Shown piece by piece: positions 1 to 38,317 of a stretch of DNA of 38,317 bases (within the stretch, counting starts at the first letter, position 1; the number at the start of each line of letters is the position of its first letter). Below the pieces are notes generated by a model, which was given only the letters and a program-made list of their open reading frames with translations, had not been told where the DNA came from and made no database searches. The position numbers and the translations under genes were made by a program. The DNA comes from an uncultured Halomicronema sp. (GTDB lineage Bacteria > Cyanobacteriota > Cyanobacteriia > Phormidesmidales > Phormidesmidaceae): NCBI GenBank assembly GCA_937899725.1, contig CALCCA010000196.1, positions 1 to 38,317 of the forward strand, written 5' to 3'.

Positions 1-105
1 GTTTACTCTCTTAAAATCCAAATTTTTTTTATATATTTTATGTTTATTTTTTTTGTGGGGGTTTTTTTTTTGGGGTGCCACTGATCGCTCCCCCCGTCCA
101 TTGGG
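1..105. other. Homopolymer-rich low-complexity edge sequence
   Basis: The first 80 or so bases are dominated by runs of T (7 to 10 in a row) and a short G run, then lead into the stop codon of ndhF. No gene or convincing hairpin is visible. On the minus strand this is the 3' flank of ndhF, and the A runs there do not make a normal T-tract terminator. The composition is unlike the rest of the window. It may be a poorly resolved assembly edge or a true AT-rich spacer. Confidence 0.4.
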
Positions 106-2196
106 TTAGCCAATACCCGAAACGAGAACCAGGCCTAAAACCGCCCCAAACACAATTAGAGCGTAGAACTGAGCCTTACCGTTCTCAAAATATTTCAGAC
201 CTTCACCGGTGACTAGCGTGACAAAACCGGCCAGATTGACGATGCCATCCACAATGCGAATGTCGATCGCCAACACCTGCTTAGCTAAATTGCGACAGCC
301 CTTGACGAAGACAGCATCGTAAATTTCGTCGATATACCACTTGTTTTTAGACAGCTGATACAGCGGCTTAATTTTGCTGGCGATCGCCGCCGGGTCAATC
401 TTCTTACTGGAATACATCAGCACTGCCAGCGTGATGCCGATCAGGCCAATACCCACGGAAGAACCCCCCATGATCAAAAACTCTGACCATTCAAAATCGG
501 TAAAGGCTTCCGACCAGGGTAAGAGGGGCTCAACCGCTTCACTCGGTGGGTGAATGAACGCTTCGAAATAGTTGACGAAGGGCGTCCCCACCAAACCAAT
601 CAGGGCCGAAGGCACCGCTAAGGCAATCAGCGGAAACGTCATTGAAAACGGCGACTCATGGGGCGTAGCAGCGTGATGCTCATCAGGCTCATCGTCAGCC
701 TCGGGATCAAGCGTCAGCTCTTGAGGATTCATCGCCCCTGGCCCAAGGGATGCCCCCATCGCCATCAGCTGCTCGCGCTTGAGCTGCATCTGAATGCTTT
801 TGTCAGTACCGCGAAATTCGCCTTCAAAGGTGCTGAAATACATGCGGAACATGTAGAATGCCGTGATGCCCGCAGTGAGCCAGCCGATCGCCCATAATAC
901 GGGGCTAACGGCAAAGGTCGAGCCAAGAATTTCATCCTTCGACCAAAAGCCCGCAAAGGGCGGAATGCCGCAGATCGCTAAGGTCCCGATCAAAAAGGCT
1001 GTTGAGGTGATCGGCATGTATTTGCGCAGGCCGCCCATCAACCGCATATCTTGCGCCAAGACGGCGTCGTGGCCCACCACCTCTTCCATACCGTGAATGA
1101 CGGAGCCCGAACAGAGGAACAGCATCGCCTTGAAGTAGGCGTGAGTCATCAGGTGAAAGAGACCGGCCCCATAAGCACCGACGCCCATGGCCATCATCAT
1201 GTAGCCGAGCTGCGACATCGTGGAGTAGGCCAACCCCTTTTTAATATCGTTTTGGGTGATGGCAATACTGGCCCCCATAAAGGCGGTAAAGCAGCCCACC
1301 CAAGCCACCACCGTCATCACGGTCGGTAGTTCTTCAAAAACAGGGAACATGCGGGCGACAAGAAAAATACCCGCTGCCACCATGGTCGCCGCGTGAATCA
1401 AGGCCGAAATTGGCGTCGGGCCTTCCATCGCGTCGGGGAGCCATACATGCAGCGGAAACTGAGCTGACTTGGCCACTGGTCCCAAAAAGACCAAAATCGC
1501 GAAGATCGAGACGACCCCAGCGGTCAGCGTGCCGTTTTCCACCAGAGCGGTGAGGCGATCGCCCATCACCTCAAACTCAAAACTACCCGTGGCCCAAAAG
1601 ATAGCCAGCATGCCCAATAGCAGTCCAAAGTCACCCACACGGTTGGTGATAAAGGCTTTCTGGCAGGCATCGGCAGCGCCTTCGCGGCCATACCAAAAGC
1701 CAATCAATAGGTAGGAACACATACCCACCAGTTCCCAAAAGACGTAAATCTGCAACAGGTTGGGACTAATCACCAACCCCAGCATGGAGGAACTAAAGAG
1801 GCTGAGATAGGCGTAAAAGCGCACATAGCCCGGATCATGAGCCATGTAGCCATCGGTGTAAACCATGACCAAAAAGGCCACCGTCGTCACAATCACCAGC
1901 ATCAGTGATGCTAAATGATCGATGGTGTAGCCCATAGTCAGCTTAAAGTCGCCAGCAGAAGCCCATTCGAGGGTGTAGGTATATGCTTCGTGCCCTTGTG
2001 CTTGGCTAAAAAAGAGTAAAAACGACAGCACCATTGCCGCCCCAGTGAGCGACACGATGAATACCGCCGAAGGACGCCGCAGCGTGCTGGTCGTCTGACT
2101 GTAGCTAATGAGTCCCGTGCCGACGATCGCGGCACCGACCAGCGGCAAAACCGGCACTAGCCAGGCGTATTGATAGATTGGCTCGATTAATTCCAT
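106..2196 (-). CDS. ndhF: NAD(P)H-quinone oxidoreductase subunit 5 (NdhF, photosynthetic type)
   Basis: Proton-pumping antiporter-like subunit of the thylakoid NDH-1 complex, which passes electrons to plastoquinone in cyclic electron flow and respiration. The 696-residue protein is almost entirely hydrophobic helices. It carries the NdhF signature around residues 150-190, with the conserved Glu155 in the motif WELVGMCSYLLIGFW and Lys180 in QKAFITNRVGD, both charged residues of the proton path. A hydrophilic insertion near residues 460-515 separates the antiporter core from the C-terminal helices, as in NdhF proteins that carry the lateral helix. The length fits ndhF1 of the NDH-1L form. In cyanobacteria ndhD often follows ndhF; here the window ends 105 bp downstream, so this cannot be checked. 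The start is an ATG. The assignment to the family is firm; the choice of F1 over the CO2-uptake paralogs F3/F4 is inferred from the chloroplast-like signature. Confidence 0.95.
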   Translation of the reverse strand: MELIEPIYQYAWLVPVLPLVGAAIVGTGLISYSQTTSTLRRPSAVFIVSLTGAAMVLSFLLFFSQAQGHEAYTYTLEWASAGDFKLTMGYTIDHLASLMLVIVTTVAFLVMVYTDGYMAHDPGYVRFYAYLSLFSSSMLGLVISPNLLQIYVFWELVGMCSYLLIGFWYGREGAADACQKAFITNRVGDFGLLLGMLAIFWATGSFEFEVMGDRLTALVENGTLTAGVVSIFAILVFLGPVAKSAQFPLHVWLPDAMEGPTPISALIHAATMVAAGIFLVARMFPVFEELPTVMTVVAWVGCFTAFMGASIAITQNDIKKGLAYSTMSQLGYMMMAMGVGAYGAGLFHLMTHAYFKAMLFLCSGSVIHGMEEVVGHDAVLAQDMRLMGGLRKYMPITSTAFLIGTLAICGIPPFAGFWSKDEILGSTFAVSPVLWAIGWLTAGITAFYMFRMYFSTFEGEFRGTDKSIQMQLKREQLMAMGASLGPGAMNPQELTLDPEADDEPDEHHAATPHESPFSMTFPLIALAVPSALIGLVGTPFVNYFEAFIHPPSEAVEPLLPWSEAFTDFEWSEFLIMGGSSVGIGLIGITLAVLMYSSKKIDPAAIASKIKPLYQLSKNKWYIDEIYDAVFVKGCRNLAKQVLAIDIRIVDGIVNLAGFVTLVTGEGLKYFENGKAQFYALIVFGAVLGLVLVSGIG

Positions 2197-2475
2197 ACTG
2201 TTTAGGCCTTCTCCACTGTTCTGAGCGACAGGCTGGCAAACCGACTACATTTTGACACAAGCGTAGTCATTGATTTTCGTCCGCAAGAGATACTTCCGTC
2301 TTTCTTTATGCGACTTAAGTAAAGTATTGGGTCAGTCCATTGATCGCGATCAATGCAGATCGCTACTCACGAATGCCGCATAAAAATGCGATTGGCGGCA
2401 AAAGCATCCCACTTTGAGTGGAACCTCCCAGGGTATAGCGCACTTTTGGGGAGGGATTGGTGGTGTTGATAACAG

Positions 2476-2772
2476 TCAAGTCCGGTCGATGGTGATCGCC
2501 ACCGCGCCCAACGCCTCTACTTGGTCGGTGGACTCAACCCCAAAAACCAGGTGATAGTCATTGCCGATACTGGCAGGTTGCCCAGCCAAAGGCATCGGCA
2601 CCCAAAACTCGACAACATCGCTGCCATCGGCCATGACATCGGAATCGGTTCTGAGCGGGCGCCCCCGTAGCGGCGGCATGACGGCATCATTAAAAGCTAC
2701 CGCCGACTCAAACGGGTGAGTCCCCATAGAAATAGGGAGATGATGCTCAAAATTGCGCTCATAGGGCGGCAA
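2476..2772 (-). CDS. Small hypothetical protein
   Basis: I do not recognise this 98-residue protein. The longest frame uses a TTG start; an ATG at 2727 (residue 16) would give an 83-residue product. The sequence looks like a soluble mixed alpha/beta protein with no membrane segment, and the codon choice resembles nearby genes. It lies upstream of ndhF on the same strand but is separated from it by 279 bp in which I see no clear signal. It could be a conserved cyanobacterial small protein or a chance open frame. Confidence 0.4.
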   Translation of the reverse strand: MPPYERNFEHHLPISMGTHPFESAVAFNDAVMPPLRGRPLRTDSDVMADGSDVVEFWVPMPLAGQPASIGNDYHLVFGVESTDQVEALGAVAITIDRT

Positions 2773-2866
2773 AATGTTAGCTGCAACACATCAACGACTA
2801 AGCTGCGCCCGATCGCAGCAAGGGGCAAGATATCCCGTAGTAGAGTGATTTTTGAGACCAGTCAAC

Positions 2867-3109
2867 TCAATGTGAAGACTCCCATGGGGTAATTTTTTCG
2901 GCAAGGACTGAACGACTTTGCTCAGCCAACTTTTCTTGAGCAGAGTCGTTGATCAAGCCTGCTCGCAGGGCATCGGGAAAATCGGCAGCGTCACCCCGAA
3001 GAATGGAGATGACAATTCTCTGAAAAAGAGACAAATCTGCTCCCTCAGCTCCCCCGCCTTGCCCAGATGGCCTCGGAAGTCCGATGTCTGAGCCAGGGTA
3101 TCCGGTCAT
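2867..3109 (-). CDS. Possible small hypothetical protein
   Basis: ATG-initiated 80-residue frame. The N-terminal third is Gly/Pro-rich and the C-terminal half is Asp/Ala-rich and probably helical, with a segment reading FPDALRAGLINDSAQEKL. No family is recognised. It has its own 94-bp gap from the next minus-strand frame. I list it because the C-terminal half has protein-like composition, but it may be a fragment of an older gene or not coding at all. Confidence 0.22.
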   Translation of the reverse strand: MTGYPGSDIGLPRPSGQGGGAEGADLSLFQRIVISILRGDAADFPDALRAGLINDSAQEKLAEQSRSVLAEKITPWESSH

Positions 3110-3240
3110 GTGTCTTTATTACGAGTTGCCCCAATCGACTAGGGAGTTGAGGCAAGATCAGGAGTATCAGCGGAACAAAGACGCCTGTTTCTCGAATGGG
3201 AACAACCGTCAGGAAGTGGGTTCCACCTCTTTTTTCAACC

Positions 3241-3402
3241 ATGACAGCCTCTATTAACGAGCCATCACTGCCACCAGAAACTAGATCGCTGCGGCAGGAA
3301 AATCAGGCCCTCAAAGCTGAGAATACGCAACTCAAAGCCGAGATCCAGCATCTTCGTCATCTGGTTCATCGATTAGAAATCATGATTCGGCGCTATTGGT
3401 AA
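3241..3402 (+). CDS. Short coiled-coil protein
   Basis: The 53-residue product begins at the ATG at 3241; an upstream ATG at 3196 would add 15 residues that look unrelated to the rest. Residues 15-45 form a clean coiled coil with leucines at heptad spacing, read as LRQENQALKAENTQLKAEI, followed by a short basic tail ending RRYW. It has no catalytic features. Such short leucine-zipper proteins usually dimerise. It is convergent with the ATP-grasp gene, whose stop is 30 bp away. The function is unknown, and low-complexity chance coding is possible. Confidence 0.4.
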   Translation: MTASINEPSLPPETRSLRQENQALKAENTQLKAEIQHLRHLVHRLEIMIRRYW

Positions 3403-3431
3403 CGCGATCGCCCCATCGTTGCGCTCGTGAA

Positions 3432-4526
3432 CTATAGACGACTGCGCAGTTCGTTGGCCAGATCGACCTGCTCGGTCTCTGAGCCCGCCAGCAGCACGCT
3501 GATTTTGCCGGCCTTCACGGTGCCCCAGTTAATTAAAATGATGCCCTTGCCAGTCTGGGGGTCAAAGGTAATGTCGTCTAAACTCAAATCCCGCAGCGAT
3601 CGCAGCTTGGTGGCATAGGTCGCACTGCCCCAAGTCGGAATCGCCAAGCGCTGCGCCACCATTGTCGGATAAGACGAGCCGTTAAAGCGAGGATTGCACT
3701 CGATCGCCACAAAGCGCACACCAGTGGGTTCTGGAATCACCGCAACATCGACGGCAAAAATATCTCTCATGCCGCGATCGCCCATCCACTGGGCAAAGGT
3801 GGCAACTTCCTCCCAGGGTTCGTGACTGGCCGGATACCGATTGCCGCGATGCACGCAGCCATCGAGCAGCTGTTCTGACACCAAGAGCGGCTTAACCCCC
3901 TCAGCGGTGACCTGATACTGCAGGTTGAGAAACGCCGAGGCCTTGACTTCAGCCTGAATCTGGAGAGACTCTTCGGGCACTAGCTGGGCCAAGGCTTGAG
4001 CCAAGGTGTCGGCATCGGGGCAGCGCATAATGCCAAAGCCGTGGTCAGACACGGCGGGTTTAACAAAACAGGGAAACGGCATGTCGTCACAGGCCCGAGC
4101 TGCCGCTAAATTGTCAAATCGCAGCGTTTTAGGGACGGCAATGCCCAAGTCTTCTGCTAATTGAATGAAGTTGTTTTTAGAGTTCACAAACTCAATCACT
4201 TCGCAAGCGTTGGCATCTAAATTTTGAAAAATTTGACGATACGTGTCGTGGGAATTGATCACATCTCCAAAGAAATACACGCTGACTTCATAGTCAGGAT
4301 ATTGGGTCAGTTTGGTAACCGAAATATCCCAAATGACGTCATGGGTATGAGCCAATCCGACTTGGTCGTAATGAGCCGTAATCGTCGCCCATTCGGGCAA
4401 CAGTTCTGGCGGTAGCTGAATCTTATCTGGGGGGGTAGTTAACCCCAGCGCTCGGCCAGCATAAAGGGGATTACTCACAGCCCGATCATGGGTGTACAGA
4501 GTAATGTTGTGATTATAAATTTTCAT
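3432..4526 (-). CDS. ATP-grasp domain ligase, orphan
   Basis: A 364-residue ATP-grasp protein, expected to couple ATP cleavage to joining a carboxylate with an amine or thiol through an acyl phosphate. Residues 1-110 form the N-terminal substrate domain. Lys156 in FPCFVKPAVSDHGFG is the nucleotide-binding lysine, followed by a Gly-rich loop. Asp260 and the strand ending ECNPRFNG (Glu276, Asn278, Arg280) supply the metal ligands and phosphate contact. The final 60 residues form a small C-terminal domain. I prefer the ATG at 4526 over a TTG three codons upstream. No neighbouring carrier protein, peptide precursor or biosynthetic gene points to a substrate, so only the chemistry is predicted. 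Confidence 0.8.
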   Translation of the reverse strand: MKIYNHNITLYTHDRAVSNPLYAGRALGLTTPPDKIQLPPELLPEWATITAHYDQVGLAHTHDVIWDISVTKLTQYPDYEVSVYFFGDVINSHDTYRQIFQNLDANACEVIEFVNSKNNFIQLAEDLGIAVPKTLRFDNLAAARACDDMPFPCFVKPAVSDHGFGIMRCPDADTLAQALAQLVPEESLQIQAEVKASAFLNLQYQVTAEGVKPLLVSEQLLDGCVHRGNRYPASHEPWEEVATFAQWMGDRGMRDIFAVDVAVIPEPTGVRFVAIECNPRFNGSSYPTMVAQRLAIPTWGSATYATKLRSLRDLSLDDITFDPQTGKGIILINWGTVKAGKISVLLAGSETEQVDLANELRSRL

Positions 4527-4864
4527 AGACGACAAACGATTCAGTGATGGGTTTTTAAAAAACGGCTAGAGTAATTTGCTGCTGCCAAAGGGATTAGCAA
4601 CAGTTCAGGATAAAAAAAGGCGCTTGAGATACGGGTAAAGCTGAAAAAGGCTCGTCGACACCGTTCTTGCCTTGCAGGATACTGCATTCTTGCCCTGACG
4701 CAAATAGACGACAGCCACCAGCGGCAGCAAGGACAAAAGCCCATCCGCCGCTGGTGACTCTGCCAATGCCTGCTCAATTTTTCATTGGTATCAGACGCAT
4801 CATCTGCCGGGAATAGATTGAGTCAGAATTCCTATAAGCCTTTGATATCGTCAGGGTTTCCCAA
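4527..4864. other. Intergenic region with no supported gene
   Basis: About 340 bp lie between the ATP-grasp start and the terminator of the upstream HTH gene. A Cys/Arg-rich 78-codon open frame on the minus strand (4541-4777) has unnatural composition and is not accepted as a gene. The promoter of the ATP-grasp gene should lie here, but I cannot point to a convincing -35/-10 pair. Confidence 0.5.
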
Positions 4865-4865
4865 C

Positions 4866-4895
4866 AAAAAGCGCTCCTATTAATTAAGGAGCGCT
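4866..4895 (-). terminator. Rho-independent terminator of the HigA-like gene
   Basis: A perfect 9-bp inverted repeat (AGCGCTCCT at 4870-4878 with AGGAGCGCT at 4887-4895) encloses an 8-nt AT loop. Read on the minus strand, the stem is followed at once by five T residues (4866-4870). It lies 50 bp past the stop of the HTH gene at 4945, in the right orientation to end that transcript before the ATP-grasp gene. Confidence 0.8.
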
Positions 4896-4944
4896 GTTAA
4901 ATACCTAGTTAGAAACTGGCAAGGAGCTAGTGGTGAGCGCCAGG

Positions 4945-5226
4945 CTAGCTCAGTACGGAAACCTGTACAGCTCTGCCAGTGAGCGCCAATAGCTGAATCA
5001 ATTGCTCAATGCTGAAGCGACTAATCTCGCCATTAATCAAATTTTGCATGCGCGGCAGCGTTTGCTTCAGCGCTTTGGCGGCCTCTTCAGGGGTCCAGCC
5101 CCGCTGCGCGATCGCCTGTTGCAAAGCCAGCATCAAATCTGTCCGAATCTGCAGCGTTTCGGCTTCGGCGATCGCCGCGTCAGACGACGTCGGTTGAAAA
5201 CAAATAGCAGGGTCGAGAGTGATCAT
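4945..5226 (-). CDS. HigA-like HTH protein, orphan antitoxin or regulator
   Basis: Small DNA-binding protein of 93 residues, counted from the ATG at 5226; an upstream ATG at 5262 would add 12 unlikely residues. The core from residue 25 reads as an XRE helix-turn-helix of the HTH_37 type: an Arg-Thr-Asp-Leu-Met helix, then WTPEEAAKALKQTLPRMQNL, then NGEISRFSIEQLIQLLA. This is the arrangement of HigA2-type antitoxins, which repress their own operon and neutralise a RelE-like toxin. No toxin frame lies next to it: the divergent neighbour is an asparaginase gene, and downstream is a terminator. It is therefore either an orphan antitoxin or a free-standing regulator, perhaps acting on the shared 95-bp divergent promoter region. 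Confidence 0.8.
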   Translation of the reverse strand: MITLDPAICFQPTSSDAAIAEAETLQIRTDLMLALQQAIAQRGWTPEEAAKALKQTLPRMQNLINGEISRFSIEQLIQLLALTGRAVQVSVLS

Positions 5227-5321
5227 GACGGCATATGTAAAGGACGCAGCGCTGGATAGCACTGTCTTATTTTAAGTGTGGTAATTTCAAATACTTCCTG
5301 CCTACATCTTTCCTTAATATT

Positions 5322-6251
5322 ATGTCTGACAATTTCTCCCTCATGATTCATGGCGGTTCGGGGGCCTTGGCCCATATTCGACGAGAGGGCAGTGAAGCCG
5401 ATTTCATGGAAAGTCTGCACCGCATCTTAGAAGGCGGACGCGAGGTTTTGGCCAAAAACGGCTCCGCTCTTGATGCCGTTGAGTATTGCGCGATCGCGCT
5501 AGAAAATGACCGCCTTTATAACGCGGGGCACGGCTCAGTACTCAACGAATATGGCGAAGTGGAGATGGATGCCGCCATTATGGATGGTCAAGATTTAGCC
5601 GCCGGCGCCGTGGCCGGCATCACTAATATCAAAAACCCGATCGGGCTGGCCCGCCGCGTCTTAGCCAAAAGCGAACACGTCATGCTGATTGGCAAAGGCG
5701 CGATGGAGTTTGCCAAGCTTTGGGACGTTGAAGTCATGACGGATGATTACTTTGTGGTCGATGCCCGCATTCGCCAGTGGCGCGAGGCCCAAAAGGCCGG
5801 GGGCATGATGCTTGATCACGAGGATGCCGAACCGCAACACAAGTTTGGCACTATCGGCGCGGTGGCCCGCGATGCTCAGGGCCACCTCGCCGCGGCCACC
5901 TCTACCGGCGGCATTGTTAATAAGCGCTGGGGCCGGGTCGGCGACAGTCCGATTGTGGGAGCAGGGGTATTTGCTGACAACACCACCTGCGCCGTGTCGG
6001 CAACGGGCTACGGCGAGCAGTTTCAGCGCACGGTACTGTGCAAAATGATTTCCGACTTTATCTATTTCAAGGGCATGGATGCCGGTGAAGCTGCCACTGC
6101 CGGGATTGAATATTTAGTCGAAAAGGTGCAGGGTCTGGGCGGCGTCATTGTGATCGATCGCCACGGTCGCTGCGCCACTGGCCATTCCACTTCGGGCATG
6201 ATCTACGGTCTGATTGAGCGGGGTGGGGAGAGTATTTGTCGACTTTCATAA
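5322..6251 (+). CDS. Isoaspartyl peptidase / plant-type L-asparaginase
   Basis: Ntn-hydrolase of 309 residues that should cleave isoaspartyl dipeptides and asparagine after self-processing. The family landmarks are in order: an N-terminal HGGSGA (residues 10-15), NAGHGSVLNEYGEVEMDA (68-84), then the autocleavage site HKFGTIGAVA, where Thr177 becomes the N-terminal nucleophile of the beta chain. STGGIVNKRWGRVGDSPIVG (194-213) and a later ATGYGE form the substrate pocket. The length is typical of proenzymes of this class. The predicted chains are residues 1-176 and 177-309. It is cytoplasmic, with no signal peptide, and is transcribed divergently from the HigA-like gene 95 bp away. A likely job is turnover of damaged proteins or of the Asp-Arg units left from cyanophycin breakdown; the second is an inference from family knowledge. 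Confidence 0.93.
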   Translation: MSDNFSLMIHGGSGALAHIRREGSEADFMESLHRILEGGREVLAKNGSALDAVEYCAIALENDRLYNAGHGSVLNEYGEVEMDAAIMDGQDLAAGAVAGITNIKNPIGLARRVLAKSEHVMLIGKGAMEFAKLWDVEVMTDDYFVVDARIRQWREAQKAGGMMLDHEDAEPQHKFGTIGAVARDAQGHLAAATSTGGIVNKRWGRVGDSPIVGAGVFADNTTCAVSATGYGEQFQRTVLCKMISDFIYFKGMDAGEAATAGIEYLVEKVQGLGGVIVIDRHGRCATGHSTSGMIYGLIERGGESICRLS

Positions 6252-6373
6252 CGGGTGCATTAGGCGCGCGCGGCAGTGATGGGCCTTGGAGCCATCAAGA
6301 AATGGGGCTGAACAATCCCCACAGTCCCATCCCCATTTATGGAACTGAAGGGCAATTAACGGGACGATAGATG

Positions 6374-6418
6374 GATCGAGGTGATCGCGGCGCATCCCCT
6401 ATCGCGATCACCTCGATC
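6374..6418. repeat. Perfect 16-bp inverted repeat
   Basis: GATCGAGGTGATCGCG (6374-6389) is exactly complementary to 6403-6418 with a 13-nt spacer. It follows the asparaginase stop by 122 bp. No T tract follows, so it is not a textbook terminator. It could stabilise the 3' end of the asparaginase mRNA or be a binding site. Confidence 0.7.
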
Positions 6419-6598
6419 ACGACAGTGTTCTATGATTTCCTGAATTTCATAGATTTTACTCAATCAAAGCTATACAAAACTTCAAGCAGTCATTTATACT
6501 TATTCAAGATTGTGGGGTCAGTCAGGCAGTTGATTTTCGTCACTGTGGTGTCGCTAACTGCTGAAAGGCTTGCTAATCAAGTGATAAGGATGTTCGCA
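6419..6598 (+). other. AT-rich leader or small-RNA candidate upstream of the SulP gene
   Basis: About 180 bp of AT-rich sequence with no credible reading frame. It contains a -10-like TATACA at 6471-6476 and runs directly into a strong terminator at 6599-6631. Transcription starting here would make a short terminated RNA of roughly 130-160 nt or, on read-through, the 5' leader of the transporter. This is an inference from layout only. Confidence 0.35.
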
Positions 6599-6631
6599 CG
6601 CGATCGCTCTGGTTAGAGCGATCGCGTTTTT
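6599..6631 (+). terminator. Strong Rho-independent terminator just before the SulP start codon
   Basis: A perfect 12-bp stem (6599-6610 with 6615-6626, built around GCGATCGC) closes a 4-nt GGTT loop and is followed by five T residues (6627-6631). The SulP ATG lies only 25 bp further on, so either the transporter promoter sits within or after the hairpin, or the hairpin acts as an attenuator. The asparaginase stop is 350 bp upstream. Confidence 0.85.
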
Positions 6632-6656
6632 ATGGCATTGAGCTAAGAGAAAGCGT

Positions 6657-8129
6657 ATGCAAGCAGTCTTGAAAAAAGAGGCCTGGTTGGCCCGTCCGCG
6701 TCAGGATATTCTCGCTGGAGCTGTGGTGGCCTTAGCGTTAATTCCCGAGGCGATCGCCTTTTCGATCATCGCCGGGGTTGATCCTCAAGTCGGGCTGTAC
6801 GCGTCTTTTTGCATCGCCATTACCACGTCATTTTTAGGCGGTCGGCCCGGCATGATCTCAGCAGCGACCGGCGCGATGGCGCTACTAATGACCCCTTTGG
6901 TCCGAGAGTATGGCGTCAACTACTTATTTGCAACCACCATTTTAACGGGGCTGCTGCAGCTGGTTTGGGGCTGGGTCAAGCTGGGTAACCAGATGCGATT
7001 TGTGCCGCGTCCGGTGATGATTGGGTTTGTCAATGCGCTGGCGATTTTGATCTTCGATGCCCAACTGCCCCAGCTCGAAGCTGGCAATCAGATGGTGTAT
7101 GCCCTGGTTGCGGCAGGATTGTTGATTATCTATGGTTTGCCTCGGTTGACGAAGGTCGTGCCTTCGCCGCTGGTGGCGATCGTCGCAATTACCGGATTCA
7201 CCATCTACGGCGGCATCACTGTCCCCACCGTGGGCGCACTGCCGACGGCGCTGCCCAGCTTTACGCTACCTCAAGTCCCCTTTACGTTTGACACCCTGGG
7301 CATCATCTTGCCCTATGCGTTTGCCCTCTCGCTTGTCGGTTTGCTGGAGTCGTTTTTGACGGCTAGCGTGATTGACGATATTACCGATACCCCCAGCAAC
7401 AAAAACCAGGAAGCGCGAGGGCAGGGCGTCGCCAACGTCATCACGGGTTTCTTTGGGGGCATGGCCGGTTGCGCCATGATTGGCCAATCGGTAATCAATA
7501 TGCGCTCGGGCGGTCGCACCCGCCTCTCGACCCTGAGCGCCGGCATTTTTCTGCTGATTTTTATCTTGGCGCTGGGTGATTGGGTGGCGCGCATTCCGAT
7601 GGCAGCGTTGGTAGCGGTGATGATTATGGTCTCTATCAGCACCTTCAGCTGGGGGTCACTCCGCCATATTCGCCGCGTGCCGAAAAGTGAAACTGCCGTC
7701 ATGCTGACCACGGTGGCAGTGACGCTGCTTACCCACAATCTGGCCTTTGGCGTCATCGTCGGTGTGGCCCTCAGCACCATTTTCTTTAGCCGCAAAATTG
7801 CCAAGCTGATGGAAGTGTCTGCCCAAACCGACATCGCGGGCGATCGCGTCTATGTTGTCGCGGGGCAGATTTTCTTTGTTTCTGTGGAAACATTCATCAA
7901 TGCTTTCGACTTTCGCGAACCGGTGGAACGGGTTGTGATCGACCTCTCTCAAGCACATCTGTGGGATCAATCTTCCGTCGATGCGGTGGATCGGGTCGTG
8001 TTGCGCTTCCGCAAGCGGGGCGTTGTGGTGCAGCTCATTGGTCTCAACGAAGCCAGCGCCACGCTGCTCGATCGCTTGGCAATTCACCATAAAGCAGACA
8101 GCAGTTTGGAAGATATTGGGGCGCATTAA
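6657..8129 (+). CDS. SulP/SLC26-family anion transporter with STAS domain
   Basis: Inner-membrane anion transporter of 490 residues. Residues 10-380 hold the 10-14 membrane helices, beginning with the family start [22 protein letters not shown] and the Gln/Gly-rich [12 protein letters not shown]. Residues about 395-480 form a cytoplasmic STAS domain containing [20 protein letters not shown]. The family moves sulfate, bicarbonate or other anions. The cyanobacterial Na+/bicarbonate transporter BicA belongs here, but this protein is shorter than BicA, so I do not assign that name. A purine-rich ribosome binding site (AAGAGAAAG) precedes the ATG. The hairpin terminator 25 bp upstream is its most striking regulatory feature. 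The substrate is not determined by the sequence. Confidence 0.92.
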
Positions 8130-8462
8130 GGCATAGAGGGGCCGGGGAGCACGAGTTGTGGGGAGTAGAGAGCAGGGGCGGAAGAGTCGGGGAGCAAGGG
8201 GGCATAATCTACCGCAGTGATGGCAAGAACAGCGACCCATCTCAACTCTCCACCTTCCAACCATCTGCGTTTGCAGCTTCAGCCAAGAAAAACGATATTA
8301 GGACACTCACGGCCTTTCTTATCCCGATTCTCTGAAGCAAAACTCCGAATCTGCCCCCCCCCCGCACCTTGGCTCCCCTGCATTGCCAAGTTTGCATCGG
8401 CAGTCCGCTCTCAGAGAATTGCTATTGACTGCTTAGTTGTGCATACGCGAGCAGCATTTTGT
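8130..8462. other. Convergent spacer with purine-rich low-complexity tract
   Basis: The gap between the convergent SulP and HTH-GrpE genes. Bases 8135-8205 are G/A-rich with repeated GGGGAG and AGTAG words, like tracts at 19.62 and 36.66 kb. The rest contains a run of nine C residues near 8356. A 121-codon plus-strand frame starting at 8217 overlaps the end of the HTH-GrpE gene and has poor composition. I see no convincing gene or terminator. Confidence 0.4.
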
Positions 8463-9116
8463 TTACAAGTGAGGGGCGCTCACGGGACTGACTTTGGCTC
8501 GATGCAGCAGCGTCTCGCCGTGACACCAGCCGACGTAGCGCACTTTCACCAGATCGCCAGTGGTGGCAGTGCCATTCATTAACTGATGCCGCTGCGGATC
8601 GTAGGGCACCTCTGCACCCACGGCCGCGATCGCCTCAACCTTCCACACTTCTAACAAGATCTGCACCGGCTGCATGAGGGGGACGAGGCGGCTGGCGGGT
8701 AGGTCGGGATTTTGGGTCACGGCATAGACGACGGTCGGCCACTGCAGGAGCCAAGATTCTAAAACCGTCAGCGCTTCTCGCTGCCAGCGCTGTTGCAACA
8801 GGGTTTCCTGCTGTTCGAGCTGAGTTTGGAGTCGCTGATATTCGGTCTCTAGCACGGCGATGCGATCGCTGGCTCGGGTGTCGGCACCCTTGGCCTCCAG
8901 CTCCATCGCCCCGAAATGACTCAGCAAGACGGGCAGCGAGACCTGCAGAGCCGTCGCCAGCTTGTGCAACGTTTCTACCCGCATCTGGTGCAGGCGATCG
9001 CGACGCAGTTGCTTCACCGCCCAATCAGAGACACCAGCTCGTTGCGCCAAGGCTCGAAAGCTCGGGATTTCAGCAGCGATCATGAGCTGCCGCAGGCGCT
9101 CAGTGGGTACATCCAT
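8463..9116 (-). CDS. HTH domain fused to GrpE-like domain
   Basis: A 217-residue protein counted from the ATG at 9116; a longer frame to 9227 would run through an upstream palindrome and is unlikely. Residues 5-60 form an XRE-like helix-turn-helix (FRALAQRAGVSDWAVKQLRR, then a second helix pair). Residues 83-115 are a coiled coil. Residues 116-212 resemble the C-terminal part of GrpE: a helical pair, then VPYDPQRHQ, then GDLVKVRYVGWCHGETLLHRAKVSPV, matching the DP..HQ and GY..R.LR.A.V.V pattern of the GrpE beta domain. GrpE is the nucleotide exchange factor of DnaK. Joining it to a DNA-binding domain suggests a regulator whose activity involves DnaK, or a domain reused for dimerisation. It is divergent from the SpoIID gene. 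The HTH call is firm; the GrpE call is good pattern evidence only. Confidence 0.75.
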   Translation of the reverse strand: MDVPTERLRQLMIAAEIPSFRALAQRAGVSDWAVKQLRRDRLHQMRVETLHKLATALQVSLPVLLSHFGAMELEAKGADTRASDRIAVLETEYQRLQTQLEQQETLLQQRWQREALTVLESWLLQWPTVVYAVTQNPDLPASRLVPLMQPVQILLEVWKVEAIAAVGAEVPYDPQRHQLMNGTATTGDLVKVRYVGWCHGETLLHRAKVSPVSAPHL

Positions 9117-9151
9117 TAGCAAATCAATCGACACGAAACAGTTCAGCCAAA

Positions 9152-9193
9152 TCGGCCACATTCCATTGTCATTGAGCGGGGGAATGTGGCCGA
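9152..9193. promoter_or_regulatory. Operator-like 13-bp palindrome in divergent intergenic region
   Basis: TCGGCCACATTCC (9152-9164) is perfectly complementary to 9181-9193 with a 16-nt spacer. It lies 36 bp upstream of the HTH-GrpE start and about 180 bp upstream of the SpoIID gene. A symmetrical site here suits autoregulation by the adjacent HTH protein; that link is inferred. No T tract follows, so a terminator is unlikely. Confidence 0.55.
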
Positions 9194-9329
9194 CCATTCG
9201 CTGCCGAGTGTTTAGAAATCTTTCCACAGAACAGAAAGGCCATAGATCGGATGGGGAAAGTCCTGACTGCGTTCTCTTCGCGTCGTAAGGGGAACCAGAC
9301 TCGTCTGTAAGGTTCGGTAACCGCTCGGC

Positions 9330-9335
9330 TACAAT
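9330..9335 (+). promoter_or_regulatory. Candidate -10 element for the SpoIID gene
   Basis: TACAAT lies 38 bp upstream of the ATG at 9373. I find no good -35 hexamer at the usual spacing, so the call is weak. Confidence 0.3.
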
Positions 9336-9372
9336 GCGGGCAACGTTTTAGCAGGGCTAGAGTTCAGAGGCT

Positions 9373-11055
9373 ATGGTGCGATCTCGATGGGATGCGGGCA
9401 GGTTTTCTCAAGGGCTGGGCGCAGTGGCCGGACTGGCTCTGCTGTGGGGCGGGGTCGAACCGTTGCCCGCGCAGGCGCAAACGGCGTCAAATCCGACCCT
9501 GCGCATTGGCATTGTGCAGCGATTTGGCCGCAACGATGCCAAGACGCTGGTGATCGAACCGGTCGGTGGTGGCGATCAGCTCACCGTGCAGTTCAAAACG
9601 GGGGACGAGTTAGAAACCTTGACCACGGGCCAGGTCGTGCTCGATACCACGCCCACGCCCTTAGACACCACAGCGCTCACCGAACGGGTGGTGTTGAGCA
9701 CCCACCGTAGCTTTGAAAGTGCCGAAGACAGCGCCAATCAATGGCGAGACAACGGCATTGAAACCGAAATTGCCCAACCAGACGACTGGCAGGTATGGGC
9801 CAAACGCGATGTTTACAACACGCCTCTGCTGCGGCGACTGTTGCTGCAAGATCTGCAGGACGCTGGCTATAACGTGTATGTCGATAGCCAGGTCCTGCAG
9901 GAGCTGCCCAAGGCGGCAGCGATTTTCAACGGCTTTCGCTACAACCGCGACGTGGTGAGCATTAGCACCGGGGCGCAGCGCGTGCGGGTGATTGAGAAGA
10001 TCGGCGAGGTCGAAGATAGCGTGCGGGTGTATGGCGGCAATTTGCGGCTGCAGCCCAACGCCTATGGCACCTACACTCTGGTCAATCAGGTGCCGATCGA
10101 AACCTATTTGCGCGGTGTGGTGCCCTATGAGATCGGCCTCGGTGCGCCGCCGACAACGATTGAGGCCCAGGCGATTTTGGCGCGTACCTATGTTTTACGT
10201 AATCTGCGCCGCTTTGTGATCGACGACTACGAACTCTGTGCCGATACCCAGTGTCAGGTGTATCGCGGCATCACCGGCGCCGCCGATGTGACGGATCGAG
10301 CGATCACCACCACCCGAGGACAGGTGTTGACCTATGGCAATGAGCTGGTGGATGCGCTGTACTCTTCCAACGCGGGGGGGGTGACGGCGGCCTTTAGCCA
10401 CGTGTGGAACGGGCCAGATCGCCCCTACCTGCAGCCGGTGATCGATTCCGTCGTCGGCAGTTGGGACATCACCACGCGGCCTCTGAGCGATGAAACGAAC
10501 CTCAAGGCTTTTCTCGCCTTAGAAACCGGGTTTAACGAAGAAACCTGGGATACCTTTCGCTGGAGCGAAGACGCCACGCTGGAAAAGATCGGCCAAGACC
10601 TGAAGGACTATCTACAGCGGCGCAGCCATCCGCTGGCGAACTTTAATGAAGTGCAGCGGCTGGTGGTCACGGAGCGCGCCACTTCAGGCCGGGTGCAAAC
10701 CCTGCAATTGGCGACCGATGTGGGCGTCGTGACGCTGCAGAAAGACGAAGTGATTCGCGCCATTGAAGCGCCGTTAAGCCTGCTGTTTTATACCGGTGGC
10801 CTCTATGAACAAGTGCCGGGTGAGGCAGAACCGCAACTCGTGGGCTATCGCTTTATCGGCGGCGGCTTTGGTCACGGGGTCGGCATGAGCCAGACCGGCG
10901 CTTACAACTTGGGTGACCTCGGCTGGAGCAGCGATCGCATCCTCAAGTTTTACTATCCCGGTACGACTCTGCAACCAATTAGCGATCAGCTCGTCTATTG
11001 GCAAGATCCGGTGAATATTGACGTGCCAGCCAGTCCCGCTGGGGCCACACCTTGA
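9373..11055 (+). CDS. SpoIID/LytB domain protein, exported
   Basis: A secreted cell-wall protein of 560 residues. The N-terminus has a basic start, a hydrophobic stretch and an AQA cleavage site near residue 36. Residues about 215-510 match the SpoIID/LytB domain: GGNLRLQPNAYGTYTLVNQV, then VVPYEIG with the conserved Glu253, then EAQAILARTYVL, and a C-terminal GGGFGHGVGMSQTGA (496-510). In Bacillus SpoIID this fold is a lytic transglycosylase acting on denuded glycan strands. Cyanobacteria do not sporulate, so here it probably trims peptidoglycan during growth or differentiation, or amidase-modulator activity dominates as in LytB. Its downstream neighbour is an OmpA-like envelope protein on the same strand, 176 bp away. 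Confidence 0.92.
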   Translation: MVRSRWDAGRFSQGLGAVAGLALLWGGVEPLPAQAQTASNPTLRIGIVQRFGRNDAKTLVIEPVGGGDQLTVQFKTGDELETLTTGQVVLDTTPTPLDTTALTERVVLSTHRSFESAEDSANQWRDNGIETEIAQPDDWQVWAKRDVYNTPLLRRLLLQDLQDAGYNVYVDSQVLQELPKAAAIFNGFRYNRDVVSISTGAQRVRVIEKIGEVEDSVRVYGGNLRLQPNAYGTYTLVNQVPIETYLRGVVPYEIGLGAPPTTIEAQAILARTYVLRNLRRFVIDDYELCADTQCQVYRGITGAADVTDRAITTTRGQVLTYGNELVDALYSSNAGGVTAAFSHVWNGPDRPYLQPVIDSVVGSWDITTRPLSDETNLKAFLALETGFNEETWDTFRWSEDATLEKIGQDLKDYLQRRSHPLANFNEVQRLVVTERATSGRVQTLQLATDVGVVTLQKDEVIRAIEAPLSLLFYTGGLYEQVPGEAEPQLVGYRFIGGGFGHGVGMSQTGAYNLGDLGWSSDRILKFYYPGTTLQPISDQLVYWQDPVNIDVPASPAGATP

Positions 11056-11231
11056 GCAATGCCTAAGATCCGCATCAGATCAGTACGCCTCGGTTGGAAA
11101 TCGAACAATCCCCGCTACGCTATAGCTACTAACCGCTGGCAGCAATGGCGCGATCTCGCCGTGCCAAGCTATGCCCTACACGTCGATGCCTTAACCGATC
11201 GAGGCGTTCCCTTTCATATCTGGTAGCCGTC

Positions 11232-12251
11232 ATGCCCGAACTGCCACCCTTCAACAATCCGCCACCCAAGCCCGAGGTCATTCCAGCGGGCGAGACGGTG
11301 CTGCAACCACCCGCGATCGCCACTGCCCCGATCAAGGAGCCTCCCCCTCCAGCGCGCTGGCAGGGCGCTCGCTCGTTATCACTATGGATACTGCGCTGGG
11401 CCTTGCTCGGAGCGGGCATCGGCGGGGCTTGGCTGTTTGGCATTTTAGTGGCGCAATTTTTTCCTGCCCCCAATCCTGGTCCACCGACCCAAGAGATCGT
11501 CACGCGGCGCACCAGCCGATTTTTTCAGAAGGTGGTGCGGCTGCCAGATTGGTGGGCGGGCGATGCGCTCAATGACGGCGGCGCATCAACCAAGCCCCAA
11601 ACGCCCCAAACGCCATCCGCACCAGCCACACCGACCCCGACAACGCAGCCGATCGCCCTCACCGATGCCCAGCGAGAACAGGTGGAGGTGGAGCTAGAGG
11701 CCATTGAAACCGATCTGCAGCAATTGCAAGATCGCGCCTCAGCGATCGAACGGCAGCTGGGTCTACCGAATATCGCGATCGCCTTAGAAGAGCGCCTTAA
11801 CAATGCCACTAGTCGTCTAACGCCCGCCACAGAGACCACCCAACCCGCGCCGCCCACCGCGCCGGCACTGCAGCCGACGCAGGGAGAAGTGCCCGATCCG
11901 CTGTTTCAGGTCAATGCCTTGCGGGTGACGTTGCCTAGCGATGTGCTGTTTCCGCCCGCTGACGCCATTCTGCAAACTAACGCTCGCCCCCTGCTCGACA
12001 GCATTTTGCAAGATGTGGGTCGCTATCCAGAAGCGACGATCATTGTGGGTAGCTACACTGACACCGAGACGGAAGACAGCACGGCGACGGAATTGTCCTA
12101 TCAGCAAGCCCTCGCCGTGCAGCGTTATCTCTCGCAGCGCCTGGGCGAAAACACGATTCACTGGGTGCCGGTGGGCTATGGCAATAGCGCGATTGGCAGC
12201 ACGGGTGGGCTACAGCTAAGCCGTCGCGTCACGATCGCGATCGTGCCTTAG
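11232..12251 (+). CDS. OmpA-family peptidoglycan-associated membrane protein
   Basis: A 339-residue protein taken from the ATG at 11232; an upstream ATG at 11145 adds 29 Arg-rich residues that look non-coding. Residues 1-47 are a Pro-rich cytoplasmic tail. Residues 51-77 are a single membrane helix, followed by a periplasmic Pro/Thr-rich linker. A coiled coil around 145-190 contains QREQVEVELEAIETDLQQL. Residues about 225-339 form an OmpA-like domain with DVLFPPADAIL, then the binding region around GSYTDTETEDS and a final LSRRVTIAIVP. Such proteins tie the inner membrane to peptidoglycan, like MotB-type or YiaD-type anchors. It follows the SpoIID gene, so both probably serve the cell wall. 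Confidence 0.85.
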   Translation: MPELPPFNNPPPKPEVIPAGETVLQPPAIATAPIKEPPPPARWQGARSLSLWILRWALLGAGIGGAWLFGILVAQFFPAPNPGPPTQEIVTRRTSRFFQKVVRLPDWWAGDALNDGGASTKPQTPQTPSAPATPTPTTQPIALTDAQREQVEVELEAIETDLQQLQDRASAIERQLGLPNIAIALEERLNNATSRLTPATETTQPAPPTAPALQPTQGEVPDPLFQVNALRVTLPSDVLFPPADAILQTNARPLLDSILQDVGRYPEATIIVGSYTDTETEDSTATELSYQQALAVQRYLSQRLGENTIHWVPVGYGNSAIGSTGGLQLSRRVTIAIVP

Positions 12252-12382
12252 CAGGGGCAGGCATTCTCGGAATTACTCATCGTTCTTGGTCGAAATGCCT
12301 GGCGAGAATGCCTGCCCCTGCCCCCCTGAACATCGTTCTTGATTAAAAATGCCTGGCGAGAATGCCTGCCCCTGCCCCCCCC
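12251..12382. repeat. Direct and inverted GC-rich repeats before fmt
   Basis: GCAGGGGCAGGCATTCTCG (12251-12269) has a perfect 19-bp complement at 12303-12321, and the same complement recurs at 12357-12375. The two right-hand copies sit in direct repeats of about 49-50 bp (12278-12326 and 12331-12380) that share CATCGTTCTTG and a C-rich end. The block fills the entire gap between the OmpA-like stop and the fmt start. The first hairpin could terminate the upstream transcript, or the block could be a dispersed repeat. Confidence 0.8.
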
Positions 12383-12391
12383 GATTGATCT

Positions 12392-13390
12392 ATGCGTATC
12401 GTCTACTTTGGCACTCCCCAATTCGCCGTTCCGAGCCTGCAAACCCTCATTGCTCATCCCGACTTTGAAGTCGTCGCCGTCGTCACTCAACCCGACAAAC
12501 GCCGGGGCCGGGGCAAACAGGTGATGCCTTCACCCGTCAAAGCGATCGCCACCGAGGCCAACCGGCCCGTTTGGCAACCCGCGCGGATCAAAAAGGATGC
12601 GGAAACGCTGGAAACGCTGGCGGCAGCTCAGGCAGATGCCTTTGTCGTCGTGGCCTACGGTCAAATTTTGTCCGCCCAAATTTTAGCCCTGCCACGCCTG
12701 GGCTGCGTCAATTCCCACGGGTCGCTGCTGCCCCAATACCGAGGCGCGGCCCCAATTCAGTGGTGTCTGTATCACGGCGAACCGGTCACCGGCATCACCA
12801 CCATGCAAATGGATGTCGGCATGGATACCGGCCCAATGCTACTGGAACGCAAGCGAGCAGTTGGCCTGTTAGACAATACCTGGGATCTGGCCAAAGACCT
12901 GGCTGAACTGAGCGCTGAATTGCTCCCTGAAACGCTCCAAAAACTGGATGCCGGTGCCCTCACGCCGATCGCCCAAAACGACGACGCGGCAACCTATGCG
13001 CCCCTGATCCAAAAAGCTGATTATCAGCTGGATTGGAGCAAGTCGGCCCGCCAGCTGCACAATCAGGTGCGCGGATTTTATCCCAACTGCCTGACCACCT
13101 TTCGCGATAAAGACTTGAAGGTCGAAGCTACAGTACCGTTGGGCGATGCCGATTGGGATCAATTGCCGGATGAATTCCAAGATCTACGATCGCAGGTCGA
13201 GACCTTAACAATCGCTCACGCATCAGGCACCGTGGCAGCGATCGCCAAAGGGATTGGCCCAATTATCCAAACTGGCCAAGGGTTCTTGCTGCTGCACACC
13301 GTCAAACCGAGTGGCAAAAAGGCTCAGAGCGGCTGGGATTTTGCCAACGGCAACCGGCTGGAAGTCGGCGAGCACTTAGGCGATGTCTAG
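12392..13390 (+). CDS. fmt: Methionyl-tRNA formyltransferase
   Basis: Transfers a formyl group from 10-formyltetrahydrofolate to initiator Met-tRNA in the cytoplasm. The 332-residue length is normal. The N-terminal [16 protein letters not shown] is typical of the family. The folate-binding and catalytic motif is present as [19 protein letters not shown], giving Asn107 and His109, and Asp145 follows in [10 protein letters not shown]. The C-terminal 120 residues match the tRNA-binding barrel. No good Shine-Dalgarno sequence precedes the ATG, because the C-rich repeat block ends only 9 bp upstream. It is usually paired with def or sun in other bacteria, but neither is present here. Confidence 0.96.
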
Positions 13391-13398
13391 CGACGATT

Positions 13399-13468
13399 CT
13401 GTGGGGCGGTTTTTGTCGATGCCTGGTCGCGATGAACTCACGGTTTCAGGCTAAACCCGCCCTGACAG
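13399..13468. terminator. Possible bidirectional terminator between fmt and the permease
   Basis: An imperfect inverted repeat pairs CTGTGGGGCGGTTTTT (from 13399) with AACCCGCCCTGACAG (13454-13468) in the 80-bp gap between two convergent genes. The left arm ends in a T run suited to the plus strand. The loop is long, so the call is tentative. Confidence 0.3.
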
Positions 13469-13470
13469 AA

Positions 13471-14112
13471 CTATCTCGCTAGGGACGGTGGCTGCAGCGA
13501 TCGCTGCAGTAGCGTCAGGCTAATCTCAGCCGTCAGCGCTAACGCAGCCACCGGCACGGCCCCAACCAAGAGAATCGCGGGCTCATAGACAGCGAAGCCT
13601 AGCACGATAAAATCGCCCAGCCCCCCCGCACCGACAAAGGCCGCTAGGGTCGCACTGGCAATCACCTCCACGGTTGCTGTCTTGATGCCCGCCACAATTA
13701 CTGGCAAGGCCAGCGGGATTTCCACCTGCTGCAAAATTTGCTGGCGCGACATGCCCATCCCCATGGCCGCCTCTCGCACCGCCGGATTGATGGTGCGAAA
13801 AGCCACGTCAGTACTGATTAGAATGGGGGGCATCGCCAACAGGGTGAGGGCGATCGCGGCAGAGGCAAAGCTGAGCCCCAAGACCGGAATCGCCAAAAAG
13901 AGGATTGCCAAACTTGGAATCACCCGCAGCGCATTGAAGCCGTTGATCACCACAGTGGAAACCACCGGCGATCGCGAACTCCACAGCCCCAACGGCAGAC
14001 CGATTACTACCCCAATCAGCAACGGTACAGAAACCAACAGCAAGTGCTGCTGAAACGCCGTGACAAACTTATCACTGTTGCTAGAGAGGTACTCTAACGC
14101 TTGCTGAAACAT
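13471..14112 (-). CDS. Osmoprotectant/glycine-betaine-type ABC transporter permease, orphan
   Basis: Membrane permease of the OpuCB/ProW/YehW type, 213 residues with about six membrane helices. The LRVIPSLAILFLAIPVLG stretch and the EAA loop, REAAMGMGMSRQQILQQVEIP, followed by GIKTATVEVIASATLAAFVGAGGLGDFI, are characteristic of this subfamily. It would pair with an ATPase and a substrate-binding protein, but neither is adjacent: fmt lies convergently downstream, and a DUF3298-like gene lies divergently upstream. The partners must be elsewhere. The ATG at 14112 is the only reasonable start. Confidence 0.88.
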   Translation of the reverse strand: MFQQALEYLSSNSDKFVTAFQQHLLLVSVPLLIGVVIGLPLGLWSSRSPVVSTVVINGFNALRVIPSLAILFLAIPVLGLSFASAAIALTLLAMPPILISTDVAFRTINPAVREAAMGMGMSRQQILQQVEIPLALPVIVAGIKTATVEVIASATLAAFVGAGGLGDFIVLGFAVYEPAILLVGAVPVAALALTAEISLTLLQRSLQPPSLAR

Positions 14113-14280
14113 CGCGATCGCCTATCGTTTGCTCAACCCGAAAGTTAAGATAAGTGTGTCGGAATTGAGCTAAAAACACAATACTAGGATCGCAAATTTT
14201 ACTGGCTTGATAAAAGCCACTGAAAATTCAGCCTCGTCAGCGTCGTCAGACGAACAGTTGTCACAAGATTCATCGAAATC

Positions 14281-15279
14281 ATGATTGGAACAGCACTTGC
14301 GATCGCTAGCTTTCTCCAGCCTACACCTCCTCCAGAAAACGTCGTTTCGATGCTGGACAAGAGTACTTTAATTGCAATCGTTAAAGGAAAGCGAAATCTA
14401 TTCTCTGGCCCTGAGCATCGCATCCGTAAGTTCAATATGGGCAACAACCGTATAGATCCTGAGCTTATTGCTGACGGAGCCAAATTTGAGATCAGTTTTC
14501 CGGTTGTTGAGAAAGAAATTCCGCTACCAAACGACGGGGCCTGCGAATATCACTTTGAATATCCGCAGATTTCTGGTTTAGCAAATGTATCGATACAAGA
14601 TCAGATTAACCAGATGCTTAGAGATGAGCTGATTGGTGATGAGGCTGCTCCAAAACTCTTCGCATATCAGGAAGAATGTACGCAGGGCAGACTTCGTGAT
14701 ATGCCGGATGGAGAGCGAACTGTAACTTGGTTTGCGTTTGACGTGAGAATGAATTGCGATTTAGAGTTCGCCAGCGGCAGTATTGGCAGTGTTTATTGTC
14801 GCCATAGTGTCATGCCCGGTGCTTATCCAGTCATGACCTACTATCCCATCACTTTTGATTTAAAGACGGGCAAAAAATTGAGTTTTAATGAACTATTTGC
14901 ACCTGATTCTAATTTTGCTGAAGCGATCGCAAAAGGGCGACTTAGGTTGTGGGTTGAGACTTCAGAATCTGGCACTTGGATACCCCCAGAAGGCTACATT
15001 CAAGAACGCCTAGAGCTTCTGACAGAACAATATGAAAATGACTTTGATGATTTCTATCTGCAGTCTGATTGTCAAATCTTCAACGCAAATTACAAAGCAG
15101 AGAAAACGAGAGAGTTTTGTCTTTCATTCCCTCGCATTAGATCCAATCACATAATTTCACCAATCCCATATAGTCAGTCGATTACTCTAGAAGAGTTTGA
15201 AGAATTCTTCCAACCAGATGGGCTTTTGGAAGCAGCTATGAACTCCAATGAAATGTCAGAAAATAATGTAGCAGAATAA
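14281..15279 (+). CDS. DUF3298/RsiV-like protein
   Basis: A 332-residue protein that is more AT-rich than its neighbours. Residues about 70-180 look like the DUF4163-type region (EIPLPNDGACEYHFEYPQIS, then INQMLRDELIG). Residues 185-320 carry the DUF3298 pattern YPVMTYYPITFDLKTGKKLS followed by FNELFAPDSNF. These domains form the extracellular part of the anti-sigma factor RsiV, which binds lysozyme, and of various exported proteins. No membrane helix or convincing signal peptide is visible from this start, although the first 15 residues are mildly hydrophobic. Cysteines at several places suggest an exported protein. It may be secreted through an unrecognised leader. The function is unknown. 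Confidence 0.7.
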   Translation: MIGTALAIASFLQPTPPPENVVSMLDKSTLIAIVKGKRNLFSGPEHRIRKFNMGNNRIDPELIADGAKFEISFPVVEKEIPLPNDGACEYHFEYPQISGLANVSIQDQINQMLRDELIGDEAAPKLFAYQEECTQGRLRDMPDGERTVTWFAFDVRMNCDLEFASGSIGSVYCRHSVMPGAYPVMTYYPITFDLKTGKKLSFNELFAPDSNFAEAIAKGRLRLWVETSESGTWIPPEGYIQERLELLTEQYENDFDDFYLQSDCQIFNANYKAEKTREFCLSFPRIRSNHIISPIPYSQSITLEEFEEFFQPDGLLEAAMNSNEMSENNVAE

Positions 15280-15371
15280 CACATACTGCTAGCTGAACGG
15301 AGTCATAGCTACAACTCAGCCAACGTCCCTCCGCCTCTACTCAGGAGATGCTTGCAACAGAATAGAGGGAA

Positions 15372-15848
15372 TTACGCTTCTGGCTGTACCGGTAGCCAGT
15401 CTTCCTCTAGTGCTTCTTCTAAAGAAAAGCAGGGCTGTACGGGCAGAGAATTCTCTACTAAATTGCTGGCATCTAAAAACAACTTGCGAGCATTACAATA
15501 CTCACGTTCAAAGTTCTCGGTTAGGTATATTTTTAGGCTGGGACTATCCTCAAGTATGCGAGCAATCTGCAACCGAAAATTACGAATCTCTACCTTCCAT
15601 CCTCGGTAGGATAATTCACGTTCCGCTTCCCAGTATTTGAGCTTGAGTAAATGCTCACAGAGCCGCATCAAATAGCTTGCCAAGGCGCGTTTTTCTCGCT
15701 TGCCCAAACTCTCAAATTCCTCGATGAGATTCTCAAGGTCAAGGTGGCCGAAGTTGCGCGATCGCAGCTGGACCAGCGTCTCACTCAACCAGCGCTGATA
15801 ATCGATGTCATACAGGGAGGTTGTCGTTGCGGATGTCTCTGATTTCAT
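15372..15848 (-). CDS. DUF29 family protein
   Basis: A 158-residue DUF29 protein, a family expanded in cyanobacteria with no settled role. The pattern is complete: YDIDYQRWLSETLVQLRSR near the start, then LDLENLIEEFESLGKREKRA, a helix with LCEHLLKLKYW, and a C-terminal Y-C-A-R helix. Members are often found beside mobile DNA, and their copy number varies between strains. It lies tail to tail with the DUF3298-like gene, with a 92-bp gap. The start at 15848 gives a normal family length. Confidence 0.88.
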   Translation of the reverse strand: MKSETSATTTSLYDIDYQRWLSETLVQLRSRNFGHLDLENLIEEFESLGKREKRALASYLMRLCEHLLKLKYWEAERELSYRGWKVEIRNFRLQIARILEDSPSLKIYLTENFEREYCNARKLFLDASNLVENSLPVQPCFSLEEALEEDWLPVQPEA

Positions 15849-16054
15849 CGCGTTGTCCCAGAAAACAATCAGTCAAACCGTAATCAGATTATAGTCCTGG
15901 ATTTGGGAGCACTTCAGTTGCTGACAAACCACAGCAGGCGAGACATGACTGCCTCATCCGTGATCTAGGTGCAGAATTCGAGTCCTTAAATCAGTCAATC
16001 TCACCGCCTGTAGCAGCTCTCCTGCCAAAGCCACAGTTATCGAGATAAATCGGT

Positions 16055-17053
16055 CTAGAAGATGGCGTTGACGTTCTCTAGCCAGCGGGCGACATCTTTC
16101 GCGTGATAGGTGAGGATGAGGTCAGCGCCCGATCGCTTAAAGCTGGTCATGGTTTCGAGCACGACTTTTTGCTCATCGATCCAGCCGTTGAGGGCAGCGG
16201 CTTTGACCATCGAGTATTCGCCCGAGACATTGTAGGCCGCCACCGGCAGATTCGTCGCATCTTTGACCTGACGGATGATATCCATATAGGCCAAGGCGGG
16301 CTTCACCATTAGCATGTCCGCCCCTTCGGCCATATCGAGGGCAATTTCCTTCAGGGCTTCTTGACTGTTGGAAGGGTCCATTTGATAGGTGCGGCGATCG
16401 CCGAACTGCGGGGCCGAATCTGCCGCATCACGAAACGGCCCGTAGTAGGCCGAGGCATATTTCGCCGCGTAGGAGAGGATGGGAATATCTTGAAAATCAG
16501 CGGCGTCGAGCCCTTCGCGAATGGCTCGCACAAACCCATCCATCATGCCCGAAGGCGCAATAATGTCAGCGCCGGCTTGCGCCTGCGACACCGCCGTTTT
16601 CTTCAACAGTTCCAGCGTCGGGTCGTTGAGCACACGTCCGGTCAGGTCACCGGTTTCTAAATAACCGCAGTGACCGTGGTCAGTGTATTCGCACAGACAG
16701 GTGTCGACCACCACAATCAGGTCGGGCACAGCCTCTTTCACCGCTGTGGTGGCTTTTTGCACAATGCCACAGTCGTGCCAGGCACCCGTTGCGTCGGTAT
16801 CTTTCGTATCGGGAATGCCAAACAAAATAATGGCGGGAATGCCCAAGTCATAAACTTCCTGGGCCTCTTCCACAATCTTGTCGACCGACAGCTGATAGAC
16901 CCCCGGCATCGATTTCACTTCTGCTGCGATGCTCTCGCCCGGCACGGCAAAGAGGGGATAAATCAGGTCATTGGTCGAGACAACGGTTTCGCGCACCATC
17001 CGGCGAAGTTGAGGATGGCTGCGCAAACGACGAGGACGATGAGTCGGAAACAT
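16055..17053 (-). CDS. hemB: Delta-aminolevulinic acid dehydratase (porphobilinogen synthase)
   Basis: Condenses two 5-aminolevulinate molecules to porphobilinogen, an early step for heme, chlorophyll and bilins. I take the ATG at 17053 (332 residues); nine extra residues from 17080 are not family-like. Zinc-type ligands are present in [14 protein letters not shown] (Cys119, Cys121, Cys129). The Schiff-base lysines are Lys198 in SYAAKYAS and Lys251 in [10 protein letters not shown]. The C-terminus ends in the usual ARWL region. It lies downstream of the amidase on the same strand, with a 227-bp gap, so it probably has its own promoter. High demand for tetrapyrroles in a phototroph fits a separate unit. 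Confidence 0.97.
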
Positions 17054-17280
17054 AGAGCGACAAATGCACTGGGCAAGCAACTAGGGTGGCTCAATGGCGG
17101 CAATGGCGGCTCATCCCACCAGAGTAGGTAGGGGCCTGAGCGCGATCGCGGCGGCAGAATGTCATCAGTCTACGCCCTAAACGACGCAGACCTGAAGGGC
17201 GATTACATTCTGTAAAGCATGGTCGAGAGTGCTTGCCCGCATGACCGGAGCAGAGGGGAAATCGTCCCCCGTGCCGCCGG

Positions 17281-18699
17281 TTAATCTGTAGCGAACAGCG
17301 GCGGACGATGGTGATATTGCGGGTTGGCTCGCTCGAGCTGAGCCGCCAAGGCCAACACTGTGTCGTCAGCACCGGGCCGGCCCACCAGCTGCACGCCGAC
17401 GGGCAATCCCGATGCGGTGAACCCCGTAGGCAGGGCGATCGCCGGTTGACCGCTGGCATTAAAGGGGGGGCAGGGGGCAATCCAGTTAATGATGTTGGCC
17501 AAAATTTGTTCGCAGCGCAGTGACTGCCACTCGCCAATGCGAATCGCGGCGTGCAGATACACCGGCAGCAGCACGATGTCGTAGTCCTGAAACTGCTGCA
17601 CAATTTGCCGTGAGGCCACCTGTAGCTGAGTCATGGCCCGCAGATACTGGCCACTGCGAATGCGCCAGGCTCGCAGCAGCAGCCAGCGATTCATCTTTTC
17701 TAAAACAAAGAAGGGGATATTGGCCTCGGCCACAATACACTGCCAGGCCACGGTGAACGGCTCGATCAGCTCGCTCAAATCAGGTGGTGACACCGGTTCA
17801 ACGCAGTGGCCGAGGGTGGCGAGTTGGTGGGCCGTATCGAGCACCGGCTGTTTGCAGTCTGTCGTGGCTTCGCCGATAGGCTCTACCGCCGTCAAAAGGC
17901 CAATTTTGAGCGGTTTGGGATCGGTCTGCGTCACGGCGAGAAAGGAGGTTTTGGGCGGCGGGAGCCAGTAGGGGTCGCCCGTCACATAGCCCGACATCAC
18001 ATCCAGCATCGCGGCGGTGTCAGCGACCGTGCGCCCCAGCGGCCCATTGCTGGCCAGCCCTTCTAACCGTTCGCCCACGGGGGCAAAACTGACGCGACCC
18101 CGCGAGGGTTTGAGGCCCACCAGCCCACAGCAAAAGGCGGGGCCGCGCAGTGAGCCGCCGCCGTCAGACCCTTGGGAAATTGCGCACAAGCCCGCCGCCA
18201 GTGCTGCCGCGCCGCCGCCACTAGAGCCCCCCGGCGTATGGCCCAAATGCCAGGGATTGCGCGCGGGCAAAAAGCCGGGCGCCTCCGTATAGGGAAACGA
18301 CCCCAGTTGAGAGGTGGCGGTTTTGCCCAAAATCACAAACCCGGCGTCTCGTAGGCCCGCTATCATGCCGTCGTCGCGCGTGGCGATGCGGTTGCGCGCC
18401 GCTGCAATGCCATAGGCGCAGGGCACGCCAGCAATCGGATTCAGATCTTTGACCGAGAGCGGTACGCCAAAAAAAGGCGGCAGTTCATCCGTTGGGGTGG
18501 TAGCGAGCTGTTCAGTTTTATCGCGGGCATCGGCGATCGCCGCCTCGGTCATCACCGTAAAGTAGCTGCCCAAGGTGGGGTTAAACCGGCTGATGCGGGC
18601 GAGATACAACTCGGTGAGCTCTAGGGGGGAGACCACTTTATTGCGAATCAGTTGAGCCTGTTCAAGAGCTGGAGTAAACGCGAGATCCGTCCTGTTCAT
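17281..18699 (-). CDS. Amidase-signature family hydrolase
   Basis: A cytoplasmic amidase of 472 residues. The Ser-cisSer-Lys triad is visible: Lys84 in GVPLSVKDLN, Ser159 in TPGGSSGGGAAAL and Ser183 in GSDGGGSLRGPA. The length matches stand-alone amidases such as 6-aminohexanoate or fatty-acid amidases. It could be mistaken for GatA of the tRNA amidotransferase, but the C-terminal half diverges and no gatB or gatC is nearby. The substrate cannot be read from sequence. The ATG at 18699 gives a standard N-terminus. It is followed by hemB in the same direction, with no sign of coupling. Confidence 0.9.
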   Translation of the reverse strand: MNRTDLAFTPALEQAQLIRNKVVSPLELTELYLARISRFNPTLGSYFTVMTEAAIADARDKTEQLATTPTDELPPFFGVPLSVKDLNPIAGVPCAYGIAAARNRIATRDDGMIAGLRDAGFVILGKTATSQLGSFPYTEAPGFLPARNPWHLGHTPGGSSGGGAAALAAGLCAISQGSDGGGSLRGPAFCCGLVGLKPSRGRVSFAPVGERLEGLASNGPLGRTVADTAAMLDVMSGYVTGDPYWLPPPKTSFLAVTQTDPKPLKIGLLTAVEPIGEATTDCKQPVLDTAHQLATLGHCVEPVSPPDLSELIEPFTVAWQCIVAEANIPFFVLEKMNRWLLLRAWRIRSGQYLRAMTQLQVASRQIVQQFQDYDIVLLPVYLHAAIRIGEWQSLRCEQILANIINWIAPCPPFNASGQPAIALPTGFTASGLPVGVQLVGRPGADDTVLALAAQLERANPQYHHRPPLFATD

Positions 18700-19082
18700 G
18701 CATCAACCTAAATACATTTAGCAAAATTTAGCGCCAGTCAACGGCCCCTAACGGTCCCTGAGTGCCCCAGTTTCTTGGCGGCCCAGTCCACCCCGAGCCA
18801 AGCTGGCACCAGTCGCCTCTGATGAGCCCTATCCCCAGAGTGAGCTTCCAACCTCCCCTCAGTTCTGACGAACTGTGAACGCCGGTCTTCTCAGGCATCG
18901 GGGAGCGGTGCAGCAGTGCTCAGCATATCGTGAATCTTTCGCGGTCTCTGCCCCTCCTCGTTCCAGAGAAAAAATCGCCCCCTGGTCTCTCCAGGTTGAA
19001 AGAATTGGTCGAATTTAGCCCCTATTTTGATCAAAATTATCTATAACAGAGGTATCAACGGAACTTGGCAACGTTCATCGGC
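18700..19082. other. Divergent intergenic region with no gene
   Basis: About 380 bp between the divergent amidase and 2TM genes. It must hold both promoters. TTGAAA (18996-19001) and TATAAC (19042-19047) are visible upstream of the 2TM gene but are too far apart to form one promoter. No reading frame, RNA fold or repeat stands out. Confidence 0.4.
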
Positions 19083-19589
19083 ATGACTGACTCGACTACG
19101 ACAATGCCCCCCAGCCAAAACGACCCCGCCATTTACCAAGCAGAAGAGGCGCAGGCCATCTTGCAAATTGCGATCGCCCGCCATACCGAAGACGGCGAGC
19201 TGACCCGCCCGCAACTGTTTGAAATTGCTGAAGAATTGGGCATTGCCGCGACCACCCTCGCCGAAGCCGAACAACAGTGGACGCTGCAACGCCGCGAAAG
19301 TGATGAGCTGGCCGCCTTCGATCAGTTCAAAAAGCAGCGGCTGCAAAGTCATTTGGTGCGGTTTGTCATCGTTAACGTGGTGTTGTTCACCTTTAATTGG
19401 CTAACGGCGGGCACGCTCTCTTGGGCGCTATATATCTGTTTGTTTTGGGGCGCTGGCTTAAGTTTGCAAGCCTGGCAAACTTACCGATCAGGCACCCAAC
19501 AATATCGTCAGGGGTTTGAGAAGTGGCGGCGGCGAGAGCAGATCAAGCGCTCATTCAGTCGCTTTATGGATTGGGTCTTGGGAACTTAG
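19083..19589 (+). CDS. 2TM-domain membrane protein
   Basis: A 168-residue protein from the ATG at 19083; another ATG six codons upstream is possible. Residues 15-75 are a soluble helical region (AEEAQAILQIAIARHTEDGELTR), resembling the short helical domains often placed before 2TM segments. Residues about 90-135 contain two membrane helices joined by a tight turn, FVIVNVVLFTFNWL and LSWALYICLFWGAGLSLQAW, followed by a basic cytoplasmic tail. This matches the 2TM family, which is found alone or attached to histidine kinases. The function is unknown. A purine-rich repeat tract follows the stop. Confidence 0.8.
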   Translation: MTDSTTTMPPSQNDPAIYQAEEAQAILQIAIARHTEDGELTRPQLFEIAEELGIAATTLAEAEQQWTLQRRESDELAAFDQFKKQRLQSHLVRFVIVNVVLFTFNWLTAGTLSWALYICLFWGAGLSLQAWQTYRSGTQQYRQGFEKWRRREQIKRSFSRFMDWVLGT

Positions 19590-19615
19590 GGGACCGGCGA
19601 GAAAAAAACCGTCAG

Positions 19616-19664
19616 GAGACCGTCGGTGAGTCGGAGGGTGGGGCGTAGAGAGTGGGAGTGAAGC
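19616..19664. repeat. Purine-rich low-complexity tract
   Basis: A G/A-rich stretch with GGAGGGTGGGG and GTAGAGAGTGGGAG words. It shares vocabulary with tracts at 8135-8205 and 36663-36722, pointing to a dispersed low-complexity repeat family in this genome. Confidence 0.45.
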
Positions 19665-19782
19665 TGATCGCCGCTCTTCAATCGTTCTCAGCAATTGGTC
19701 ATGGCGAGTCAACCGCCGCCCGCTTCTCGCCATGTCGCTACTCCGCTATTCTCCAGAAGCCTTACAACAGTGATCAAGCCGC

Positions 19783-20019
19783 ATGGGTAGAGCCGGACGC
19801 GCCCTGAAAGAAACCCTCGAAACCTACGCCATCAGTCAAAACAAACTTGCCGTCACCCTCGGCATGGAGCGGACGGTCGTCTATCGCTGGGTGCACGAGC
19901 GCACAGATCCAACTGGTGAAACCATCGTCGAGATTGTGCGATCGCTCAATCAACTAGATCCCAATGCGGCCAAAGCCTTTATCGCCCTGTACCTAATTCC
20001 AGTGCTGAATGAGAGCTGA
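19783..20019 (+). CDS. Small XRE-family HTH protein
   Basis: A 78-residue protein that is almost entirely one XRE helix-turn-helix domain: LKETLETYAISQNKLAVTLGMERTVVYRWVHERTDP, with the recognition helix around TVVYRWVHE, then an EIVRSLNQLDPNAAKAF helix. It probably binds DNA as a dimer. No toxin or phage gene is next to it, so it is a stand-alone regulator. Its target may be its own promoter or the WD40 gene, but nothing in the sequence shows this. Confidence 0.8.
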   Translation: MGRAGRALKETLETYAISQNKLAVTLGMERTVVYRWVHERTDPTGETIVEIVRSLNQLDPNAAKAFIALYLIPVLNES

Positions 20020-20064
20020 TGCTGACCGCCATGGCCACAATCTGAAGTAACTGCACGCCACCAA

Positions 20065-20188
20065 AACCTGTTTATTGCCCCTCTGGGGAGGGGTTAAGGG
20101 GGTGGGTTGAACCACTCTCAGCGGAAGGATCGACACCCACCCCGCCTTTGGCACCCCGCCCCGGAAGGGATTGTAATCTCAACAGGTT
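20065..20188. repeat. MITE-like imperfect fold-back element
   Basis: AACCTGTT (20065-20072) is complementary to AACAGGTT (20181-20188). Between them, a G-rich arm (CTCTGGGGAGGGG, GGGGGTGGGTTG) can pair imperfectly with the C-rich arm at 20131-20167. The 124-bp element is non-coding. The remaining bases up to 20427 show no gene or clear signal. Confidence 0.5.
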
Positions 20189-20427
20189 GGGAAGCGTGCC
20201 TGATGTACTTATCCCGAACTCAGGTTAACTGAGCAAAAGCCTGGCTGGCTCTATGCAGAGCATTGAAAATACCGACCAACGTCATCGACGAGTTTACGGG
20301 ATCACCGCTTTAGGGGATGTAGTTTCTTCCTGACGACAGGCTGCTTCCGACCCGTTAATTCGGAACGCCAAACGTTTACAGGGTGCCCATTCTGAACTGT
20401 TGCTGTCCCGAATAGACTCCCCCAGCC

Positions 20428-21447
20428 ATGTTGATGTCTCACAGAACGAAGCCGAGCCCGACGCTTCCCGACCCTTCTGTGGTTTCGCCAACCTCATTTG
20501 CATCCCCTGCCACATCAGCGCCGCCACAGAGGCATTCGGCCACCCCAACCACAGGCGGGTGGCGCTGCACCCAAACCCTGCGAGGACACCAAAGCTGGGT
20601 CCGGACGGTAGCGTTTAGCCCCGATGGACGCTACATCGCGAGCGGCAGTGGTGATAAAAAAGTAGCCCTGTGGCGGCAGCCGCACGGCGATCGCCCCTTT
20701 TATTTAGAGGGCCATACGGCTTGGGTGCGCTGCGTGGCCTTTAGCCCCCAGGGACACTGGCTCGCCAGCGCTTCTAACGACAACACGATTGGCCTTTGGG
20801 ATGTGCGGCGGCGATCGCGGGTAGAGGTACTGCAGGGCCACCAGAGCGGGGTACGGGCCATTACCTTTAGCCCCGATGGCCAATACCTGTTTAGCGGCAG
20901 CCAAGACCAGACCATTCAAGTTTGGCGCATCGCTCCAGACCAGCCGGCCAGTGCGGTCAAAACCCTCACCGGCCATCAGCATTGGGTGCGTTCTCTGGCC
21001 GTGAGCCCAGATGGCAGCACCCTCGCCAGTGGGGGGCAAGACCACCAGGTGCGCATTCATCGCCTGCAGGGGCGCGGCACCAATCACGTATTAGCCGGAC
21101 ACGAAGCCGCAGTTCACTCGGTAGCCATCAGCCCCAATAACTGGCTCTTGGCGACTGGCAGCGCTGATTGTACCGTCCGCTTTTGGAAACTCAACAGCGG
21201 GCGACAAATCACTCAGTTTCAGGCCCATAGCGCGGCAGTGAACTGTGTCACCTTTAGCCCCGATGGCCAATTACTCGCCACGGCCAGCAGTGACAAAACG
21301 GTGCGCCTGTGGCACGTCGATACCGGGCGTTTAGTCGGCTTACTGAGAGGACACGAAGGTTGGGTGTGGTCCGTGGCGTTTGCCCCCGACAGCCGCACGT
21401 TGGTCAGCAGTGGCTGGAATGGTGAAATCAAAATTTGGACGCGTTAA
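20428..21447 (+). CDS. Seven-bladed WD40 repeat protein
   Basis: A 339-residue protein consisting of a short Ser/Thr/Pro-rich leader (residues 1-45) and seven WD40 repeats that would close one beta-propeller. Each blade shows the GH...V..VAFSPDG..LASGS.D..V.LW pattern, for example GHQSWVRTVAFSPDG, GHTAWVRCVAFSPQG and GHEGWVWSVAFAPDS; the third and fifth blades are a little less regular. Unlike many cyanobacterial WD40 proteins, it has no kinase, NB-ARC or protease domain attached. It is probably a scaffold for protein complexes. The partner is unknown. Confidence 0.92.
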   Translation: MLMSHRTKPSPTLPDPSVVSPTSFASPATSAPPQRHSATPTTGGWRCTQTLRGHQSWVRTVAFSPDGRYIASGSGDKKVALWRQPHGDRPFYLEGHTAWVRCVAFSPQGHWLASASNDNTIGLWDVRRRSRVEVLQGHQSGVRAITFSPDGQYLFSGSQDQTIQVWRIAPDQPASAVKTLTGHQHWVRSLAVSPDGSTLASGGQDHQVRIHRLQGRGTNHVLAGHEAAVHSVAISPNNWLLATGSADCTVRFWKLNSGRQITQFQAHSAAVNCVTFSPDGQLLATASSDKTVRLWHVDTGRLVGLLRGHEGWVWSVAFAPDSRTLVSSGWNGEIKIWTR

Positions 21448-21490
21448 TCGGCCTGCGACTAGCATTGCGCGGCGGAGCCCATCAAGCTGG

Positions 21491-22324
21491 CTAGGACTGC
21501 ATGACTCTAGCCGTGCCAGAAATGCGGATGGAACTGTTGGGAACAGCAGAGATCTCCGCCCGGAGCAGCGATCGCATTCCCATATCTTCGCCCTGTACGA
21601 TGTCAATCACACCGCCGTGGGGCCAGCCGATATCGCGCAGGTAGCCGCCCAAAGCAGCGGTCGCCGCGCCCGTCGCCGGATCTTCATAGACACCCCCGGA
21701 GGCAAAGGGGTTACGCGTGTGAAAGCGCTGCGGTGTCTCGGCATAAGCAAACATGATAGTCACCAGGGCCTCACGATTCATCAGGTCGCGACCGGAGGCC
21801 AGATCATACTGCATGGCGGCCAGTGCCGCTCGGGTTTTGAGCCCCAAAATCACATGATCGGCCCCACCATTGGCACAGGCGGGCGGTAGCTTAGGGTCGA
21901 GATCGTCCTGGGTGTACCCAAACAACGTGAGGATGTCCGTTACCAACTGCGGCGGGGCAGCGGCACTGTGGGTTGGCGGTGATTGTAGCGCGGCAGAAAT
22001 TTGTCCGCCCTGTTGGCGACCTTCGACGGTGATTTCGGCGTCATTGAGCACGAGCTTAAAGGTGCCATCGCCTTTGCTCATAGCGAGTGCTGCCCCGAGG
22101 GCAATCGTCGCATGGCCGCAAAAGGGCACTTCCGACTCGGGTGAAAAGTAGCGTACGCGAAAGGCATCTGACAGGGGGGCGGCAAAGGCCGTTTCTGAAA
22201 AGCCCACGTCAGCAGCGATTTGGCGCATCTCGGCTTCACTGGGATGCTGCTCAGCAATCACCACCCCGGCGGGGTTACCGCCCGTATTGCCATCTGAAAA
22301 CGCTGCAATCTTTTGAACGTTCAT
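21491..22324 (-). CDS. PhzF-family isomerase
   Basis: A 277-residue member of the PhzF phenazine-biosynthesis-like family, with the diaminopimelate-epimerase fold. The N-terminal signature DGNTGGNPAGVV and the catalytic Glu44 in GFSETAF are intact, and the second half-domain has the GNPFASGGVYEDPATGAA-type motif (here RNPFASGGVYEDPATG). PhzF itself isomerises a dihydroxyanthranilate, but most family members act on unknown substrates, and no phenazine genes are present here. It stands alone between the WD40 gene (convergent) and the LysR gene (same strand, 183 bp upstream). Confidence 0.92.
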   Translation of the reverse strand: MNVQKIAAFSDGNTGGNPAGVVIAEQHPSEAEMRQIAADVGFSETAFAAPLSDAFRVRYFSPESEVPFCGHATIALGAALAMSKGDGTFKLVLNDAEITVEGRQQGGQISAALQSPPTHSAAAPPQLVTDILTLFGYTQDDLDPKLPPACANGGADHVILGLKTRAALAAMQYDLASGRDLMNREALVTIMFAYAETPQRFHTRNPFASGGVYEDPATGAATAALGGYLRDIGWPHGGVIDIVQGEDMGMRSLLRAEISAVPNSSIRISGTARVMQS

Positions 22325-22507
22325 AAACCCTCAGGCTGCTCTCTGGGTCGATATTAATGGCTTTGGGGCACAGGGCGGCGATGATTTCTAGAGCTGAGAG
22401 CAGGCCGATGCAGCACCATCGGACTCAGCGAGCTACCAAGAGGGTCCTTCGCAAACGACTCAAGTCAATCAGCGCATCAATACTATTCAAGTGAATATAC
22501 CTCGACT

Positions 22508-23401
22508 CTAGACCACCTGATCTTTTCCGTGAGTTCGAAAATACTTGAGCAAAAAATCAATCACCCGTCGAACTCGTAGGGGTAGGTGGCGGCGACTAGG
22601 GTACACCAACCAAGTGACGCGATCGCGGTCCCAAAAGTCTTCCAGAATGGGCACTAACTTGCCAGTATCCAGCGCATCGGCAAGATTGACCCGAGGCAAA
22701 TAAATAATCCCCAAGTTCTGCATTGCGGCTGCCACCAGCGCCACACCATTATTGCTGATCCACGGGCCAGAGACGCGGATCACCTGATGACCTTCTGGAT
22801 AGGTGAAGCGCCAGCGATCGCTGTTGCTGCACAGACAATCATGATCGCGCAAGTCTTCTGGAACGGTGGGGATACCCCGTCGCTTCAAATAATCAGGGCT
22901 GGCACAGGCGACCAAGGTTCGGTCCGTCAACTTGCGGGCAATCAAGCTGCTGTCTTCGAGTACGCCGTAGCGAATGGCAAAGTCAAACCCTTCATCAATC
23001 AAGTTAATAATGCGGGAGTTGAAACTGATTTCGATCTGGACTTTGGGATGATGGGCGGCAAACTCGGCCAAGGCCGGAGCCACGCACTGTTCGGCAAAGG
23101 CTCCTGCGGCGGCAACTCGAATGCGGCCAGCGACTTCAGCGGTTTCACCGGCAACGACTTGGTTCGCTTCTTCGAGTCCGGCGGTGAGGTCGGTACAGCG
23201 GCGATAGTATTCGGCACCGGCATCCGTCATGCGGACCTGACGTGTTGAGCGGGCCAGCAGGCGAATCCCTAATCTTGCCTCCAAATCGGCCACCCGGCGA
23301 CTGACATAGGATGTCGAGACCCCCAACCGTTTCGCGGCGGCGGAAAAACTACCCGCATCCACTACGGCCACAAATTCAGCAATACCGTCCCAGATACTCA
23401 T
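22508..23401 (-). CDS. LysR-family transcriptional regulator
   Basis: A LysR-type regulator of 297 residues, taken from the ATG at 23401, which has a GAGAG ribosome binding site; an ATG at 23425 lacks one. Residues 1-60 form the winged HTH (FVAVVDAGSFSAAAKRLGVSTSYVSRRVADLEARLG), and residues 90-295 the periplasmic-binding-like effector domain. It is of the AaeR/CrgA type, with LARSTRQVRMTDAG after the HTH. It is divergent from the molybdenum hydroxylase operon that begins 268 bp away, the usual position for the regulator of an aldehyde or aromatic oxidation operon. The inducer is unknown. Confidence 0.93.
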   Translation of the reverse strand: MSIWDGIAEFVAVVDAGSFSAAAKRLGVSTSYVSRRVADLEARLGIRLLARSTRQVRMTDAGAEYYRRCTDLTAGLEEANQVVAGETAEVAGRIRVAAAGAFAEQCVAPALAEFAAHHPKVQIEISFNSRIINLIDEGFDFAIRYGVLEDSSLIARKLTDRTLVACASPDYLKRRGIPTVPEDLRDHDCLCSNSDRWRFTYPEGHQVIRVSGPWISNNGVALVAAAMQNLGIIYLPRVNLADALDTGKLVPILEDFWDRDRVTWLVYPSRRHLPLRVRRVIDFLLKYFRTHGKDQVV

Positions 23402-23491
23402 CGCACGACTCTCGATAATCGCCATTTTTGCAGAAGAGCAAAAGTGTTTTAACTTTATTTGTTTTATATTTTAGGGGCAATAATAGTGATA

Positions 23492-23613
23492 TCGATTGGA
23501 CTTACACATGGCCCCCTTGCGTCCCCCAAATCTGGGGGAAGTTGCATCCGGTTTCCCCAGGTTTGGGGATTAAAGGGGCCAAAACCGGATGCAACTGCGT
23601 AAGTCCTGATCGA
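23492..23613. repeat. Fold-back repeat in the LysR/hydroxylase divergent promoter
   Basis: The outer arms TCGATTGGACTTAC (23492-23505) and GTAAGTCCTGATCGA (23599-23613) are complementary apart from one extra base. The inner arms GTTGCATCCGGTTT (23541-23554) and 23582-23595 are perfectly complementary over 14 bp. Further C-rich and G-rich words lie between them. The element is non-coding and MITE-like. It sits between the regulator and the operon it probably controls. Confidence 0.75.
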
Positions 23614-23669
23614 AACAGCTGCTGTTCATCACTCTTGAGAGAACCATCGTTAAGACTGGAGCTAAGGCA

Positions 23670-24371
23670 ATGACAGAAGACGACAAGAAGCTGTCATCAA
23701 AACCGCGATCGCGGCGCAATTTTTTAGGGCGATCGCTCACAGCGGCAGGCGCAGCGATTACCGCTCCCTCTTTACTCAATGCTTGTCAAAATCGAAATGA
23801 TCCAGATTCTGCGGTTGCGTCATCTGACGGTGAAATCACCCGAGAACTGAACATCAACGGTCAGTCGCAGACCCTCATGATTGAACCTCGGGTCACTCTA
23901 TTGGATGCGCTGCGCGAAACCTTAGGACTCACCGGCAGTAAAAAAGGCTGCGACCACGGCCAATGTGGCGCGTGTACCGTATTGATTGACAACCAAAGAG
24001 TTTATTCCTGCCTGACGTTAGCCGTCATGCAAGACGGGAAGGCCATTACCACGATTGAGGGGCTAGCCGACGGCGACACTTTACACCCCGTCCAAACAGC
24101 TTTTATTGATCATGACGGCTTTCAGTGCGGCTACTGCACGCCAGGGCAAATCTGTGCCTCCGTCGCATTGCTGGATGAAGTGCAAAATGGCGAGGTTAGT
24201 TACGCCACGCCCGATCTCAATAGCCCACCCCAACTTGCCACCCTTTCCGAGGCAGAAATCAAAGAGCGGCTGAGCGGCAACCTGTGTCGCTGTAGTGCTT
24301 ACAACGGCATCGTTGCGGCTGTTCAGCAAGTCACGGGTCAAACCCCGCTTCCACCGGCGGCATCAGGTTAG
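23670..24371 (+). CDS. Molybdenum hydroxylase [2Fe-2S] subunit, Tat-exported (PaoA/YagT-like)
   Basis: Electron-transfer subunit of an aldehyde or xanthine oxidoreductase, 233 residues. It begins with a twin-arginine signal (SRRNFLG, Arg15-Arg16, then a mildly hydrophobic stretch) ending at Cys39 in LLNAC, which could also be a lipoprotein cleavage site. The plant-ferredoxin-type cluster is held by Cys94, Cys99, Cys102 and Cys114, and the second [2Fe-2S] cluster by Cys153, Cys156, Cys206 and Cys208 (GYCTPGQ and NLCRCSAYNG). As in E. coli PaoA, the folded complex should be exported to the periplasm with the other two subunits carried along. A ribosome binding site with GGAG precedes the ATG. 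It is the first gene of the operon, with a 13-bp gap to the next. Confidence 0.95.
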   Translation: MTEDDKKLSSKPRSRRNFLGRSLTAAGAAITAPSLLNACQNRNDPDSAVASSDGEITRELNINGQSQTLMIEPRVTLLDALRETLGLTGSKKGCDHGQCGACTVLIDNQRVYSCLTLAVMQDGKAITTIEGLADGDTLHPVQTAFIDHDGFQCGYCTPGQICASVALLDEVQNGEVSYATPDLNSPPQLATLSEAEIKERLSGNLCRCSAYNGIVAAVQQVTGQTPLPPAASG

Positions 24372-24384
24372 GAGCTTCAAGTCA

Positions 24385-25386
24385 ATGAAAAATTTTGCTT
24401 ATGGCCGCGTTAGCTCAATCGAAGAGGCGGTTAATCGGGCCACTGGCGATCGCAATGCTGTGTATATTGCCGGCGGCACGAATTTGGTCGATCGCCTGAA
24501 AGCCTTTTTAGACGAGCCGACCCAGCTACTCGATATCTCTCGGCTAGAGATCGAGATGAAAAGAATTGAACCGACCCTAGAGGGCGGCTTCAGAATTGGT
24601 GCGCTGGTGACCAATACGGATCTCGCCAATCATGCCGAAGTTCGCGATCAGTATCCCATGCTCAGTCGGGCCATTCTCTCGGGCGCTTCCCAACAAATTC
24701 GCAATATGGCCACCGTCGGCGGCAACCTGATGCAGCGCACCCGCTGTCCTTACTATTACGATCCGGCGTTTGCCTGTAATAAACGCCAGCCCGATACGGG
24801 ATGTCCAGCCATCAATGGGGTGAATCGCACGCACGCCATCTTAGGAGCTAGTGAACGTTGCGTGGCGGTCAATCCTTCCGATATGTCCGTCGCCTTAGCG
24901 GCTTTAGAGGCGAGCGTCGAAGTGCAGGGCGAACAGGGCCGGCGCGAAATTCCGTTAGTCGATTTTCATCGTCTGCCGGGCGATACCCCTGATCGCGACA
25001 CCAACTTAGAGCCCGGCGAATTGATCATCGCCGTGAGGTTACCCCCGATCGCTTTTGCCCCATCAGGGGTTTATCTGAAGCTGCGCGATCGCGCCTCCTA
25101 TGCCTTTGCCTTAGTTGCAGTCGCGGCGGCTGTCGAGCTCTCAGGCGACCAGATTCGCAACGCTCGCATTGCTTTAGGAGGGGTTGCCCCCAAACCCTGG
25201 CGGGCGAGTGCAGCAGAAACCTTTTTACAGGGAAGGGCGGCCAACCAATCGACGTTTGAGCAAGCCGCAGACATCGCCCTGCAAGATGCCCAGCCGCTTT
25301 CACATAACGGCTTCAAAGTCGAGCTTTCGAGGCGGGCCATTCGCCGCGCCCTCGCCGTTTCAGCCAGAGGAGGAGGACTTGTATGA
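24385..25386 (+). CDS. Molybdenum hydroxylase FAD subunit with extra Fe-S motif (PaoB/YagS-like)
   Basis: FAD-binding subunit, 333 residues from the ATG at 24385; a longer frame to 24295 overlaps the previous gene and is rejected. The FAD loop is YIAGGTNLVDRLK (28-40), and a second FAD contact is QIRNMATVGGNLMQRTRC (104-121). After it comes an insertion with Cys121, Cys131, Cys140 and Cys159 in RCPYYYDPAFACNKRQPDTG and its surroundings. The same insertion in PaoB and in hydroxybenzoyl-CoA reductase carries a [4Fe-4S] cluster. It has no signal peptide, which fits export in complex with the Tat subunit. It overlaps the next gene by 4 bp. Confidence 0.95.
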   Translation: MKNFAYGRVSSIEEAVNRATGDRNAVYIAGGTNLVDRLKAFLDEPTQLLDISRLEIEMKRIEPTLEGGFRIGALVTNTDLANHAEVRDQYPMLSRAILSGASQQIRNMATVGGNLMQRTRCPYYYDPAFACNKRQPDTGCPAINGVNRTHAILGASERCVAVNPSDMSVALAALEASVEVQGEQGRREIPLVDFHRLPGDTPDRDTNLEPGELIIAVRLPPIAFAPSGVYLKLRDRASYAFALVAVAAAVELSGDQIRNARIALGGVAPKPWRASAAETFLQGRAANQSTFEQAADIALQDAQPLSHNGFKVELSRRAIRRALAVSARGGGLV

Positions 25387-27512
25387 GTCAAATTATCGGA
25401 ACAGCCGTTAGTCGTACCGACGGACGAGCCAAAGTCACGGGAACGGCCACGTATGGGGCAGAGCACCCCCTTCCCGGTTTGGTTCACGGCTATTTAATCA
25501 CGGCCCAAATTGCCCACGGACGCATCCTTAATATTGATACCGCAGCAATTGAGCGATCACCCGGCGTGATTGCCGTGTTCACCCATGACAACATGCCAAG
25601 GGTCTTTACCCCAGCCAACGACTGGGCTAGTGCGCAAATTTATGAAACGCGGCTGCCTTTAGCCGACGATCGCGTTCATTATGCCGGGCAAATCATTGGC
25701 TTAGTGGTGGCCGATACCTTCGAGAGAGCCAGAGACGCGGCACATTCGGCTCCCGTAGAGTATCAGACCGACTCCGTGCTCGTAGAGGCCGACAACGCCA
25801 CCTATGAAGACTCACCCCCTTGGTTTGGCGAAGATTTTCAGTTTCAAGAAGGGGCGTTTGAAACTGGGGATTTCGCAGCCGCGAGGGCAGGAGCGGCAAC
25901 CGCTGTAGAAGCCACTTACACCACCGAGGCCGAACTGAATTCGCCGATGGAACCCCATGCGCTAGTAGCCCACTGGCAGACGAACGATGCGGTTACGATC
26001 TACGAGCCGACTCAGTGGGTGAGACTCTCTCAGGGCACCTATGCCCAGCTGTTTGGCCTTCCCACCGAGCGGGTTCGCATCGTCAGCCCCTATGTTGGCG
26101 GGGCTTTTGGGGCGAAGGCTTTTCCCTGGCCTCACGGTATTCTCTGCGTGGCGGCGGCGAGAGAACTGCAACGCCCACTTAAAGTTGTCGTGTCGCGCCG
26201 CCAAATGACGGCGAATACCGGGCATCGATCGCAAACGGCACAAACCGTTCGCCTCGCCACTGACGAAACGGGTCAACTCATCGCCCTGGAACATACCGCC
26301 AGAACTTGCACGTCTCCCGTGGAGGTCTTTTCGGAACCTTGTACGGCGGTTACCCCCGTCATGTATGCGACGCCCAATCTCAAACTGGGGCAAGAACTGG
26401 CGGTACTGAACGTGGGGACGCCAACATTTATGCGGGCTCCGGGAGAGGCTCCTGGCATGTTTGCCTTAGAGTCGGCAATGGACGAACTGGCCTGGGAATT
26501 AGGGCTAGACCCGGTGGAGCTGCGGTTGCGGAACGAAACATCAGCGCACCAGCGCCGGAAACGGCCCTTTTCGGCGAAAAACTTTGCCGCCTGTTTAAGA
26601 ACCGGGGCCGAACAGTTTGGCTGGGGCCAGCGCCAGATGCAACCGCGATCGCAGCAGCGGGACAATCTTTTAGTCGGTTGGGGCATGGCCGCCGCCACTT
26701 TTCCAGGATATCGAGGCTCGGCTGAAGCCAAAGTCCGTCTCCTGCCCGATGAAACGGCCCATGTTTTAACGTCAGCCAACGATATGGGCACAGGATCTTA
26801 CACGGTCATCGCCATGACAGCAGCGGAAACGCTAGGGCTACCCGTCGAAAGTATTCAGGTTGAGATCGGCGATTCCCTCATGCCCGATGGTGGGCTGGCA
26901 GGCGGTTCGCAAATGACGGCTACGCTTGCACCGGCGGTAGTAAATGCCTGTCAGGCTGTGCTTGAAGCGGCCAACGCCGAAACCGCCCAACAAGCGTTTG
27001 CTTCCCTCCAAGCTTCCGGCAGGGCATCCTATGAAGCCACGGGCTCGGCTGCACCCGGTGAAGAGGGCACTCAGTTTGCGTTTCAGTCTTGGGGCGCTCA
27101 TTTCTGTGAAGTAATGGTTGATGAGGAAATTGCGCGGCTACGAATCACGCGCTGGGTTTCAGTCATGGATGTGGGGCGAGTTGTGAATACCAAAGCCGCC
27201 ACTTCACAGATCCGGGGCGGCATCATCATGGGCATCGGCTCAGCCCTCATGGAGGAATGTCATTTCGATGCCGCTAGCGGTCATCCTGTGGTGTACGACT
27301 TGGCCACCTATCACTGTCCAGCCCACGCCGATATCCCCCGCATTGAGGTCACATTTGTCGGCGAACCCGATCTCAACTTTAATCCGCTGGGGGTGCGGGG
27401 GGCAGGCGAAATTGGCATTATGGGCGTCGCGCCAGCCGTGGCCAATGCGGTCTATCACGCCACGGGTAAGCGCATTCGAAATTTGCCGATTATTCCCGAC
27501 AAGTTGATTTAG
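25383..27512 (+). CDS. Molybdenum hydroxylase Moco-binding catalytic subunit (PaoC/YagR-like)
   Basis: Catalytic subunit of 709 residues that should hydroxylate an aldehyde or N-heterocycle at a molybdenum centre. It starts with the usual GTAVSRTDGRAKVTGTATYGAEH segment shared with YagR. Moco-contact motifs follow: VGGAFGAKAFPWPHG, FMRAPGEAPGMFALE and GSQMTATLAPA. The catalytic base is Glu676 in GVRGAGEIGIMG, close to the C-terminus as in the whole family. The length (709, against 732 in E. coli) is normal. The ATGA overlap with the FAD subunit implies translational coupling. The natural substrate is not predictable; aromatic aldehydes are likely by analogy to PaoABC. Confidence 0.95.
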   Translation: MSQIIGTAVSRTDGRAKVTGTATYGAEHPLPGLVHGYLITAQIAHGRILNIDTAAIERSPGVIAVFTHDNMPRVFTPANDWASAQIYETRLPLADDRVHYAGQIIGLVVADTFERARDAAHSAPVEYQTDSVLVEADNATYEDSPPWFGEDFQFQEGAFETGDFAAARAGAATAVEATYTTEAELNSPMEPHALVAHWQTNDAVTIYEPTQWVRLSQGTYAQLFGLPTERVRIVSPYVGGAFGAKAFPWPHGILCVAAARELQRPLKVVVSRRQMTANTGHRSQTAQTVRLATDETGQLIALEHTARTCTSPVEVFSEPCTAVTPVMYATPNLKLGQELAVLNVGTPTFMRAPGEAPGMFALESAMDELAWELGLDPVELRLRNETSAHQRRKRPFSAKNFAACLRTGAEQFGWGQRQMQPRSQQRDNLLVGWGMAAATFPGYRGSAEAKVRLLPDETAHVLTSANDMGTGSYTVIAMTAAETLGLPVESIQVEIGDSLMPDGGLAGGSQMTATLAPAVVNACQAVLEAANAETAQQAFASLQASGRASYEATGSAAPGEEGTQFAFQSWGAHFCEVMVDEEIARLRITRWVSVMDVGRVVNTKAATSQIRGGIIMGIGSALMEECHFDAASGHPVVYDLATYHCPAHADIPRIEVTFVGEPDLNFNPLGVRGAGEIGIMGVAPAVANAVYHATGKRIRNLPIIPDKLI

Positions 27513-27541
27513 AGGCATCCTCCATCAGGAGAATCACGATC

Positions 27542-28729
27542 GTGCATGAATTAGAAGCGATTATTTTAGCCCACGAAAAGAGTCAGCAAAAAGGTGAAAC
27601 CACTTTCCTAGCCACCATTGTGAACACAGTTGGCTCTACCTACCGTCAAAAAGGGGCCAAAATGTTAATTCACGAAACGGGCGAAATGGTTGGAACCTTG
27701 AGTGGCGGATGTGTCGAAAACGATATCTTCCAATATACGCAGCGCATCATTCAGGAACCGCTGGTCATTGAGTATGATGCCACCAACGTAGAAGAAGACC
27801 TGAGCTGGGGATTTGGCTTGGGGTGCAACGGTGCCGTGACCATCCTCTTAGAAAAAATCCATCCATCCAATACCCTTTCTCCTCTTAATTTGATCTCACA
27901 CTGTCTTAAAAAGAGGAAGAAAGGGGCGATCGCAACCGTCTTTTCTGTCACAGGAAAAGTAGACCTAAAAATAGGATCACGGTTTGTTCTTTACCCCAAC
28001 GATACAACTGACACCGATATCCAAGATTCTGCGCTTATTGAAGCGATCGCTCACGACACACTTATAGCTAAAGAAAGCCAAAAATCAACGGTCAATCGAT
28101 ATCAGCTAACTTCCGGTAGCGTTGACGTTTTCATTGAAGGCATTTCTCCCCCCCGTTCTTTGATCGTATTTGGGGCAGGACGAGATGCTTTACCCGTTGT
28201 CAGATTGGCTAAAGCAATTGGCTGGCAGGTAACTGTCGTGGATTGTCGGGCATTACCAGAAACGTATCAGCGGTTCGTGATCGCCGATAAAGTCATTCTC
28301 ACCCACCGCGACATTATTGATCAACAACTATCCGCTGATGAGAACACGGTCGCAGTGGTGATGACCCACAACTATTTAGACGATCTTGAAATCATTAAAT
28401 GTTTGCTGCCCACCTCAATTCCCTACGTGGGCGTGATGGGGTCAAAAAGTCGTATTGCTAGAATCATCGCGCAATTAAATCCCTCACCGAATCAATCAGA
28501 AAAAGTATACAGTCCAGTTGGGTTAGATATTGGGGCAGATACGCCGGCAGAAATTGCCACTGCAATCATCACTGAAATTCAGGCCGTTTTAGCAAAGCGC
28601 AATGCTGGCTTCAGCAAATATCGTTGCCAACCTCTACATGCCAAAGAAACGATTCAACAAAAACGAATAAGCGCATCAGATAAAGTCAACTTATTTGAAT
28701 ATCAGAAATCCACTTCTGTCAGCAGTTAA
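27542..28729 (+). CDS. XdhC/CoxI-family Moco maturation chaperone
   Basis: A cytoplasmic chaperone of 395 residues that should bind the molybdenum cofactor, add the terminal sulfido ligand and insert it into the hydroxylase, like XdhC or PaoD. The start is GTG, 29 bp after the catalytic subunit. The N-terminal XdhC domain has TIVNTVGSTYRQKGAKMLI and GTLSGGCVENDI. The C-terminal Rossmann-like domain (about 205-350) has IVFGAGRDALPVVRLAKAIG and YVGVMGSKSRIARI. A 40-50 residue tail with no recognised domain follows. From this gene on, the operon becomes clearly more AT-rich than the three subunit genes. Confidence 0.93.
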   Translation: MHELEAIILAHEKSQQKGETTFLATIVNTVGSTYRQKGAKMLIHETGEMVGTLSGGCVENDIFQYTQRIIQEPLVIEYDATNVEEDLSWGFGLGCNGAVTILLEKIHPSNTLSPLNLISHCLKKRKKGAIATVFSVTGKVDLKIGSRFVLYPNDTTDTDIQDSALIEAIAHDTLIAKESQKSTVNRYQLTSGSVDVFIEGISPPRSLIVFGAGRDALPVVRLAKAIGWQVTVVDCRALPETYQRFVIADKVILTHRDIIDQQLSADENTVAVVMTHNYLDDLEIIKCLLPTSIPYVGVMGSKSRIARIIAQLNPSPNQSEKVYSPVGLDIGADTPAEIATAIITEIQAVLAKRNAGFSKYRCQPLHAKETIQQKRISASDKVNLFEYQKSTSVSS

Positions 28730-28762
28730 ACAGCTCAGACAATCATACCAAAGAGAGATAAG

Positions 28763-29380
28763 GTGAATAAACATTCAGTTGTTTCAATCATTCTGGCTGC
28801 AGGTGCGTCAAGACGAATGGGGCAACCCAAGCAACTGTTACCCTACCGAGGCCAAACTTTACTTAGCTACGTTATTCAATGCTCGCTGACTGCTTCCTGC
28901 AGTGCAGTTATTGTGGTGTTGGGCGCAAATGCAGATGAAATAGAGCCATCGATAGAAAGGTTTCCCGTAAAAATAATCAGAAATTCCGACTGGAGTCAAG
29001 GAATTGGCAGTTCTATCCGCTACGGAGTTGAATATACCAGAGAGCAAAGTTTTGATTTCTCAAACATAAATGGAATGATTTTTCTTGTCTGTGATCAACC
29101 ATTGATATCTACTAGAGTAATCGAACAATTGATTGGGTGTTACGACAAACAAAATCAGTCAATAATTGCCTGTTGTTATAATCAAACTATCGGTACGCCT
29201 GCTTTTTTTGATCGCAGCTTTTATTCAGAATTAGTGAAGTTAAAAGGCGATCAGGGTGCCAAGAAAATCATTCAAAAATATCGAGATCAGGTTACTACTA
29301 TAAGATTCCCTGACGGCGAAATAGACCTAGATACGTTTGCAGAATATCAACAGTTTGTTTCCGAATCACTTCATCTTTAA
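28763..29380 (+). CDS. MocA-like molybdenum cofactor cytidylyltransferase
   Basis: A nucleotidyltransferase of 205 residues that would join CMP to molybdopterin, giving the MCD form used by PaoABC-type enzymes. The start is GTG, with AGAGAG nearby. The N-terminal nucleotide motif is SIILAAGASRRMGQPKQLLP (residues 8-27). Further family features are the GSSIRYGVE segment, the FLVCDQPLIS metal site and GDQGAKKII. A MobA-like GMP transfer is possible, but the LAAGxSRRMGxxK pattern and the operon with a PaoC-like enzyme favour CTP. It lies 33 bp after the XdhC gene. Confidence 0.9.
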   Translation: MNKHSVVSIILAAGASRRMGQPKQLLPYRGQTLLSYVIQCSLTASCSAVIVVLGANADEIEPSIERFPVKIIRNSDWSQGIGSSIRYGVEYTREQSFDFSNINGMIFLVCDQPLISTRVIEQLIGCYDKQNQSIIACCYNQTIGTPAFFDRSFYSELVKLKGDQGAKKIIQKYRDQVTTIRFPDGEIDLDTFAEYQQFVSESLHL

Positions 29381-29419
29381 AGGCAGAGCTAAGGGTGTGA
29401 AATCGCGAGGATCTCTTTA

Positions 29420-30412
29420 ATGAATGCCATTAACATCACTGCATTCAGTGATGCTGACAGTTTGCGCGTTAGCCAGGTGCCCATTCCTGTCCCCAAGGCG
29501 AACGAGGTCTTGGTGCGTAACTATGCGATCGGAGTGAATTTTGTCGATACTCAGCATCATAAAGGGAAACCATATCCTGTAAAGTTACCGCTCATTCCTG
29601 GCATTGAGGCTGCAGGTGAAGTCGTTGCCTTAGGCCAAAAAGTTACTAACGTCAGCAAAGGACAACGAATTGCCATTGCCGGACAGATGGTGGGCATTTA
29701 TGCCGAGTATTGTGTGTGCCCAGAAGATGTTGTAATTCCCTTGCCAGACGAAATCAGTTACGAGCAAGCGGCCTCAGTTTTATTGCAAGGTATGACAGCC
29801 CATGCTCTGAGTCATGAAGCCTACGCGATTCAAGCAAGAGACACTGTATTAATCCAAGCGGCGGCAGGAGGTGTTGGTTTACTGCTCACCCAGATGGCCA
29901 AAATGCGCGGAGCCAAGGTAATTGGCACGTGTTCTACTAGCGAAAAAGCTATGAAAATTCGCGCTGTCGGAGGTGATGACATCATCCTCTATACAAAAAA
30001 CGATGTGGTCAAAGAAGTTCTGCAACTCACCGACGGTGCTGGAGTTCACGCTGTTTTTGATGGAGTGGGCAAGACAACTTTTGATGCTGGCCTAGAGGTT
30101 TTACGCGCTAAAGGCAGCATGGTGATATACGGCTTGACGAGCGGTAACATACCGTCTTTTGACATTAACCGCTTATCGGGCATCACAGGTAATTCTGGTC
30201 GGGGATGCTTATCCGTCATGTGGGCGAGTTTATCCATTTACAATGCTTATCAAGAAGACAGATTAAAACGTGCACAAACAGTCTTAGGATGGGTAAAAGA
30301 GGGTTTGCTGACAATCAATATTTCAGATCAGTTTTCTCTTGATCAAGCAAGTAAAGCTCATCATTTTCTGGAGAGTCGCCAGGCAATTGGCAAAGTTCTC
30401 TTGATACCTTAA
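29420..30412 (+). CDS. Quinone-oxidoreductase-like MDR protein
   Basis: A zinc-free medium-chain dehydrogenase/reductase of 330 residues of the NADPH:quinone reductase type. The N-terminal GroES-like domain has PLIPGIEAAGEVVALG; the Rossmann domain has the nucleotide motif QAAAGGVGLLLTQMAK followed by GAKVIGTCSTSEKA. The length and motifs match Qor. It is the last gene of the apparent molybdenum hydroxylase operon, 39 bp after mocA. It could accept electrons or detoxify the quinone or enone produced; this is inferred from position only. A short inverted repeat (30423-30442) follows the stop but lacks a T tract. Confidence 0.92.
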   Translation: MNAINITAFSDADSLRVSQVPIPVPKANEVLVRNYAIGVNFVDTQHHKGKPYPVKLPLIPGIEAAGEVVALGQKVTNVSKGQRIAIAGQMVGIYAEYCVCPEDVVIPLPDEISYEQAASVLLQGMTAHALSHEAYAIQARDTVLIQAAAGGVGLLLTQMAKMRGAKVIGTCSTSEKAMKIRAVGGDDIILYTKNDVVKEVLQLTDGAGVHAVFDGVGKTTFDAGLEVLRAKGSMVIYGLTSGNIPSFDINRLSGITGNSGRGCLSVMWASLSIYNAYQEDRLKRAQTVLGWVKEGLLTINISDQFSLDQASKAHHFLESRQAIGKVLLIP

Positions 30413-30583
30413 TTGGCATTTTAATGCTTCCTTAAGAGCATTTGGGCTGGCCACTTCAGATTTTGTACTCCACAGACAATTTGCTGTGATGTGACTAATT
30501 CAAGCGAATATACTGCAAGCAATATTTCACGTAGATAGGCCGGCAGATTTAGATAGAGGCAATACTCTCTACTTGGTGAAAAC

Positions 30584-31144
30584 ATGCAAATTTCGACGAC
30601 CTATCGCGCAACCGATCAAGCAGCCTGGCGATCGTGGCTGGCAGAAAACCACGATACGGCCAGCGAAATTTGGCTAATCTTCGACGATCGCGCCGATCAC
30701 CCCACCGTTTCCTATCTCGACTCGGTTTATGAAGCGATTTGCTTTGGGTGGATTGACGGCATTCAAAAACGCGCTTCCGATGTCGAGCGGGCGCAAAGAT
30801 TCACGCCGCGCAAGCCGCGCAGTCACTGGACTGAACTCAACAAAGCCAGAGCGCGTTGGCTGATTGACCAAGGTTTAATGACACCGACAGGTCAAGCCAT
30901 CCTCCCTGATCTGACGGTTCCGTTTACAGTGGCGGACGATATACAAGCAGCCATCAAAGCGACACCAGAGGCCTGGTCACAGTTTTGCCAGTTCCCAGAT
31001 TTGTACATTCGCGTACGGATTAGCTACATCGAAGAAATGCGGCGAAATCGTGATGAGTTCGATCGCCGCTTAGGCAACTTTTTGAAGAAGACGGCAGCAG
31101 GCAAACTGTTTGGCAACTGGAAAGATCAGGGACGATTGGTGTAA
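30584..31144 (+). CDS. YdeI/OmpD-associated family protein
   Basis: A 186-residue protein of the YdeI/OmpD-associated family, sometimes annotated as bacteriocin-protection protein. The recognisable blocks are WLAENHDTASEIWLIF near the start, AICFGWIDGIQKR (50-62), RFTPRKPRSHWTELNKARA and a C-terminal RRNRDEFDRRL. Members are small cytoplasmic proteins of unknown biochemistry, sometimes tied to stress tolerance. It has its own spacer of 171 bp from the MDR gene and does not look part of that operon. Confidence 0.88.
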   Translation: MQISTTYRATDQAAWRSWLAENHDTASEIWLIFDDRADHPTVSYLDSVYEAICFGWIDGIQKRASDVERAQRFTPRKPRSHWTELNKARARWLIDQGLMTPTGQAILPDLTVPFTVADDIQAAIKATPEAWSQFCQFPDLYIRVRISYIEEMRRNRDEFDRRLGNFLKKTAAGKLFGNWKDQGRLV

Positions 31145-31308
31145 ATGGAAACGATTTTTGCGGGTGGGGGGCGATCGCAGTGGAGAAGTCGCACACATGA
31201 CTCGAAGTGAAATCTCAATACCCATAAACGATGCGCTGAAACGAATCGTGAACAGTCGGGCAATTAATTGATCTGACCTTGCTTAGTTCAACGTGAGCGC
31301 TTCTTAAT

Positions 31309-31314
31309 TACAAT
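31309..31314 (+). promoter_or_regulatory. Candidate -10 element of the toxin-antitoxin operon
   Basis: TACAAT lies 28 bp upstream of the antitoxin ATG in an AT-rich stretch. No clear -35 hexamer is seen at the normal spacing. Confidence 0.3.
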
Positions 31315-31341
31315 AAATAAAGAGTAGCTAGGTAAAAGCTG

Positions 31342-31584
31342 ATGACGTTACAGGACGTACATAATCAAGCATTACAGTTGTCTATTGGCGAGCGTTGGCG
31401 GTTAGTTCAGTCTTTGTTGAGTTCGATTCAACAAGAAACGCTAGTGTTTGGTCTTCCACTTGCTGACGCAAATTCTTTGCCTGGTCTTGATCCCTGGACT
31501 CAAAGCCTAGTTGGGGTCATTAAGTTAGGAGAACAAAACTCCACGGAGTCCTATGTGGACTATCTGGAGGAGAAGTATCGTTGA
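31342..31584 (+). CDS. Probable antitoxin of a PIN-domain toxin
   Basis: An 80-residue protein starting MTLQDVHNQALQLSIGERWRLVQSLLSSIQ, the short helical element typical of small antitoxins that precede PIN toxins in cyanobacteria. The C-terminal part (YVDYLEEKYR) would wrap the toxin. The gene overlaps the following PIN gene by 4 bp (TTGA), the classic arrangement for co-translated pairs. No AbrB or RHH fold is obvious, so how it binds DNA is unclear. Confidence 0.8.
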   Translation: MTLQDVHNQALQLSIGERWRLVQSLLSSIQQETLVFGLPLADANSLPGLDPWTQSLVGVIKLGEQNSTESYVDYLEEKYR

Positions 31585-31997
31585 GGCACGTATTATTTGA
31601 CAGTGATGTTTTGCTTGATGTCCTGGCTCAACGGCAACCATTTGTAGTGGCTTCTGCACAGTCGTTAAATACAGCAGTCAAACCGCAAGTGCAAGGTTAT
31701 GTTTCGGGGCATGCAGTGACGAACATTTTTTACATCCTGCGTCGTCAAGTGGGTGGTAAAAAAGCTCGTGAGCTTCTGTCAAGACTATTGCAACATCTTG
31801 AAGTGGCTAGTGTGACAGATGCAGTCATTAAAGCTGCATTAAAAAGCTCCATTACGGATTTTGAAGATGCTGTCACCAGCGAAGCGGCAAACACCGCAGA
31901 AGTAGAAGTTATCGTGACTCGCAATAAATCCGATTTTGCGGCTTCTGTCATCCCTGCATTATTGCCAGACGAATTTTTGGCAATGCCATTAGAGTGA
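31581..31997 (+). CDS. PIN-domain toxin (VapC-like RNase)
   Basis: A 138-residue PIN-domain ribonuclease, probably cutting tRNA or rRNA when released from its antitoxin. The start is TTG, overlapping the antitoxin stop. Acidic metal-binding residues are in place: Asp7 in LFDSDVLLD, Asp96 in ITDFEDAV and Asp118 in VTRNKSDF. The subgroup is PIN_3-like, with the middle region GHAVTNIFYILRRQVGGKKA. All catalytic residues are intact, so it should be active. Confidence 0.9.
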   Translation: MRHVLFDSDVLLDVLAQRQPFVVASAQSLNTAVKPQVQGYVSGHAVTNIFYILRRQVGGKKARELLSRLLQHLEVASVTDAVIKAALKSSITDFEDAVTSEAANTAEVEVIVTRNKSDFAASVIPALLPDEFLAMPLE

Positions 31998-32163
31998 ATC
32001 GATGATACCGCTGCATAACAATTCAAATGCAGCGACCGGCTGAGGGTTGTCTGTGCTGAGTTTGAGGTTGCTTGTCGCCGCTGATTTGAGCTGTTATCTT
32101 GCCGATGCTGAGTGACGATTGAGAATGATCGTGTTTTATCAACCTTCGACTTCTTACCGTTAC

Positions 32164-34740
32164 TTACGGTACGACAACAAAGTTGACTAGCTTACCCGGT
32201 ACCACGATGACCTTTTTCACCGTTTTCCCTTCGATATAGCGCTGGGCTACCTCCGACTCACGGGCGTACTGCTCCAACGCGGCTTTGTCAGAGCTGGCAG
32301 GGACGCTAATCGTGCCGCGCGTTTTACCCATAATTTGAATTACCAGAGTGATTTCGTCCGCGACAAGGGCGGATTCATCCAGTTCGGGCCAGGGCTGCTG
32401 GTGAATGGAACCCGTCTGTCCCAACTGCTGCCAGAGTTCTTCAGCCATGTGGGGAGCAAAGGGCGCGAGCAGCTTCACCAATGTGTGAATGCCCTCGACA
32501 TAAATCAGGGAATCGGTGCATTTCGCATCCGTTAGCGCGTTGCTGAGCTTCATCAACTCCGATACGGCAGTGTTGAACTGGTAGTCGCCTTCAATATCCT
32601 CACTGATTTCTTTGATAGCAATGTGAATGGCGCGACGCAGGTCTTTTTCCGCCTTAGACAAGGTCGCGGATGCGGCCGCACCGCTGGAAGATGCCGCAGC
32701 AAACTCGGTGACTAAGCGCCACACCCGATTGAGGAAGCGATACTGGCCTTCGACATCGGCGTCATCCCATTCCAAATCCTTTTCAGGTGGCGCTTTGAAC
32801 AAGATGAACATCCGCGCCGTATCCGCGCCATATTTGCCCAGTACATCTTGGGGAGCGACACCGTTGTATTTGGACTTCGACATTTTTTCGTAGAACCCTT
32901 CTAGCGAGTCACCGGTCGCGGGATCAACGGGATGGTCGATGTCGGTAATCTGGTCAATCGGGATGTATTTGCCGGTTTTCGGATTTTTGTAGGTGATGTT
33001 TTGCACCATGCCTTGGGTGAGCAGGCGGCTGAAGGGTTCGTCCACATCAATGAGGCCGCGATCGCGCAACACCTTGGTGAAGAACCGCGAGTAGAGCAAG
33101 TGCAAAATCGCATGCTCAATGCCGCCCACGTACTGATCCACCGGCAACCAATCGTTGGCTTTGGCGGAATCAAAAATCGCCCCTTGATTGTTAGCATCGA
33201 CGTATCGCAAGAAGTACCACGACGAGTCGATGAAGGTATCCATCGTGTCGGTTTCCCGCTTAGCCGGTTCGCCGCAAGTGGGGCAGGGCACGTTGACCCA
33301 GCTCTCCAACTGGGAGAGGGGAGAGGCACCGCGACCGCTGAATTCCACATCTTGAGGCAATTCCACGGGCAATTGCTCATCCGGTACGGGGACGATACCG
33401 CAGCTCGGGCAATGCACGACAGGAATCGGCACACCCCAGTAGCGCTGACGCGAAATGAGCCAGTCCCGCAGCCGGAAATTGTCTTGGCCTTCACCTTTGC
33501 CTTGCTGTTCTAGCCAGGCGATCGCCTTCTCCACACTTTGCCCCGCGCCTTTACCCGCCGGTAGACCGTGCAAGGGACCCGAGTGCACCATGACGCCGTC
33601 GCCGGGCCAGGCTGCTGCCATCGTCGCGCCATCCAACGTTTCACCTTCCGGCTGCACCACGACTTTGATATCCAAACCAAACTTGCGGGCAAAGGCAAAG
33701 TCGCGGCCATCGTGGGCGGGTACAGCCATAATCGCCCCGGTGCCGTAGCCCATGAGCACGTAGTCAGCAATCCAGATGGGAATCTGCTCACCATTGACCG
33801 GATTGATGGCATAGCTGCCCGTCCAAACGCCAGTTTTTTCTTTGCCTTCGTCGGTGCGATCGATGTCGCTTTTCGCCGCTGCTTCAGTTTGGTAGGCGGC
33901 GATCGCGGCCTTTTGTTCTGCCGTCGTCAATTTCTCCACCAGCGGATGCTCGGGCGACAACACCATAAAGGTCGCGCCCCACAAGGTATCGGGCCGCGTG
34001 GTGAACACCTCCAAGTCATCGCCCTGCTCCGTTTTGAAGGTGACCTTGGCGCCGGTGGACTTGCCGATCCAGTTTTCCTGCATGAGGCGCACCCGCTCCG
34101 GCCAGCCGGGAAGCTTATCTAAGTCCTGCAAGAGTTCGTCAGCATAGGCCGTGATTTTCAAAAACCACTGTTTTAACAACTTGCGTTCAACCTTCGCGCC
34201 CGATCGCCAAGACCGGCCCTCGCTATCAACCTGTTCATTCGCCAGCACCGTTTGGTCGATGGGGTCCCAGTTCACCGCCGCTTCTTTTTGATACGCCAAG
34301 CCCGCTTGCAAAAACTGAATGAAGCTCCACTGGGTCCATTTGTAATAGTCGGGCGAACAGGTGGCGACTTCGCGATCCCAGTCGTAGGAGAGGCCCAACT
34401 GCTTGAGCTGCGCCTTCATTTGCTCAATGTTTTGGTAAGTCCACTTGGCGGGATGGACACCGCGATCAATCGCCGCGTTCTCAGCGGGCAAGCCAAAGGC
34501 ATCCCACCCCATCGGATGCAACACACGATAGCCCTGCATCCGCCGCACCCGCGCAATCACATCGGTGATCGTATAGTTGCGCACGTGCCCCATGTGCAGG
34601 TTGCCAGAAGGATACGGAAACATCGACAGCGCATAAAACTTGGGCTTGCTAGGGTCTTCGTCGGTCTTATCCAGCCCTTGCTCAGCCCAAACCTGCTGCC
34701 ACTTTTCCTCGATCGCTGCGGGACTGTACTTATCCGCCAC
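32164..34740 (-). CDS. leuS: Leucyl-tRNA synthetase, full length
   Basis: Charges leucine onto tRNA-Leu in the cytoplasm. The 858-residue protein starts at a GTG behind an AAGGAG ribosome binding site. The HIGH signature is HMGH (49-52) and KMSKS is at 619-623. The CP1 editing domain spans about 225-426, with TTRPDTLWG (247-255) and the editing Asp of AHDGRDF (Asp344). Zinc-knuckle cysteines are 444, 447, 486 and 489. Leucine-pocket residues Phe41, Tyr43, Asp80, Phe503, Ser506, Tyr509, Tyr537, His543 and His547 are all present. The anticodon-binding and C-terminal domains complete it. It is downstream of a truncated paralog on the same strand, with a 59-bp gap. Confidence 0.98.
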
Positions 34741-34784
34741 GTCCGAACTCCTTCCTTGCTAGTCGCTTATCTCAACAATTCTAA
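34741..34784 (-). promoter_or_regulatory. Duplicated leader and ribosome binding site of leuS
   Basis: These 44 bases directly upstream of the leuS GTG are identical at 36 of 44 positions to the 44 bases upstream of the paralog's GTG (36612-36655), without gaps. AAGGAG sits 7 bp before the start codon. Confidence 0.85.
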
Positions 34785-34799
34785 GGGCTGGTCTTCGCG

Positions 34800-36611
34800 T
34801 CAGGGTGACGAGTTTTGCGAATCGGGCGGCAGCGAGGGGGGCCAAGCCTGCTGATGCACCGAGTCGGCATGCCCGAGTCGGTGCCAGAGTTCTTCAGCGA
34901 TGTGGGGTGCGAACGGGGCCAGCAGGGTGACCAGGAGGTGAATACTCTCGACATCGGTAGGGGAACTCAGACTGGTTGCTGCTTGCAGGGCCTGAGTGAG
35001 GGTCATCAGTGCTGCCCCAACCATATTGAGCGAATAGGGCTCCTCGCAGTTTTGGTGAATGGTGGCGATTGCCGTTTGCCTGACGCGTCGCAGGTCTGCC
35101 TCTGAGTAGTCATTTCCCGGCCCGCCGGCCCCACCGTCGGCAGCCGTCGCGTCGCTAATGAAATTCATCACCAGCTGCCAGACTTGCTGTAAAAATTCAT
35201 GCTGTCTGGCCAGATCATCCTCACACCATTGCAGCGGCTGTTCGGGTGGGGCGTTGAATAGCAGAAAAAGCCGCAGCGCATCAGCGCCATAGTCATCAAC
35301 GACTGTTTGAGGCGACACAGTGTTGGCTTTTGCTGGCGACATTGTCTCATCAGTGACGGTTAGGGGCAGGCCACTCTGCGGATCAGTCGGGTTTTGAGGA
35401 TCAGCAATATCGGCGGCTGAGAGATACTGCCTCGTTTCGGGATGGCGGTAAGTCACGTTTTGCACCGGGCCGACGGTCAGCAGATAGTCGAAGGGTTCAT
35501 CGAAAGTCAGCAAGCCGCGATCGCGCAGTGCCTTGGTCAAAAATCGGGCATAGCCAAGGTGCAGAGCCGTCTGATCGAGCGTCGTGACGTAAAGATCGAC
35601 GGGTAGCCATTTGTCGACCTGGGCAGGTGCAAAAACAGCGGTTTCATTACTGGCATCTGCAAACCGCAGAAAGTACCAAGACGAATCCAAAAAGGAATCC
35701 AGCGTGGCCGTTTCTCGCTCAGCAGAAAGCCCGCAGGTCGGACAGGGGACCTGACGCCAAGTCTCGAACTTAGTGAGCGGCGCAAGTTCTTGCCGGCCAA
35801 ACTTGACGGTCTCCGGCAGCACTACCGGCAGCTGTGCCTCTGGGACGGGCACGAGCCCACAGTTAGCACAATGCACTACAGGAATCGGCACACCCCAAAA
35901 ACGCTGCCGCGAGATCAGCCAGTTGGGCAGGTAGCGACTCCAGTTTTGCTGTATCCGGCACACTGGTTCGGGCCAACTGGGGCGTTGAGCCAAATCTTGC
36001 CGCAGCTCGTCGGCGTAGTCAGTCATCCTTAAAAACCACTGGCGCAGCAGCTGACGCTCGACCTTCGCGCCCGATCGCCGCGATCTCCCCTCACAATCAA
36101 CCTGTTCGTTCGCGAGCCCGATCTGCTCAGTGGGGTCCCAGTTCACCGTTGATGGTTGGGGGTAGGCCAGCTCCATTTCGAAAAGTTGAATAAAAATCCA
36201 CTGCGTCCATCGGTAGTAGTCCGGCGAGCACGTGGTTAATTCTCGCTGCCAGTCGTAGGAAAGCCCCAACTGCTCAAGCTGCGCTCGCATCTGCACGACG
36301 TTCTGGTTAATCCACTCGGCTGGATGACAACGGTGAGTGATCGCGGCTCGCTCGGCAGGCAAGCCAAAGGCATCCCAGCCCATCGGGTGTAGTACCCGAT
36401 AGCCCTGCCGGCGCCGCACGCGAGCGATCGCGTCGGTGATGACAGAGTTCCGCACATGACCGACGTGCAGGTGGCCAGAAAGATAGGGCAACATCGACAG
36501 GGCATAAAACTTGGGCTGGTTGGCATCCTCAGCGGTTGTATCCAGTCCTTGCTCAGCCCAGATCTGCTGCCACTTTGCCGCGATCTCTGCGGGCTTGTAT
36601 CGCTCCGCCAC
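34800..36611 (-). CDS. LeuRS paralog lacking editing domain, KMSKS and C-terminal domain
   Basis: A 603-residue protein from the GTG at 36611, chosen because an AGGAG and a leader homologous to that of leuS precede it; the open frame to 36788 is translated repeat DNA. It aligns residue for residue with the neighbouring LeuS over 1-224 (156 identical), keeping HVGH (49-52) and [10 protein letters not shown]. LeuS residues 225-426, the CP1 editing domain, are replaced by six residues (225-230). WLISRQRFWG and zinc cysteines 248, 251, 290 and 293 remain. KMSKS has become TMSPA (423-427); His543 of LeuS is Gln347; the motif GGIEH is TTLDQ; Phe41 is Leu. The C-terminal 69 residues of LeuS are replaced by a 14-residue tail. 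It should fold as a class I synthetase core but cannot edit and has lost both catalytic lysines of the KMSKS loop. The function is unknown; a decaying copy is possible but the frame is intact. Confidence 0.9.
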   Translation of the reverse strand: MAERYKPAEIAAKWQQIWAEQGLDTTAEDANQPKFYALSMLPYLSGHLHVGHVRNSVITDAIARVRRRQGYRVLHPMGWDAFGLPAERAAITHRCHPAEWINQNVVQMRAQLEQLGLSYDWQRELTTCSPDYYRWTQWIFIQLFEMELAYPQPSTVNWDPTEQIGLANEQVDCEGRSRRSGAKVERQLLRQWFLRMTDYADELRQDLAQRPSWPEPVCRIQQNWSRYLPNWLISRQRFWGVPIPVVHCANCGLVPVPEAQLPVVLPETVKFGRQELAPLTKFETWRQVPCPTCGLSAERETATLDSFLDSSWYFLRFADASNETAVFAPAQVDKWLPVDLYVTTLDQTALHLGYARFLTKALRDRGLLTFDEPFDYLLTVGPVQNVTYRHPETRQYLSAADIADPQNPTDPQSGLPLTVTDETMSPAKANTVSPQTVVDDYGADALRLFLLFNAPPEQPLQWCEDDLARQHEFLQQVWQLVMNFISDATAADGGAGGPGNDYSEADLRRVRQTAIATIHQNCEEPYSLNMVGAALMTLTQALQAATSLSSPTDVESIHLLVTLLAPFAPHIAEELWHRLGHADSVHQQAWPPSLPPDSQNSSP

Positions 36612-36655
36612 GTTCGAACTCCTACTTGGTAATTCGCTTATCTCAAGAATTCTAA
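36612..36655 (-). promoter_or_regulatory. Leader of the LeuRS paralog, homologous to the leuS leader
   Basis: A 44-bp segment matching 34741-34784 at 36 of 44 positions, with AGGAG before the GTG. The similarity ends just upstream, where a purine-rich repeat begins. Confidence 0.8.
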
Positions 36656-36662
36656 TCGGCAG

Positions 36663-36790
36663 GCAGAAGGCGGAGTGGAGGGTGGAGAGTAAAGAGTAGA
36701 GGGATAGAAGACAGAAGGCGGAATTAGGAACTCCGTCGGGTTCTGCCCTTCGCGCAGCAGACTTAAAACTCGACTCCCTACCCTCCACTC
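36663..36790. repeat. Purine-rich repeat with 11-bp inverted arms
   Basis: CAGAAGGCGGA occurs at 36664-36674 and again at 36712-36722. GAGTGGAGGGT (36673-36683) is complementary to 36780-36790. The rest is G/A-rich on the left and C/T-rich on the right, so the whole can fold back. It occupies the region upstream of the LeuRS paralog. The remaining bases to 37016 show no gene. Confidence 0.55.
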
Positions 36791-37016
36791 TCTACGCACC
36801 ACGCTCCCTTCCTTCCTCACTGTTGCGTTTTTCTAACAAGCTCCAAAGTTTGTTAAGCCAGCCTACCCATAAATAATTTTCTATCGTTTACTGGGGGAAG
36901 AAGCCAGGGATAGCGCGTGATGCTATCGCTAGGTTGCCATTAACTCCGCCGCCGTCGAGAAGCTGGCTAATCTGCTCGGCGGCTTTGTTTTAAGCAGTCC
37001 CTAATAGGTAAGCGAG

Positions 37017-37898
37017 ATGATTTCTTCAGACTTGATGCATCTCGAAGCACATCCCGACCGGCTAGATCGCAACCAGGTGCAGTTGGCCCTGGCGCTAGCT
37101 GACGAAGCGATGCTGCAATCTTTGCTGGTCGATTGTTCACCGGCGATCGCCCTGCCGCATCAAATTGGGCAGTTGCGCGTGGCGATTGGACCGCCACCTG
37201 ATAGTGAGCAACTCGACCACATCGACGCCGTGATTGAGTATGAGCACCTATGGTGCCTGCCGTCGGAGGGCGCTCCCTCAGAGACTGAGTTTTCGAGCAA
37301 GGAGTATCAGTCACTAACGCGCTGCCAGTCAGAGTTAAAAACTTTGGGTTGGCGGGTCAGTTTGTCGCAGGCGATCGCGTTGCTGCAGCACGGCGGCTTT
37401 CAAGAAGATCAGATTCAGCGGATTTTGCAACTGCCCTGGGAAGGTTGGCACCGCTCTTGGTGGGACACGCTGGAAGCACGGGGCACGCTGGGGTTGCCGT
37501 TTCAGCGATGGTTCCGTACTCGCTGTTATGGCGACGGCACCTACACCCTGCAATATCACGATCACTATTCTCAAGATGCGCCGCCTTGTTTTCGCGGCAT
37601 TTGGCAGCAGGTACCGCTGATGATTACCCACCGGGGCGGGCAGTTTGGCGAAACTCTCACCGGCTTGCGTAAAGCTCGCCACACGCTGGAGACTGATCGC
37701 TGCCTGTTGCTGGCGGATAACCTGACCGATTTAGAGGCTGAGGCTTACATGCGTCAGGGCATTAGCCTTTATTCCCCGCAGCAATCTTCACTCACTGAGC
37801 AATCGCTTTGCCAACGGTGCGATCGCACTCAATGCCCCATGAGCGATCGGCGCGATGCTCCTGTCGTCAATTGCAAAGCTTACGTTTCTCATCCCTGA
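37017..37898 (+). CDS. Conserved-looking hypothetical protein with four-cysteine tail
   Basis: A 293-residue protein with no domain I can name. Residues 1-100 look alpha/beta and acidic (EHLWCLPSEGAPSETEF). A central block is rich in Trp and His (LPWEGWHRSWWDTLEARGTL, then RCYGDGTYTLQYHDHYSQD). The C-terminus carries Cys265, Cys268, Cys273 and Cys286 (CQRCDRTQCPM, then VNCKAY), a C-x2-C-x4-C-x12-C pattern that could hold zinc or an Fe-S cluster. It has no signal peptide or membrane helix. It is divergent from the LeuRS paralog across about 400 bp. Composition and codon choice support a real gene. Confidence 0.8.
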   Translation: MISSDLMHLEAHPDRLDRNQVQLALALADEAMLQSLLVDCSPAIALPHQIGQLRVAIGPPPDSEQLDHIDAVIEYEHLWCLPSEGAPSETEFSSKEYQSLTRCQSELKTLGWRVSLSQAIALLQHGGFQEDQIQRILQLPWEGWHRSWWDTLEARGTLGLPFQRWFRTRCYGDGTYTLQYHDHYSQDAPPCFRGIWQQVPLMITHRGGQFGETLTGLRKARHTLETDRCLLLADNLTDLEAEAYMRQGISLYSPQQSSLTEQSLCQRCDRTQCPMSDRRDAPVVNCKAYVSHP

Positions 37899-37941
37899 AA
37901 CCTTCTCTAATTGCACTCAAAATCATTGTGAAGGGTGAACT

Positions 37942-38317
37942 ATGACCCAAGATGACTTGCAGCAATTAATTGATCAAGCGTTTGAAGAGGGTTGGATAGA
38001 ATTAAATCTATCAGAGCAAAACCTATCAGAACTCCCCTCGGAAATCAGCAAGCTGAATCAGCTTGAAGTCCTGATTTTGGGCTATGCTGACGACTATTTC
38101 TCAGGCATTGGTAACCAAATAAAAAAGCTACCGCTAGAAATTAGTCGCCTTAATTACCTGAAGGAGCTATATCTTATTGGCAACCAGCTAAGTGTCATGC
38201 CGCCAGAAATAATCCAACTGACCCAGCTACAGCGGCTTGAACTTAGTGCAAACAAACTCAATGTTTTGCCACTAGAAATTGGCCAACTCACCCAGCTAGA
38301 AGAACTCGACATCAGCA
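37942..38317 (+). CDS. Leucine-rich-repeat protein, partial (cut by window end)
   Basis: Only the first 125 residues are in the window. The start MTQDDLQQLIDQAFEEGWIELNLS is the usual opening of cyanobacterial LRR and Roco-like proteins, and is followed by at least four repeats of the L..LP.EI..L..L..L.L type, such as LSELPSEISKLNQLEVLIL and LNVLPLEIGQLTQLEELDI. Many such proteins continue into a Ras-like ROC GTPase and COR domain, which cannot be checked here. The gene starts 43 bp after the preceding hypothetical gene, and AAGGGTG precedes the ATG. Confidence 0.88.
   Translation, partial: MTQDDLQQLIDQAFEEGWIELNLSEQNLSELPSEISKLNQLEVLILGYADDYFSGIGNQIKKLPLEISRLNYLKELYLIGNQLSVMPPEIIQLTQLQRLELSANKLNVLPLEIGQLTQLEELDIS

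Follow-up and report, generated by a model that had tools for sequence, protein, structure and literature searches.

A truncated leucyl-tRNA synthetase paralog with an altered ATP site beside leuS in a Halomicronema genome

The leuS locus and its tandem paralog

The window analysed here is a whole stretch of 38,317 nt from an uncultured Halomicronema sp. Its minus strand carries an intact ORF resembling leucyl-tRNA synthetase (LeuRS), which begins with GTG at 36611 and ends with the stop codon at 34800-34802; the open frame also permits a GTG start upstream, at 36788. We call this ORF the paralog. Its stop lies 59 nt from the start of a full-length leuS on the same strand, and the features of the region are collected in Table 1.

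Table 1. Features of the leuS region in the window
Feature	Position	Strand	Remarks
LeuRS paralog ORF	34800..36611	-	603 aa, GTG, without CP1 and C-terminal domain, TMSPA for KMSKS
Catalytic domain, first half (residues 1-223)	35943..36611	-	HVGH and Asp80 retained
Junction at missing CP1 insertion (about residues 224-229)	35925..35942	-	196-column gap
Catalytic domain, second half (residues 229-425)	35337..35927	-	two CxxC pairs retained; includes TMS of TMSPA; GGIEHA loop replaced by TTLDQT, with Q566V and M568P
Anticodon-binding helical bundle (residues 429-592)	34836..35327	-	Pfam Anticodon_1 at residues 512-592
Paralog leader	36612..36655	-	homologous to leuS leader, AGGAG (Shine-Dalgarno-like)
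Paralog-leuS gap, 59 nt	34741..34799	-	contains leuS's own leader block 34741-34787
Full-length leuS	32164..34740	-	858 aa, editing domain present
Divergent gene	37017..37898	+	293 aa, no Pfam match; adjoins leuS in six relatives

A leader block of about 45 nt is common to the paralog and its neighbouring leuS (36 of 46 nt identical), and is recognisable before leuS in congeners. The paralog leader is closest to that of its own leuS, the leader of G003 agreeing at 33 positions, in an ungapped count that penalises relatives with a 1-nt indel. This likeness may reflect constraint or conversion. Upstream of the leader, the stretch 36821-36857 matches intergenic DNA of four relatives and may belong to the divergent gene. 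A promoter scan of 34500-37300 finds no sigma-70 site on the minus strand, and there is no tRNA within the window. Two further features of the plus strand lie outside the leuS region. At 31342-31997 an 80-aa protein overlaps a PIN_3-domain protein in what looks like a toxin-antitoxin pair, and at 37942-38316 an ORF that by eye has the look of a leucine-rich repeat runs off the end of the contig.

Domain architecture and the ATP site

The paralog aligns with the LeuS of its own genome at 69.5% identity over 223 aligned residues in the N part and at 51.5% over 357 in the C part, the two being separated by a clean gap of 196 columns at the position of CP1. The C-terminal domain is missing after '..HQQAWP', and the ORF stops 12 residues past W590-P591. 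In the paralog Pfam detects the class I core together with Anticodon_1; the editing domain PF13603, which scores 227-230 bits in LeuS, is absent among its matches. A search of the own genome for the editing domain returns, besides leuS, one much weaker match that still passes the cut-off (38 bits); it lies in a frame of 1131 aa on a different contig. The HIGH motif is retained as HVGH (H49, H52), and the place of KMSKS is taken by TMSPA. The first-pass annotation had described an intact 603-residue LeuRS-like ORF directly upstream of leuS on the same strand, about 70% identical to LeuS in its N part, devoid of CP1 and of the C-terminal domain and with a destroyed KMSKS loop, and this anatomy is confirmed. 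The paralog nevertheless scores 665.4 bits against the NCBIfam model leuS_bact (TIGR00396), above the cut-off of 548.4, so that annotation would probably name it a second leucine--tRNA ligase.

An AlphaFold2 model of the paralog, built from an alignment of 34 sequences, has a pLDDT of 88.3 and a pTM of 0.89. Of 365 PDB matches found by Foldseek all 50 listed are LeuRS, and the structure of M. mobile LeuRS with Leu-AMS (3ziu_A) superimposes with TM-scores of 0.81/0.79 over 616 columns. A LeuRS fold is to be expected in the model because the input alignment was made of LeuRS, and a prediction of this kind is silent on ligand binding by the paralog.

We compared the paralog with 98 LeuS sequences, comprising 26 from cyanobacteria (own included), that of E. 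coli and 71 others; two of 73 loci had no usable frame and were left out. The paralog retains 117 of 141 near-invariant LeuRS positions (58/64 in the N part and 59/77 in the C part), together with the four cysteines of two CxxC pairs, which we take to bind zinc. The changed positions, in E. coli numbering, are F41L, P44L, Y56S, G147E, I195M, M219I, R418P, D419N, Y427F, G463E, S465A, G529T, G530T, E532D, H533Q, A534T, L539G, Q566V, M568P, K622P, S623A, R668E, T724M and N734Q. These losses are concentrated on the ATP site. With the losses already in view, we compiled an ATP set consisting of the contacts named by PMC9424281 plus its priming and KMSKS loops. The paralog has lost 8 of the 10 near-invariant positions in this set, compared with 16 of 131 elsewhere (Fisher p = 8e-6). 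As a yardstick, the most deviant LeuS rows miss 11 and 10 positions, of which zero and two, respectively, belong to the ATP set; by the same measure the paralog misses 23, including eight from that set. Not every change carries the same weight. K619T alone is not telling, being found also in 4 of the 26 cyanobacterial LeuS, and the leucine of F41L is the residue that E. coli itself has. Judged from the alignment, the telling changes are K622P, S623A, Q566V, M568P and those in the GGxEHA loop; K622 is present in all 98 LeuS.

The part of PMC9424281 that deals with ligand contacts in N. gonorrhoeae LeuRS names the following contacts: Q580 with the ribose 2'-OH, N55 with the 3'-OH, M582 stacking on the base, the backbone of V583 and M635 with the base and G544 with the ribose; on the leucine side, H547 contacts the carboxylate, and leucine is also contacted by D80, Y43 and the backbone of F41. 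By motif and numbering we equate these with E. coli Q566, N55, M568, V569, M620, G530, H533, D80, Y43 and position 41. In the structural account of PMC5059758, K622 sits at the phosphate of an adenylate analogue bound to the enzyme, and E532 has a role in catalysis. The ATP contacts that the paralog retains are N55, V569, M620 and S621. The near-invariant positions of the leucine pocket are kept at M40, Y43, D80, S496, Y499, Y527 and H537, among which M40, S496, Y499, Y527 and H537 are presumably pocket residues. The leucine side is altered at two places, the carboxylate contact H533 being replaced by Q and F41 by L, and leucine binding by the paralog is therefore not assured. By this comparison most of the ATP side appears altered and the leucine side largely retained, and the sequence suggests that the paralog forms no adenylate.

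The LeuRS of M. mobile also lacks CP1, its catalytic site being otherwise intact, and it is that organism's working LeuRS, not a paralog. The paralog resembles it in size and fold (PDB 3ziu, 637 aa); unlike the paralog it has been crystallised with Leu-AMS in the active site, and in the paralog CP1 is missing yet 8 of 10 near-invariant ATP-site positions are altered as well. The comparison bears on whether the paralog could still be an active enzyme, either a minimal LeuRS with altered ATP geometry, such as an editing-less LeuRS of low activity that serves under stress, or one with a new substrate, such as an adenylate-forming enzyme with another acceptor. We consider this quite unlikely. The retention of HIGH, D80, Y43, most of the leucine pocket, N55, V569 and M620, the ligand-bound crystal of the similar-sized M. 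mobile enzyme and a leuS_bact score above the cut-off (665 vs 548 bits) all speak for it, but K622P, S623A, G529T, G530T, E532D, H533Q, Q566V and M568P strike the site where it faces phosphate, ribose and base, and the C-terminal domain, which according to the domain description in PMC5059758 contacts the variable loop of tRNA-Leu, is absent. Since the ATP site is altered beyond KMSKS, aminoacylation of non-tRNA targets and tRNA-dependent biosynthesis, both suggested in the first-pass annotation, become less likely too.

Constraint, distribution and origin

Selection was analysed with our own branch codon model (GY94-type, F3x4, fixed topologies), in which three placements of the paralog and three segments make nine fits. 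The paralog-branch omega is 0.18-0.28 for residues 1-223, 0.17-0.18 for residues 229-425 and 0.07-0.11 for residues 429-592, and omega = 1 is rejected in every fit (2dlnL 14.0-37.7). An earlier version of the model with fewer taxa agrees, giving 0.19-0.23 in the N part and 0.03-0.14 in the C part, where the paralog omega is no different from that of LeuS; the C-part values are rough because dS there is near saturation. Omega exceeds that of LeuS by a factor of 3-6 in both catalytic halves, and constraint there has therefore been relaxed or changed, while the anticodon-binding part is at about the LeuS level. In neutral simulations of 584 codons without indels, a divergence of 0.68 per site, taken from the N-part dS of the earlier codon model, produces a mean of 19.4 stops and a minimum of 10 in 300 runs, the paralog having none. 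At 0.1 per site the minimum is one stop in 300 runs, and at 0.05 per site 4% of runs are stop-free. The long open frame had been taken as a sign of selection, with a Ka/Ks well below 1 on orthologs proposed as the check. On the paralog branch purifying selection is seen: there are no stops where neutrality at 0.68 per site would give about 19, and omega stays at 0.07-0.28 across the nine fits. Omega is an average over the branch, and the selection may date from a stage as an enzyme with decay since.

How widely does the paralog occur? The genomes searched represent one per species. The full-length query finds LeuRS-type matches in all 95 genomes searched with it; among the matches listed, only that in the own genome spans the whole protein, the others covering one part. 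At strict E-value limits, set where parts of ordinary LeuS fail and below which a much-diverged ortholog could also fall, the own genome is the only one with a match among 388 genomes of the class (560-aa query, 1e-135) and among 63 of the family (1e-130). Of the latter, 45 reach a completeness of 90% or more with contamination of 5% or less, and the search of the order covers no genomes beyond these 63. With a 151-aa query that bridges the CP1 junction, too, the own genome alone gives a match, both in the order (1/63) and in the phylum (1/386). Among the best 80 of 589 candidates from named genomes, matches to nearly the whole query span well over the paralog length, as they do with CP1 present, and two loci (L036 and L109) match part of the query only. 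The congener G002 yields three matches (best 9.8e-10) and is uninformative, since leuS is probably missing from its assembly. As far as searched, the paralog is a singleton.

Ten related loci were fetched and eight compared with the window. In six relatives (G001, G003, G004, G005, G012 and G015) leuS adjoins the homolog of the divergent gene, with no second leuS-like copy at this site; in G003 the two are separated by about 2.4 kb without similarity to the paralog. The loci of G013, on a short contig, and G027 show no match to the divergent-gene flank. The first-pass annotation had proposed looking for the same short form beside leuS in other genomes, and such recurrence is not seen, with one of 63 family genomes, one of 388 class genomes and six empty sites. 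A draft genome of 216 contigs and a paralog found in one genome only might raise the suspicion of an assembly artefact or contaminant. That is scarcely credible, however, as the ORF lies inside one contig, bordered by leuS and the divergent gene just as the site is in relatives, and has a leader homologous to the leuS leader of the genus.

The searches also revealed unusual LeuRS frames elsewhere. G042:C754:2812-3855 holds a second LeuRS-like frame of 430 aa that covers paralog residues 250-592 at 47%, the leuS of that genome being on C412; it may be a fragment, a contaminant or a paralog. In Nodosilinea sp. P-1105 (L036:7988-11072) the LeuS frame runs to 1028 aa, some 166 additional residues following LeuS residue 680, and long LeuS frames occur also in G051 (1028 aa) and G031 (1046 aa). 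In G005, whose 8.3-Mb assembly has 2 contigs, leuS is broken into two frames (L115, around 6540-6590) with a G-rich run in the overlap, and the split is likely a sequencing error.

The distribution bears most directly on the possibility that the paralog is decaying. It would have served for long as a LeuRS or otherwise, lost its job recently and now be drifting, with a frame still intact because the decay is young. We regard this as a realistic possibility, though not the reading we favour. It is in keeping with a singleton across the family, class and phylum genomes searched, with six empty sites that show the lineage to manage without the paralog, with the raised omega of the catalytic halves, and with changed active-site residues and deleted domains. 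Against it, 603 codons run without stop or frameshift, where drift of 0.1 per site always gave at least one stop, a point qualified by the stop-free runs at 0.05; the losses concentrate on the ATP site instead of being evenly spread; and the 117 near-invariant residues and both CxxC pairs have been kept. The first-pass annotation had reasoned that a recent decaying duplicate would lack orthologs and show stops or an omega near 1. Orthologs are indeed lacking, but neither stops nor such an omega are found.

The age of the paralog can be approached through its synonymous sites, at which it is 57% (N) and 46% (C) identical to its own LeuS. For comparison, the own LeuS is 72% (N) and 69% (C) identical to that of G005, and 57% (N) and 42% (C) to that of G003. 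On this measure the synonymous sites of the paralog have diverged to the level of genus or family. Placing it beside its own LeuS lowers lnL by 26 units for the N part and by 22 for the C part relative to the best placement, and this penalty, together with the synonymous divergence, leads us to reject a recent copy of the own leuS. The 46-nt leader, most like that of the own leuS, argues in the other direction. The best attachment edge is G003 for the N part, with edges at the base of the genus within 5.5 units, and G015 for the C part; with the two parts joining the tree at separate points, age and source can be assigned only provisionally. In the trees the paralog has a very long branch and a poorly supported position, which is next to G015, in company with the G018 clade, or between G011 and G015; long-branch effects may contribute. 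The simplest history is a tandem duplication of which the upstream copy became the paralog, but the tree does not fit a duplication late in time. Either the paralog predates these splits and has since disappeared from several lines, or it arrived with flanking DNA from an unsampled relative; both may be considered. We also looked for carriage on mobile DNA. None of 8 pattern matches in IMG/VR is a relative, and the 121 plasmid records that match all do so at <60% identity, the annotated ones among 15 listed being leuS.

Possible roles and known counterparts

Judged by its sequence the paralog would belong with the aaRS pseudoenzymes under selection, its catalytic residues being lost and its fold constrained. 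We hold with about even confidence that it is a catalytically dead LeuRS that is retained by selection and perhaps binds leucine or tRNA-Leu. An intact frame, a conserved scaffold and the losses in the ATP site make this a better account than drift. An old tandem copy of leuS would have lost the CP1 editing insertion and the C-terminal domain, and the protein would still fold, with a Rossmann core and an anticodon-binding bundle. It has probably lost the ability to hold ATP productively, with replacements at the residue facing the ribose 2'-OH, at the one stacking on the base, in the priming loop and at the second lysine of KMSKS, and neither leucyl-AMP nor Leu-tRNA would then be made at a useful rate. 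Loss of the ATP site would at the same time have removed the harm of a charging enzyme that cannot edit. Kept by purifying selection, such a protein might bind leucine through its largely preserved pocket, tRNA-Leu weakly through the remaining core, or both, although we have low confidence in this step. Located beside leuS with a shared leader, it might then act as a regulator of, or decoy for, the supply of leucine or tRNA-Leu.

A more specific form of this idea is that a dead, editing-less LeuRS has become a sensor of leucine or uncharged tRNA-Leu that is encoded upstream of leuS and regulates leuS or leucine metabolism, having arisen in a single lineage of cyanobacteria and then spread or survived patchily. 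We think this unlikely; it would in principle be a bacterial counterpart of non-charging synthetase regulators such as HisZ. The HisRS-like domain of GCN2 is another regulator of that kind.

The own genome also contains a long tRNA array, found with ARAGORN at G000:C41:50575-53437 (L156:3651-6439, minus). Of its 24 tRNAs, three of 76-78 nt have leucine anticodons and are without the long class II variable arm, which seemed odd; the four other tRNA-Leu found in the genome have 81-84 nt, and four of the 58 Rfam tRNA matches, all outside the array, were left untyped. A similar array of 16 tRNAs (ARAGORN) is present in the congener G005 (G005:C1, L165:3040-6883, minus), including a short-arm tRNA-Leu(TAG), and that genome has no paralog. 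Rfam tRNA matches number 58 in G000, 62 in G005, 42 in G001, 40 in G003 and 43 in G004. Long arrays are known, as in the Anabaena trn operon described in PMC10272220. Could the paralog serve the short-arm leucine-anticodon tRNAs? Three tRNAs of the array do lack the variable arm normally contacted by the C-terminal domain, and the paralog lacks that domain. The association is weakened by G005, where the short-arm tRNA-Leu occurs without the paralog, and with an altered active site besides we find this role very improbable.

Duplication is frequent among aaRS, and the ThrRS duplicates of cyanobacteria are among those treated in PMC4787780. Two of the closest parallels to the paralog are archaeal. 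Sulfolobaceae and haloarchaea have non-charging or weak LeuRS paralogs whose roles are given as unknown in the relevant passages of PMC9437257 and PMC3436685. LeuRS-I of Sulfolobaceae does not aminoacylate, but is reported to bind tRNA-Leu and to make leucyl-adenylate (Weitzel 2020, as summarised in PMC9437257). In that summary it is, like our paralog, an extra LeuRS retained in the genome with a disrupted CP1 and a divergent C-terminus; unlike it, the paralog has lost CP1 wholly, is altered in its ATP site and occurs as a singleton, arranged in tandem with leuS. Haloarchaeal LeuRS2 is similarly a duplicated LeuRS, of bacterial type and with strongly reduced activity (Fang 2014, as summarised in PMC9437257; PMC3436685). 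In contrast to the paralog, the passages on LeuRS2 in these sources report that affinity for tRNA-Leu is kept and that it occurs in several haloarchaeal genomes, and they mention no deletion of CP1. A second bacterial LeuRS is AgnB2, the self-immunity enzyme of Agrobacterium K84, but as characterised in the sections of PMC5059758 devoted to it this is active, has the editing and C-terminal domains, and carries KQSKS with both lysines. HisZ likewise reuses a synthetase fold as a non-charging regulator; it differs in being, by the outlines in PMC9437257 and PMC9734150, a HisRS paralog with a known partner, HisG.

The first-pass annotation knew of no described system with this arrangement, and within the open-access literature, subscription papers being mostly outside its scope, we found no bacterial LeuRS paralog without CP1. 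Paralogs of aaRS are already known; that literature showed none from a bacterium in which the editing domain has gone entirely, along with the ATP site, and which is yet constrained. If it is functional, the paralog would offer a small, testable protein with which to learn what a synthetase core does once it is unable to charge tRNA.
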